A stretch of DNA of 64,000 nt from the NCBI GenBank assembly GCA_902572475.1, contig CACGGB010000001.1, forward strand, positions 103,557 through 167,556. Direction: 5' to 3'. The number at the start of each line of letters is the position of its first letter. Positions within the stretch are counted from its first letter, which is position 1. The notes under the pieces were generated by a model. That model did not search any database. It was not told the DNA's origin and saw nothing but the letters and a program-made list of their open reading frames with translations. This stretch comes from an uncultured Pelagibacteraceae bacterium (GTDB lineage Bacteria > Pseudomonadota > Alphaproteobacteria > Pelagibacterales > Pelagibacteraceae). A program made the translations under genes and the position numbers. Shown one piece after another: positions 1 through 64,000 of this stretch.

Positions 1-2334
<2,334 letters not shown>

Positions 2335-2385
2335 TATAAAATTAATATCAGATTAAAAAAAAAATAGTATTATTTTTTAATAACG

Positions 2386-3312
2386 TTAAGCGTTGACTAC
2401 TAATCCGATTGATTGATTTTGAGGAGTTTTTTCGATTAATTTTTCTTCTTTAACTTCTATTTCGATACAAGATTGCTTACTAGTGAAAATTTTTTTTAAA
2501 AATGAGTTTGTTAAAAGATGTCCTCCTTGCTCACAAACTACTTTACCAAGAATTCTATATCCCGATAAAACAAAATCTCCCGCTAGATCTAGAATTTTGT
2601 GGTTCACAAATTCTTTTTCATTTCTCAAACCGTTCTTATTTAGTAATTTATTATTTCCAACAACAATCGCATTATCCAAAGAACCCCCTTTTGCTAATCC
2701 AAGTTTTTTAATTTTTTCAATATCTTCAAAAAGACAGAAAGTTCTCGAGTTATAAATTTCTTCTAAGTCATCTGTTTCGAAATTGACTATATTTCTTTGC
2801 TTACCAATAATTTTATTATCGTAATTTAATTTAAAATCTACCTCCAAAGCAGATTCATTCGGCTCTATTGAAATCTTTTTTTTATCTTCAATCAATTCAA
2901 TCTTGTTTATTATCTTCAGATATTTTATTTTATTTTTAAGTGTCTTTATTTCAGTTTTATTTAAAGCATCTATAAAATTTTTAGCTGATCCATCCATAAT
3001 TGGAACTTCTTCATTATTAATTTCTATAATAGCATTATCAATGTTAGCAATATAAAGAGCTGCAAGTAAGTGCTCTACAGTTGAAACCTTAACGTCTTTT
3101 TCATTTTTCAAGGTTGAACATAATTTAGCAGATGAAACGTTTGCATAATTTGCCTTGACTAGGTTATTTTTTTTCAGATCTACTCTTTTAAAAACTATTC
3201 CTTGATCACCTTCTGCAGGAAGAATAGTGATTTTTGTATGTACACCTGAATGAAGTCCGACGCCCTCAAAACTTACTGGAGTACTTATAGTAGTTTGGTA
3301 AATTCTTAACAT
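2386..3312 (-). CDS. lpxC: UDP-3-O-acyl-N-acetylglucosamine deacetylase LpxC (start re-assigned to internal ATG at 3312; listed ORF extends to 3375)
   Basis: MLRIYQTTISTPVSFEGVGLHSG, STVEHLLAAL, PIMDGSAKNF, FVNHKILDLAGDF motifs. Confidence 0.95.
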   Translation of the reverse strand: MLRIYQTTISTPVSFEGVGLHSGVHTKITILPAEGDQGIVFKRVDLKKNNLVKANYANVSSAKLCSTLKNEKDVKVSTVEHLLAALYIANIDNAIIEINNEEVPIMDGSAKNFIDALNKTEIKTLKNKIKYLKIINKIELIEDKKKISIEPNESALEVDFKLNYDNKIIGKQRNIVNFETDDLEEIYNSRTFCLFEDIEKIKKLGLAKGGSLDNAIVVGNNKLLNKNGLRNEKEFVNHKILDLAGDFVLSGYRILGKVVCEQGGHLLTNSFLKKIFTSKQSCIEIEVKEEKLIEKTPQNQSIGLVVNA

Positions 3313-3378
3313 TGGAGGTTTTATACATAATTTTGTCGTAGCTCTTAAAACAACTAATGTTTCTAAAAATAACAAAAA

Positions 3379-4575
3379 TTAATTAAAAATTTTGTCAAAG
3401 AATCTTGATATTACTGACTTTTTCTTCTTAACTATGGGAAGTGCTTCTTTCTTCCACCCATAATGAACAATTCTAATAGCTGAGTTGTAAATGTCACTTA
3501 AAGAAAAGTCACTTGTAAATTTAAGATTAAATTGATCTTTTTTTGAAAAATTTTTTTTATAGTATTCACGAAAACAATTTAAATTAGATTGATCATTTAT
3601 TTTTAAAAAAATAGATAAATTGTTTTCTAAAAAACTAATGACATTAATATTCTTATAAATTATAACTTCAGATAATTCTTCTATTCTTGCTTTCGCAACA
3701 TCAAAAATTAATTTTTTTCTTATTTTTCTAAAGTTTTGAGTTCCAAAAAATTCTTTTTCAACAATCTCTGAGTCTAAATCTTTGTCTGAAAACTTTAAAC
3801 TAAGCAGAATTTTTTTAACTGTTTGGCTATTTAAGCCAATAACTTTTGAAATATCATTCAATATAACATTTGATCCAAATTTAAAGTTTTGAATTAATTT
3901 TAATGCTGAATTCTCAAAATAAATTATTTCAGTATCATTCTCATTAATTTGAATTTTTAAAAAAGTTTCAAGATTTAAATTTTTGTTTATAATGTTCACA
4001 CCATCTAAAAATTTTTTTGATATTACTCTTTTTAATCTTAAATTACAGTTTTCTAACACTTTATTTAAATTTTTATAATCATTGTTCTCAATTAAAATAA
4101 AAGACAGTTCTTGGCTGTAGAGATTACCAAATAATCCTATTGGCAAATTATCTATTTCTTTTTTATCTAAAATATATTTTGAATTTAATATATGAAGAAT
4201 TTTTTTTTGATTTTCAACCTCACTTATTTTTAACTTTAGTTGATTAAGTATATATGTAATGTTTTCTTTACTCAATTGTGATCCATTGAGTTTTTTAAAA
4301 CCTGTAAAGTTGATAGCACAACTTTCAAAACAATCTGCAACAAAAATAACTTCTTTAAAAATGAAATTAATTTTTTGTTCAATTAAATAAACATTCTCTT
4401 TAATTATATCGCTTACTAATTTAAGATCGCTAATCTTTTTATCACTAATACCTTGAATAGGTTTTTTAATTGTATGAACTAATTCCAAATTTTTATTTTC
4501 ATTTAAATCACCGGCAATAAATATAAACTCAGAATTATTTACCTCGATAAATAAAATTGGTTCTCGAACTGACAT
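3379..4575 (-). CDS. ftsA: Cell division protein FtsA, highly divergent (ATP-binding motifs degenerate)
   Basis: 1C-domain signature LPIGLFGNLYSQELSFILIENNDYKNLNKVLENCNLRLKRVI, C-terminal SAIRIVHYG, amphipathic tail VISRFFDKIFN; located after ftsQ in the dcw cluster. Confidence 0.85.
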   Translation of the reverse strand: MSVREPILFIEVNNSEFIFIAGDLNENKNLELVHTIKKPIQGISDKKISDLKLVSDIIKENVYLIEQKINFIFKEVIFVADCFESCAINFTGFKKLNGSQLSKENITYILNQLKLKISEVENQKKILHILNSKYILDKKEIDNLPIGLFGNLYSQELSFILIENNDYKNLNKVLENCNLRLKRVISKKFLDGVNIINKNLNLETFLKIQINENDTEIIYFENSALKLIQNFKFGSNVILNDISKVIGLNSQTVKKILLSLKFSDKDLDSEIVEKEFFGTQNFRKIRKKLIFDVAKARIEELSEVIIYKNINVISFLENNLSIFLKINDQSNLNCFREYYKKNFSKKDQFNLKFTSDFSLSDIYNSAIRIVHYGWKKEALPIVKKKKSVISRFFDKIFN

Positions 4576-4578
4576 TAT

Positions 4579-5238
4579 CTATTTTAAGATAAGTTGATCT
4601 TTTATTCTATAATCAAAAGATTTAAATTGTAGAAAATTTGCTTGATCTTTTAGATTTAAGTAGTTTAATAGGCTTTGACTATAGTTATTAATAGGCAACT
4701 TTATAGTTTGATTCTCTATTGTGACTAAATCCCATCTTTTTGACTCAAATAAATAAAATTTTTTAATCTCGTTTATTGGAAAATTAATTGCTATTAGATT
4801 TTTATAAAAAATTTCAAAACTTTTTTTGTCACCAAAGACTACCGGTAAATTTTTAAATTCTTTTAAATCACTAAAATTTGCTGTTCCTCCGTTACTAGTA
4901 AAAAAAGATTTGATTTTCTTGTTTTGCAAGACAGCTATTGGTTTCTTTTCGAAAACCCTTATTTTAATCTTATTAGGATAGATTTTTTTAATTTCAAAAC
5001 TTTCAATAAAATCTATATCGTTCAATTTTATCTTAATTTTTTTTGAATTTAGTAAAAAAAGATTTGTATCATACAAAAAATCTAAATTTTTTTTTATGTT
5101 TTTTTCATCAACAATATGGTTATTTTCTATAATAATTTTTTTAATAGATAAATTTGGTATTAAACTGAAATTGGTTTGAATCTTATAAGTGCTTAAAAGT
5201 AATAAAAGAAATAAAGCAATTGAAAAACGTTTTTTCAT
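4579..5238 (-). CDS. ftsQ: Cell division protein FtsQ (POTRA domain)
   Basis: Single N-terminal TM; POTRA-like KKIIIENNHIVDEKNIKKNL...IDFIESFEIKKIYPNKIKIRVFEKKPIAV; between ddl and ftsA. Confidence 0.85.
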   Translation of the reverse strand: MKKRFSIALFLLLLLSTYKIQTNFSLIPNLSIKKIIIENNHIVDEKNIKKNLDFLYDTNLFLLNSKKIKIKLNDIDFIESFEIKKIYPNKIKIRVFEKKPIAVLQNKKIKSFFTSNGGTANFSDLKEFKNLPVVFGDKKSFEIFYKNLIAINFPINEIKKFYLFESKRWDLVTIENQTIKLPINNYSQSLLNYLNLKDQANFLQFKSFDYRIKDQLILK

Positions 5239-6173
5239 CTATTAATGCTTGCATCTAAAAGAATTTTCTCAACTAAATGTTCGAAGAAAAGTCCAGAATA
5301 ACTTGCGATTTCAGGAACTAATGAAAGACTGGTCATTCCAGGCTGAGTATTTAGTTCTAAAAGATAAAATTTATTTTTAAAAAATTTAAAATCTGTTCTC
5401 GTCACTCCTTTACAGTCCAAAGCTAGGTGTGCTTTTAAAGCTAGTCTTAAAACCTCACTGTATTTATTTTTTTTTATCCTTGCAGGCATAATATGTTCAG
5501 TTTTAGCAGATTTTGTATATTTGGCTTTATAATCGTAAAATGATCTACTAGGAATAAGTTCAATAGCTCCAAGAGGTTTATTGTTTATAATTGCAACTTG
5601 GACTTCTTGGCCACCTATGTATTGTTCAAACATTAATCGATTATATTTTTTGAAAAGAAATTTGGTAAATTTTTTTAATTCTGTAAAATTTTTTGCTATT
5701 TTAACACCTAAGCTTGATCCTTCATTTATAGGTTTAATTACTATCGGAAAGGAAAATTTTTTTTTTGAAAAATTTTCTTTAAGACTTGAGGTTTTTATCT
5801 GATCTTTTTGAATTACAAAATAATTTGGTGTAGAAATCTTATTCTGTATAAATATCTTCTTTGAAATTACTTTATCCATGGAATTGTATGAGCTTATAAC
5901 ACCCGAATGAGTGTAAGGAATCCTTAAATATTCAAAATAACTTTGTGCAACCCCATCTTCTCCATCTTTACCATGTAAAGCATTAAAAATAATGTCTACT
6001 TTTTTTTTATTAATCAAACTAAAATGTTTATGCTTAGGATCGAAGGTAGATACAATATAATTTCTTTTTTTTAGAGCTTTGACACAAGCTTTTCCACTTT
6101 CAAGGCTTACTGCTCTTTCCCCTGAGGTTCCACCGAGAACAACTAGAACTTTTTTTCTTTTTTTTTTATTCAC
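5235..6173 (-). CDS. ddl: D-alanine--D-alanine ligase
   Basis: VLGGTSGERAVSLESG, FNALHGKDGEDGVAQ, IKPINEGSSLGVK, ELNTQPGMT motifs. Confidence 0.95.
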   Translation of the reverse strand: MNKKKRKKVLVVLGGTSGERAVSLESGKACVKALKKRNYIVSTFDPKHKHFSLINKKKVDIIFNALHGKDGEDGVAQSYFEYLRIPYTHSGVISSYNSMDKVISKKIFIQNKISTPNYFVIQKDQIKTSSLKENFSKKKFSFPIVIKPINEGSSLGVKIAKNFTELKKFTKFLFKKYNRLMFEQYIGGQEVQVAIINNKPLGAIELIPSRSFYDYKAKYTKSAKTEHIMPARIKKNKYSEVLRLALKAHLALDCKGVTRTDFKFFKNKFYLLELNTQPGMTSLSLVPEIASYSGLFFEHLVEKILLDASINR

Positions 6174-7071
6174 CTATAATTTTAATCTCTAATTCAAGAT
6201 TAACTCCAGTTTTCTCTGCCACTCTTTTTTTTACTCTATTAATTAATTTTTCAATATCAGTTGCGCTAGCATTTCCATTGTTAACAAAAAAATTACAATG
6301 TTTATTTGAGATTGAAGCATCACCTTCTTTTAATTCTTCACACCCAGAGTCTTTTATTAATTTCCATGCTTTTCTTTCGCTACTAAGATTTTTAAATGTA
6401 CTTCCACATGTTTTGATTTGACTTGGTTGAGATAATTTTTTTTCCTCGATAAATTTTCTTTGTTTTTCTTCAATTAAGACTTTATCTATGTTCACCCCTT
6501 TTAATTTGACAGATGTTATAATTAAATGATCAGGTAAATTAGTGCCTCTATAGTAAAAATCTATATCTTTTCGTTTTATCTCTTTTTCTTTACAACTATG
6601 AGTGTCAATTACATTTATTGAGTCTAGAACTTTTGAAATATCATTTCCATAACAACCGCTGTTCATAATTACAGCCCCGCCTATTGAACCTGGTATACAA
6701 GATAAAAATTCAAGGTTTCCAATTCCATTTTCTTTTGCAAAATTAGCAATTTTGCGATCAGGTGTGGCTGCGCCAGCTTCAATAGTATTTTTATTTGCTA
6801 AATTAATTTTTGAAAAATTAGATCCAAGTTTTATTACCACTCCTTTAATGCCATTATCTCTTATAAGAGTATTCGAGCCAGCCCCAAGAATAGTTATATT
6901 AAGATTATTTTTCTTATTGATTTCTAAGAATTGGATTAATTGATCTTCACTATAAGGTTTAAATAAGTGTTCTGCTGGTCCACCTAGGTTAAACCAGCTG
7001 TAATTAGATAATTCAACATTATGAGAAATATTTTTTTTAAACTTTTTACTTAATTCCAAAACTAAATTCAT
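6166..7071 (-). CDS. murB: UDP-N-acetylenolpyruvoylglucosamine reductase
   Basis: ILGAGSNTLIRD, PGSIGGAVIMNSGCYG, KTCGSTFKN motifs. Confidence 0.95.
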   Translation of the reverse strand: MNLVLELSKKFKKNISHNVELSNYSWFNLGGPAEHLFKPYSEDQLIQFLEINKKNNLNITILGAGSNTLIRDNGIKGVVIKLGSNFSKINLANKNTIEAGAATPDRKIANFAKENGIGNLEFLSCIPGSIGGAVIMNSGCYGNDISKVLDSINVIDTHSCKEKEIKRKDIDFYYRGTNLPDHLIITSVKLKGVNIDKVLIEEKQRKFIEEKKLSQPSQIKTCGSTFKNLSSERKAWKLIKDSGCEELKEGDASISNKHCNFFVNNGNASATDIEKLINRVKKRVAEKTGVNLELEIKIIGE

Positions 7072-8468
7072 AAATTGTTTTTTAATTCTCTCATGTGTTT
7101 TGATATTGACCCAGCACCCATTCCTATTATGATTTCATCACTAATCAAATTTTTTTTCATATATTTTTCAATCTCACTAAAATCTTTAATCAAAACAACT
7201 TGAGTTTTTGAAAATTTTGATATTAAATTTGCAAAATCTATTGTTTTAAATTTAGAATTTTTCTTTTCACCAGCGGCGTACAAGGGGCATAGAAGAACTA
7301 TATCTGATTTGACAAAAGATCCAGCAAATTCTTTTTTTAAAGATAAAATTCTAGAATAACGGTGAGGCTCGAAAACAGATATAATTTTTCTATTTTTATA
7401 AACATTTTTTACACTGTCCAAAATTGAGTTTATTTCTGTAGGGTGATGGGCATAGTCGTCATAAAAATCGTTTTTATTTTTTGTAAAAATCTTTGTCATT
7501 CTTCTCTGGACACCAGAGAATTTTTTTAATGATTTTTTTATTATATTTTGATCCACACCTAAATTTAAACAAACAGTTACTGCTGCTGCTGCATTAAGTA
7601 CGTTATGTTTTCCTAATAATTTTAATTGAATATTTTTAATCTTTTTATAGTTTTTTTTTAAATCTTTATAAATTAAATCAAAACTCGAATAATCAACTTT
7701 GTATCTGATATTAGAAATCTTAAAATTAGCTGTTTTATCCTCACCATATGTGAGTATGTTTTTATTTTTAATTTTACTAAATATTTTTTTAATTTTTTTA
7801 CTATCAATACAAATTATTGCTTTTCCTGTGGGAGGTGTTTTTTCAATAAATTTAATAAAAGATTTTTCTAAGTTTTGATAATTTTTATAAAAATCGATAT
7901 GTTCATAATCTATATTTGTAACAATTGAATAATTAATTGGTAATTTCAAAAAGCTTCCATCGGACTCGTCAGCTTCAAGAATAGCCCACTCCCCTTTACC
8001 TAATTTTGCATTACTATTTAATGAATTTATTACTCCTCCATTTATAATTGTGGGATCAAGTTTTTGATCAGACAAAATTTTTGATACTAAAGATGTCGTG
8101 GTAGTTTTTCCATGTGAGCCAGTTATAATAATATTTTTTTTAAGAGAAACCACATCAGCAAGCACCTCTGCTCGTGAATAGATTGGAATTTTTTTTTCTC
8201 TTGCAAATCTTATTTCAGAGTTGTTGTTCTTTATTGCGGAAGATCTAACTAAAATTGTAGAACTTTTTACATTTTTTTTTGAATGACCTATATATACTTT
8301 GATACCTGCTTTTATACAGCTTGTTGTGTTTTTATTTTTATTTTGATCGCTCCCCTGAATTCTAAAGCCCATATTTTTCATAATTTGAGCTAATCCACTC
8401 ATACCTATACCGCCGATACCTACAAAATGAATGACTTCTTTTTGACCTAAATTAATTTTTTTCATCAA
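7068..8468 (-). CDS. murC: UDP-N-acetylmuramate--L-alanine ligase
   Basis: HFVGIGGIGMSGLAQ, GSHGKTTTTS, DDYAHHPTEI, EPHRYSR motifs. Confidence 0.95.
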   Translation of the reverse strand: MMKKINLGQKEVIHFVGIGGIGMSGLAQIMKNMGFRIQGSDQNKNKNTTSCIKAGIKVYIGHSKKNVKSSTILVRSSAIKNNNSEIRFAREKKIPIYSRAEVLADVVSLKKNIIITGSHGKTTTTSLVSKILSDQKLDPTIINGGVINSLNSNAKLGKGEWAILEADESDGSFLKLPINYSIVTNIDYEHIDFYKNYQNLEKSFIKFIEKTPPTGKAIICIDSKKIKKIFSKIKNKNILTYGEDKTANFKISNIRYKVDYSSFDLIYKDLKKNYKKIKNIQLKLLGKHNVLNAAAAVTVCLNLGVDQNIIKKSLKKFSGVQRRMTKIFTKNKNDFYDDYAHHPTEINSILDSVKNVYKNRKIISVFEPHRYSRILSLKKEFAGSFVKSDIVLLCPLYAAGEKKNSKFKTIDFANLISKFSKTQVVLIKDFSEIEKYMKKNLISDEIIIGMGAGSISKHMRELKNNL

Positions 8469-9546
8469 TTATATTTTTTAATACCTGATCAATATTGTTG
8501 TAGACATTTTTGTCAGAATATTGTCTTTGGTTTTTTGTAATTGTATCCAAAATAGAGTTATTTTTGTATATTTCTCTGATAAGAGATATCAGTTTCTCTT
8601 TCAAATCCTTTTCCTGTATTAGAAAACAAAATTTTTTTCTTTCATAGAACATAGCATTTTTTAATTGATGATTGTCTGCTGACGAGGGCAGTGGTACTGA
8701 AATAAAAGGGATATTAGCATTAGTAAGTTCTGCTAACATTGATGACCCTGATCTGGTAATTGCTAAATTTGCTTTCGAAAAATATTCTGCGACGTTATCA
8801 CTAAAATTAAAAATATGACAATCTACATGATTTTTTTTGTAGAACTGTTTTAACTCTTCATTTTGCTCAGGTAGACATTGCTGATAAATTTTTAGAACTA
8901 CACCTTTATCAGAGCAGTTCTTAAAAACATCAGGTAAAATATTTGCAAATATTTTTGCCGCTTGGCTACCTCCAAGAATAAGAATGCTAATTTTTTGCTT
9001 AAGATTTTGTTTGCGACCTTTGGATAAATTAATTATTTCTTTTTTAATTATATTACCTATTTCTGTAACTTTATTTTTATATTTGTAGTGTATACCCTCA
9101 ATTTCCTTATTAGATATCAATATTTTTTCAGCGAAAGGCAATAAATACTTATTAGCCTTACCAATAATTAGGTTATTTTCGTAAATTAAAAATTTTATTC
9201 TTAAAATACTTGCAGCAATACAGATAGGGAAAGACGCATAACCACCCATTCCAAAAATTATTTTTGGTCTATTTTTAATTAAAAAAAAAAGTGATTTAAA
9301 AATAGAATATAAAATCAATATTAAAGAAATTAAAAAAGTTAGTATATTTTTTGTATTTATCGGTGATGAAGGTAAAATAAAAACTTTAAAATAATTTTCT
9401 TTAATAATATATTTTTCCCCCCTTTTATCTGAAATAATATCAACGTTAAAATTTTTTTCGTTTAAATGTTTTGCTAAATTATAGCCAGGAATTACGTGAC
9501 CACCGGTTCCGCCAACTGCAATAATTGTCTTAATCTTGTTATTCAT
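8452..9546 (-). CDS. murG: UDP-GlcNAc:undecaprenyl-PP-MurNAc-pentapeptide GlcNAc transferase
   Basis: AVGGTGGHVIPG, FGMGGYASFP, LGGSQAAKIF, ITRSGSSMLAEL motifs. Confidence 0.94.
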   Translation of the reverse strand: MNNKIKTIIAVGGTGGHVIPGYNLAKHLNEKNFNVDIISDKRGEKYIIKENYFKVFILPSSPINTKNILTFLISLILILYSIFKSLFFLIKNRPKIIFGMGGYASFPICIAASILRIKFLIYENNLIIGKANKYLLPFAEKILISNKEIEGIHYKYKNKVTEIGNIIKKEIINLSKGRKQNLKQKISILILGGSQAAKIFANILPDVFKNCSDKGVVLKIYQQCLPEQNEELKQFYKKNHVDCHIFNFSDNVAEYFSKANLAITRSGSSMLAELTNANIPFISVPLPSSADNHQLKNAMFYERKKFCFLIQEKDLKEKLISLIREIYKNNSILDTITKNQRQYSDKNVYNNIDQVLKNIIDEKN

Positions 9547-10666
9547 AAAGATATGTTTTGTTTTTTGTGTAATTAAGAATTATACCTGCTAGTATTGCAC
9601 TTCCAATAAGTGAAGAACCGCCGTAACTTAAAAAAGGTAATGTCATGCCTGTTGTAGGTATTAAATTGGTATTTACACCAATATGAATAAAAGTTTGAAA
9701 TATTAATAAAGTTGAAAGACCACACAATGAAAATTTAACAAGTTGATCATCTTGGTTAATACAATTTTTTATTATTCTAAAAGATATGTACAAAAAAATT
9801 AGAATAATTATTACTGAGATAATTGAACCGTATTCTTCAGAAATGATTGCGATTATATAATCTGTGTGAGCTTCTGGAACACTGTCTTTTAAAATTCCTT
9901 CTCCCATACCTTGGCCTTTTAATCCTCCAAGTTTAATTGCGTCCAAGGCTGAAGAGGATTGAAATTTATCTCCTTTACTAGGATCAATAAAAGATACAAG
10001 ACGATCTGTTATATATCCAAATTTTTGTGGCATAAAATACAATAATGAGGTGAATGAAATTAAAAAAATTGAAAAAAAACTAATAATATAAAACAAACTT
10101 ACGCCAGAAATAAATACAATCGCACCCCAACTTAATACTAGCAAAATAGATTGTCCTAAATCTGGTTGATCAATTAAAAGAATTATAACTGATAATAATA
10201 GTAAAAAGCTAAAAAGATATTTTATTTGGGAATTTTTTAATTTTTCTAAAGTCAAAACCTTAACTGTAGCTAAAATAAAAAAAGGCTTGAGTATTTCTAT
10301 TGGTTGAAGTCTAAAAAAATAAAGATTTAACCACCTTTTGGCTCCTTTAACCTCTACTCCAATAAAAGGAACCAAAGCAAGAAAAATAAAAGAAAATATA
10401 AAGATAGGTACAATAATTTTTTTTAAAAAGGAAGTGTTTACTGAGGAAATACTGATCATAATTATTAAAGCAAAAAAAGTAAAAAGAAGATGTTTTGTGA
10501 AAAAAAAATAATAATCTTTATTCAATCTCTCACCTGCTAATGATGAAGTAGAAGAGAAAGAAAAAAATAATCCTAAGAGAAAAAGTATTATAAAACAAAA
10601 AAAAATTTTTTTATCAATATTCCTCCAATAATTTATAATTTTAAGTTTAAACATATTTTTTTGCAT
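9539..10666 (-). CDS. ftsW: FtsW, SEDS lipid II polymerase (real start possibly the internal Met at 10654)
   Basis: Multi-TM; GVEVKGAKRWLNL, QPDLGQS, AHTDYIIAIISEEYG, LPFLSYGGSSL motifs. Confidence 0.94.
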   Translation of the reverse strand: MQKNMFKLKIINYWRNIDKKIFFCFIILFLLGLFFSFSSTSSLAGERLNKDYYFFFTKHLLFTFFALIIMISISSVNTSFLKKIIVPIFIFSFIFLALVPFIGVEVKGAKRWLNLYFFRLQPIEILKPFFILATVKVLTLEKLKNSQIKYLFSFLLLLSVIILLIDQPDLGQSILLVLSWGAIVFISGVSLFYIISFFSIFLISFTSLLYFMPQKFGYITDRLVSFIDPSKGDKFQSSSALDAIKLGGLKGQGMGEGILKDSVPEAHTDYIIAIISEEYGSIISVIIILIFLYISFRIIKNCINQDDQLVKFSLCGLSTLLIFQTFIHIGVNTNLIPTTGMTLPFLSYGGSSLIGSAILAGIILNYTKNKTYLYE

Positions 10667-11930
10667 AATATTTACATAATTTTTTAAATGAGTTGCCTCT
10701 CTCCTCGAAGTTTAAGTATTGGTCAAAAGACGCTGAGGCTGGGCTTAATAGGATGGTATTTTTTTTTCTTTTAAACAATTTTATGTCATTTAAGATTTTG
10801 ATAATTGAGTTCTTTATATTTTTTGAAATAAAAAAACTCACTTTATTTTTAAGCTGTTTCTTAAAAAAATTTGTATTTTTGCCAATTATATAGCTTCTTA
10901 TAATATTTTTTCTTACATTATTTATTTTGAATTTGTCATTCTTTTTTGGAAGTCCTCCTACAATCCAAAAAATGTTCTTTCCATTTTTCAAAGCGCACTT
11001 AGATGCCTGAAACGAAGTAGCTTTTGAGTCATTTATAAAAGTGCAATTTCCCTTTTTTAAAAATATTTCATATCTATGCGGTAATCCAATGAATGATTTT
11101 AATGACTTTATAAAAGATTTCTCTTTAATTCTTAATAATTTAGAAACAGATAAAACAAACATCATATTTTCATCATTTATTTCTGATGTTAAGTAAGGAT
11201 TATTAATTTTTCCTTTTAATTTTTGAAAATCTTCCATTTTTGGAATAATTACTTTTGTAATTAATTTTTTCTTTAGATGTTTTTTCAAATTTAAGTTTAA
11301 AATACTGTATTGGTTTTTTGTCTGGTTTGAAAATATTTTTAATTTTGAATTTATGTAATTTCTTATATTTCCATGCCATTCAATGTGATCGTTACTAATA
11401 TTAAGTAAAATTGCATAGTCAGGGCTAATAAATTTTGAATGAGCCAGCTGAAAAGATGAGGCCTCTATTATTAAAAAATTATTCTTTTTTACATTTAAAC
11501 TAAGAATTGGAGTTCCTATATTTCCACCTAGCAATGTTTTATATTTATTTTTTTTTAAAACATGTTCTAAAATTTTACAAGTAGTAGATTTCCCATTAGT
11601 TCCTGTAACAACTATACTTTTGAACGACTTTTTGAGTAAAAATATTAAATCAATATCAGTAATAATTTTTTCTTTATATTTGTTTAACTCTTTTCTTTTT
11701 TTGGATTTTTTCAAACTAACACCTGGACTTAAAACAATATAATCTGTTTCTGACAAAGCTTTTTCTAAATTTTTTGGCCTAAGTTTTTTATAAAAATGTT
11801 TATTTTTATCATCCCAAACTTTATAATTTTTAATTTTATTTTTTTTAAAAAAATTAACAATTGATTGACCTGTTGCACCTAGACCATAAACTAGAAAAGA
11901 TAGTTTTTTAAAGTTTTTAGCAGAGATCAT
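10647..11930 (-). CDS. murD: UDP-N-acetylmuramoylalanine--D-glutamate ligase
   Basis: VTGTNGKSTTCK, NISNDHIEWHG, NDSKATSFQAS, LLSPASASFDQ motifs. Confidence 0.94.
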   Translation of the reverse strand: MISAKNFKKLSFLVYGLGATGQSIVNFFKKNKIKNYKVWDDKNKHFYKKLRPKNLEKALSETDYIVLSPGVSLKKSKKRKELNKYKEKIITDIDLIFLLKKSFKSIVVTGTNGKSTTCKILEHVLKKNKYKTLLGGNIGTPILSLNVKKNNFLIIEASSFQLAHSKFISPDYAILLNISNDHIEWHGNIRNYINSKLKIFSNQTKNQYSILNLNLKKHLKKKLITKVIIPKMEDFQKLKGKINNPYLTSEINDENMMFVLSVSKLLRIKEKSFIKSLKSFIGLPHRYEIFLKKGNCTFINDSKATSFQASKCALKNGKNIFWIVGGLPKKNDKFKINNVRKNIIRSYIIGKNTNFFKKQLKNKVSFFISKNIKNSIIKILNDIKLFKRKKNTILLSPASASFDQYLNFEERGNSFKKLCKYYAKKYV

Positions 11931-11933
11931 TAA

Positions 11934-13019
11934 CTACCTTAATTTTAAAGTCGCTAGTCCTACTAGAGCTAAAATTATAGCAATTATCCAAAATCGAATT
12001 ACTATTGTAGACTCTGCCCAGCCCTTTTTTTCAAAATGGTGGTGTATTGGAGCCATTTTGAATATTCTTTTACCAGTTAACTTGAAAGATACGACTTGTA
12101 TAATTACTGAGACTGTTTCTAAAACAAATAATCCTCCTATGATTGCTAACACGATTTCGTGCTTCACAATTATAGCTATTGCAGCTAGAGAACCTCCTAA
12201 AGAAAGAGAACCAGTATCGCCCATGAAAATCTTAGCTGGAGGAGCATTGTACCAAAGAAAACCTAAGCATGAACCAACGACCGATCCACAAAAAATTGAA
12301 AGTTCACCAACTTCTGGGATGTATTGAATTTGAAGATATTCAGAAAAAATTGTATTTCCCACTACGTATGAAATTAATGTAAAAGATAAGGCGACTAACA
12401 TTACTGGAACAGTTGCTAAACCATCCAGTCCATCTGTTAAATTTACAGCATTTGATGCTCCAATAATCACAAAAAGTCCAAATGGAATAAAAAATAAACC
12501 CATTTGCAAAATAAGGTTTTTGAAGAAAGGAAAATATAAATTGTATAGATATTCATGGCTAGAAAACTTAATCAAGATAAATAAAGTTAAGGCTCCAATT
12601 ATTAATTGACCTGCAAATTTATATCTTGATTTTAATCCACTTGAATTTTTGTATTTAATTTTTAAAGTATCATCAAGGAATCCTAAGCCTCCTAGACTTA
12701 ATGAAACAAATATCAATGTCCATACATAAACATTTTTTAAGTCTGCCCAAAGTAAGGTACTTGAAATTATACCAATTATAATTATTACTCCACCCATTGT
12801 AGGTGTTCCAGTTTTCTTGACAATATGATCTATGGGTCCATCTTGCCTTATTGGACCAGTAATCATTTTATCAGAGAACATTTTGATTAAGGGTGCTCCA
12901 ATTAAAAAAACAATTATTAAAGAAGAGATTACTGACAGGCCAGTCCTGAAAGTTAAATATTTGAATACATTTAAAAAAGAATATTGATCAATTAGAGATG
13001 TAAAAAGGTGAAATAACAT
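11934..13019 (-). CDS. mraY: Phospho-N-acetylmuramoyl-pentapeptide transferase
   Basis: GTPTMGG, FLDD, NAVNLTDGLDGLA, FMGDTGSL, PIHHHFEKKGW motifs. Confidence 0.97.
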   Translation of the reverse strand: MLFHLFTSLIDQYSFLNVFKYLTFRTGLSVISSLIIVFLIGAPLIKMFSDKMITGPIRQDGPIDHIVKKTGTPTMGGVIIIIGIISSTLLWADLKNVYVWTLIFVSLSLGGLGFLDDTLKIKYKNSSGLKSRYKFAGQLIIGALTLFILIKFSSHEYLYNLYFPFFKNLILQMGLFFIPFGLFVIIGASNAVNLTDGLDGLATVPVMLVALSFTLISYVVGNTIFSEYLQIQYIPEVGELSIFCGSVVGSCLGFLWYNAPPAKIFMGDTGSLSLGGSLAAIAIIVKHEIVLAIIGGLFVLETVSVIIQVVSFKLTGKRIFKMAPIHHHFEKKGWAESTIVIRFWIIAIILALVGLATLKLR

Positions 13020-15805
13020 TAGTTGCCTTTAATTATTTTTTTAGCAAAATTATTTAGTCCAGTTGCGTTAGATCCTTTAATCATTAAGTAATCATTATTA
13101 GATATAATATTATTTAAAGTAAAATCTACATCTTCTTCATGTTGAAAAATATTGCCCCTTTTATTTATACTTAAACATTTAAAAGTATTCATTGATTTAA
13201 CGCCTTTAATAAAAACTTTATCAATATCTGAATTGTTAATAACTTTAGATAAATTTTTGTGAAGAAATACTGATTTTTTACCTAATTCCAGCATATCACC
13301 CAAAATCAAATATTTTTTAAAATTTAATTTTTTTATATTATTAAAACTATTAATCGCGTTTTTCACAGAAAGTGGATTTGAGTTATAGCTTTCATCGATC
13401 AATTTAAATTTTTTGTTATATCTTTTAATCGTATGAATTTTTCCACGACCTTCAACTGGCTCATATGTTCTAAATTTTTTTATAATTTTTTGTATGTTTA
13501 AATTTAACTCACTTAACAATGCTAGAGAGGAAAGAACATTATAAATATTTATATTTTTTATTTCAAAATTAAAAATTTGTTTTTTTACTTTAATTAATAT
13601 TTTTATTTTATTATAATTTTTTTTAATCGAAATTGGATGAATATCTGACATTTTGCTCATTCCAAATGTAACTATATTTAAATTTTTCAATTTTGCTTTT
13701 GATTTTAAATAATGAAAAAACTTGTCATCTTGATTTAAAATTATTGTGCCATTTTTTTGAATATTGTTAATTATCTCTCCTTTAGCCCTAGCTATACCTT
13801 TTATATTTTTAAAGTTTTCAATATGTGCTTCACCGATATTTGTTATGATTCCTATGTTAGGTTTGATAAGTTTGGTAAGGGAATTTATTTCACCTGGTTT
13901 ACTCATACCAACCTCAAACACACCATAACTATGGTTTGGTGTTAAAAGAGATAAACTTATGGGCACACCGTATTGATTATTATATGATTTTGGAGAATGT
14001 AGTGTTTTTCCAAAATTTTGAAGTAAATCTTTGATAAGATTTTTCAAAGAAGTTTTTCCAGCGCTTCCTGTTATAGCAATAATCTTAGCTGATGAGTATT
14101 CTCTCTTCTTTGTAGCAAATGCATTTAAAAAATTGATTACATTATTTACTTTAATTGTTTTTTTTTTGAATCTTTTTATTTTTTTACTAGTAATAATATA
14201 TTTTGCTCCTTTTTTTAATGCTTTCGGTATAAAACTTGTTCCATCATTATTTTTACCTTTAATTGTTAAAAAAAGATTATCTTTTTTAATTTCTCTTGAA
14301 TCGATAGCTAGTCCGTGAAAATTTTTTAATTTTTTTGCTTTTATTATATTTTTTAAAATTTTTTTATTTTGCAAAAATTTTTGATTTTGATTTGTAAGAG
14401 TTTTAATATTAACCTTTAGATTTTTGACTATTCTCCTGTCTGAAATTTTAATAATCTTATCCTTGTAAATTTGTTCTTCTTCATGACCCTTTCCGGCGAT
14501 TAAGATAATTTCATTTGGATTTGCATTTTGTATTGAGGTTCTTATTGCCATCGCTCTATTAGCGATGTTAAAGCAGTTGATATTTTTTATATATTTTAAA
14601 ACATCTTGCCTGATCTTTTCTGGTCTTTCATTTCTCGGATTATCATCTGTAATAAATATTTTTTTACAATTTTTATCTGCTATCCTTGCCATTAACGATC
14701 TTTTCTTAAAATCTCGATCACCCCCACATCCAAATACCAAAGAAATATTGTTTCCGTAGCTAGACTTTAGAGCAGAAAGTGTTTTATGAAGAGCATCAGG
14801 AGTATGAGCAAAATCCACGAATACTCTGATATTGTTTGGAAAAGTCCTGACATGCTCTAATCTACCATTTACGTCTTTTAATTTATCTAAAATATTAAAA
14901 ATTTTTTTTTCTGATAAATTACATAATTTAGCTGCTGAAATTGCCATTGATAAATTCTTTAATTGAAACTCATTTAAAAAATTAACTTTTTTATCTTTTT
15001 GTAATTTATTCATAAGAGGGTTTATGTCGATTAAATTAAGTTTTTTTCTTTTTGATATTTTTTCTAAGTTAGAAAATTCTTTTATTGAGCTGTCAGAAAT
15101 TACTGTTTTTCTTTTATTGAGTATATTGTTAAATAAAATCATTTTAGCTTTTAAATAAGATTGCATAGTTTTATGATAATCAAGATGGTCTTGACTAAAA
15201 TTTGTAAATATACCAGCTTTAATATCTAAATGATCAATTCTGTTTTGAAACAAGCCATGACTTGAAGCTTCAATAATAACGTTGTTTATATCTTTTTTTT
15301 TAATTTTTTGAAGAGCATCGTGCAAGACTATAGTGTCAGGGGACGTTAAATTATTTTTAATTATTTTTTTTTTGTATTTAATACCTAATGTGCCTATAGA
15401 TGCTACTGGTATATTATTTAATCTTAAAATTTGAAAGAATAAATCAGCTACTGAAGTTTTTCCGTTGGTCCCAGTTACTGCTATAATATTTTTTGGCTTC
15501 AATTTGTAAAAATCGGAACATACTTTACCCAAAAAATGTCTGGTATTTGCAGTTTTTATGACCGGTATTTCTTTATGTTTATATTTACAGTTATTAGCGC
15601 AAACAATTGCTACTGCACCTTTTTTAATTGCTTCATCAATATATTTTTCACCATTAAAGTTTTTGCCTTTAATTGCAAAAAACACATATCCTTTCTTCAT
15701 TTTTTTACTATTATTTGAAATTCCGTAAATCTTTAATTTTTTTTTTTCTTTTGGAAGATTTTTAATTATTTTTTGCAGCAACATAATTTTCATTAAAGTC
15801 TTCAT
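13019..15805 (-). CDS. murE-murF: Fused MurE-MurF (mDAP-adding ligase + D-Ala-D-Ala-adding ligase); true start probably internal Met near 15784
   Basis: One 928-aa ORF with two Mur-ligase modules: AVTGTNGKTSVADLF ... TDDNPRNERPE (DNPR = mDAP-type MurE), then LAIDSREIKKDNLFLTIKG ... AITGSAGKTSLKNLI ... LIDESYNSNPLSVKNAI (MurF). Confidence 0.93.
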   Translation of the reverse strand: MKTLMKIMLLQKIIKNLPKEKKKLKIYGISNNSKKMKKGYVFFAIKGKNFNGEKYIDEAIKKGAVAIVCANNCKYKHKEIPVIKTANTRHFLGKVCSDFYKLKPKNIIAVTGTNGKTSVADLFFQILRLNNIPVASIGTLGIKYKKKIIKNNLTSPDTIVLHDALQKIKKKDINNVIIEASSHGLFQNRIDHLDIKAGIFTNFSQDHLDYHKTMQSYLKAKMILFNNILNKRKTVISDSSIKEFSNLEKISKRKKLNLIDINPLMNKLQKDKKVNFLNEFQLKNLSMAISAAKLCNLSEKKIFNILDKLKDVNGRLEHVRTFPNNIRVFVDFAHTPDALHKTLSALKSSYGNNISLVFGCGGDRDFKKRSLMARIADKNCKKIFITDDNPRNERPEKIRQDVLKYIKNINCFNIANRAMAIRTSIQNANPNEIILIAGKGHEEEQIYKDKIIKISDRRIVKNLKVNIKTLTNQNQKFLQNKKILKNIIKAKKLKNFHGLAIDSREIKKDNLFLTIKGKNNDGTSFIPKALKKGAKYIITSKKIKRFKKKTIKVNNVINFLNAFATKKREYSSAKIIAITGSAGKTSLKNLIKDLLQNFGKTLHSPKSYNNQYGVPISLSLLTPNHSYGVFEVGMSKPGEINSLTKLIKPNIGIITNIGEAHIENFKNIKGIARAKGEIINNIQKNGTIILNQDDKFFHYLKSKAKLKNLNIVTFGMSKMSDIHPISIKKNYNKIKILIKVKKQIFNFEIKNINIYNVLSSLALLSELNLNIQKIIKKFRTYEPVEGRGKIHTIKRYNKKFKLIDESYNSNPLSVKNAINSFNNIKKLNFKKYLILGDMLELGKKSVFLHKNLSKVINNSDIDKVFIKGVKSMNTFKCLSINKRGNIFQHEEDVDFTLNNIISNNDYLMIKGSNATGLNNFAKKIIKGN

Positions 15806-17489
15806 TCTTTATGGCTAAAATTGGTCCAATTCTTTTTATTATTTTGCCTGCAACGTAAACTGAATTCCATCCTGCTTCGTTTCTAAAAGCTTTTATTTTG
15901 GTACCCCTATAGTCATATATTAAATCTTTTGCGACTTGAGGGTTTTCTAGCATTACCAATAAAGCGTACTTAGGTTCATGAGTTGGGAAAATTGATATGA
16001 AAGTATTCAAATTTTCATTTTTGTTGGAATAATTTTGTGAAGTTCCGGTTTTACCACCAACAAAATAGCCATGAATATCAGCAAGTTTAGCAGTTCCTTC
16101 TTTTTCTGTAACAACTTTTCTTAAAATTTTATTTATTTGATTGCTTGTTTTTTTAGAGATTATTCTTCCATAATCTTCCTGCTCTTCGTCTTTTTTTTTT
16201 ATTAAGTTGGGTTTTATAATTTTACCTCCATTTGATATTGAAGCGTAAATAGTCGTTGCTTGTAATGGGGTTGTTGTAATTCCATGTCCGTAAGAAATGG
16301 TCTCTAATTTGCACTTATTCCATTTAAATTTAATAGGGTTTCCAACTTCCTCTAATTGAATGTCTGGATTTTTTAATAATTTAGTATCTTCGACAAATTT
16401 TTTAAATTTTTCTTCACCAATTTTTCTTGCTAGCAATAAAGTTCCTACATTCGAAGATCTAATTAATATATCTTCTACTGATAAATTTTTTGGAAATTCT
16501 TTTATATCTGAAATCTTATAACGAGAACATTTAATTGATTTTGGTATATTTTCGAGTACATAATTTGGATCAACAAGATCATTTTCCAGCGCTAGCGCAA
16601 CAGTAAAAGTTTTAAAAATTGAGCCAAGTTCATAAACACCTTTGGTTATTTTGTTAATATATTTTTTATCTTCAATATTAGCCCTAATATTTATATTAAA
16701 ATCAGGTAGAGAAACTAAAGATAGTATTTCTCCATTTTCTACATTCATGAGTAAAGCTCCGCCCCCAGTTGCCTCAAAGGTTTTTAAGGCTTTATCTAAT
16801 TCTTTTTTAATTAAAAATTGAATATTTGTATCAAGAGTCAATTCCAAAGGTTTGCCAATGATTTTTTTATTTTTCAGGTCTTTATCAAAAAATTTTTCAA
16901 TACCTGAAACTCCATAATTATCATAGTCAACCTGACCAATAATATGACTAAATAGATTTCCATGTGTATAAACTCTTGATTGAAAAGGTTCAAAAATTAT
17001 CCCCTTTTCTCCAAGGGACCATAGTTTTTCTTTATCTTTTTGATTTATTCTTTTTTTTAAATAAAAATATTTACCGTTATTTATCTGTTTTTTTATTTTT
17101 TCTATTTGTAATTCAGGGAAACTCAGTCTCAATTTAATAAGAAGGTTCTCTTTATTGGTGACTAAACGTGGGTTGATTGCTGCATGAAATGATTTAACAT
17201 TTCTTGAAATCAATATTCCATTTCTATCGACGATATCCCTTCTTAATAACGAAAATTTTTGAGGTGAGTTAATATTATTAAAGATTTCAATTTTATTTAG
17301 TGAAACATGAACAATTCTAATACTAAATATTAAAATTAGGCAAATAAATAAAAAAAATAATAAATAAATTCTATCTTGGAATAAATTATTTTTTTTTAAA
17401 TACTTATTTATTCTGTTTGTTTCTATGTAATCCTCAAAATAAAAACTACCTTGGTCTTTATTGAAATTTTTACTTTTTTTTATTTTCAT
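15762..17489 (-). CDS. ftsI: Peptidoglycan transpeptidase FtsI/PBP3 (listed ORF extends to 17528)
   Basis: Class B PBP; RRDIVDRNGILISRN, SIFKTF (SxxK), SSN, GGKTGTS motifs. Confidence 0.92.
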   Translation of the reverse strand: MKIKKSKNFNKDQGSFYFEDYIETNRINKYLKKNNLFQDRIYLLFFLFICLILIFSIRIVHVSLNKIEIFNNINSPQKFSLLRRDIVDRNGILISRNVKSFHAAINPRLVTNKENLLIKLRLSFPELQIEKIKKQINNGKYFYLKKRINQKDKEKLWSLGEKGIIFEPFQSRVYTHGNLFSHIIGQVDYDNYGVSGIEKFFDKDLKNKKIIGKPLELTLDTNIQFLIKKELDKALKTFEATGGGALLMNVENGEILSLVSLPDFNINIRANIEDKKYINKITKGVYELGSIFKTFTVALALENDLVDPNYVLENIPKSIKCSRYKISDIKEFPKNLSVEDILIRSSNVGTLLLARKIGEEKFKKFVEDTKLLKNPDIQLEEVGNPIKFKWNKCKLETISYGHGITTTPLQATTIYASISNGGKIIKPNLIKKKDEEQEDYGRIISKKTSNQINKILRKVVTEKEGTAKLADIHGYFVGGKTGTSQNYSNKNENLNTFISIFPTHEPKYALLVMLENPQVAKDLIYDYRGTKIKAFRNEAGWNSVYVAGKIIKRIGPILAIKNEDFNENYVAAKNN

Positions 17490-17802
17490 TTTGATTTCTT
17501 TGAATTGCCAATCTATTTTGTAAATCAAGGAAACTAGACATGCTCAAAAAAATTTTTGAGTATTCCATTGTCACATATCTCTCATTATCTATTAATTTTA
17601 TTTTATCATGAATTATCATTGGAGATGATAGGTAAGAAAAATCTAGTTGTGACTCATTTAAATCTTTTTCTTTTATTTTAATTATCTTACCTAAATAAAG
17701 TATTTTTTTTTCGGTTTCTCTTGTTTGGTTTTTAATAATTGAGGTTACTATTAACAAAATAGAAAAAATAAATATTGACGTTAAAATTTTAATCTTAAAC
17801 AT
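17470..17802 (-). CDS. ftsL: FtsL-like small bitopic division protein
   Basis: 110 aa, N-terminal TM, YLSSP motif, located between rsmH and ftsI. Confidence 0.65.
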   Translation of the reverse strand: MFKIKILTSIFIFSILLIVTSIIKNQTRETEKKILYLGKIIKIKEKDLNESQLDFSYLSSPMIIHDKIKLIDNERYVTMEYSKIFLSMSSFLDLQNRLAIQRNQNENKKK

Positions 17803-18805
17803 TTATAGCCTCAAGATTTAAATATTTAGTAAATTTTTTAATAAAATTAGATGGATAAATAAATTGATTTTGACTTCTAGTGGCATGTCTTAGTTTTGCT
17901 GATCTCGATGGGTGATTTTTTTCTATTTCACTTTTTGTAGGTTTTATTATTTTATTAGCATATTTTTCAAATAAAGCTGTGTTATCATTACTATCTTCGG
18001 GAAGATACCGAGAGGGCCTTGATTTATTTTTTGAAAAATTTGTAAAAAAATATTTTACTATTTTATCTTCAATTGAGTGAAAACTAACAACTAGGATTTT
18101 TCCTCCTGGTTTCAAAATTTTTGTAGCTTGAATTATTCCATATATGAGCTCGGAAACCTCTTTATTCACAAAAATTCTTAATGCTTGAAAAGTTTTTGTA
18201 CTTGGGTTTATTTTTGATGAAAAATTTCTTTTTTTACTTTTTTCAATTATTTTTACTAATTCATCTACCCTTGTAATTCTTTTTTCTAATCTTGCTTTAA
18301 CGATATTTCTCGCAATTCTTGAGGCATCTTTTTCTTCACCTAATATTTTTATTATTAATTTTAATTGATTTTCATTTAAACTATTTACAACTTTTTCTGC
18401 AGATAAATCAGATAAACCCATCGTCATATCCAATTTTTTATTTGACTTAAATGAAAAACCTCTATTCATATTATTAAGTTGAATTGATGAAATGCCAAGA
18501 TCGAAAACGATCGTATCAACTTTATGATTAATGATTTGATCTATCTGACTAAATTTTGATTGATAAAACTTAAATCGTTTTTCAAATTTTTTTTCTATTT
18601 TTCTCGCAATTAAAATTACTGAAGGATCTCTATCTATTCCTACTACTTTTGTTTTAGAAAATTTAAGAAATTCACTTGAATATCCTCCACCTCCAAAAGT
18701 GCAATCCACAAAAAAGCCTCCTCTTGACGGAGTTAAAACTTTTATGACTTCACTCAACATCACTGGAAAATGGGAAAATTCCAGTGATGGTGTTTGAGAT
18801 TTCAT
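17795..18805 (-). CDS. rsmH: 16S rRNA (cytosine1402-N4)-methyltransferase RsmH/MraW
   Basis: HFPVMLSEVIKVL, FVDCTFGGGGYS, FDLGISSIQLN, FHSIEDKIVK motifs. Confidence 0.96.
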   Translation of the reverse strand: MKSQTPSLEFSHFPVMLSEVIKVLTPSRGGFFVDCTFGGGGYSSEFLKFSKTKVVGIDRDPSVILIARKIEKKFEKRFKFYQSKFSQIDQIINHKVDTIVFDLGISSIQLNNMNRGFSFKSNKKLDMTMGLSDLSAEKVVNSLNENQLKLIIKILGEEKDASRIARNIVKARLEKRITRVDELVKIIEKSKKRNFSSKINPSTKTFQALRIFVNKEVSELIYGIIQATKILKPGGKILVVSFHSIEDKIVKYFFTNFSKNKSRPSRYLPEDSNDNTALFEKYANKIIKPTKSEIEKNHPSRSAKLRHATRSQNQFIYPSNFIKKFTKYLNLEAINV

Positions 18806-18823
18806 TAATTTTTGTTTTAATCA

Positions 18824-20329
18824 TTAAAATTTTTGTCTTCTTAAAAAAGCAGGTATCTCAAAGTCTTCGTCTTCATCGGTTTCTTGATCAAAAAGCTGCT
18901 GGGTCTCCTCGTTTTGGTCAAAGTTTTCTGACCCTGAATTCTCTTGACTTTGCTCATCTGAGAAGAGCATTGGAGTACTTTCCTCTTCTCTTGTGTTGTA
19001 GATTTGATTATTATCTGCTAATTCCATTTCATCAATTTTAGTATCTGAATTATTTTCCATATAAGATGCGCTTTCAATGGAAACTCCGGCTGGAATTTCC
19101 TCGTTCAAGCGTTTTTGAGATAATGTTGCTTCAGAGGTGCTATTTTCCTCATTGATCTCAAAACTATCTATTAAAGCGTTTTGTTCTTCGTTGCTTTTTA
19201 TCTCATAACTCTCATCTAGTTTTAAAGCATTAGCTCCATCAATAGAATTAACTATATTTTGGTCAATATTTGTTCTAGAAAATAAATTGTCTGAATAATT
19301 ACTGTTTCTGCCATTAGATCCACTTACCACATTTAAAACTGGTTTAGGATCTGGAGTGATTGTAGCTCCTTTTAAAGAGGTTGCTACAATAGAGACTCTA
19401 ATTTTCCCGTTCATATTTTCATCTTTTATCGCACCAAATATTAATTCAGCTTCGGGATCAACTTCGGCTCTTATCTTGTTAACTGCTGCATCTACTTCGA
19501 AAAGTTTGATATCACTACCACCTGTAATGTTTACAAGTAAACCTTTTGCGCCTTGTAAAGTATATTCATCGATAAGCGGATTGTTCAAAGCTAATTCTGT
19601 AGCAGCCATGGCTCTATTTTCTCCCTCTGCTTCACCTGTTCCCATCATTGCTTTCCCGCTAGAACTCATTACAGTTTCAACGTCTGCAAAGTCTAAATTT
19701 ATCATTCCAGGTCTTACCATAAGATCTGTAATACTCTGTACACCATGTTTCAGCACATCGTTGGATAAACTAAAAGACTCTTCAAAGCCAGTAGACTCAT
19801 TAGCTATTTTAAAAAGATTTTGATTAGGAACAACAATCGTAGTATCCAAATGTCTTTTTAATTCTTCAAGACCTGAGGTAGCTCTTCTCATTCGTTTTGG
19901 ACCTTCATATGCAAAAGGTAATGTCGTTACACCAACAGTTAATATATTCATTTCTCTCGCTGCTTTAGCAATTACGTGCGATGCTCCAGTCCCAGTTCCC
20001 CCTCCCATGCCTGAAGCTATAAAAACCATGTTGCTACCTTGAATATAGTTTACGATTTCATTGATTGACTCATCTGCAGCTGCTTGACCAATATCATGTT
20101 TGGCACCGGCACCAAGACCTTTTGTTAAATTCATTCCTATTTGTATTTTTGCATCTGCCTTACTCATTTTAAGATCCTGTGCATCAGTATTTACAGCTAC
20201 AAACTCTACACCTTGCATACCAGCTTCTATCATAGCATTTATTGCATTACCGCCAGCGCCACCAACTCCTATAACTAAAATTCTAGGTTTTAGTTCTCTC
20301 AGTTCTCCTCCCCCAACATTTATACTCAT
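18824..20329 (-). CDS. ftsZ: Cell division protein FtsZ
   Basis: ILVIGVGGAGGNAINAM, GMGGGTGTGASHVIAK, NLDFADVETVMSSSG; C-terminal peptide EDFEIPAFLRRQKF. Confidence 0.98.
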   Translation of the reverse strand: MSINVGGGELRELKPRILVIGVGGAGGNAINAMIEAGMQGVEFVAVNTDAQDLKMSKADAKIQIGMNLTKGLGAGAKHDIGQAAADESINEIVNYIQGSNMVFIASGMGGGTGTGASHVIAKAAREMNILTVGVTTLPFAYEGPKRMRRATSGLEELKRHLDTTIVVPNQNLFKIANESTGFEESFSLSNDVLKHGVQSITDLMVRPGMINLDFADVETVMSSSGKAMMGTGEAEGENRAMAATELALNNPLIDEYTLQGAKGLLVNITGGSDIKLFEVDAAVNKIRAEVDPEAELIFGAIKDENMNGKIRVSIVATSLKGATITPDPKPVLNVVSGSNGRNSNYSDNLFSRTNIDQNIVNSIDGANALKLDESYEIKSNEEQNALIDSFEINEENSTSEATLSQKRLNEEIPAGVSIESASYMENNSDTKIDEMELADNNQIYNTREEESTPMLFSDEQSQENSGSENFDQNEETQQLFDQETDEDEDFEIPAFLRRQKF

Positions 20330-20343
20330 TACAACTCTCCTTT

Positions 20344-20790
20344 CTATTTAATGTCCCATTTTAGGTTTGATCTATTTTGAAAAGCTTTTTTTCTCGCAAA
20401 AACTTTAAATTTATCAAAGTTTCCAGGTTCCCAAATTTGAAATGTTTTTCCTAATCCTACAAATAAAACATTATTTTTAATTTTTGCATGATTTAAAAGT
20501 TTTTGAGATATTGAAACTCTACCCTCGGGATCAAATTGTAAATTTTCACTTTCTGACAATACAGAAGTTGCAAAGTAATCTCTTTTTTCCTCAAAAGGAT
20601 TAAGTGAGTCTATCGTGTTTGATAGTTTTTCAATTCTATCTTGAGAACAAGCCTCAAGAGCTGAATGATTGAATGAAGGATAACTTATAAAACCGTTATA
20701 TCCTAAGGTATTTAAATGTGATCTAAATGTTGCTGGCACAGATACACGACCTTTCTTGTCTATTTTGTTTTCGAAACTTGATAAAAACAT
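20344..20790 (-). CDS. mraZ: Transcriptional regulator MraZ
   Basis: MFLSSFENKIDKKGRVSVPATFR and second AbrB-like half DPEGRVSISQKLL; first gene of dcw cluster. Confidence 0.95.
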   Translation of the reverse strand: MFLSSFENKIDKKGRVSVPATFRSHLNTLGYNGFISYPSFNHSALEACSQDRIEKLSNTIDSLNPFEEKRDYFATSVLSESENLQFDPEGRVSISQKLLNHAKIKNNVLFVGLGKTFQIWEPGNFDKFKVFARKKAFQNRSNLKWDIK

Positions 20791-20841
20791 TTTTACTTAT
20801 AAATTCTTTTTTTGTTATAATTTTCAAACTACCCTCCATTA

Positions 20842-20865
20842 TGGGATTATTTGGGATAGTATGGG
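20842..20865 (-). promoter_or_regulatory. Putative MraZ-binding boxes: three TGGG repeats at exact 10-bp spacing
   Basis: TGGG at 20842, 20852 and 20862 (plus strand), about 52-75 bp upstream of mraZ. Confidence 0.75.
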
Positions 20866-20883
20866 TTTTTATGAAATAGTCAA
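20856..20883 (-). promoter_or_regulatory. Candidate sigma70-type promoter for mraZ/dcw (TTGACT-16-TACTAT)
   Basis: Minus strand reads TTGACT ATTTCATAAAAACCCA TACTAT; the -10 element is interleaved with the TGGG boxes. Confidence 0.55.
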
Positions 20884-20938
20884 TAAGTTTATAATTTCAC
20901 AATCGGTACAAAAGTAGAACAATTTTATTAGATTTAAA

Positions 20939-21295
20939 GCCAGATAATCTATAAGCCGGGTTCTGTCATTGAAGATATCATTTCTCTAGGCTTAAATTCA
21001 CACTTAAGCTCAAGCGGTTAACCCAGAGGACTAACTTAAGACTGTTTTTAGCGTATTAACGCAATGTCCTCTCTATTTAACCTTGCTCCCAGTGGGGTTT
21101 GCCATGCGTTTTTTGTTACCAAAAAACCGGTGAGCTCTTACCTCACCGTTTCACCCTTGCCTTGATAAGGCGGTTTATTTTCTGTGGCACTATCCCTAAA
21201 GTCACCTTCGCCAGTCATTAACTGGCACTGTGTCTTAATGGAGCCCGGACTTTCCTCTATTAAATTAATTAATAGCGATAATCCAATTATCTGGC
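20939..21295 (-). ncRNA. rnpB: RNase P RNA (M1), bacterial type A-like
   Basis: Minus strand has the canonical 5' core GAGGAAAGTCCGGGCTC and 3' ACAGAACCCGGCTTAT; ends GCCAGATAAT / ATTATCTGGC form a perfect 10-bp P1 helix. Confidence 0.95.
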
Positions 21296-21335
21296 GATAT
21301 GCTTTTAATAAAAAAAACTTAATAATTCAAGCTAA

Positions 21336-22052
21336 TTACTGTGACTTAGCTAAAAAATCGCTTATTAAAAGGATTTTTTGATTCAATTTTCCAGTGACAT
21401 TTTTAGGTGTATACCTTCTTTGAAACGCTCTAATGATAAATCTATCACTTTTTTTAGGCACTTTTACACTATAATACCTATAACCAATTTTAAATAAATT
21501 TTTAAAAAATAAATTTCTAATCTTTACTGTTTTAGTTTGTTTAAGATCATTTCTAAAATTTTTATACCAAGAGCCTAAATTATATTCGCTTAGTTTTTTC
21601 CAAGGAAATTTTTCACCTGGATCAATTTTTCTTAATGGCGCAATATCTGAATGGCCCAAAATATTATTTTTTTTAATATTATATTTCTTTCTTATATTCT
21701 TACACAAAGCTACTAATTTGTTTATTTGTAAATCATTAAACTTTTCGTAGCCAAATCTATGCCCTTTGTTTACTAACTCGATGCCAATTGAGTTAATATT
21801 TAAATTTCGATAAGTTTTCCATCGTGAAATACCTGCATGCCAAGCTGTTTTATTTTCAGGCACCATTTGTATGATCTTCCCTTTCCTATTGATCAAATAG
21901 TGGCAACTAACTTTCGCTTTTTTATTTTTAAGTCTTTGAATAGATGCAATTTCTGATTGCATTCCAGTATAGTGAATTATAATAAATTTTATACTACTTG
22001 ATTTTCGAGTTTTTTTTGAAAAGTTTGGAGATAATTCTAATAATTTCCTCAT
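21336..22052 (-). CDS. N-acetylmuramoyl-L-alanine amidase (Amidase_2/AmiD-AmpD family)
   Basis: FIIIHYTGM, CHYLINRKGKIIQMVPENKTAWHAG, ILGHSDIAPLRKIDPGEKFPW motifs. Confidence 0.9.
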   Translation of the reverse strand: MRKLLELSPNFSKKTRKSSSIKFIIIHYTGMQSEIASIQRLKNKKAKVSCHYLINRKGKIIQMVPENKTAWHAGISRWKTYRNLNINSIGIELVNKGHRFGYEKFNDLQINKLVALCKNIRKKYNIKKNNILGHSDIAPLRKIDPGEKFPWKKLSEYNLGSWYKNFRNDLKQTKTVKIRNLFFKNLFKIGYRYYSVKVPKKSDRFIIRAFQRRYTPKNVTGKLNQKILLISDFLAKSQ

Positions 22053-22152
22053 ATATTATAAAAATATTATCAAATTTAGAACAAATTTAAGAGCTATTTT
22101 TATAAAGTTTACTATAGCATATATGAAAAAATTATATATATAGCTTAAATAT

Positions 22153-22890
22153 ATGCAAAAAAAAATTGTTTCCATAATTTGCGCTTCAACGCTCTTTTTT
22201 TTAAGTTCCTCTTATTCAAAAGCTACTGAGGAATGCTTTGAAACTGTAAGTAGGTCAGTTTTTAAATTTAATTTGGTTTTCGATGAAAAAATATTCGAAC
22301 CTATCGCAAAAGGATACAGTCGATTACCTCAACCTTTAAAAACTGGTACAAGTAATTTTACATCTAATATCTCAAATCTCTTATCAATACCAAATTCAAT
22401 CTTGCAAGGAAATTTCAGAGAATTTGGCCACTCTATAGGGAGTGTATTTATCAACTCTACAGTCGGAATTTTAGGATTTTTGAATCCAGCTGAAAAAATT
22501 GGTTTGAAACCTACAAAAGAGGATGTGGGACAAACTTTAGGTAGTTACGGAATTGGTCAAGGATGTTACTACGTACTTCCTATTCTAGGACCAACTACTT
22601 TAAGAGATTCTATAGGTCTACTTGCAGATAGTTTTATTGATCCATTTGCCCAAGTTACAATTAGAGACAAAGAACTTTTGGGTATTTCAGGAAATCATTT
22701 AGATTACTATTCAGTTAAAGGCACTACTGCTGTAAATTTTCGGTCTGAAAATTTAACAAATTTTGAAAGTTTAGAAAAAAACTCAATCGACCTATACTCA
22801 TCGTTTAAAAGTATTTATCTTCAAGATAGAGAAAATAAGGTAAAAAATACTACTTCTAGTGATGATGATTGGGGAAATTTAGATAAATAA
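22153..22890 (+). CDS. mlaA: MlaA/VacJ-family protein (no obvious lipobox)
   Basis: VFKFNLVFDEKIFEPIAKGY, FGHSIGSVFINSTVGILGFLNPA, LGSYGIGQGCYYVLPILGPTTLRDSIG motifs. Confidence 0.88.
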   Translation: MQKKIVSIICASTLFFLSSSYSKATEECFETVSRSVFKFNLVFDEKIFEPIAKGYSRLPQPLKTGTSNFTSNISNLLSIPNSILQGNFREFGHSIGSVFINSTVGILGFLNPAEKIGLKPTKEDVGQTLGSYGIGQGCYYVLPILGPTTLRDSIGLLADSFIDPFAQVTIRDKELLGISGNHLDYYSVKGTTAVNFRSENLTNFESLEKNSIDLYSSFKSIYLQDRENKVKNTTSSDDDWGNLDK

Positions 22891-22899
22891 AAAATATTA

Positions 22900-23502
22900 A
22901 TGAAAAAGTTAAGAATTTTATCAATTTCTTTTTTTTTATTATTCTTAAGTAATTCTTATTTACATTCTTATAGTTCAAACCCAAAAGAATTCGTGACGGA
23001 ACTTGTGAATGAAGCAATGAGTAAATTAGCAGATAAAAATTTAACTAAGGAGGAAAAAGAACAATTTATTGAAGAAATTGCTTTAGAAAATGTAGATATT
23101 AATGCGCTGGCTCTATATACACTTGGAGAATTAAGAAAAACATTTGAAAAACAAGAGATTAAAAACTATCAAAGTGTTTTTGAAAAATATTTTTTAAAGA
23201 GTCTAACATCAAGATTGAGTGATTATTCTACAAGTATATTTGAGGTAGTGAGTTCTGATAAAAAAAGCTCAAATTATACAATTATAAGTTCAGAAGTTAT
23301 TCCAAAAGACGGAAGCCCAAAAATAAAAATTGATTGGAGAATTTATACAAAAAATCCTGAAAAACCTTTAATTAGAGATTTAATTGTTGAAGGTTTAAGT
23401 TTAGCAAGGACACAAAAAGAGGAATTTTCATCAATTCTTAGTTCAAACAACAACGATATAAATATTTTAATAAATAAATTAGAAGAGTTTGTAAAAAATT
23501 AG
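22900..23502 (+). CDS. mlaC: MlaC-like phospholipid-binding periplasmic protein (Ttg2D family)
   Basis: Signal peptide, ENVDINALALYTLGELRKTF, DWRIYTK...IRDLIVEGLSLARTQKEEFSSIL; directly after mlaA. Confidence 0.85.
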   Translation: MKKLRILSISFFLLFLSNSYLHSYSSNPKEFVTELVNEAMSKLADKNLTKEEKEQFIEEIALENVDINALALYTLGELRKTFEKQEIKNYQSVFEKYFLKSLTSRLSDYSTSIFEVVSSDKKSSNYTIISSEVIPKDGSPKIKIDWRIYTKNPEKPLIRDLIVEGLSLARTQKEEFSSILSSNNNDINILINKLEEFVKN

Positions 23503-23507
23503 ATTAT

Positions 23508-23584
23508 TGGTGGGCCCGCCAGGACTCGAACCTGGGACCAATACATTATGAGTGTACTGCTCTAACCAACTGAGCTACAGGCCC
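23508..23584 (-). tRNA. tRNA with CAU anticodon, probably tRNA-Ile2 (k2C34) rather than Met
   Basis: Minus: GGGCCTGTAGCTCAGTTGGTTAGAGCAGTACACTCATAATGTATTGGTCCCAGGTTCGAGTCCTGGCGGGCCCACCA; full cloverleaf, CCA encoded. Confidence 0.93.
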
Positions 23585-23619
23585 TCATTAGCACTTTGTT
23601 TCTTTTATATCACAAATAA

Positions 23620-25485
23620 TTATTTTTCTAGGAAACTTTTTAATTGTTTTGATCTGCTTGGATGTTTAAGTTTTCTAAGAGCTTTTGCCTCGATTTGTCT
23701 AATTCGTTCTCTTGTAACAGAAAATTGCAGTCCTACTTCCTCTAAAGTATGATCAGTATTCATACCAATACCAAATCTCATTCTCAGAACTCTTTCTTCT
23801 CGTGGGGTTAAAGATGCTAAAATTTTTGTAGTTGACTCACTTAGATTCGATTGTATGGCTGTATCAAGTGGTTGTAATGCATTTTTATCCTCAATAAAAT
23901 CACCTAAACTGCTATCCTCTTCGTCACCAACAGGTGTCTCAAGTGAAACAGGTTCTTTAGCAATTTTTAATACTTTACGTACTTTTTCTAATGGCATTGC
24001 CAATTTTTTTGAAAGTTCCTCTGGTGTAGGTTCTCTTCCAAATTCACTCATGATCTGCCTTTGAGTTCTAACAATTTTATTTATTGTTTCGATCATATGA
24101 ACAGGAATTCTTATAGTTCTAGCTTGATCTGCTATTGAACGAGTGATTGCCTGTCTAATCCACCATGTTGCATAGGTAGAAAATTTATAACCTCTTCTGT
24201 ATTCAAATTTATCTACTGCTTTCATTAAACCAATGTTACCCTCTTGGATCAGATCTAGAAATTGCAATCCTCTATTAGTATATTTTTTTGCAATTGATAT
24301 AACTAGCCTCAGGTTCGCCTCAACCATCTCTTTTTTAGCTATTCTTGACTCTCTCTCTCCTTTTTGAATTCTATTAACTAGCTTTTTAAATTCTCCAACC
24401 GATAGACCTATTTTTTTACTAAATTCGACTAATCGATCTTTTATTTCTGTAAAATCTTTTTTATATTTTTTAAAGAATGCTTTCCAGGTTTGATTCTCTT
24501 TAAGAAAAGACTCAAACTTAGGATTTATTTCATTCCCTAAATAATACTTTAAAAATTCATCTCTCGAAATTTTATTATCCATCGCAAGTCTTAAAAGAAC
24601 TCCCTCTAATGAAACGATTTTCTTATTTTCTTTGTAATGAGACTGTACCAATTCTTCCACTACATGGGGGGCAAGTTGTAAATTTTTAAAATTATCAACT
24701 AGCACTTCTTGAATTCTTTTAAAATTCTTATTTTTAGATACCGATAGCTCTTTTGAATCAAGTAAACAATTTAATTTCTCTATTTGGTACTTTTGAAGTT
24801 TTGAATAATTTTTATCTAATGAATCTAAAATATTAATGATTTTTGGTTTAATTTCTTCTTCCATCTTAGCAAGTGAAATATTAAATTCATCTTCGTCATT
24901 GGAAGTGTTTTCCTCTTCTTTTTTAACTTCATTATCTTTATCTTTTGTATTCTTAGTTTTCGCATTTTTATTAATTTTGAGCTCATCGTCTTCACTAGAA
25001 GCCTCGAAGTCTTCATAAGTAGAGTCAATATCAATTATATCTCTAACTAAAAGTTGTTGATTTTCAATTTGGTCTTTCCATTCTTTGATTTTTTTACCAA
25101 CGAGAGGACTTTGAGTTAGTGCATTAATCATAACATCTTTTCCGGCTTCTATTCTTTTAGCTATAGCTATTTCACCTTCTCTTGAAAGTAATTCTACGCC
25201 TCCCATTTCTCTTAGATACATTCTTATTGGGTCATCACTTTTATCAGAGGACTTTTCTTCAGATGAGGCTGGAGTTTCTTTCTTCTTATTTGATTGGAAT
25301 TGTGATTTCTTTTCAACTAACGTAATTTTTTCGTCAACTAAAATGATGAAAGCTCTTTCTAGGTTCTCATGAGTACCACTTCTTTTTCCTAATGACTTCC
25401 CTAGTTCTTCATAAGTCACAAAACCTCTATGCTTACCTTTGTCTAAAAGTCTCTCGAATGATTTTGTAATAAGTTTTTCAGCCAT
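23620..25485 (-). CDS. rpoD: RNA polymerase primary sigma factor RpoD
   Basis: [116 protein letters not shown]. Confidence 0.98.
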
Positions 25486-25536
25486 AGAAAATTGAAGTTT
25501 ATATATAATGACTAAGAGACAAAAATCTATACTTTT

Positions 25537-27333
25537 TTAATCCCTATTTATTTGGCTTTTAAGCTTAATTAGTTCGGAATATGAGTTTTCGTCTAAGTTG
25601 TTGATTAATTTTTGCTCTAGAGATTCTATTTTTTTTAAATTATTTTGGTCTTTGTGGTCTTTGATAAGTTCACTAAGCAATTCTAAAATATCTTGATTAG
25701 TTTTGCTTTTTGTAACTATTTGAATTGTCGAATTTTCATTGATTTCATTTACGATCTGATCATATCCCTTTTTTTTAACTTTTTCGTAAATAAAATCTTT
25801 ATTATTACCTTCGATTAAAGAATTTATAATAAAACTTCTTAAGCTTTCATTTTTTTCATCAAGAAATTCTATATTTGAAAGTTCCTCTAATTTTTCTGAA
25901 GCAATATCAAAGAAATTCAAAATTATATATAGTATTGAAAACTCAATTATTTGGATTTTAGATAAGTTTTCATTTTTTTGATGTAGAATTTTTGTCTCTT
26001 TCAAAATTTTATAATCTTTTTTTTGGCTAAATGGAAAGTATTTATAATTCTTGTTTAAAGTTTGATTTGGAGTTAACTGTCTTAACTTTTCAAGAAAATC
26101 CTCGAGAACATATTTTTTTAATGTTTCATCTTGAATAGAAAGTGCCAATTTTTTTATATCCTTTTCAAATTTAGATATTTCGTATGGATTATTCTGATTG
26201 ATCTTTCCAAGTTGATAATTCCAAATAAAAGATTGTATTATTTGTTTCTGGTTTATTAGATTCAGAAAGCTTTCTTTACCGTTTTCTTTAATGTAATCGT
26301 CTGGATCTTTGCTATCAGGCATTATAGTAAAGTAAATTTTGTTGCTTTCATTTATTAATGAAAATAATCTTTCTGCAATTCTTAAAGCAGCTTTTTGGCC
26401 GCTTTCATCTCCATCTAAGCAAATAACTGGGTTTGAAAAAAATTTCCAAACCAGATTTATTTGACTCTCAGTAAAAGCAGTTCCAGAGTTTGCTATCACA
26501 TTTTTGATACCAGATGCATAAACACTAACTACATCCATATAACCCTCAACAATCAAAACATTATCGGTTTTTGACCTTAGGTTTTTTGCCTTATCAAGAT
26601 TAAAAATTATATTTCCTTTTTTATAAAATTCTGTTTCAGGCGAATTAATGTATTTAGCTAATTTTCCATCCCTGATAATTCTTCCACCAAAAGCTATTGT
26701 GTCACCTGCTATATTATTCACAGGAAAAATTATACGAGAATTAAATCTATCGATAAATTCTCCAGTTTTATCACTTTTATAATAAAGACCTGTTAAGGAA
26801 ATTTCTTCCTCAGAATATTTTTTTGATAAGTCATTATAAAAATTGTTCTTCCAAGGAACATACCCTAGCTGAAATTCTTCAATAATTTCTTTTTTTAGTC
26901 CTCTTTTGTTGAGATAATCTAATGCCTCTCGATTATTTGCAACAGATAACTGTTTGTGAAAATAATCAGAATAATCCTTATGAATATTTTTGTAATTTTG
27001 AAATCTTAAATCTTTTTTTTTATCAAAATTCGAAAATCTATAAGGTTGCATTCCAGCCTCTGCGGCTAAAGTTTTAACAGCTTCTCCAAATCCAACAGAT
27101 TTTGTCTTCATCAAAAAATCAAATATATTCCCGTGCTCTCCCGTACTAAAGCAATGATAAAATTCTTTCTCATCATTAACGGTAAAGGATGGGGTCTTTT
27201 CATTTTTGAAAGGAGATAAACCTATAAATTCTTTCCCTCTTTTTTTAAGTTGAACGGTTTTTCCAACAACTTGGGATACTTTTAGTCGTAATTTAATTTC
27301 ATCTAAGTACTCTTTAGGATATTTCATTATCAA
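25537..27333 (-). CDS. dnaG: DNA primase DnaG (N-terminal zinc ribbon degenerate)
   Basis: EKTPSFTVNDEKEFYHCFSTGEHGNIFDFLM, TOPRIM LIVEGYMDVV ... CLDGDESGQKAA. Confidence 0.95.
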   Translation of the reverse strand: MIMKYPKEYLDEIKLRLKVSQVVGKTVQLKKRGKEFIGLSPFKNEKTPSFTVNDEKEFYHCFSTGEHGNIFDFLMKTKSVGFGEAVKTLAAEAGMQPYRFSNFDKKKDLRFQNYKNIHKDYSDYFHKQLSVANNREALDYLNKRGLKKEIIEEFQLGYVPWKNNFYNDLSKKYSEEEISLTGLYYKSDKTGEFIDRFNSRIIFPVNNIAGDTIAFGGRIIRDGKLAKYINSPETEFYKKGNIIFNLDKAKNLRSKTDNVLIVEGYMDVVSVYASGIKNVIANSGTAFTESQINLVWKFFSNPVICLDGDESGQKAALRIAERLFSLINESNKIYFTIMPDSKDPDDYIKENGKESFLNLINQKQIIQSFIWNYQLGKINQNNPYEISKFEKDIKKLALSIQDETLKKYVLEDFLEKLRQLTPNQTLNKNYKYFPFSQKKDYKILKETKILHQKNENLSKIQIIEFSILYIILNFFDIASEKLEELSNIEFLDEKNESLRSFIINSLIEGNNKDFIYEKVKKKGYDQIVNEINENSTIQIVTKSKTNQDILELLSELIKDHKDQNNLKKIESLEQKLINNLDENSYSELIKLKSQINRD

Positions 27334-27785
27334 TTTAACAATCCTTTTAAAATGGAACTTACTTTTGAAAAATCTAAATTGTCTGCATGTTTTGATTTAA
27401 GAACTCCCATGATTTTGCCCATATCCTTCATTGATGAAGCCCCGACAGATTTAATTGTATCTTGGCATATTTTTTTTGTTTCCTCGTCACTAAGTTGTTT
27501 TGGTAAAAAAACATTTATGACCTCTATTTCTTTTTTTTCATTTTCTAAGAGCTCCTTTCTTCCAGCTTTTTGATATACCTCGCAAGACTCGTTTCTTTGT
27601 TTTATCATTTTTTTAAGCAGTGAGATAATGTCACTGTCTTTAATTTCCTTTTGGCCTTTTGAGCGGCCAGCGATTTCAGCGTCTTTAATAGCTGAAACAA
27701 TTAGTCTTAAAGTTGGATAAGTATTTTTATCTTTGGCTTTTAAGGCTTGGTTTAGCTTATCATCTATTTGTTTTTTTAGGGACAT
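27330..27785 (-). CDS. yqeY: GatB/YqeY domain protein
   Basis: LKQALK-type start, LRLIVSAIKDAEI, LLKKMIKQRNES, MKDMGKIMGVLK motifs. Confidence 0.9.
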   Translation of the reverse strand: MSLKKQIDDKLNQALKAKDKNTYPTLRLIVSAIKDAEIAGRSKGQKEIKDSDIISLLKKMIKQRNESCEVYQKAGRKELLENEKKEIEVINVFLPKQLSDEETKKICQDTIKSVGASSMKDMGKIMGVLKSKHADNLDFSKVSSILKGLLN

Positions 27786-27834
27786 TTCATTTTTATTTTA
27801 ATCACAATTCTAATACAAAATAAAAAGAACTTTC

Positions 27835-27863
27835 TTGACGATTTTGTTTCTATTTCATATGTT
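27835..27863 (+). promoter_or_regulatory. Candidate sigma70 promoter upstream of carA (TTGACG-17-TATGTT)
   Basis: TTGACG 27835-27840, 17-bp spacer, TATGTT 27858-27863. Confidence 0.5.
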
Positions 27864-27905
27864 GCCCAAAATCATGTTTATAAGTTTTTTACTTTAACTT
27901 ATGAG

Positions 27906-29114
27906 TTGTATTTGAAGAAGATTGGTCAAAATATAAACTCAAAAAAAAATCTTAATAAGATCGATTCCACCGCTATTTTAATTCTTCAAAACGGACAATT
28001 TTTTAAAGGAATAGGCTTAGGTTATAGAGGTACAGCTACCGGAGAAGTATGTTTTAATACCTCAATTACTGGCTACCAAGAAATAATTTCTGACCCTTCG
28101 TATGCTGATCAGATAATTAATTTTACTTTTCCTCATGTAGGGAATGTTGGAACTAATAAAGAAGACCACGAGTCAGATAAGGTTTGGACTAAGGGTGTAA
28201 TAATAAATACTGAAATAACAAGTCCATCAAATTACAGATCTTTAAAACATTTAGATCAATGGTTAAAGAAGAATAAGATAGTTGGGATAACTGGCATTGA
28301 TACTAGAAATTTAACAAATTTTATTAGAGATAGCGGTGCTCCTAAGGGGACGATATCTTTTTACAATAAAAACAAATTAAATATAAAAAAACTTATCAAA
28401 ATTACAAATAAATGGAGCGGTCTTAAAAACTTAGATTTAGCAAAAATAGTATCGACAAAGAAAAATTATTTATGGAAAGATTATAAAACTTGGAAAAAAG
28501 AAAATGGATATTTAAAAAATAAAAAAAAAATATTGCACGTAGTTGCTATAGACTATGGGATTAAGAAAAATATATTAAGATATTTCTCAGATTTTAATTG
28601 TAAAGTTACAATCGTGCCTTGTAAGACAGGTGCAAAAGATATTCTAAAACTTAAACCTCATGGAATATTTTTATCAAATGGTCCAGGGGATCCTGCTGCA
28701 ACTGGAAAATATGCAATACCGATAATACAAGAGTTAATCAAAAAAAATCTGCCACTATTTGGTATCTGTTTAGGTCATCAAATACTTGCTTTGGCACTTG
28801 GTGCTAAGACAGAAAAAATGAAGTTAGGCCATAGAGGTGCTAACCATCCAGTCAAAAATTTAATTGAAGGCAATGTTGAAATTACAAGCCAGAATCACGG
28901 GTTTGAAGTTGTTAAAAAAGGTTTACCTAAAAATATAAGAGTTACTCACGAGTCTTTGTTTGACAACAGTATTGAGGGTATCGAGTTAAAAAATAAACCT
29001 GTTTTCTCAGTTCAATATCACCCAGAGTCCAACCCTGGCCCTCAAGATAGCGTTTATTTATTTGATAAATTTGTAAAGAGTATGAAAAAAAATGCCAAAA
29101 AGAAAAGATATTAA
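27906..29114 (+). CDS. carA: Carbamoyl-phosphate synthase small subunit (TTG start or internal start)
   Basis: [61 protein letters not shown] motifs. Confidence 0.96.
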
Positions 29115-32100
29115 AAAAATTTTAGTTGTTGGTGCGGGACCAATAATTATTGGTCAGGCTTGCGAATTTGATTATTCGGGCACTCAAGCTTGTAAAGCTT
29201 TAAAAGATGAGGGGTTCAAAGTAATTCTCATTAATTCAAACCCAGCTACCATTATGACGGATCCAAATGTTGCTGATAAAACTTATATAGAGCCAATTAC
29301 AATAGAAGTTCTCGAAAAAATTCTTATCAAAGAAAAACCTGATGCGATCTTGCCAACCATGGGTGGTCAAACTGCTTTAAATTTAGCAATGGAGGCTGAA
29401 AAAAAAGGGATACTTAAAAAATACAAAATTGAACTTATAGGCGCTAACTCAAAAGCTATATCCAATGCAGAGGATAGAAAAAAGTTCAGAAAAAATATGA
29501 TAGAGATTGGTTTAGATCTTCCCAAATCAAAAATAGTAAATAACTTCAACCAATCTTCAAAGGTATTAAAACAAATTGGACTACCGGCTATTATAAGACC
29601 GGCTTTTACTCTAGGAGGTTTAGGAGGTGGTATCGCAAAAAATAAAAAAGATTTTTTTAGGATAATAAAAAATGGGCTTCATGAGTCACCTGTTAGTCAA
29701 GTCTTAGTTGAAGAGTGTTTAGAAGGTTGGAAAGAATTTGAGATGGAGGTTGTCAGAGATAAAAATGATAATTGCATTATCATTTGCTCAATAGAAAATT
29801 TAGATCCCATGGGAATTCATACTGGAGACTCTGTAACTATAGCTCCAGCACTAACTTTGACCGACAAAGAGTATCAAGTTATGAGGAACGCCTCTATAGC
29901 TTGCTTAAGAAAAATTGGTGTAGAAACTGGAGGATCAAATGTTCAATTTGCAATAAATCCAAAAAATGGAAGAATGGTAATTATCGAGATGAACCCTAGG
30001 GTTTCAAGATCATCAGCGCTAGCCTCAAAAGCCACAGGTTTTCCAATAGCAAAAGTAGCAGCAAAGTTAGCTGTAGGTTACACCTTAGACGAATTAAAAA
30101 ATGAAATTACGAAAATTACACCTGCATCTTTTGAGCCCACAATAGACTATGTAGTCACTAAAATCCCAAGATTTACTTTTGAAAAATTCTCATCTTCAGC
30201 TGCAGTTTTAGGAACGTCAATGAAATCGGTGGGAGAAGCAATGGCTATTGGTAGAAATTTTAAAGAGTCTCTTCAAAAGGCCTTGGTTTCTCTTGAAACT
30301 GGTTTCTCAGGATTAGATCAAATATTTAATTTAAATATAAAACAAATTAAAAAAAAACTTAAAGAAAATATTCCGAATAAGATTTTACTTGTTGGAGAGG
30401 CCATAAGAAAAAAAATAAATTTAAATGATATAAACAAACTTTCAAAAATTGATCCTTGGTTTTTGAATCAAATAAAAGAAATTATAGATAATGAAATTAA
30501 AATTAAGAAAAAAGGTCTTCCTAAAAGTTTCAATGAATTTAATTATGTTAAGTCTATAGGGTTTTCTGACAAAAAATTATCTGAGCTTACTAATACTTCA
30601 GAATCTTTAATTAGAAAGAAAAGAACTGCTTTAAAAATTTTACCAGTTTATAAAAAAGTCGATACTTGTGCTGCAGAATTTAAATCTTTCACTCCATATA
30701 TGTATTCTACATATCAAAGAAGTTTCTCCTCTTATTCAGAATGTGAGGCTGATCCCTCTGATAGAGATAAAATTATAATTCTAGGTGGGGGTCCTAATAG
30801 AATTGGTCAGGGAATAGAATTTGATTATTGTTGTTGCCAAGCTAGCTTTGCTCTTAAGGAAGCTAAATATGAAACAATCATGGTCAATTGTAACCCAGAA
30901 ACTGTATCTACAGATTACGATACAAGTGACAGACTATATTTCGAACCTTTAATAGATGAATATGTTTTCAATATTATAAAAAGAGAAAAATCAAAAGGTA
31001 ATGTAAAAGGTGTTATTACTCAATTCGGAGGACAAACTCCAATTAAACTTGCAAAATTTTTACATGAAAATAAACTTCCGATTTTAGGAACACAATATTC
31101 ATCAATTGATCTTGCTGAAGATAGAGATAGATTTAGAAATCTTTTAAATAAATTAAATTTAAAACAAGCTGAAAGTGGTATAGCTAGAACTTTTTCTCAA
31201 GCAATAAAAATTGCGGATAAGATTGGTTTGCCTTTAATGGTAAGACCATCTTACGTATTAGGTGGAAGAGCAATGGAAATTGTTCATGAAAAAAGCCAAC
31301 TTAAAAACTTTGTAAAAGAAGCATTTAAAGTTGCTGAAAAAAATCCAATCTTAATTGATAAGTTTATTGATAATGCAATGGAAGTTGACGTTGATGCAAT
31401 ATCAGATGGTAAAAATGTTTTTGTGGCCGGCATTATGCAGCACATTGAAGAAGCTGGCATACACTCAGGTGACTCTGCGTGTAGTCTGCCTCCAGTATCA
31501 ATAAAACCCTATTTAATAAAAGAAATTGAAAATCAAACGAAAAAATTAGCTTTAGCTCTTAAAGTTAAAGGTTTCATGAATGTTCAATATGCAATTAAAA
31601 AAGATGAGATTTATGTGATAGAGGTCAATCCAAGAGCTAGTAGGACTGTCCCGTTTGTCTCAAAAGCGAAAAATTTACCTCTTGCTAAGATAGCCTCAAG
31701 AGTAATGGCAGGGGAAAAATTATCAAAGTTCAATTTAAAAAGTAAAACGAAAGATATGTTTGCAGTAAAAGAGGCGGTCTTTCCATTCAATAAATTTCCG
31801 AACAGCGATCTTTTACTTGGACCAGAGATGAAATCAACAGGTGAAGTTATGGGTTTTGATAAAAATTTTGGTATGGCTTTTGCTAAAAGTCAAATCGCGG
31901 CCTCAAACTCCCTTCCTAAAAAAGGTTTAGCTTTTATCTCTTTGAAAAATAGTCATAAAAAAGAAGGTGTGCAATTAGCAAAACAATTAGTTAAGTTAGA
32001 TTTTAAACTTTGTGGAACTGGCGGTACCGCTGATTACATAAACCAGCATGGCATTAAATGTAAAAAAATAAACAAAGTTAATCAGGGTTCCCCACATATT

Positions 32101-32316
32101 GTAGATGTTTTGAATGCTAAAAAAATAGCTTTGGTTATAAACACTGGAGGAGGAAACAGTGAGGCACAGTTGAGTGATGCTGTGGCTTTAAGAAGAGCTA
32201 CTTTAGCTAACAAGGTTCCTTACTGCACTAATATGTCCACGGCTAAAGTTTGTCTGGAAGGAATAAAATCTCTAAAATTGAAAGATATTAATGTAACTTC
32301 TTTGCAAGATATCTAG
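29092..32316 (+). CDS. carB: Carbamoyl-phosphate synthase large subunit
   Basis: 1074 aa with duplicated ATP-grasp halves; [22 protein letters not shown] and [22 protein letters not shown]-like C-terminus. Confidence 0.98.
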
Positions 32317-32978
32317 CTTTTTACTTTCCAGTCAGTCTCGAAAGTTACGTAGTTTATTTGGATACATCTTCTTTCTTTTTTAATCTCTTTTTTTTCCATT
32401 CCATGCCAAGTATTTGGTCCACTTGTAAAGAAGTATCCATAATTATGTCTATAAGGAACTGTTTTAACTTTATTTAATTTTGTATCATAAAAATCCGTTC
32501 CTAGATTTTCCGATTCATTGTATAAATTTACAAAAACTATTGAAGACATTAATTTTTCTTCAATATCACAATGAGGTTTAAGCCAAAATCCTTCTCGATC
32601 GCAAATCACCTCTAATCTTACGAAAGAATTGCTTAAATTTTTTCCAATTAATGATCCAATTTTTTTATAAACTTCAGGTGATCTTAATTCTTCAATAAAT
32701 TTTGTTAAATTTGGAAATTGTGTAGAGTTTTCTTTGGTAATATAACATCTGAGTTTTTTTGCTTTGCCGCCATCTTTAATTCCGGCTCTGAAGGCCCCTT
32801 CCCCACCATCAAGAGCTCTAGTACCGTCATATTTTAAATTTTGTTTTCTTGGATCAGCTATTTCTGCATTACATATTTCGTCAATTGCATTTTGTGTTAA
32901 CGGTTTATTGATTTCAAAATGTTTGAAAGGGTCACTATATAATTTTGTTCTACTTTCTAAAGATTTAAATAATTCCAT
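32313..32978 (-). CDS. 2OG-Fe(II) dioxygenase family protein
   Basis: [11 protein letters not shown] (HxD) and distal [22 protein letters not shown] (H...R) of the double-stranded beta-helix fold. Confidence 0.72.
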
Positions 32979-33918
32979 TTTTTTTCATTTTTGCTTTTAC
33001 AACTGGAGCAATTCTATTTACTTCGTTTAAACTATTGTAACTCCAACTTTCAACTCTATCTTCTAACTCTCTTGTTATACCTAAATCTTTCAATTGTGAA
33101 TAAAATTTTTTAAATCTTCCAGTTGGCTTAAAAGACTTCATCATGGCAATATAAACAGGTTTTCCAGTCATTGCAGCTTCTGAAATCATTGACGTGGAGT
33201 CGCATGTTACAATTATATAATTTGAAATCGCTAATGCAGAAAGATAAGCTTTTTTATCAATACTTTTTACCACGTGATGATTAATACTAAAGGTGTTAAA
33301 TGCTATTTTTAAAATATTTTCAGGGGTTCTGTAAGAAGGAACAACAATAATTTTAAATTTATCTGGAGTAAATAAAGTCTTAACCTTGTTAAAAAGTTCA
33401 TGAATTTGTTTTTCTGAATATTTGTAATATTTATTCGGTCCTCCAATTATAAATGCAACCAGTTCTCTTCTCTTATCTTTCTCAATCCCAAGATATTTTG
33501 AGTTATCGTTAATTTCTTTTTTATTTAAATAGTGAATAGCTCCTGTTGTATTTATTATATTTTCTCCTTTTAAATTATCGTGTTCTGGGCTTATTATAAG
33601 ATCAAAGTGTTCAAAAGAAACTTTAGGATCTTGAATATGAATATTGAAAATTTGATTACCTAATCTTTTTTTTAAAGCTATTGACGGTATCACGCTTTTT
33701 CTTCCACAAGATATAATAACTTTACAATCACATACGAATTTATTTTTTACCAATTTTTCTGATATTGGGCTAATTTTTGGCGGAATAAAATTCCAAAAAG
33801 ATTTTAATTCAATTTTCTGGTGTTTATAACTTAGACCCAAAGCTTTAGCTAATCCCTCTACTTGACTGACCATGCCGTGCATACCTTGCGTTAAAAGAAG
33901 TGCTTTTAATTCTAACAT
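32965..33918 (-). CDS. ELM1/DUF1022 family protein (nucleoside-diphosphate-sugar epimerase/glycosyltransferase-like)
   Basis: LTQGMHGMVSQVEGLAKALG N-terminus, IISCGRKSVIPSIALKKR, FIIGGPNKYYKYS, VTCDSTSMISEAAMTGKPVYI. Confidence 0.75.
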   Translation of the reverse strand: MLELKALLLTQGMHGMVSQVEGLAKALGLSYKHQKIELKSFWNFIPPKISPISEKLVKNKFVCDCKVIISCGRKSVIPSIALKKRLGNQIFNIHIQDPKVSFEHFDLIISPEHDNLKGENIINTTGAIHYLNKKEINDNSKYLGIEKDKRRELVAFIIGGPNKYYKYSEKQIHELFNKVKTLFTPDKFKIIVVPSYRTPENILKIAFNTFSINHHVVKSIDKKAYLSALAISNYIIVTCDSTSMISEAAMTGKPVYIAMMKSFKPTGRFKKFYSQLKDLGITRELEDRVESWSYNSLNEVNRIAPVVKAKMKKNGII

Positions 33919-33941
33919 TAGTTATTATATACCTTTACTGA

Positions 33942-34892
33942 ATGAATAATAAATCAACAAAACATACAAAAGTGTTAATTCTTGGATCCGGTCCTGCTGG
34001 ATATACAGCAGCTATTTATGCGGCTAGAGCTATGCTTAAACCTATACTTGTTCATGGTTCTCAACCTGGAGGACAATTAACTACAACTACAGATGTGGAG
34101 AATTACCCTGGGTACTCAAAGGTGATTCAAGGACCATGGCTTATGGATGAAATGAAAGGCCAAGCAGAAGCCGTGGGAACAGAGATGATACAAGATCACA
34201 TAAGTAAAGTAGACTTAACAAAAAAACCTTTTACAGCAACAGGTGATAGTGGTCAGGTTTACACTGCAGATAGTTTTATAATTTCAACAGGAGCACAAGC
34301 AAGATGGCTAAATCTAAAATCTGAGCAAGAGTTTAGAGGATTTGGTGTTTCAGCATGTGCTACTTGTGACGGATTTTTCTTTAAAGAAAAAGAAGTAGCT
34401 GTAGTTGGTGGAGGAAACGCTGCTGTTGAGGAAGCAATGTTCCTCACTAAATTTGCTTCGAAGGTTTATTTAATACATAGGAGAAACGAACTTAGGGCAG
34501 AAAAAATGCTTCAAGCAAAATTAAAATCGAATGAGAAAATAGAAATTATTTGGGATACAGTGGTTGAAGATGTTATTGGCACTAAAGAACCGAAAACTGT
34601 TAATGCATTAAAAATTAAAAATGTAAAAGATAATAAAGTTAAAGATCTTAAAGTTGATGGTTTATTTATTGCTATAGGTCATGATCCAGCAACCTCTTTA
34701 TTTAAAGATCAACTTAAAATGGACAAAGAGGGTTATTTAATTACAAAACCTGACTCTACTGAAACGAATATTCCAGGAGTTTTTGCTGCAGGAGATGTAA
34801 AGGATAAAATTTTTAGACAAGCTGTTACCGCTGCTGGAATGGGTTGTATGTCAGCACTTGAAGCTGAAAAATATCTTTCTGAGTCTAATTGA
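33942..34892 (+). CDS. trxB: Thioredoxin reductase
   Basis: ILGSGPAGYTAAIYAARA, CATCDGFF redox motif, VVGGGNAAVEEA, FAAGDVKDKIFRQAVTAAGMGCMSAL. Confidence 0.96.
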   Translation: MNNKSTKHTKVLILGSGPAGYTAAIYAARAMLKPILVHGSQPGGQLTTTTDVENYPGYSKVIQGPWLMDEMKGQAEAVGTEMIQDHISKVDLTKKPFTATGDSGQVYTADSFIISTGAQARWLNLKSEQEFRGFGVSACATCDGFFFKEKEVAVVGGGNAAVEEAMFLTKFASKVYLIHRRNELRAEKMLQAKLKSNEKIEIIWDTVVEDVIGTKEPKTVNALKIKNVKDNKVKDLKVDGLFIAIGHDPATSLFKDQLKMDKEGYLITKPDSTETNIPGVFAAGDVKDKIFRQAVTAAGMGCMSALEAEKYLSESN

Positions 34893-36072
34893 GGCTATCA
34901 CAAAAAGTTTTAATTCTTTTCATTGCTTTTTTCAAATTTTCCATTGAAGTAGCGTAAGAAATCCTAAAGTAACCGTCTAAACCAAAGGCAGAACCTTGAA
35001 CCACAGCCACCTCAGCTTTTTCTAACAGTTTTTCCACAAAATCTTTATCAGTTTTAAGTTTTGTTTTTTTGTTTAGTAATTTTTTACAGTTTGGAAAAAC
35101 ATAAAAAGCTCCTTCAGGACTTAAACAGCTTATACCTTTTATGTTATTTAAACTATCAACAACAAAATTTCTTCTTTCTTTAAAAGAATTTGATCTTTCT
35201 GAAATAAAGTCTTGTGTTCCGTTTAAGGCCTCGACTGCAGCTGCTTGACTTATGGATGTAGGATTGCTAGTTGATTGAGATTGTATTTTAGCCATCGCTT
35301 TAATTATTTCTTTTGGACCTGCAGCATACCCTATTCTCCAGCCAGTCATCGAGTAAGATTTACTCACCCCATTCATGGTTAGAGTTCTGCTTTTTAATTT
35401 TTCAATTTGCGCAATTGTAAAAAATTTAAAACCGTCATAAGTAATATGTTCGTAAATATCATCACTTAAAATATATAAATTTTTATATTTTAATAAAATC
35501 TTCGATAAAGCTATTATCTCATCTTTTGTATAACCAGAACCTGTAGGGTTAGATGGCGAGTTTATAATTATCCACTTTGTTTTCTTTGAAACTGCTTTTG
35601 TTAATTTTTCTGGTGTTAATTTAAAATTATTTTTTTCATCACACTTTATTATTTTGGGTTTTCCCCCAGCTAATAATACAATATCAGGGTAAGAAACCCA
35701 ATAAGGGGCTGGAATAATTACCTCGTCACCTTTATTTATTGTTGCCATAAAAGCATTGTATAAGACTTGCTTTCCACCAGTTCCAACTGAAATTTGATCA
35801 AGCTCGTATGATAAATCATTTTCTCTTGAAAATTTTGCTTGGATAGCTTTTTTTAGAGCTGGAGTTCCATCCACCGCAGTATATTTTGTATCCCCTTTTC
35901 TAATCGCTTCTATTGCTGCTTCTTTAATGTTATCTGGGGTATCAAAATCAGGCTCTCCAGCCCCTAAACCTATAACATCCTTCCCAGCAGCTCTCATTTC
36001 CCTTGCTTTTGAGGTAACCGCTATTGTAGGCGACGGTTTTATACGTTTTAAACTATTGGAAACTATGCTCAT
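34885..36072 (-). CDS. aspC: Aspartate aminotransferase (class I/II PLP)
   Basis: GLGAGEPDFDTPDNIKEAA, INSPSNPTGSGY, NGVSKSYSMTGWRIGYAAGP (PLP Lys). Confidence 0.9.
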   Translation of the reverse strand: MSIVSNSLKRIKPSPTIAVTSKAREMRAAGKDVIGLGAGEPDFDTPDNIKEAAIEAIRKGDTKYTAVDGTPALKKAIQAKFSRENDLSYELDQISVGTGGKQVLYNAFMATINKGDEVIIPAPYWVSYPDIVLLAGGKPKIIKCDEKNNFKLTPEKLTKAVSKKTKWIIINSPSNPTGSGYTKDEIIALSKILLKYKNLYILSDDIYEHITYDGFKFFTIAQIEKLKSRTLTMNGVSKSYSMTGWRIGYAAGPKEIIKAMAKIQSQSTSNPTSISQAAAVEALNGTQDFISERSNSFKERRNFVVDSLNNIKGISCLSPEGAFYVFPNCKKLLNKKTKLKTDKDFVEKLLEKAEVAVVQGSAFGLDGYFRISYATSMENLKKAMKRIKTFCDSLN

Positions 36073-36110
36073 TGAAATTTATAATATAATTAATTTATTA
36101 TTAACACAAA

Positions 36111-38282
36111 ATGCAAAATACTTATCAAGAAAAATTAGCTGATCTAGAAGTTAATAACTCAAAAAAAATTAAGAAGTTAGAGGGAGGTATTAACTTTAAA
36201 ATCAAAAGTGATTTTCAACCTAGCGGTGACCAACCAGAAGCCATAAAGCAAATATTAAAAAACTTAAAAGATAACAAACAAGAACAAGTGCTTTTAGGGG
36301 TCACGGGATCAGGTAAAACGTTTACAATGGCAAAAGTTATTGAAAAGGCTAATAGACCAGCTCTAATTCTAGCACCAAATAAAACTTTAGCTGCTCAATT
36401 GTACGGGGAGTTTAAAAGTTTTTTTCCTGATAATGCTGTAGAATATTTTGTATCATATTACGATTACTATACTCCAGAAGCATACGTTCCGAGGTCTGAT
36501 ACTTATATTGAAAAAGAGGCCTCAATAAATGAGCAAATTGATCGTATGAGACATTCGGCAACGAGATCTTTGTTGGAAAGAGATGATGTGATTATTGTCG
36601 CGAGTGTATCATGTATTTATGGTTTAGGTTCTGTGGAGGCATACTCGAAAATGACTATTACTTTAAAGAAAAATTATGAGTACGAGCGAGACGATTTAAT
36701 TAGAGCGTTTATAAACTTACAGTACAAAAGAAATGATCAAAATTTTTTTAGGGGGACTTTTAGGGTAAGAGGAGAAAATTTAGAGATTTTTCCATCACAC
36801 TTAGAAGATAGAGCTTGGAGAATAAGTTTTAATTTAAATAAATTGGAAAAAATTGAGGAATTTGACCCACTTACTGGAGATAAGACAAATGATTACTCAA
36901 TAATTAAAATTTATGCTAATAGTCATTATATAACTCCTAAGCCTACTATCGAGCAAGCAATCAGGCAAATTAAATCTGAGTTAACTGAGACTTTAAAAAA
37001 ACATAGAGAAAATAATAAACTTTTAGAGGAACAAAGATTAAGAGAACGAACTAAGTTTGATCTAGAAATGATTGAAGCTACCGGAACTTGTGCAGGGATA
37101 GAAAATTATTCAAGATTTTTATCAGGAAGAAAAGCTGGTGAACCTCCTCCTACCCTATTTGAGTATTTTCCAGATAATGCAATTATATTTGTAGACGAAA
37201 GCCACGTAACAGTCCCACAATTAAATGGAATGTATAAAGGTGACCGTACAAGAAAAAGTACGTTAGCCGAATACGGATTTAGACTACCTTCATGTATGGA
37301 TAATAGACCTTTGAAATTTGAAGAGTGGGATTTAATGAGAACACAAACTGTTTTTGTTTCTGCTACCCCGGGACCTTGGGAACTAAAACAAACAAGCAAT
37401 AAATATATTGACCAAATCATTAGGCCAACGGGTTTAATAGACCCACCGGTTGAAATAAGGCCAGCCAAAACTCAAGTTGATGATCTTATGCACGAGGCAA
37501 AAGAGATTGTAAAAAAAGGATATAGAGTTCTTGCTACAACTTTGACAAAAAAAATGGCTGAAGATCTTACTGAATACCTTCACGAAAATGGTCTTAAAGT
37601 AAGATATATGCACTCTGACATTGATACTCTTGAAAGAATTGAGATCATAAGAGATTTGAGAATGGGGGTGTTTGATATTCTTGTGGGAATTAATTTGTTG
37701 AGAGAGGGATTAGATATTCCCGAATGTGCTTTAGTAGCAATTTTAGATGCTGATAAAGAGGGATTTTTAAGATCTGAAACTTCTTTAATTCAAACAATTG
37801 GAAGAGCAGCGCGAAATGTTGATGGTAAAGTAATTTTATATGCTGATAAAGTCACGAAGAGCATTGAAAATGCAATTAAGGAAACAGACAGAAGGAGAGA
37901 TAAACAATTAAAATATAATAAGAAAAATGGAATAACTGCTGAGTCAGTAAAAAAAGAGATAAGTGATATTTTAGAGTCTGTTTATGAAAAAGATTACGTA
38001 AAAATCAGTGAAGGCTCAAACGTTGGTGGAAACTTAAAAAAACATCTTAAAGCTTTAAACAGAAAAATGAAGGAAGCTGCATCTAATTTAGAATTTGAAG
38101 AGGCTGCTAAACTAAGAGATGAAATGAGAAAATTAGAAGCTAGTGAACTTGAAATAACTTTGAATCCTAAAATATCACAATATAATTTGAAAAGTAAAGT
38201 TTATCCAAAAGGAAGATCGACTATGGGTATGCCTGGCACAAAACCAAGAAAAGCGATAAAAAAATGGAAGCCAAAAAAATAA
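36111..38282 (+). CDS. uvrB: Excinuclease ABC subunit B
   Basis: [33 protein letters not shown]-terminal UVR motif. Confidence 0.98.
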
Positions 38283-39019
38283 TCATCACTGGTGGAGCTA
38301 CTAGAATAGGGTCTGCAATCGCTAAAAGTTTAGTTAGCTTTGAAACAAAAATAGGTATTCACTTTAACAAATCTAAAAGTAGCGCTTTAAAATTAAAAAA
38401 AGAACTTGAGGTACTTGGGGCTGAAGCATACTTATTTAAAGCTGATTTAAATAATCTTAAACAAACAGAAACTTTAATAAAAAAAGCTTATAAAACTCTA
38501 AAAGGATTAGATTGTTTAATTAATAATGCATCTATTTTTGAAAACGATAATCTTGAAAATTTTTCTGAAAAATCTTTTACAAAACATATGAATGTCAATT
38601 TAAAAGCACCAGCAATCATGACGCAAAATTTTAAAAGACTTATTAAAAACAAAGAGGGATGTATCATTAATATTATTGATCAAAGAGTTGAAAAATTAAC
38701 CCCTTTTTTTTTCTCTTACACTTTAAGTAAATCTTCGTTGGCAACTTTTACAAAAACATCAGCTATGAAATTAGCGCCCAACATAAGAGTGAATGGTATT
38801 TCACCCGGACCAACATTGAAAAACAAAAGACAATCTGAAAGGCATTTCAATAAACAATGGAAATCCACGCTCTTAAAAAAAAAAGTAGATTTAGAAAACA
38901 TATGTAATGGAGTAAAGTTTCTTATTGATAATAAAAATATAACAGGAGAGATAATTAATGTTGATAGCGGGCAAAGATTAGCATGGCAAACACCAGATAT
39001 TATTAATACAAAAGAATGA
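38264..39019 (+). CDS. PTR1/FolM-like short-chain dehydrogenase (putative pteridine/dihydrofolate reductase)
   Basis: TGGATRIG (TGX3RXG), [24 protein letters not shown] (D..YxxxK), [18 protein letters not shown]; overlaps folB. Confidence 0.78.
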
Positions 39020-39411
39020 AAATAATTAAATTTAAGAAAAAAGAAAAATTTAAATATAAAAGAAAAGTAATTATAAAAGATCTAATCTTAAATATTTCTG
39101 TAGGAATACACAATTTTGAAAAAAAAGAGAGACAAAGAGTAAAATTTAATATTGAAATTTTGACAAACCCATATGTGACACCAAATAACAAAGATTTGAA
39201 TTCAATACTTAATTATGAGGAGATTGTTAGTAAAATTGAGAAAATTGCTTTTCTGAAACATCACGAGTTACTTGAAGACTTAGCAGAAAATATTTTTAAT
39301 ATGATATTTAGAAATAAACTTGTAAAAAAAATTAATCTTAAGATAGAAAAGTTAGATATCTTAAAGAAAACCAAATCTGTTGGCATTGAGGTATCAAAAT
39401 CAAAAGTATGA
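39016..39411 (+). CDS. folB: Dihydroneopterin aldolase
   Basis: [48 protein letters not shown]. Confidence 0.8.
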
Positions 39412-41246
39412 TTAATAGTTTAGAGTCAGGAAAAAAAGTAATAAAAGAAAAAATACCGCTAATACCAAAAAACCCCGGTGTTTACAAAATGATTAGTTCC
39501 ACCGGTGAAATTCTATATATTGGAAAAGCTAAAAATATCCCAAATAGGCTCAAGAGTTATGTCACTGAGTCTAATCTTCCTATTAGAACTGAGAGAATGC
39601 TTTCACTTACGCATAATCTTGAAACTACTACTACAAGTAATGAAAGTGAGGCTCTACTATTGGAAGCAAATTTAATAAAAAAACATAAACCTCGATACAA
39701 CATACTTTTGCGAGATGACAAATCTTTTCCTTATATTTACATTGGTAATAAAGATAAGTGGCCACAACTTACAAAGTTAAGAGGAAAAAAATCAAAAACA
39801 GGATATTATTTTGGTCCATTCGCATCAATTGGTTCTGCTAATTGGACAATAAAAATTTTACAAAAAATTTTTCTATTGAGAGTCTGTGATGACACTGTTT
39901 TCAAAAATAGAGAGAGACCATGTATATTATACCAAATTAAAAGATGCTCTGCTCCTTGTGTTGGACACATAAATGAAAAAGAATACGAGTCAACAGTTGC
40001 AGACGCTATTGATTTTATTTCGGGTAAATCTAGGAGAATTCAGAAAAATTTATCCAAAGAAATGGAAAAAGCTAGTAAACAATTGGATTATGAGAAAGCA
40101 GCAATAGCTAGAGATAGAATAAAAGCATTAACTCAAATACAAACCTCTCAAAAAATAAATCAAACAAATTTAACAGAAGCTGATGTTGTCAGTATATATA
40201 AAGAGACAGGAAAAACATGTGTACAAGTGTTTTTTTTCAGGTCAAAACAAAACTGGGGTAATCAGGCTTTCTATCCAAAACATGATCCAGATGACAGTGT
40301 AGAAGATATAATAAGTTCTTTTATATCTCAATTTTATGAAAACAAAACTATTCCTAGGCTGATTTTAACTAACTGTGAAGTCAAAGATAAAAAGCTTATT
40401 GAAAAAACATTCTCTGAGAAGGACGAAAAAGATATTATTATTAAGCTAGCAAAAAGTAAAAATGAGATAAGTATTTCTAGTCTTGCAGAGAAAAATGCAA
40501 AACAATCTTTAAAACAAAAACTCGTACAATCTGATACTAACAATAATCTCATCGAAGAATTAGCATCTAAATTTAATATAAATAACAATATAGAATTGAT
40601 AGAAGTTTATGATAATAGCCACATTCAGGGAACTGACTCTGTCGGATCATTAATTTGTTTCAGTAATGAAGGTTTTGTTAAGAAAAGATACAGGAAATTC
40701 AATATTAAAGATGAAAAAGTAAAAAATGATGACTATGGTATGATGAAAGAAGTTTTATTTAGAAGATTTTCTAAAGCTATCAAAGAAAAATCTGGTTCTT
40801 TGTCACTGCCAGATTTAATAATAATTGACGGTGGAAAAGGACAATATTCTGTATCTAGAGAGGTTCTTAATGAACTAGGATTACATGATTTACCAATTTT
40901 AGCAGTAGCCAAAGGTAAAAGAAGAAATGCTGGGGAGGAAAAAATCTATTACAAAAATAAAGAGCATATTTTACAAAAAAATGATCCACTATTATTTTTT
41001 ATTCAAAGACTAAGGGATGAAGCTCACAGATTTGCAATTAGCACTCATAGAGCTAAAAGAAAGAAAAACCTTAGTAAGTCTTTACTAGACCAAATTCAAG
41101 GAATAGGAAAACAAAGAAAAAGAGCATTACTTAATCATTTTGGGTCTGCACGAGCAGTAGAATCAGCAAGTTTTGATGATTTAAAATCAGTCGATGGAAT
41201 AGAAGACAATATTGCAAAGAAAATATATGATTATTTCCACGAATAA
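39408..41246 (+). CDS. uvrC: Excinuclease ABC subunit C
   Basis: GIY-YIG domain [34 protein letters not shown]-terminal HhH. Confidence 0.97.
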
Positions 41247-41831
41247 ATGATATTAAAAATACCAAATATTTTAACCATTGGTCGAATAATCATTGTACCA
41301 ATATTTGTTTTCACTTTTTTTATTCCAGGTTTGTTTGGGGATTTAATACCTTTCTTTTTATTTGTTTTAGCAAGTTTTACTGATTATTTAGATGGCTTGT
41401 TAGCAAGGTTATTTAAAGAGGAGTCAAAACTTGGAGAACTTTTAGATCCAATAGCAGACAAGATCTTAGTTGCAGCAGCCTTAATTTTACTTGTGATGAA
41501 TGGAACAATTAAAAATTATGAGGTAATAGCAGCAATTATAATACTAACCAGAGAAATTCTTATATCTGGTTTAAGGGAATTTTTGGCAAAGGGAAAAATA
41601 ACGATGCAAGTAACTAGTTTGTCAAAATTAAAAACATTTATTCAAATGACTTCAATTGCAATACTCTTGACAGGTGAAAGTGGAAACAAAATCTTTAATT
41701 TCCAAGATTATAATGCTCAAACAGTCGGAATTATACTCTTGTGGCTATCATCTTTTCTCACACTGTACACTGGTTATGATTATATAAGAAAGGGAATTGA
41801 TCACGCAATTAATGAAGATACAAAAAACTAA
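41247..41831 (+). CDS. pgsA: CDP-diacylglycerol--glycerol-3-phosphate 3-phosphatidyltransferase
   Basis: CDP-alcohol phosphotransferase motif DYLDGLLARLFKEESKLGELLDPIADK. Confidence 0.93.
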   Translation: MILKIPNILTIGRIIIVPIFVFTFFIPGLFGDLIPFFLFVLASFTDYLDGLLARLFKEESKLGELLDPIADKILVAAALILLVMNGTIKNYEVIAAIIILTREILISGLREFLAKGKITMQVTSLSKLKTFIQMTSIAILLTGESGNKIFNFQDYNAQTVGIILLWLSSFLTLYTGYDYIRKGIDHAINEDTKN

Positions 41832-41833
41832 AA

Positions 41834-42577
41834 ATGAGTCTAACTGAAAAAAATATAAGAGAAAAAATTTTTCACAATGATCTACAATCAAAGCCTAAAG
41901 GTAGATTTGAAAATATTTTTTATAAAGCTCTATACAATTTAACAGAGGATTTTTTTACTAAATTAAAAATTTTTTCGAAAAATGCTAAAATTCTTGACTA
42001 TGGTTGTGGTACTGGAAGCTCTTTAAAAAAGGTAATTGAGTTTGAACCAAAAAAAATTGTAGGTATTGATATTTCTGATGTTTCAATTGAAAAGGCTCGC
42101 AGTAATATTGGAAGTCATAAAAACAATTTGGAATTAATAGTAGATAATTGTGAAAAAACAAAATTCGGTGACAATGAATTTGATCTAGTTTACGGCACTG
42201 GAATTTTACATCACCTACAGATAAATCAATGTTTAATTGAAATATCTAGGGTATTAAAACCAGGTGGAAGGTTATTATTTATTGAACCATTAGGCACGAA
42301 TCCCTTTATTAATTTTTATAGGTACCTTACTCCTAGTTCAAGATCTAAAGACGAACATCCACTTCTAAAAGAAGATTTTGATAACATAAATAGAAAATTT
42401 TCTAAAATGGAAATTAAATACTACGGTTTTTTTACACTCGTTTTTTTTCCTTTTTACAAAAATCCAAAAAACTCTAAATTTTTTAAAATTCTTAAAGACT
42501 TGGATCAATATTTTTTTAAATTTAGAATATTTAGAAAGCTAGCTTGGTCTGTTTTAATAATTGCTGAAAAAGGCTAA
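41834..42577 (+). CDS. Class I SAM-dependent methyltransferase, substrate unknown
   Basis: ILDYGCGTGSSLKKV, DLVYGTGILHHL, LKPGGRLLFIEPLG. Confidence 0.85.
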   Translation: MSLTEKNIREKIFHNDLQSKPKGRFENIFYKALYNLTEDFFTKLKIFSKNAKILDYGCGTGSSLKKVIEFEPKKIVGIDISDVSIEKARSNIGSHKNNLELIVDNCEKTKFGDNEFDLVYGTGILHHLQINQCLIEISRVLKPGGRLLFIEPLGTNPFINFYRYLTPSSRSKDEHPLLKEDFDNINRKFSKMEIKYYGFFTLVFFPFYKNPKNSKFFKILKDLDQYFFKFRIFRKLAWSVLIIAEKG

Positions 42578-43461
42578 GCGGCAGTATCTTTTCTTACAAG
42601 ACTTTGGTAGGAGTCATTTAAATCTGAAATAACATTACACACTTTAAATTCGTAATCATTTATTTGTGAAACTGGAGTAACCTCTGCAGCAGTTCCTGTT
42701 AAAAAACAACCTACAAAATTTTTCATTTCTTCAGGTTTTATTTTTCTTTCAACTACTTTTATTCCTTTTGCTTTGGCAATTTTTATTACTTCACGCCTTG
42801 TAATTCCATCTAAGAAAGAATCTGGAATTGGAGTATGTAATTCTCCGGACTCACTTTTAAAAAATACATTCGCCCCCGTTGCCTCAGCAATATTTCCATC
42901 ATGATCAAGCATCAAGGAGTCTGTAAATCCTTGCGCCTCTGCCTCATGTTTAGATAATGTACATATCATGTACAACCCTGCAGCTTTAGTATCCCAAGGA
43001 ATTGTATTAGGAGCAGGTCTCCTCCAGCTTGAAATATTTAATTTAATCCCGTTTAGTTTTAGTTTTGGATCAAAATAAGATCCCCATTCCCAAGTGGCAA
43101 TAGCAACATGAATTTTATTTTTTTGTGCAGAGATAGCCATCATTTCACTTCCTCTCCAAATTAAAGGTCTGACATACCCATTTTTGACTTTTTGAACATT
43201 AATAATATTTTTACAGGCGTCATTAATTTCTTTTTGAGAGTAAGGAACTTTTATTCCCATTCTTTTTGCTGAATAAAAAAGTCTTTCAGTGTGCTCTTCT
43301 AACCTAAATATTTCTCCATCGTAAACTCTTTCTCCTTCAAAAACGCAACTAGCGTAATGCAGACCATGATTCAAAATGTGGATATTTGCATCCTTCCAGT
43401 CGACGGTATTACCGTTGAACCAAATTTTTCCTGATCTCTTGTCGTAAGGTATACTTTCCAT
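42574..43461 (-). CDS. ilvE: Branched-chain amino acid aminotransferase
   Basis: GLHYASCVFEGERVYDG, GYVRPLIWRG, GNIAEATGANVFF, GITRREVI. Confidence 0.93.
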   Translation of the reverse strand: MESIPYDKRSGKIWFNGNTVDWKDANIHILNHGLHYASCVFEGERVYDGEIFRLEEHTERLFYSAKRMGIKVPYSQKEINDACKNIINVQKVKNGYVRPLIWRGSEMMAISAQKNKIHVAIATWEWGSYFDPKLKLNGIKLNISSWRRPAPNTIPWDTKAAGLYMICTLSKHEAEAQGFTDSLMLDHDGNIAEATGANVFFKSESGELHTPIPDSFLDGITRREVIKIAKAKGIKVVERKIKPEEMKNFVGCFLTGTAAEVTPVSQINDYEFKVCNVISDLNDSYQSLVRKDTAA

Positions 43462-43537
43462 TTGATGTAAATATATAGATTTTTTATTTTTAAAAAAGTA
43501 TATTCCTATTTAGGATAAGTCAATATAACTTACCATT

Positions 43538-43978
43538 ATGAAAGATTTACTTTATCTCAAAGATGAACAAATTAAAGAGTTTATACAGCTTCTCTATTAT
43601 GCTTATAGAGAAAGCTTCTCTGATCCGAAGGAAATTTTATCAAAGAAATTTTTTGGGCCTGCTCACTTGCGGGCTTTAAATCTAATAGAGCAAAATCCAG
43701 GAATAAATTTAGGAGAATTAATATTTAGATTAAAAATTACAAAGCAAAGTTTGAATAGAGTTTTAAGAGATTTATTAAAATCGAAAATGATTAAACAAAT
43801 TCAAGATGAAGAAGATACAAGAAAAAAAAATTTGTTTTTAGATAAAGAGGGAAAAATTTTCTTTGAAGAGGTTTATAATTCTCAAAAAAAAAGAATTTTT
43901 AACGCTCTCAAAAACTCGAGTTCTGACTCTGTAATAAAATTTAAAAATGTATTAAAAAAAATTATAAATGGAAAATAA
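43538..43978 (+). CDS. MarR-family regulator, PetP-like
   Basis: wHTH: PAHLRALNLIEQNPGINLGELIFRLKITKQSLNRVLRDLLKSKMI; next to PetR-like regulator. Confidence 0.8.
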   Translation: MKDLLYLKDEQIKEFIQLLYYAYRESFSDPKEILSKKFFGPAHLRALNLIEQNPGINLGELIFRLKITKQSLNRVLRDLLKSKMIKQIQDEEDTRKKNLFLDKEGKIFFEEVYNSQKKRIFNALKNSSSDSVIKFKNVLKKIINGK

Positions 43979-44642
43979 TAATTTACATATCTTAGTTGTT
44001 GATGATGATGATCGAATTAGATCTTTATTAAAAGATTACTTATCTGCTAATAGTTATTTTGTATCAACAGCAGAAAATGCGGATGAAGCAAAAACCAAAA
44101 TTAATTACTTTAAATTTGATATTATTATCTTAGATGTAATGATGCCCGGTCAGAGTGGTTACGACCTTACAAAAGAAATTAAAAAGAGTTTAAATATACC
44201 TATCATACTCCTTACTGCTAAAAGTGAGGTTGAAAATAGAATTTTAGGTCTTGAACTAGGTGCTGATGATTATATAGGAAAGCCGTTTGAACCAAAAGAG
44301 TTGTTACTTAGAATAAAAAATATCATAAAATCTAAAAATAAAATAGATTTAAATATAAAACATTTTATTGGATCCGCAGAAATAGATTTAAATAAAATGA
44401 TAATTAATTTAGACGGAGTTCCTAAGAGAATTAATCCTACAGAAAAAAAAGTTCTTTTAGAGATGTTGGCTAATCCAGGAAAAACATTTTCTAGAGAGGA
44501 TATGGGAAGAATTTCAGGTATTAATCAAGAAAGATCAGTTGATGTAATGATTACAAGATTAAGACAAAAAATTGAAAAGAGTCCAAAAAAACCTAAATAT
44601 TTACAAACAATAAGAGGATCAGGTTATGTTCTCTGGATTTAA
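43968..44642 (+). CDS. OmpR-family response regulator, PetR-like
   Basis: LVVDDDDRIRSLL, IILDVMMPGQSGYDL, GADDYIGKPFEPKELLLR, C-terminal wHTH with RGSGYVL. Confidence 0.9.
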   Translation: MENNNLHILVVDDDDRIRSLLKDYLSANSYFVSTAENADEAKTKINYFKFDIIILDVMMPGQSGYDLTKEIKKSLNIPIILLTAKSEVENRILGLELGADDYIGKPFEPKELLLRIKNIIKSKNKIDLNIKHFIGSAEIDLNKMIINLDGVPKRINPTEKKVLLEMLANPGKTFSREDMGRISGINQERSVDVMITRLRQKIEKSPKKPKYLQTIRGSGYVLWI

Positions 44643-45942
44643 TAAATTTTTAAAAGTTATTTTACCAAAAAGATTATTTTATAGAGCTTTGATAATTGTT
44701 GCGGCTCCAACAATATTATTACAACTAATCATAACAATCGTTTTTTATGACAGTATATGGATTAAAGCTAATAAAAACATTACCAGATCCTTAGTTGCAC
44801 AACTTAAGGCTGTTCAAGATGTTTATCAAAATGATAAAAAAAACTTGGATTTTTTGACAGATAGTTACAAAAATAATTTTGACTTTGAGATAGGTATAGT
44901 TAAAGAAAATTTTCCAAATTCAACTGGTGAAAGAAGATTTAGTCCAATGGACAGGTCATTGAGACGAGAGCTAAAATCAACTTTTGGAAATAATAATTAC
45001 TGGTTTAGCACTTCAAAATTTAAAAATGCAGTAGAAATTAAAATAAGATCTGAAAATGAAATTATTGAATTTTTGGTTCCAAAAGAAATGGTTTCAACTT
45101 CATCAGTTAGATTATTTGTTTTATGGACAACTTTACCTTCGGTTGTTTTAATAATTATCGCTTTAATATTTTTAAAAAATCAAACAAAACCTTTAGTAAG
45201 GTTAGCTAAAGCAGCTGAAAGATTCGGAAAAGGAGACTACGTAAACGACTTTAGTCCATCAGGGTCTCAAGAAATTAGAAAAGCTGCTTATGAATTTGAC
45301 AGAATGGCTAAGAGAATAAATCGACATTTAAATCAAAGATCAGAAATGCTATCAGGTATAAGTCATGATTTAAGAACCCCATTAACTCGACTTAAGCTTC
45401 AACTAGCAATGATAAAACAAAAAGACCTAACGGAAAAAATGTCAAAAGATATAGATGAAATGGAAAAAATGTTAAATGATTATCTTCAGTTTGCAAAAAA
45501 TCAGGTAATGGAAAATACTGATCAAATTGATCTGACTAGCTTGTTCAATGAAATAAAAAATTTGATTAATAATAAAAATCTTCGAATAGAATGTGAAAAT
45601 GATATTAATTTTAAAGGACGACCAAGCGCTCTAAAAAGATCTTTTCAAAATGTAATACAAAATGGCTTGACTTATGGCAAAAGTGTTAATGTCAAAGTTC
45701 AAAAAAGTAATAATCGTGTCATTGTTTTAATTGAAGATGATGGGCCAGGCATCCCTGAAGATCAGTATAAAAATGTTTTTAAACCATTTTTTAGACTAGA
45801 TAAAAGTAGAAGTTTAAATAAATCTGGGGTCGGCTTGGGTCTGGCGATTGTTGAGGATGTAATTAATTCTCATGGTGGTAATATTCAGATGGGTAAAAGT
45901 AAAATGAAAGGTTTGTCAGTTAAGATTTCTTTGCCTTATTAG
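44626..45942 (+). CDS. EnvZ-like sensor histidine kinase
   Basis: Two TMs, HAMP, SGISHDLRTPLTRLKLQ (H box), N/G boxes GPGIPEDQYKNVFKPFFRLD, GVGLGLAIV. Confidence 0.92.
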   Translation: MFSGFNKFLKVILPKRLFYRALIIVAAPTILLQLIITIVFYDSIWIKANKNITRSLVAQLKAVQDVYQNDKKNLDFLTDSYKNNFDFEIGIVKENFPNSTGERRFSPMDRSLRRELKSTFGNNNYWFSTSKFKNAVEIKIRSENEIIEFLVPKEMVSTSSVRLFVLWTTLPSVVLIIIALIFLKNQTKPLVRLAKAAERFGKGDYVNDFSPSGSQEIRKAAYEFDRMAKRINRHLNQRSEMLSGISHDLRTPLTRLKLQLAMIKQKDLTEKMSKDIDEMEKMLNDYLQFAKNQVMENTDQIDLTSLFNEIKNLINNKNLRIECENDINFKGRPSALKRSFQNVIQNGLTYGKSVNVKVQKSNNRVIVLIEDDGPGIPEDQYKNVFKPFFRLDKSRSLNKSGVGLGLAIVEDVINSHGGNIQMGKSKMKGLSVKISLPY

Positions 45943-46162
45943 TTTTTTTATTTTCTAGTTTTTTTATTATCTTGTCTTGTTTTTGTACAATTTTTTTAAG
46001 TACTTCAAATTCCTCTCTTGAAACAAGCTGAAGTTTATTGATTATTTTATCTTTTTGAAATTTTAAATCAGTTGAAATTTCTTTTTGTAAATCTTTTGAA
46101 GTCAAAATGCCGTTTTCTAATAAATTAGATATTGTTTTTAAAATTTTCTCTGAATTGCTCAT
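45920..46162 (-). CDS. ubiK: UbiK/BMFP-domain accessory factor
   Basis: 80 aa; LVSREEFEVLKKIVQKQDKIIKKLE C-terminal coiled coil typical of COG2960. Confidence 0.75.
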   Translation of the reverse strand: MSNSEKILKTISNLLENGILTSKDLQKEISTDLKFQKDKIINKLQLVSREEFEVLKKIVQKQDKIIKKLENKKTNKAKKS

Positions 46163-46213
46163 ATCTTATCTTATTTGATAGGCTTAATAATTTCAAATAT
46201 GATATAAAGTATC

Positions 46214-47008
46214 ATGTTTACTCACAGTTTAGACCCAGTACTCATTGATTTTGGATTTATAGCTATTAGATGGTACTCGTTAGCTTATATTTTTGGAATT
46301 TTATTTGGCTGGTGGTACGGAAGGCAACTTATAGAAAATAGATTTTCAGTAAAAAGTGAAAAATTTAATTCTAGAGATTTTGACGACCTAATTACATATT
46401 TAATTTTTTCTATAATTATTGGAGGAAGATTGGGCTATGTAATTTTTTACAATCCTGGGTACTTTATTTCTAATCCAATTGATATTTTTAAAATTTGGGA
46501 AGGAGGGATGTCCTTTCATGGGGCTTTGATAGGAATCGTGTTAGGAACATATTTATTCTCTATTAAGAAAAATTTATCAACTCTATTTTTATTAGATATA
46601 ATTGCTTGTGTATCTCCAATAGGTATTTTTTTGGGACGTATTGCAAATTTTATTAATGGTGAGTTAGTTGGTAAAATTAGTAATGTTCCTTGGAGTGTTA
46701 TTTTCCCAAGTATAGATATGATGCCAAGACATCCATCACAGTTATATGAAGCATTGTTGGAGGGATTGATATTATTTGTAATTTTAAGAATACTGATCAA
46801 TAAAAATAATTACATAACTGGAACTTGTTCTTATGTTTTTTTAATTTGTTATGGCGTTTTTAGAGTGTTCTCAGAGTTTTTTAGAGAACCAGATAGCCAT
46901 ATTGGATATCTTTTTAATACATTAAGTATGGGAACTTTATTAAGCTTAATAATGATTTTATTTGGTTTTATAATATTTAATTTTTTGAGAAAAAAAAATG
47001 AAATCTAA
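46214..47008 (+). CDS. lgt: Prolipoprotein diacylglyceryl transferase
   Basis: IRWYSLAYIFGI, GGRLGYVIFYN, GGMSFHGALIG, GRIANFINGELVG. Confidence 0.96.
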   Translation: MFTHSLDPVLIDFGFIAIRWYSLAYIFGILFGWWYGRQLIENRFSVKSEKFNSRDFDDLITYLIFSIIIGGRLGYVIFYNPGYFISNPIDIFKIWEGGMSFHGALIGIVLGTYLFSIKKNLSTLFLLDIIACVSPIGIFLGRIANFINGELVGKISNVPWSVIFPSIDMMPRHPSQLYEALLEGLILFVILRILINKNNYITGTCSYVFLICYGVFRVFSEFFREPDSHIGYLFNTLSMGTLLSLIMILFGFIIFNFLRKKNEI

Positions 47009-48062
47009 TTTAAAATTTTTTAAAGATTCTCAAACCCTACCAGTTGACGAATTTTTTAAAAATGTTTTATATGATAAGAAAATTGGATACTATAACTCAA
47101 AACAGCCTTTTGGAAGACGTGGCGATTATATAACTGCACCAAATATTTCTAGACTTTTTTCAGAAATGATAGCTATTTGGGTAATCTCTACTTGGGAGGC
47201 TATCGGTAAACCAAAAAATCTAAAATTAATTGAACTAGGTCCTGGTGATGGAAGTTTAACAAAAGTTTTAATAGATGTTTTTAAAAGATTTCCAGAATTT
47301 AATAATGCAATAAATATTTATTTATATGAAATAAGCAATGTTTTAAAAAAAAAACAAAAGAACAATATTAACAATAATAAAGTGAAATGGATTTCAAATT
47401 TTAATGAAATAAAAAAAGGTCCTGTAATATTTTTTGCTAACGAATTTTTTGATGCAATACCAATCAAACAATTTAAAAGAAAAAATAATTCTTTGGTAGA
47501 AAAATATTATACTTTAGAAAAAAATTTAAAGATAAAAGAAAAATTTGTGAAAGCTTCCAAAACGGACATCAAAATAATTGAGTCATTTAAAACATTAAAA
47601 AATTTGAGGTTTATTGAATTTCCCAAATCGGGTATGAAAATACTTGAAAATATTATAAAAATAATTTCAAGATCTGAAGGGTTTTTCTTAATGATTGATT
47701 ACGGATATATAAAGCCAAACAATCAAAATACTTTACAATCAGTTATTAATCATAAAAAAAATGATATTTTGGATAACTTAGGGAAAGCTGATATAACTTC
47801 ACATGTTAATTTTTCTCTTTTAAAAGAATTTTTTGAGAAAAATCATCTAAAAGTAAAAAAGACTATCACGCAAAAAGAATTTTTAGAAAACATGGGCATT
47901 ATTCAAAGAGCCCAAATAATTTCAAAAAAAATGAATTTTAGTGATCAATCTAATTTATACCTAAGGTTAAAACGATTGTTAAGTTCTAAATCAATGGGAA
48001 ATTTGTTTAAAGTAATTTTAGCTTACAATAATAAAGACAAAAAAATTTTTGGATTTAATTAA
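46998..48062 (+). CDS. MidA/NDUFAF7-family class I SAM methyltransferase
   Basis: YYNSKQPFGRRGDYITAPNISRLFSEMIAIW, ELGPGDGSLTKVL, FFANEFFDAIPIKQF, MIDYGYIK. Confidence 0.88.
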   Translation: MKSNLKFFKDSQTLPVDEFFKNVLYDKKIGYYNSKQPFGRRGDYITAPNISRLFSEMIAIWVISTWEAIGKPKNLKLIELGPGDGSLTKVLIDVFKRFPEFNNAINIYLYEISNVLKKKQKNNINNNKVKWISNFNEIKKGPVIFFANEFFDAIPIKQFKRKNNSLVEKYYTLEKNLKIKEKFVKASKTDIKIIESFKTLKNLRFIEFPKSGMKILENIIKIISRSEGFFLMIDYGYIKPNNQNTLQSVINHKKNDILDNLGKADITSHVNFSLLKEFFEKNHLKVKKTITQKEFLENMGIIQRAQIISKKMNFSDQSNLYLRLKRLLSSKSMGNLFKVILAYNNKDKKIFGFN

Positions 48063-48814
48063 TGTTTCGTTCAAATAAATTGAAAAAATTTAATGAAATA
48101 AATCACTGCTTTTTTTCAAGAAAAGGCGGTTTCTCAAAAGGTATTTATGCAGGGTTAAATTGCGGAAGAGGGTCTGGAGACAGTAAAAGAAACATTTTAA
48201 AAAATCTAAATTTCGTATCAAAAAAAATGAACGTAAGAAAGGATAGATTGATTTTGATGTATCAAACACATAGCAAAAAAGTTATAGAAATAAAAAAAAA
48301 TAATCGTAGAAAAATAATTTATTCAGATGCAATGATAACGAAATTAAAAGGTATCGCATTATGTGTAGTAACTGCGGACTGTGCCCCTATTTTGATTTAT
48401 GATAAAAAAAGTAAAATCATAGGATGCATTCATGCTGGATGGAAAGGAGCTTTCAAGGGTATAATAAAGAATACAATTAAAAAAATTAAAAAACTTAATT
48501 CAAAAAACAAACTTTATGCTAGCATTGGTCCTTGTATAGGCAAAAAAAGCTATGAGGTAGATTTTCTTTTTTATAAAAAATTTATTAAAAAGTCTAAAAA
48601 AAATATTCTCTACTTTTCAGATAAAAAAAATGGAAAAAAATTATTTAATCTTAGAAAATTTATAGAAGATAAGCTTTCTGAACTAAATGTGAAAGTCGAC
48701 CACGTGGATCATGATACTTATGTGGAAAAAAAGAATTTTTATAGCTATAGGAGGTCTTCTCAATTAATGGAAAGGGATTACGGTAGATGCCTTTCTTCTA
48801 TAAGTTTAATTTAA
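48062..48814 (+). CDS. pgeF: Peptidoglycan editing factor PgeF / laccase-domain protein (YfiH)
   Basis: FFSRKGGFSKGIYAGLNCG, VVTADCAPILIYD, GCIHAGWKGAFKGI. Confidence 0.93.
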   Translation: MFRSNKLKKFNEINHCFFSRKGGFSKGIYAGLNCGRGSGDSKRNILKNLNFVSKKMNVRKDRLILMYQTHSKKVIEIKKNNRRKIIYSDAMITKLKGIALCVVTADCAPILIYDKKSKIIGCIHAGWKGAFKGIIKNTIKKIKKLNSKNKLYASIGPCIGKKSYEVDFLFYKKFIKKSKKNILYFSDKKNGKKLFNLRKFIEDKLSELNVKVDHVDHDTYVEKKNFYSYRRSSQLMERDYGRCLSSISLI

Positions 48815-48819
48815 TTAAT

Positions 48820-48848
48820 TTGAAAATAATCTTAAATAATTGTATACA
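48820..48848 (+). promoter_or_regulatory. Candidate sigma70 promoter for prs (TTGAAA-17-TATACA)
   Basis: TTGAAA 48820-48825, 17-bp spacer, TATACA 48843-48848; prs ATG at 48861. Confidence 0.5.
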
Positions 48849-48860
48849 TAAACTTATTTC

Positions 48861-49793
48861 ATGAAAATCTTATCTGGAACAAGTAACTTAAAACTCAGTA
48901 AGAGTATTGCCAAAAATTTAAAGCTTAAATTAATTAATACAAATATAAGAAGATTCGCAGATGGAGAGATTTATATTGAAATTAATGAAAACATCAGAGG
49001 TAATAGTGTTTTCGTAATTCAATCTACATCTCATCCTGCTAATGACAATGTTATGGAGCTGTTGTTAGTTATAGATGCACTAAAAAGATCTTCAGCTAAA
49101 ACAATTACTGCTGTTATCCCTTATTTTGGTTACGCAAGACAAGATAGAAAGGTTGCACCAAGGACTTCGATCTCAGCAAAAGTAATGGCTAATCTAATCA
49201 CTAATGCTGGAGCAACAAGAGTTGTAACTGTTGATTTACATGCTGGTCAAATCCAAGGTTTTTTTGATATGCCGGTAGATAATTTATACACAGCACCTTT
49301 ATTTGCAAAATATATAAAAAAAAAACTCTCTAACAAAAAATTAATTTGTGTTTCACCAGATGTTGGTGGAGTTGCTAGAACAAGAGATTTAGCAAATAGA
49401 ATTAAAGCTGATCTTGCTATCATTGACAAAAGAAGACCCGCACCAGGAAAATCTGAAGTTATGAATATCTTGGGAAATGTAAAAAATAAAACTTGTATAA
49501 TAGTTGATGATATAATTGATAGTGGAGGCACAATAGTAAATGCTGTGAATGCACTAAAGAAAAATGGAGCTAATGAGGTTTATGTTTTTATTTCTCATGG
49601 GGTTTTGAGTGGAGATGCGGCAAAAAAAATTCAAAGTTCTAAAATTAAAAAATTAATTGTGACTGATACAATTGATAATTCAAAAAAAATTAATAATAAC
49701 AACAAAATTGAGGTTTTATCTGTTTCTTCATTAATGTCAGAAGCAATTAAAAGGATCGCTAATTCAAATTCAGTTTCAGATTTGTTTAATTAA
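48861..49793 (+). CDS. prs: Ribose-phosphate pyrophosphokinase
   Basis: RFADGEIYIEINENIRG, PYFGYARQDRK, VVTVDLHAGQIQGFFDMPVDNL, CIIVDDIIDSGGTI. Confidence 0.97.
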   Translation: MKILSGTSNLKLSKSIAKNLKLKLINTNIRRFADGEIYIEINENIRGNSVFVIQSTSHPANDNVMELLLVIDALKRSSAKTITAVIPYFGYARQDRKVAPRTSISAKVMANLITNAGATRVVTVDLHAGQIQGFFDMPVDNLYTAPLFAKYIKKKLSNKKLICVSPDVGGVARTRDLANRIKADLAIIDKRRPAPGKSEVMNILGNVKNKTCIIVDDIIDSGGTIVNAVNALKKNGANEVYVFISHGVLSGDAAKKIQSSKIKKLIVTDTIDNSKKINNNNKIEVLSVSSLMSEAIKRIANSNSVSDLFN

Positions 49794-49796
49794 TAC

Positions 49797-49825
49797 TTGT
49801 TTTGATTAAGATCATAGGTTATATA
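49797..49825 (+). promoter_or_regulatory. Candidate sigma70 promoter for rplY (TTGTTT-17-TATATA)
   Basis: TTGTTT 49797-49802, 17-bp spacer, TATATA 49820-49825; rplY ATG at 49843. Confidence 0.4.
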
Positions 49826-49842
49826 CCTTTTCCAATAAAATT

Positions 49843-50592
49843 ATGAGTTACTTAAAAGCAACAAAAAGAGACAACACTTCAACCGGCTCAAACAATAAAT
49901 TAAGAGAGAGTGGATCTATACCTGCGATATTATACGGGGGTAAAGATCCAAATCAAAATATATCAGTAAACAAAAAAGAAATTTCTATGATTATTAACTC
50001 TGATACTTTTTTATCTAAAGTTTTGGAACTAGACATAGATGGAAAAAAAGAAAAAGTAATACCGAGAGATGTTGCTTTCAATGTAGTTTCTGAAGAACCG
50101 ATACATATAGATTTTATGAGAATAGTTTCAGGTAAAAAAATAATTTTGGAAATCCCGGTAAAATTTATAAATCATCCTGACTCACCAGGTTTAAAAAGAG
50201 GCGGAGTTTTAAATATTGTCAGAAGAAAGGTTGAATTAAAATGTCCAGCTGAAACTATACCAGATGAAATTATAGTTGACTTAGCTGGAACAGACATAGG
50301 TACAAGTATAAAAATTTCTTCTGTAAAGCTTCCAAAGAGTGTCATTCCGACAATAACAGATCGTGATTTCGTAGTAGCTACTGTAGCAGCTCCTACCGTA
50401 ATTAAAGAACCAGAAAAACCAGCCGAAGAAACAGCAGTAGAAGGAGCGGAAGGAGAAGCATCGACAGAAGGTGCCGAAGCAGCAAAAGAAGGTGATGCAG
50501 CCAAGAAGGATGAAAAAAGTAAAGATGGAGCTTCAGATAAAAAGCCTGAAGAAAAAAAACCTGCTGAAAAAAAACCTGCTGATAAAAAATAA
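49843..50592 (+). CDS. rplY: 50S ribosomal protein L25/CTC with acidic/basic C-terminal extension
   Basis: LRESGSIPAILYGG, HIDFMRI, TL5-type C-domain, then low-complexity EPEKPAEE...KKPAEKKPADKK tail. Confidence 0.93.
   Translation: MSYLKATKRDNTSTGSNNKLRESGSIPAILYGGKDPNQNISVNKKEISMIINSDTFLSKVLELDIDGKKEKVIPRDVAFNVVSEEPIHIDFMRIVSGKKIILEIPVKFINHPDSPGLKRGGVLNIVRRKVELKCPAETIPDEIIVDLAGTDIGTSIKISSVKLPKSVIPTITDRDFVVATVAAPTVIKEPEKPAEETAVEGAEGEASTEGAEAAKEGDAAKKDEKSKDGASDKKPEEKKPAEKKPADKK
50545..50589 (+). repeat. Three 15-bp tandem units (CCTGMWGAWAAAAAA) in the rplY tail
   Basis: CCTGAAGAAAAAAAA / CCTGCTGAAAAAAAA / CCTGCTGATAAAAAA at 50545, 50560, 50575. Confidence 0.85.
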
Positions 50593-50597
50593 TTAAT

Positions 50598-51170
50598 ATG
50601 CTTTTACTCGTTGGATTGGGAAACCCAGGTTCAAATTATACAAACACAAGACATAATATAGGTTTCAAAATAATTGACGCTATTAACTTACATTTTAAAC
50701 TTTCAAAACAAAAACCAAAATTTAAAGGCCTTCTCACTACTGGCAACATTGATGAAAAAAAAATTTACGCCATAAAACCTCTTACGTTTATGAATAATTC
50801 TGGGACGGCTATTAAAGAATTAATCGATTATTTTAAAATAGATGCCAAAGACGTAATAGTTTTTCATGACGATATGGATATAGATTTTGGTAAAGTAAAA
50901 GCAAAATTTGGTGGAAGTAGTGCTGGTCACAATGGAATAGAGTCGATTGATAAATTTATTGGAAAAGACTATTCAAGGGTGAGAATTGGAATTGGTCATC
51001 CAAAACAAAAAAAAAGAGTTAATAATCATGTTTTAGATGATTTTAAAGAGGATGAAGAAGAAAAAATTAAAGAAATTACAGAAAATATTGTTAAACAAAT
51101 ACCGACATTAATTGATAAAAAAATAGATTTATTTTCAAGTAAAGTTAATCAAAATTTGAATGGGATTTAA
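50598..51170 (+). CDS. pth: Peptidyl-tRNA hydrolase
   Basis: LVGLGNPGSNYTNTRHNIGF, KPLTFMNNSG, HDDMDIDFGKVKAKFGGSSAGHNGIESI. Confidence 0.96.
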   Translation: MLLLVGLGNPGSNYTNTRHNIGFKIIDAINLHFKLSKQKPKFKGLLTTGNIDEKKIYAIKPLTFMNNSGTAIKELIDYFKIDAKDVIVFHDDMDIDFGKVKAKFGGSSAGHNGIESIDKFIGKDYSRVRIGIGHPKQKKRVNNHVLDDFKEDEEEKIKEITENIVKQIPTLIDKKIDLFSSKVNQNLNGI

Positions 51171-52230
51171 ATGTGGAATAGTTGGGCTACCAAACGTTGG
51201 TAAGTCAACTTTATTCAATGCTCTTACAGCATCTAAAAATGCTGAAGCAGCCAATTTTCCTTTTTGTACAATAGATCCAAATGTAGGCGTGGTCGATGTA
51301 ATCGATGAAAGACTTGATAAATTAACTGAACTATCGAAATCAAAAAAAAAAATTTATACTAACATAACTTTTGTTGATATTGCTGGTTTAGTCAAAGGAG
51401 CTTCGAAGGGAGAGGGTTTAGGTAATAAATTTTTATCTCATATAAGAGAAGTGGACTCCATTATACATTTGGTTAGATGCTTTGAATCCGAAAAGATAAC
51501 ACATGTAAATTCAAATATTAATCCCACAGATGACTTGGAAACAATTAAGACTGAAATAATTCTCTCAGATTTGGATATCATTCAAAAAAAGTTAGAAAAA
51601 GGAAAAAAGAAATTACTAAATGAAAAAGAAATATCAATTTTAGAAGATAAATTTTCAATTCTTTCAAGGGGTGAAGAGATACAAATTAAAAATATAGAAG
51701 AGGAGAAATTTCTATCTAATTTAGGATTGCTGAGTATAAAACCAAAAATTATTGTTTGTAATGTCGACGAGGAAAATTTAGCTAAAGGTAATGCTCATAC
51801 TGAGCAGATAAAAAATAAATATCCTAATGAAAAAATTATTTACATTTGTGCAGACATTGAAGATCAACTTTCTGGCTTAGATAAAAATGAAAAAGAAATT
51901 TTTATGCAAGATATAGGGTTGAATAAAACTGGTCTTAATAAACTTATCAAAGAAGGTTATGATTTATTAGAATTGGAAACTTTTTTTACTTCTGGACCGG
52001 AAGAAAGTAGAGCTTGGACTGTTAGGAAAAATACACCTGCGCCAAAAGCTGCGAGTGTGATTCATACAGACTTTGAAAAAAATTTTATCAGAGCTGAGGC
52101 GGTTTCATGTGAAGATTTTATAAAGTTTGGTAGTGCTGAAAAATGTAAGGAAAATGGTAAATTAAGAATCGAGGGTAAAGATTATATTGTGAAAGATGGA
52201 GATGTTTTATACTTCCGTGTCAACCCTTGA
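51160..52230 (+). CDS. ychF: Redox-regulated ATPase YchF
   Basis: CGIVGLPNVGKSTLFNALT, NFPFCTIDPNVGVV, VDIAGLVKGASKGEGLGNKFL. Confidence 0.97.
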   Translation: MGFKCGIVGLPNVGKSTLFNALTASKNAEAANFPFCTIDPNVGVVDVIDERLDKLTELSKSKKKIYTNITFVDIAGLVKGASKGEGLGNKFLSHIREVDSIIHLVRCFESEKITHVNSNINPTDDLETIKTEIILSDLDIIQKKLEKGKKKLLNEKEISILEDKFSILSRGEEIQIKNIEEEKFLSNLGLLSIKPKIIVCNVDEENLAKGNAHTEQIKNKYPNEKIIYICADIEDQLSGLDKNEKEIFMQDIGLNKTGLNKLIKEGYDLLELETFFTSGPEESRAWTVRKNTPAPKAASVIHTDFEKNFIRAEAVSCEDFIKFGSAEKCKENGKLRIEGKDYIVKDGDVLYFRVNP

Positions 52231-52989
52231 CCATATTTTCTTCATACTTAGGTAAACTAAGATTGTCAAAAGTACCAAATAAATAATTACCTTTACTCCA
52301 GTTTTGTGTCTTTCCTCAAGTTCAGGTTCTGCCGCCCATGCTAGAAAAGTTGTTACATCTTTTGCCATTTGGTCAACTGTGGATTCAGTTCCATCAGCAT
52401 ATTCGACTAGACCGTCCATTAAATTATTGGGCATTTTAATTTTATTTCCAACCATATATTTATTGTAATAAACACCGTCATCTAGGTCTAAGCCTGGTGG
52501 TGGATCTTCATAACCAACTAGGACTGAATAAATATAGTTTGCTCCACCTTTTCTTGCTTTGACTAAAACTGACATATCAGGTGGGTAAGCTCCACCGTTT
52601 GCAGCTGTTGCTGCTTGTACATTTGGGTATGGGCTCTTGAATTTATCTGATGGTCTGCCAGGTCTAGTAAACATTTCACCTTGAGAGTCTGGCCCATCTT
52701 CTATCTCAAAACTAGCTGCTATGGCTTTTACCTCTTGTTCTGAAAATTCGGGACCACCAGGTTCTCCTAGATTTCTGTAACTGAGGTATTGCATTGAGTG
52801 GCAAGAAGCACAAACTTCTTTATAAACTTGAAAACCTCTTTGCAAAGATGCTCTATCAAAAGTTCCTGTTAAACCTTTAAAGCTCCAATTCACTTTAATT
52901 GGGTCGACCATTTCGGCGCTATTTAAAGGTTTAAATGAGATGTAAATTAAAAAGGTTAAAAAAACAAATCTTAAACTAGATTTTATCAT
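52207..52989 (-). CDS. petC: Ubiquinol-cytochrome c reductase cytochrome c1
   Basis: [20 protein letters not shown] haem motif, C-terminal TM anchor. Confidence 0.95.
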
Positions 52990-54235
52990 TAACCTTCCTA
53001 GCTACAGATGGTTCTGCGCCCCCAGTTAACACTGGCTCAGAGATACTCATAGGAATCGGATCGGTTTTCTCTAAATAACCTACAACAGGCATGACTACTA
53101 TAAAATGTAGAAAGTAATATATAGTGCCTACTCTGGCTAATACTAAATAAATTCCTTCAGCTGGCATCGCGCCAACGTAACCAAGCATTAAAACGTCTAT
53201 TACTAATATCCAGAAAAATTGTCTATAGATAGGTCTAAAAACAGCTGATCTAACTTTTGATGTGTCTAACCAAGGTAAAACAAATAAAATAAAAATTGCA
53301 CTGAACATTAAAATTACACCACCTAATTTATCTGGCACAGATCTTAAAATTGCATAAAACGGTAACAGATACCACTCTGGAACAATGTGAGCAGGAGTTA
53401 CTAAGGGATTGGCTGGAATATAATTGTCCGAATGTCCTAATACATTAGGCGTAAAGAACACGAAACCTGCAAAAATAATCATAAAAACTAAAAGAGCAAA
53501 AGCATCCTTAATTGTTATATAAGGATGAAAAGGAACTGTATCTTTAGATGGTTTCTTTATGTCAATTCCTACAGGGTTGTTATTACCTGGAACATGTAAA
53601 GCCCAAATATGTAAAACTACTAAACCTAAAATTAAAAATGGGATTAAATAATGTAAGCTAAAAAATCTGTTTAAAGTTGGATTATCAACTGAATAGGCGC
53701 CCCATAACCAAGTAGTGATACTATCTCCAACTAATGGAATTGCGCTAAATAAATTTGTTATTACTGTTGCTCCCCAAAAACTCATTTGACCCCAAGGCAA
53801 TACATAACCCATAAAAGCTGCTGCCATCATTAATAAATAAATTAACAGACCTATAATCCAAATCACTTCTCTAGGTGATTTGTAAGAACCGTAAAATAAA
53901 GATCTAAAAATGTGGATGTAAACTGCTAAAAAAAACATGGATGCACCATTACTGTGAATATATCTGATTAACCAACCATAATTTACGTCTCTCATTATAT
54001 GTTCTACACTTGCAAAAGCTAAATCTGCATGTGCTACATAATGCATAGCCAAAACTATTCCAGTAACTATTTGTGTAATTAAACAAAAAGTTAAAATTCC
54101 TCCAAAGGTCCACCAATAGTTTAGGTTTTTTGGAGTAGGATAATCTGTAAGGTGTGCTCCAAGAGTTAGTAAAGGTAGTCTATCATTGAACCATTTACCT
54201 GCTTTGGACTTTGGTGTGTATTCGTGCTCGCTCAT
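52976..54235 (-). CDS. petB: Cytochrome b of bc1 complex
   Basis: [69 protein letters not shown]. Confidence 0.98.
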
Positions 54236-54241
54236 TTTTTT

Positions 54242-54763
54242 TTATCCTATTTTAATTGTATTATTATCAACAAATTCAAATTTTGGTATTTCCATGTTAG
54301 TAGGTGCTGGACCTTTTCTAATTCTCCCCGAAACATCATAATGAGAACCGTGACAAGGACAGAACCATCCGTTGTAATCCCCTTTATCTTTTAAAGGAAC
54401 ACATCCGAGATGAGTACAGACTCCTAGCATCACTAACCATTCATCTTTACCTTCTTTTACTCTCTCCTCATCTTTTTGGGGATCGGGCAAATCGTCCAAG
54501 TTGACTGCTCTAGCCTCAGCAATTTCCTCTGGAGTCCTTCTTTTTAAAAAAACTGGTTTCCCTCTCCATAATACAGTAATTGATTTACCTGGTTCAACGC
54601 TGCTTATATCCACTTCTGTAGTTGCTAAGGCTTGTTGAGCTTTATCTGGGTTCATTTGATCGATCATTGGCCAGATAACCGCACCTATTCCAACAGCACC
54701 AACTGTATAACTCGCAGTAAATAAAAAATCTCTTCTATTAACTTTTTTTTCTTCTTTGCTCAT
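54242..54763 (-). CDS. petA: Rieske iron-sulfur subunit of bc1 complex
   Basis: Tat-like RRDFLFTA, CTHLGCVP...CPCHGSHYD. Confidence 0.97.
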   Translation of the reverse strand: MSKEEKKVNRRDFLFTASYTVGAVGIGAVIWPMIDQMNPDKAQQALATTEVDISSVEPGKSITVLWRGKPVFLKRRTPEEIAEARAVNLDDLPDPQKDEERVKEGKDEWLVMLGVCTHLGCVPLKDKGDYNGWFCPCHGSHYDVSGRIRKGPAPTNMEIPKFEFVDNNTIKIG

Positions 54764-54852
54764 TTATGTAAGTGCTTATAATGTAATTATTAAATAAAAC
54801 CATATCATAAAAAATTCTAGGGTCAGAATGACACATAAATTAAGCTCAATTA

Positions 54853-55299
54853 ATGCACATAGTTCTCTATAAACCTGATATCCCTCAAAATACAGCTGCA
54901 ATTATAAGATTAAGTGCGTGTTTAAACTTGAGTGTTCACATTATCGAGCCGTGTGGGTTTAATCTAAGTGATAAGAGATTTAAAAGAGTGGTTATGGATT
55001 ATATGGGTTTAAGTAGGATTTCTAGATATAATGACTACGAAACCTTTTTAGAAAAACATAAAAAATCTAGAATAATTCTGATGACAACGAAGGCTAAACA
55101 ATTATATCATGATTTTAAATTCAAAAAAAATGATATGCTTTTATTTGGAAGAGAAAGCTCAGGTGTACCAGAAAACTTACATAAAACTATAAAAAATAAA
55201 GTAAAAATTCCAATGAACAAAAAAACTAGATCACTAAATATAGGGATGAGTGTCGCAATCATTGCCTCTGAAGCATTGAGACAAAATAATTTATTATAA
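54853..55299 (+). CDS. trmL: tRNA (cytidine34-2'-O)-methyltransferase
   Basis: SPOUT fold: LYKPDIPQNTAAIIRL, LLFGRESSGVPENLH, RSLNIGMSVAIIASEALRQ. Confidence 0.93.
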   Translation: MHIVLYKPDIPQNTAAIIRLSACLNLSVHIIEPCGFNLSDKRFKRVVMDYMGLSRISRYNDYETFLEKHKKSRIILMTTKAKQLYHDFKFKKNDMLLFGRESSGVPENLHKTIKNKVKIPMNKKTRSLNIGMSVAIIASEALRQNNLL

Positions 55300-55308
55300 T
55301 AATTTTAA

Positions 55309-56133
55309 ATGAATAAATCTGATTTTAGAAAAAAAATTACAGATAGTTGGTTTTCATATTTACAAAGTCAAATCTGTAAAGAATTTGAAATATTAGAAGG
55401 TAGTAAATTTAAGTTTAAAAGGAGAGATTGGAACAAAAAAAATAGAAAGGAAGGTGGAGGCACATCATATATTTTATCAGGAGGAAAAATATTTGATAAA
55501 GTTGGAGTTAACAAATCTACAGTTTCAGGAATTTTTCCGAAACAATTTAGAAAAAATATCTTGGGAGCTGGAAAAAATGGTAAGTATTGGGCATCTGGTG
55601 TATCAGTCGTTGCTCACATGAGAAATCCAAAAATGCCTGCTCTTCACTTTAATACGAGATTTATTGTTACTTCAAAAGAATGGTTTGGTGGTGGAATGGA
55701 TGCAACACCAAGTTTTAATGATAATAAAGAGAAAAAAATTATACATGATCAATTAAAAAAAATTTGTAAACAAAATAAAAAAAATTATAAGAAATATAAA
55801 AAATGGTGTGATGAATATTTTTACTTACCCCATAGAAAAGAAGCTAGGGGAATAGGAGGCATTTTTTTTGATTATGAAATAAAAGACTGGTATAAAAATT
55901 TTAAATTTGTAAGAGAGCTTGGTTTAACTTTTATAGATATCTCTAAACAAATTATTAATCGTAAAAAGAAGACAAATTGGACAAAAAAAGAAAAAGAAAA
56001 TCAATTTATTAAACGTGGAAGATACATTGAGTTTAATCTTTTATATGATAGAGGAACTAAGTTTGGTTTAAATTCAGGAGGAAACGTAGACTCAATTTTA
56101 ATGTCTCTACCACCTGAAGCTAAGTGGAAATAA
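55309..56133 (+). CDS. hemF: Oxygen-dependent coproporphyrinogen III oxidase
   Basis: GGGTSYILSGGKIFDKVGVN, FNTRFIVTSKEWFGGGMDATP, RKEARGIGGIFFD, YIEFNLLYDRGTKFGL. Confidence 0.97.
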   Translation: MNKSDFRKKITDSWFSYLQSQICKEFEILEGSKFKFKRRDWNKKNRKEGGGTSYILSGGKIFDKVGVNKSTVSGIFPKQFRKNILGAGKNGKYWASGVSVVAHMRNPKMPALHFNTRFIVTSKEWFGGGMDATPSFNDNKEKKIIHDQLKKICKQNKKNYKKYKKWCDEYFYLPHRKEARGIGGIFFDYEIKDWYKNFKFVRELGLTFIDISKQIINRKKKTNWTKKEKENQFIKRGRYIEFNLLYDRGTKFGLNSGGNVDSILMSLPPEAKWK

Positions 56134-56135
56134 TT

Positions 56136-56612
56136 ATGGAAAAAGAACCTATAACTTTAAATGGTCTTCAAAATTTAAAAAACGAATTAGAAGACTTAAA
56201 AAATGTTCAAAGACCAAAAATTGTTGAAGCAATTGCTGAAGCAAGATCTCATGGTGACTTGAAAGAAAATGCTGAATACCATGCCGCAAAAGAACAACAG
56301 GCTTTGATTGAAAGTCGAGTAATTGCGATTAATGATCTGATAGCAAGAGCTAATGTTATTGATGTAACAAAAATTGATAATAATGGAAAAGTTATTTTTG
56401 GTTCAACAGTAAAAGTTCAAGATTTAGATAATAATAAAAATATTACTTATAGAATCGTAGGTCAAGATGAGGCGGATATAAAGAAAAACTTAATTTTTTT
56501 TAAAAGTCCGATAGGAAAAGCTTTGATTGGTAAGAATGAGGGTGAAATGATAAGCGTAAATACTCCTTCTGGTGAAAGAAATTTTGAAATATTAAAAGTT
56601 GAATATATTTAA
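56136..56612 (+). CDS. greA: Transcription elongation factor GreA (listed ORF starts at 56124)
   Basis: EAIAEARSHGDLKENAEYHAAKEQQALIE, SPIGKALIGKNEGE. Confidence 0.97.
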   Translation: MEKEPITLNGLQNLKNELEDLKNVQRPKIVEAIAEARSHGDLKENAEYHAAKEQQALIESRVIAINDLIARANVIDVTKIDNNGKVIFGSTVKVQDLDNNKNITYRIVGQDEADIKKNLIFFKSPIGKALIGKNEGEMISVNTPSGERNFEILKVEYI

Positions 56613-56615
56613 AAT

Positions 56616-57878
56616 CTACAGAGAATAAATTTTAATTAAATCTTTAATTCTCTCATTAGATATCTCAAAATTATTATTTGCCCACTCACTCTCAATTTTT
56701 TTTAAAACTTTTCCTAAAGACTCCCCTTCTTTCATACCATTTTTTTTTAGATATTCACCATTTACATGAAGCTTTGGAATATTAGATTTTAATACTAAAT
56801 TTAAAGTTTTTGAAAACTCATCTATCTTAATTTTAGAGTTAATTGTAAAATTAATTATATTTAAATTTATTAAATGTTCTTTGCCGTAAAAATAAATATT
56901 TCTAATTAAATCTTTATCAAAAAAATTCTTGTTTTTTTTGACTTCAATTAGATTGCTAGATAATTTCTTTAAAGTCTCTTTAATCTTGCTTGAAACATTG
57001 TACTTATGTGAAAAGTATTCGTCATTATTTTTATCATCAATAAGCAAAACTGCTAGTAAAAGATCTTTGTTTATATTTGAATATTTACATATTTTCTTTA
57101 ATCTTTCTAATCTGTTTAGATATAAAAACTCAGGGAAAATCATTAAAAAGATTTCTTTTAAATGGTCGCTTTCATTTATTTTTAAAAAACTTTCGAGTTC
57201 CAAAATCTTAAGTAGCTCGTCTAGTATTCTTTCTTTAGAAATTTTTTTAATTCCAATTAAATTATGCTTAATAGCTTCGATTGTAGTTTTTTCAACTTGG
57301 ATATCATACATAACTTTGAATCTTATAAATCTTATTATTCTTAAATAATCTTCTTCAATCCTTTTTTGTGGATCGCCTATAAACTTCACATTCTTATTTT
57401 TTAGATCAACTGTTCCATTTTGAGGATCAAAAATTTTACCATTTATATCCATATAAATTGCGTTTATGGTAAAATCTCTTCTCTCGGAGTCTAAATGCCA
57501 GTCATCTGTGTATTCAATTTCTGCGTGCCTTCCGTCGGTTTTAAGGTCTTTTCGAAGTGTTGTGAGCTCAATCTTTTTAGTATCTGACAATATAGTAACT
57601 GTTCCATGTTTAATACTTGTATCAATTATTTTTAGATTGGTGTTTTTCAATTTTTCCTTGATTTGTTCTGTTGTAAGAATAGTTGCTGCATCAATATCAT
57701 CTATCTTTTCCTTTGAAAGATATTTTCTCACACAGCCACCTACAAATCTGACAACTGTTTTGTCTTCAAAATATCCGTCTTCCAATTTTTTAAAAATAAA
57801 TCTTAATTCTTTATTTTTATAGAATGGAAAAAAAGTACTTTTAATTTTTTCGATGAAGTTTAAACTTAAACTGAGCAT
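56616..57878 (-). CDS. cca: CCA-adding tRNA nucleotidyltransferase / poly(A) polymerase family
   Basis: VRFVGGCVRKYLSKEKIDDIDAAT, KHGTVTI, RRDFTINAIYMDINGKIFDPQNG, ERIEEDYLRIIRFIRF. Confidence 0.92.
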   Translation of the reverse strand: MLSLSLNFIEKIKSTFFPFYKNKELRFIFKKLEDGYFEDKTVVRFVGGCVRKYLSKEKIDDIDAATILTTEQIKEKLKNTNLKIIDTSIKHGTVTILSDTKKIELTTLRKDLKTDGRHAEIEYTDDWHLDSERRDFTINAIYMDINGKIFDPQNGTVDLKNKNVKFIGDPQKRIEEDYLRIIRFIRFKVMYDIQVEKTTIEAIKHNLIGIKKISKERILDELLKILELESFLKINESDHLKEIFLMIFPEFLYLNRLERLKKICKYSNINKDLLLAVLLIDDKNNDEYFSHKYNVSSKIKETLKKLSSNLIEVKKNKNFFDKDLIRNIYFYGKEHLINLNIINFTINSKIKIDEFSKTLNLVLKSNIPKLHVNGEYLKKNGMKEGESLGKVLKKIESEWANNNFEISNERIKDLIKIYSL

Positions 57879-57885
57879 AAATCAT

Positions 57886-57959
57886 TGGCTGGGGCACTAG
57901 GATTCGAACCTAGGATGGCGGTATCAAAAACCGCTGCCTTACCGCTTGGCTATGCCCCA
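57886..57959 (-). tRNA. tRNA-Gln(UUG)
   Basis: Minus: TGGGGCATAGCCAAGCGGTAAGGCAGCGGTTTTTGATACCGCCATCCTAGGTTCGAATCCTAGTGCCCCAGCCA; anticodon TTG; CCA encoded. Confidence 0.96.
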
Positions 57960-57993
57960 TTTATGATGACTGGTATATCATAATTAAATAAAA

Positions 57994-58833
57994 TTAAATA
58001 GTTTTCGCGATTGAAAATGAAAATTTAGGGTATTTTTTTCTTAACTTTTTAAGTGCGGCTTTTGAACTTCGATTGTTATTAAATAAACCATAACAAACCG
58101 AACCAGATCCTGACATTCTTGATAAAAAACACCCCTTAGTTTTGTTAATATCCAAGAGTAACTTTTGAATAATTGGGTGTTCTTTTTCAACAATGGATTG
58201 TAAATCATTATTAGATTTTATTATATGGTCTATAAATTTTTTCTTTGATTTTAAGCTTTCAATTTTAACTCTATCTTTTTTGGAATATATTTTTACTTTT
58301 GAATAAATTTTCTTTGTAGAACATTTTATCTTTGGATAAATCAGCAAAAAATTTAATTGATAATTTTGGTTTAATTTTGTGACAGTGGATAGATCTTTTA
58401 AAAATCCTCGGTTGTAAAAAAAGAGAAAAAAGTCTGATCCAATATTAGATGAAATTTTTTGAAGTAAATCTTTTTTTATCTTTTTTTTAATTAAATGCTG
58501 AAATATCGCCACCGCATTGCTAGTTCCGCCTCCTAAGCCTCCAAAGACTGGGATTCTTTTGTTTATTTTTATATTGTAATAATTAGAGATTAATTTGTTA
58601 TTTCTCAGTATATCCAGAATCGATTTAACAGAATTTTTTGAGCGATCAATATATTTTGAATAAGTTCCGGTAAAAGATACATTATCGTAGTTTTTATCTT
58701 GGTTTTTTTTTATATAAATCGTATCAAATTTGTTTACTAAGCAGTAAATTGATTGAATTTCGTGCAAACCATTTTTTGTTTTTTTATTTACATTCAAACT
58801 TAGATTAATTTTCGCAAAAGATTTGAGAGCCAT
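57994..58833 (-). CDS. ispE: 4-diphosphocytidyl-2-C-methyl-D-erythritol kinase
   Basis: SFAKINLSLNVNKKTKNGLHEIQSI, PVFGGLGGGTSNAVAIF, MSGSGSVCYGLF (GHMP). Confidence 0.93.
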   Translation of the reverse strand: MALKSFAKINLSLNVNKKTKNGLHEIQSIYCLVNKFDTIYIKKNQDKNYDNVSFTGTYSKYIDRSKNSVKSILDILRNNKLISNYYNIKINKRIPVFGGLGGGTSNAVAIFQHLIKKKIKKDLLQKISSNIGSDFFLFFYNRGFLKDLSTVTKLNQNYQLNFLLIYPKIKCSTKKIYSKVKIYSKKDRVKIESLKSKKKFIDHIIKSNNDLQSIVEKEHPIIQKLLLDINKTKGCFLSRMSGSGSVCYGLFNNNRSSKAALKKLRKKYPKFSFSIAKTI

Positions 58834-58834
58834 T

Positions 58835-60535
58835 TCAAAGGCCTTTTATTAATTTTTGTTGCACCAAATCTTTTAAATCTTTTTCGGCTTCCTCAAGACC
58901 TAGAACGTAGCTCCAATAATATCGGGCTTGTATTTCTTTTCCGTTTTTCCAAAGAACGTCACCGTAATGATCGTTAACTATAGGGTCAGCGGGCATTAGT
59001 TTTACTGCTAGTTGAAGGTAATCTTTAGACTCTTTAAATCTTTTCAATTTGAATAAAGCCCAACCAAGTGAGTCTATAATATATGGATCGTTTGATCTTA
59101 AATTGTTTGCTTTCTCTAACATTTCAAGAGATTTTTCGATTTTTATACCTTGCTCAATCCAAGAATAAGCGAGATAATTGATTACGTAAGCTTGATCTGG
59201 GCTTGCCTCAAGTGATGCTAAAAGATCTTTTTCGGCTTTATCCCATTTACCTATTCTCTCATAAGCAACTCCTCTTCCGTCAGTCACATCTGGGTAAAGG
59301 GGGTGCTTGCTATCGATATTATTTAAAATTTGAGAGTAATAAATAATTGATTTTTCGAATTCTTCATTATTTTTTAAAAATTCTGCATAATCAAAAGTTT
59401 CATAAATACCTTTATTAGTAAGTTTGTTATATGAGTCTTTTAAAATATTAAGAGCATCTGTTTTTTTTTCCTCTTTTATTAAAATTCTTGAAATTTGTTT
59501 ATTTGAATACCAGCTTAAAGCATCTCCATGGTAAGTTAATTTTTCATAAATTTTTTTTGCGTTTTTAAAGTCATTAATTTTATACAAATTTTCTGCCAGC
59601 AAAGTATCGTAAGCATGAAAATCTTTATTCAAATATTTTGTCAAATTTAAGTAAAAATTAGATGAAGGATAAATTGATTGAGATGATAAAGCATTAGCAG
59701 TTATGTACATTAACTCTGCAACTACATCTTTTTCATTCTCACAACTAAAATTAAAACTATTTTTTGAATTTTCTAAATCAGCTAAGTATTGATTGAGTAA
59801 TAAATTTCTTGGATATTTGGTTAATGACTCTTTTATAATTTTCTTTGCCTTTTCAATTTTTCCAATACTGCTTAGGTATTTTGCATAAAAATAATTATAC
59901 CTAGAAAAATCAGTTTTTTGATCGATTAATAAATCTTTAAATAAAATTTCTGTGTTTGAAGTTTTGTAAAAACAATTTAAAAAAACATTCTGAATTCTTT
60001 TTAAATTTTCAAATCTATCATCTAACTTATCAAGATTTGATATAGAGACTTCTGGTGTTTCGCTATTCAAGTTTGACCAAAGAAAAAGAGTGCTAGCCAT
60101 ATAGCTATCTAACATCGATCTAGATTTTCTATTTATAGCACTTGCGAAATATTTTTTGGATATTTCAAAATTAGAGTTTTTTAAATAATAAATACCAATT
60201 ACAAGATCGCTTTCTAAACTTTTTTTGTTTTTTTTCTCCAATTTTCTCGAAAAATTATATGCTTCTTTGAAATTTCCGGAATTGATCAAGGAATATAAAT
60301 ATTTTAAAGAAAAGGTAGAATGTATTTTTTCAAGTCCATCCAATGATTTAAGGTATTTATATGACTCACTATATTTACTTTCATTCAGAAGTACAATTCC
60401 TGAAAAATAACCAGCAATGTTATTGGCTTTATTATATTTATCTAGGCTTCTAGCTTCCGGTGTGGAAAAAAAAATAAAAACAATGACAAATATAGTGAGA
60501 TCTGTAATCTTTAAATATCTTTTTAAAATAGACAT
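58835..60535 (-). CDS. TPR-repeat protein with signal peptide
   Basis: 566 aa; repeated TPRs, e.g. DQAYVINYLAYSWIEQGIKIEKSLEMLEKANNLRSNDPYIIDSLGWALFKLKRFKES; adjacent to ispE. Confidence 0.85.
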   Translation of the reverse strand: MSILKRYLKITDLTIFVIVFIFFSTPEARSLDKYNKANNIAGYFSGIVLLNESKYSESYKYLKSLDGLEKIHSTFSLKYLYSLINSGNFKEAYNFSRKLEKKNKKSLESDLVIGIYYLKNSNFEISKKYFASAINRKSRSMLDSYMASTLFLWSNLNSETPEVSISNLDKLDDRFENLKRIQNVFLNCFYKTSNTEILFKDLLIDQKTDFSRYNYFYAKYLSSIGKIEKAKKIIKESLTKYPRNLLLNQYLADLENSKNSFNFSCENEKDVVAELMYITANALSSQSIYPSSNFYLNLTKYLNKDFHAYDTLLAENLYKINDFKNAKKIYEKLTYHGDALSWYSNKQISRILIKEEKKTDALNILKDSYNKLTNKGIYETFDYAEFLKNNEEFEKSIIYYSQILNNIDSKHPLYPDVTDGRGVAYERIGKWDKAEKDLLASLEASPDQAYVINYLAYSWIEQGIKIEKSLEMLEKANNLRSNDPYIIDSLGWALFKLKRFKESKDYLQLAVKLMPADPIVNDHYGDVLWKNGKEIQARYYWSYVLGLEEAEKDLKDLVQQKLIKGL

Positions 60536-60537
60536 AA

Positions 60538-61233
60538 ATGTTAAAAAAAAATAGCTCTATAAAACTTATTAAATATTACAATTTTATTAATTACAATTTA
60601 ATTTACAATAATAAGTCAATCAATAGATATAAAAAAGACAATTATGGATTATCAGAGGATAAAACTAAAAACTTAGAGTCTTTAAAAAAATCAATTATTA
60701 ATTTAAAAAATTGTAATTTAAAAAAAACTGCAAAAAATGTTGTATTTTGTGATGGTAATCCAAAATCACGGATCATGCTCATAGGTGAAGCTCCTGGTGC
60801 TAATGAAGATGAAGAGGGCTTACCTTTTGTGGGAAGGGCAGGAATTTTATTAGATAAAATGCTAGCATCAATAAGTTTAGATAGAAAAAAAGTCTATATA
60901 TCTAATATTGTAAATTACCGACCACCTGAAAACCGAAGACCAACTGATGAAGAAATCAAGAGATATCTACCTTTTATCACAAAACATATTGAAATAATTA
61001 ATCCAAAAATTTTAGTTCTCTTAGGTAGCACTGCAATGAATGCGCTTATAGGAAAAGATATAGTGATATCGAAAATGAGAGGTAAATGGATAGAAAAAAA
61101 ATTTGGAAACTGCAAAACTTTTGTTTTAATCACATTTCACCCGGCGTTTTTAATGAGGCAACCGGCACAAAAAAAATTGTCTTGGATAGATTTAAAAATG
61201 ATAAGAGATAAAAAATCTAAACTTAATATTTAA
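60538..61233 (+). CDS. Uracil-DNA glycosylase family 4-like, Fe-S ligands mostly lost
   Basis: IMLIGEAPGANEDEEGLPFVGRAGILLDKML, VYISNIVNYRPPENRRPT, TFHPAFLMRQP. Confidence 0.9.
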   Translation: MLKKNSSIKLIKYYNFINYNLIYNNKSINRYKKDNYGLSEDKTKNLESLKKSIINLKNCNLKKTAKNVVFCDGNPKSRIMLIGEAPGANEDEEGLPFVGRAGILLDKMLASISLDRKKVYISNIVNYRPPENRRPTDEEIKRYLPFITKHIEIINPKILVLLGSTAMNALIGKDIVISKMRGKWIEKKFGNCKTFVLITFHPAFLMRQPAQKKLSWIDLKMIRDKKSKLNI

Positions 61234-61803
61234 TTGAAAAGGTTAATTACAGCAGGTGTTGATGAAGTTGGAAGAGGATGCCTAGCTGGACCTGTTGTTT
61301 CAGCAGCTGTTGTACTCAAAAAAGGTATAAATCTTAGACTTTTAAAAGACTCAAAAAAAATTTCATTTAATAAAAGAGAGAAAATTTCAGAACACGTTAA
61401 ACAAAATTCTTATTTTGCTATCGGGATCGCTTCTGTTGAGGAAATTCTTAAATTAAATATTTTACAAGCTTCACTTCTTTCAATGAAAAGAGCACTTAAT
61501 CAACTTACAATAAAACCAGACATAACTTTAATTGACGGAAATTTTGCACCAGAAGGTATTAAAAAATATAAAACAATCATAAATGGAGATGAAAAAGTAA
61601 AAGCTATAAGCGCTGCTTCTATTATTGCAAAAGTTTATAGAGATAAATTAATGATAAAATTATCTGAAAAATTTTCTAATTATTCCTGGGAAAGGAATTT
61701 CGGATACGGTACCAAAGCGCATTTGGAAGGTTTAAAAAAATTTGGGGTGACTGCGCATCACAGAAAAAGTTTTAAACCAGTACACAAGATATTGTCGAGT
61801 TAG
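61234..61803 (+). CDS. rnhB: Ribonuclease HII (TTG start)
   Basis: AGVDEVGRGCLAGPVVSAAVVL, DSKKISFNKRE, SIIAKVYRDKLM, GYGTKAH. Confidence 0.96.
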   Translation: MKRLITAGVDEVGRGCLAGPVVSAAVVLKKGINLRLLKDSKKISFNKREKISEHVKQNSYFAIGIASVEEILKLNILQASLLSMKRALNQLTIKPDITLIDGNFAPEGIKKYKTIINGDEKVKAISAASIIAKVYRDKLMIKLSEKFSNYSWERNFGYGTKAHLEGLKKFGVTAHHRKSFKPVHKILSS

Positions 61804-61853
61804 GAATCTCAAGCACAAGAAGTCTCATTTTTTTTTAAAATAGTTTGACCCCA

Positions 61854-61874
61854 AATTCAATTTAGGGTTGAATT
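61854..61874 (+). promoter_or_regulatory. Inverted repeat AATTCAA-N7-TTGAATT just upstream of the ccrM ATG
   Basis: Perfect 7-bp stem; the loop TTTAGGG contains the only SD-like AGGG. Confidence 0.5.
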
Positions 61875-61879
61875 CAAAA

Positions 61880-62953
61880 ATGTTAAAATTTTCCAATCAA
61901 ATTGTTAATGGAGATTGCTTAAAGGAAATAAAAAAAATTCCTAATAAGTCCTTTGATTTAGTTTTCGCTGACCCTCCCTACAATATGCAGATTGGTGAAA
62001 AATTAACTCGGCCTGATGCAAGCAAAGTGAATGGTGTAAATGATAAGTGGGATCAATTTAATAGTTTCAAACATTACGATGAATTCTGCATTACTTGGCT
62101 TAATGAATGTAAAAGAATTTTAAAAGATAATGGCAGTATTTGGGTAATAGGATCTTATCATAATATTTTTCGTCTAGGTTATCACTTACAAAATTTAGAT
62201 TACTGGCTGCTTAATGATGTCATTTGGAGAAAGAATAATCCTATGCCAAATTTTAGAGGTACACGATTTACCAATGCACATGAAACTCTTATTTGGGCTT
62301 CAAAAAATAAGAAATCAAAATATACGTTTAATTATCAATCGCTAAAATGCTTAAACGATGACTTGCAGATGAGATCAGACTGGAAATTACCTATTTGTAA
62401 CGGAAAAGAGAGGCTTAAGAAAAATGGTAAAAAAATTCATTCTACTCAAAAACCAGAGGCTCTTTTACATAGAATTATTTTGGCTACCACAAATAAAGGC
62501 GATTCCATCTTTGATCCTTTTTTAGGAACTGGAACAACAGCAGTGGTTGCTAAAAAATTAGGTAGAAAATATTTTGGAATAGAAAGAGACAAAAAATATT
62601 TTAAAGCTGCTAGTGAGCGAATAAAAAAAACTAAGGTAATTAAGGATGAATATTTAGATACTATAGAAAACAACAAATCAAAACCAAGAATTCCTTTTGG
62701 CTCTCTTGTAGAACTAGGAATATTAAAACCTGGCACTACCCTATTTGATCCAAAAATGAAGATTAATGCAAAAATCATGGCTGATGGAAGCATTAAATAT
62801 AAAGAGTCTGAAGGTTCTATTCACAAAGTGGCAGCAACAATTATGGGTGCTGAAAGCTATAATGGTTGGACTTATTGGCATTGCAATATAAATGGATCTA
62901 CTGTTTTGATTGATAGCTTAAGACAAAAATTTATTTCCGAAACTAAAGCCTAA
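61880..62953 (+). CDS. ccrM: CcrM-type adenine-N6 DNA methyltransferase (predicted GANTC); listed ORF starts at TTG 61868
   Basis: FADPPYNMQIG (DPPY), STQKPEALLHRIILATTNKGDSIFDPFLGTGTTAVVAKKLGRKYFGIERD, C-terminal RAMA-like domain; downstream of rnhB. Confidence 0.93.
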   Translation: MLKFSNQIVNGDCLKEIKKIPNKSFDLVFADPPYNMQIGEKLTRPDASKVNGVNDKWDQFNSFKHYDEFCITWLNECKRILKDNGSIWVIGSYHNIFRLGYHLQNLDYWLLNDVIWRKNNPMPNFRGTRFTNAHETLIWASKNKKSKYTFNYQSLKCLNDDLQMRSDWKLPICNGKERLKKNGKKIHSTQKPEALLHRIILATTNKGDSIFDPFLGTGTTAVVAKKLGRKYFGIERDKKYFKAASERIKKTKVIKDEYLDTIENNKSKPRIPFGSLVELGILKPGTTLFDPKMKINAKIMADGSIKYKESEGSIHKVAATIMGAESYNGWTYWHCNINGSTVLIDSLRQKFISETKA

Positions 62954-64000
62954 TTTTTATAAACTTTACCTAAATATCTTTTTACGAAAAATTTACGCTT
63001 TACTAAAAACTTAAGAAATATATTTCTTACTTTTTGCATGATTGAGTTTGAAAAATGGAATGTGAAGAAATTAAAGTTTGATCTACTTCTTATAATTTTT
63101 GCCCTTTTTGATCTAACTTCAAAATAATCATTATCTTTATCAAGCTTATCATTTTTTAATAAATTAAATATTTCAAAGGCACTTTCTATAGATTGTCCAG
63201 CACCTTGCGCAAGAGTTGGTAAAAATCCATTAAAAGCGTCTCCTATATAAAATACTTTTTTGTTAGTAGAAGGAATAATCTTAGGAGAAAAATATAATGG
63301 CCATGTTTTTATTTCATTGTCAAAAATGGTTTTTAATTTAGAGTTTTGTTTTAAAATAATTTCTTGAACTAGCTGTTTAATATTATCGGGTTCGTATTTT
63401 TTACATCTGATTATGCAAACCATATTTAACTCTTTTTTTTTATTAATCGGATAAATAACAATATGACTGTTACTGCCTAACATGAGACTAATATTATCCT
63501 CAATAATATTTAAATCAGATCTTGAATTTAATATTACTCTTACTGCCACAGCTTTCTTAAACTTTGGCTCTATTTTTTTCTTTTCAAAAAAAGACCTAGT
63601 ATTAGAAAATATTCCGTCAGCAGCAATAACAAAATCTACAAGATCATTCGTATTGTCATCAAATTTTATTAAAACTTTATCTTTAAGTTCAGAAACTTCT
63701 TTAATTTTTTTTCCAAATCTTAAGTGTTGTGTGTAAATATCCTCTTTTAAAAATTCGATCAAAGTTGATCTTTGAAGAGTTGTATATTTTGCTTCAGCGC
63801 TGTTGAACTTGGATAAATTTAAATCACATATTTTCTCGTTTTGGATGTTATAAAAATTAATTATTTTTGGATGAAATATTTTTTCATTATTTATTTTGTT
63901 AAAGTTTATTTGATTTAAAATTTTAACTCCATTAGCTCCTAATTGAATACCGTAACCTTCCTCAAGAGATAAACTTTCTTCTCTCTCATAAACCATAAAT
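62950..64000 (-). CDS. FAD-dependent monooxygenase (UbiH/salicylate-hydroxylase-like), N-terminus cut by window edge
   Basis: GYGIQLGANGVKILNQI, DFVIAADGIFSNTRS (DG motif), VFYIGDAFNGFLPTLAQGAGQSIESAF (GD motif); the first Rossmann GxGxxG is absent because the frame is open to the window end. Confidence 0.88.
   Translation of the reverse strand, partial: FMVYEREESLSLEEGYGIQLGANGVKILNQINFNKINNEKIFHPKIINFYNIQNEKICDLNLSKFNSAEAKYTTLQRSTLIEFLKEDIYTQHLRFGKKIKEVSELKDKVLIKFDDNTNDLVDFVIAADGIFSNTRSFFEKKKIEPKFKKAVAVRVILNSRSDLNIIEDNISLMLGSNSHIVIYPINKKKELNMVCIIRCKKYEPDNIKQLVQEIILKQNSKLKTIFDNEIKTWPLYFSPKIIPSTNKKVFYIGDAFNGFLPTLAQGAGQSIESAFEIFNLLKNDKLDKDNDYFEVRSKRAKIIRSRSNFNFFTFHFSNSIMQKVRNIFLKFLVKRKFFVKRYLGKVYKN

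Follow-up and report, generated by a model that had tools for sequence, protein, structure and literature searches.

In model bacteria, the ATP cycle and the polymerisation of FtsA are regarded as key to what this protein does. Canonical FtsA, as represented by the structures from E. coli (7Q6D), T. maritima (1E4F and 4A2A) and S. aureus (3WQU), is encoded in the dcw cluster beside ftsQ, has a fold of subdomains 1A, 1C, 2A and 2B, and carries a conserved arginine in 2B and an amphipathic helix at the C-terminus. As the structure of T. maritima FtsA with the FtsZ tail (4A2A) shows, this tail is bound by subdomain 2B. SepF is a membrane anchor of FtsZ which needs no nucleotide and whose fold is unrelated to that of FtsA. 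In structures, 1C makes the lateral contact of the double filament and binds the FtsN tail (PMC7613929). An actin-like ATPase fold has been described in T. maritima YeaZ as having lost a function of its family (PMC2954210); its role is unrelated and is not that of a cytoskeletal membrane adaptor.

Here we describe an FtsA from an uncultured Pelagibacteraceae bacterium, encoded in a stretch of 64,000 nucleotides which is referred to below as the window. The protein shares with canonical FtsA the position beside ftsQ, the predicted 1A/1C/2A/2B fold, the 2B arginine and the C-terminal amphipathic helix. In contrast, it lacks the phosphate-1, phosphate-2 and adenosine motifs, scores below the NCBIfam and Pfam cut-offs, and contains only 11 glycines in 398 aa. 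The original prediction, made from the sequence of the window, was that of an FtsA which had lost all three ATP-binding motifs and had become a nucleotide-independent tether; it named profile alignment, AlphaFold modelling and a survey of related genomes as checks, and a second canonical ftsA as a finding that would speak against it.

Gene Context and Family Assignment

The left end of the window is occupied by a dcw cluster of division and cell-wall genes on the minus strand, in the order mraZ, ftsZ, rsmH, ftsL, ftsI, a murE-murF ORF, mraY, murD, ftsW, murG, murC, murB, ddl, ftsQ, ftsA, lpxC and bamD. The slot order ftsQ-ftsA-lpxC was found both in the window and in the SAR11 loci in which both flanks were present.

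2386..3375, minus strand: lpxC, the downstream synteny anchor (LpxC, E 1.3e-91)
3379..4575, minus strand: ftsA, 398 aa, FtsA fold without nucleotide-binding motifs (from the ORF, TIGR01174, AlphaFold2 and Foldseek)
4579..5238, minus strand: ftsQ, the upstream synteny anchor (POTRA_1, E 1.6e-11)

Within the same cluster murE and murF form a single ORF of 928 aa (13019-15805), and related loci carry similar ORFs of 919-948 aa.

FtsA was the only family to which the 398-aa ORF gave a strong match (TIGR01174, E 2.1e-28), with a score of 99.5 bits which lies under the model cut-off of 175.85. Both Pfam families named for the profile check were matched below their gathering scores, PF14450 (FtsA) with 16.1 against 31.8 and PF02491 (SHS2_FTSA) with 21.7 against 25.4. 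The AlphaFold2 model, built from the window protein and 78 relatives, confidently predicted an FtsA fold (pLDDT 87, pTM 0.82; the linker at residues 376-386 being of low confidence), in which 1C/SHS2 replaces subdomain 1B of actin. When this model was searched with Foldseek the best matches were all FtsA, with 7q6g and 7q6d on top (E 5e-23, TM 0.61), and the nearest solved structures were the FtsA proteins of Xenorhabdus, E. coli, S. aureus, Vibrio and Thermotoga. On the basis of dcw synteny, the profile match, the FtsA structural neighbours and graded intermediates in related groups, the window ORF is orthologous to FtsA: it is an FtsA by descent and not a member by the curated profile models.

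Loss of the Three Nucleotide-Binding Motifs

The window FtsA was aligned with E. coli FtsA and with 30 canonical alphaproteobacterial FtsAs, and the motif positions were found to be occupied by LFIEVNNSEF (phosphate-1), FLKIQINENDTEIIYF (phosphate-2) and SIFLKINDQSNL (adenosine).

4516..4554, minus strand: degenerate phosphate-1 loop, residues 8-20, in which the acid (E11) persists while glycine and lysine are gone (alignment)
3916..3966, minus strand: degenerate phosphate-2 loop, residues 204-220, which includes KIQINENDTEIIYF (alignment)
3571..3618, minus strand: lost adenosine motif, about residues 320-335 (alignment)

At the E. coli columns G16, K19, G212, G336 and G337 the canonical residue was present in 30/30 canonical sequences each, and D210 in 29/30; the window FtsA has N, E, Q, N, N and D at G16, K19, D210, G212, G336 and G337, respectively. 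The loss does not depend on the alignment, since GG doublets, which number 6.5 per canonical FtsA, were absent from 85/86 FtsAs of the window's genus and present in a single one (1/86). The column and doublet counts thus uphold the predicted loss of all three motifs, each at the place given for it, with one departure in detail: the residue equivalent to E. coli E14 is still acidic (E11).

That ATP is still bound, through a pocket rebuilt from other residues, is improbable. In favour of such a pocket are the intact predicted fold and the Mg-proximal acid, which most members retain as E11, but G16, K19, D210, G212-G214, G336 and G337 are all replaced in the window clade, mostly by variable residues. 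Furthermore, no new conserved glycine loop was seen, and among the motifs the adenosine region has the lowest mean column conservation (0.45). The loss of nucleotide binding within a retained FtsA fold is well supported by the alignment and the predicted structure, although the acid equivalent to E. coli position 14 persists and part of the old pocket could still hold a ligand. In E. coli, FtsA carrying E14R or D210A did not support growth (PMC10213515); as D210A fails there, the loss of D210 in the window FtsA points to a different mode of action.

Fixation in the Clade and Selection

The named relatives of the window genome comprise SAR11 single-cell genomes together with HIMB058, TMED128 and SAG-MED28; of these, SAG-MED28 has been placed in subclade IIa.B and HIMB058 called distant from Ia.3 (PMC7542561). 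The loss of the three motifs proved to be fixed, being observed in 86/86 sequences of the window's genus (g1) and in 2/2 of its sister genus (g9). A full FtsA ORF of 376-402 aa was present in 79/80 named-genome loci, the remaining contig being only 896 bases long.

A decaying and nearly dispensable ftsA on its way to being lost would fit the fast divergence within the genus (38-57% identity) and the repeated truncation in related genomes. We regard this as very unlikely, because frames were intact in every full-length relative and dN/dS was 0.11-0.34 in close pairs of window-clade ftsA; 17 columns were also invariant across 79 window-clade sequences. The intact ORFs in 79 relatives and the same dN/dS values likewise exclude a sequencing error or pseudogene.

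Each genome of the genus carries one FtsA. No second ftsA was found in a profile search of genome G000 (58% complete) and of relatives, including those at least 90% complete; the other FtsA-profile matches were partial, covering only about positions 170-346 (MreB-like) or 243-354 (DnaK-like), and the second canonical copy that would have spoken against the prediction was thus not encountered.

FtsA Erosion across SAR11

Six genera of the window's family and another family of the same order were compared. The triple glycine of phosphate-2 was lost in every SAR11 group sampled. Phosphate-1 (LDIGS or LDLGS) and part of the adenosine loop persist in genera g5, g7 and g8. In the sister family IDIRADK and LTGYGAK are mostly retained, and the g6 long forms have I/FDxG in the phosphate-1 position together with a GxGS-like loop. 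Among the groups compared, all three motifs were lost only in g1 and g9. For placement of these groups a five-protein tree was used and not the FtsZ tree, which was weak owing to long outgroups; g1 and g9 formed one clade (100/100), and complete motif loss therefore needs only one event. By sequence, FtsA is eroding across the order Pelagibacterales/SAR11. No report of such changes in SAR11 FtsA was found in the open literature searched, in which subscription journals and preprints were lightly covered.

A Co-varying Glu11/Lys187 Pair at Mg-Proximal Positions

The magnesium of E. coli FtsA has residues E14, S84, A188 and D210 in its vicinity (PMC10213515). The window clade has mostly E, D/N/E and K at the first three of these positions and a variable residue at the fourth.

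4015..4017, minus strand: K187, aligned with the Mg-proximal residue A188 of E. coli and co-varying with E11 (4543-4545)

E11 and K187 occurred together in 67/79 sequences, and 70/79 combined an acidic residue 11 with a basic residue 187 (K or R). Residue 187 was acidic in four sequences, where residue 11 was K, S, N or still E; one of them, K11/D187, is a full charge swap. This co-variation, in which the independent exceptions are few, suggests that a Glu11-Lys187 salt bridge possibly replaces the nucleotide in the old cation site.

A Short FtsA without Domain 2

Genus g6, probably Pelagibacter proper, is the largest genus sampled and has closed genomes of 1.2-1.5 Mb. Many g6 genomes gave no FtsA profile match and instead carried an ORF of 215-250 aa in the ftsQ-lpxC slot (45 sequences), a count which is not an unbiased frequency since the genomes were picked for absence of an FtsA match. 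This mini-FtsA sits at the same locus as the window FtsA and has in common with it what is left of 1A, as well as 1C and an amphipathic tail. It differs in the absence of subdomains 2A and 2B, and the long forms of its own genus have recognisable phosphate-1 and adenosine motifs. Alignment with the g6 long forms (E 8e-38) showed a clean deletion of domain 2, with 1A-1C joined directly to the GFFEKFF helix. By HHalign the mini-FtsA matched the window clade (E 2e-18) and g5/7/8/9 (2e-17), and one form of 244 aa passed the Pfam SHS2_FTSA cut-off and matched TIGR01174 over the first half only. Relocation of domain 2 to another site was ruled out, as it was found in 0/10 mini-FtsA genomes versus 4/4 long-form controls.

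In the five-protein tree the short forms fell in three places among the long forms, for a minimum of three changes. As one placement is ambiguous, the tree is taken to indicate that domain 2 was deleted at least twice separately, provided that the domain was never regained.

Retained Parts of the Window FtsA

The original prediction had held that 1C was recognisable and that an amphipathic helix remained at the C-terminus. Both were confirmed, and the 2B helix was retained with them.

4087..4326, minus strand: subdomain 1C/SHS2, around residues 84-163, ahead of all other subdomains in conservation (column mean 0.75)
3655..3717, minus strand: 2B helix, residues 287-307, in which R297 and E300 are invariant; counterpart of the helix that binds the FtsZ tail
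3436..3459, minus strand: GWKKEALP, residues 373-380, a conserved clade-specific motif before the membrane helix
3382..3420, minus strand: C-terminal amphipathic helix KSVISRFFDKIFN, probable membrane anchor (hydrophobic moment 0.62)

Mean column conservation in 1A, 2B and 2A was 0.57, 0.55 and 0.52, respectively, and 42% of the 1C columns were at least 90% identical. R297, which aligns with E. coli R300, was present in 86/86 sequences of the window's genus and in 30/30 canonical alphaproteobacterial FtsAs. In the motif GW(K)KEA(I/V/L)P, residues G373, W374, E377, A378 and P380 were invariant in 79 sequences. The AlphaFold2 model places a helix at 388-397, within the C-terminal tail.

FtsZ and Other Division Proteins

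The FtsZ tail EIPAFLRRQKF, said to be kept, is indeed encoded at the end of ftsZ.

18824..20329, minus strand: ftsZ, placed mraZ-ftsZ-rsmH, with the tail EIPAFLRRQKF at 18827-18859

This gene lies at the head of the dcw cluster, between mraZ and rsmH, and not after ftsA, an arrangement common to all members of the window's family that were checked. Mini-FtsA genomes, although their FtsA is devoid of the tail-binding subdomain, also have an intact FtsZ tail (EIPAFLRRQ; read in nine genomes).

With respect to a replacement tether, no SepF match was obtained in 24 SAR11 genomes, nor did the window FtsA match Pfam SepF. ZapA is present. A search for FtsN through its SPOR domain identified none, the two SPOR matches examined being RlpA-like lipoprotein-like ORFs beside a lytic-transglycosylase-like ORF.

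Probable Mode of Action

We consider it fairly probable that the FtsA of the window clade, the only FtsA in the SAR11 lineage to which HIMB058 and SAG-MED28 belong, is a pseudo-actin that has the four-subdomain fold, neither binds nor hydrolyzes ATP, and acts as a nucleotide-independent adaptor. This assessment draws on the motif loss and its fixation in the clade, the intact frame under purifying selection, the predicted fold, and the retention of 1C, the 2B helix and the tail. The C-terminal helix would hold FtsA on the inner membrane with no on/off or polymerisation cycle driven by ATP, 2B would bind the FtsZ tail, and 1C would bind FtsN-like or other late-division partners, while the Glu11-Lys187 pair would probably fill the former Mg/phosphate site and lock one conformation. 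The two parts of the predicted nucleotide-independent tether fared differently: loss of nucleotide binding in a kept fold was sustained, and the sequence and model make a nucleotide-independent adaptor likely; tethering of FtsZ is plausible only, on the strength of the retained 2B helix with invariant R297.

FtsZ tethering may also not be essential, because 2B is conserved no better than 1A or 2A, and sister genomes do without it. A rather unlikely alternative is that SAR11 retains FtsA chiefly for its membrane-anchored 1C, which recruits or activates septal synthesis, with tethering by 2B being vestigial and now the task of a different protein. Conservation is indeed far higher in 1C than in the other subdomains, and domain 2 has gone from the short g6 forms; however, R297 and E300 are invariant in the window's clade, the FtsZ tail is kept, and the search for SepF gave no replacement tether. 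As relatives discard 2B and keep 1C and the membrane helix, relay by a membrane-anchored 1C may nevertheless be the core job of the protein. A broader proposal, to which we give somewhat less than an even chance, is that in SAR11 the actin machinery of FtsA is undergoing dismantling along two independent routes, loss of the ATP site within a retained fold in one branch and at least two separate deletions of domain 2 in another. Membrane-anchored 1C would then be the irreducible function, and another partner would hold or couple FtsZ by reading its conserved tail.

With the pseudo-actin reading for the window clade, it appears that free-living bacteria which are highly abundant in the sea divide by means of an FtsA devoid of an ATP site, and relatives of the clade by means of one that has no FtsZ-binding half, which suggests that only part of the actin-like FtsA is needed for division. 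SAR11 FtsAs thereby offer natural tests of which activity is essential: FtsZ tethering, polymerising, or the 1C relay to septal synthesis. In many SAR11 genomes the protein will escape annotation pipelines.

Outside SAR11, G282, a member of the class that is 93% complete, gave no FtsA profile match. Two other small-genome Alphaproteobacteria (L215 and L213) had very low FtsA profile scores, with degraded motifs in L215; since such genomes also show degraded FtsA motifs, the erosion may be broader than SAR11.
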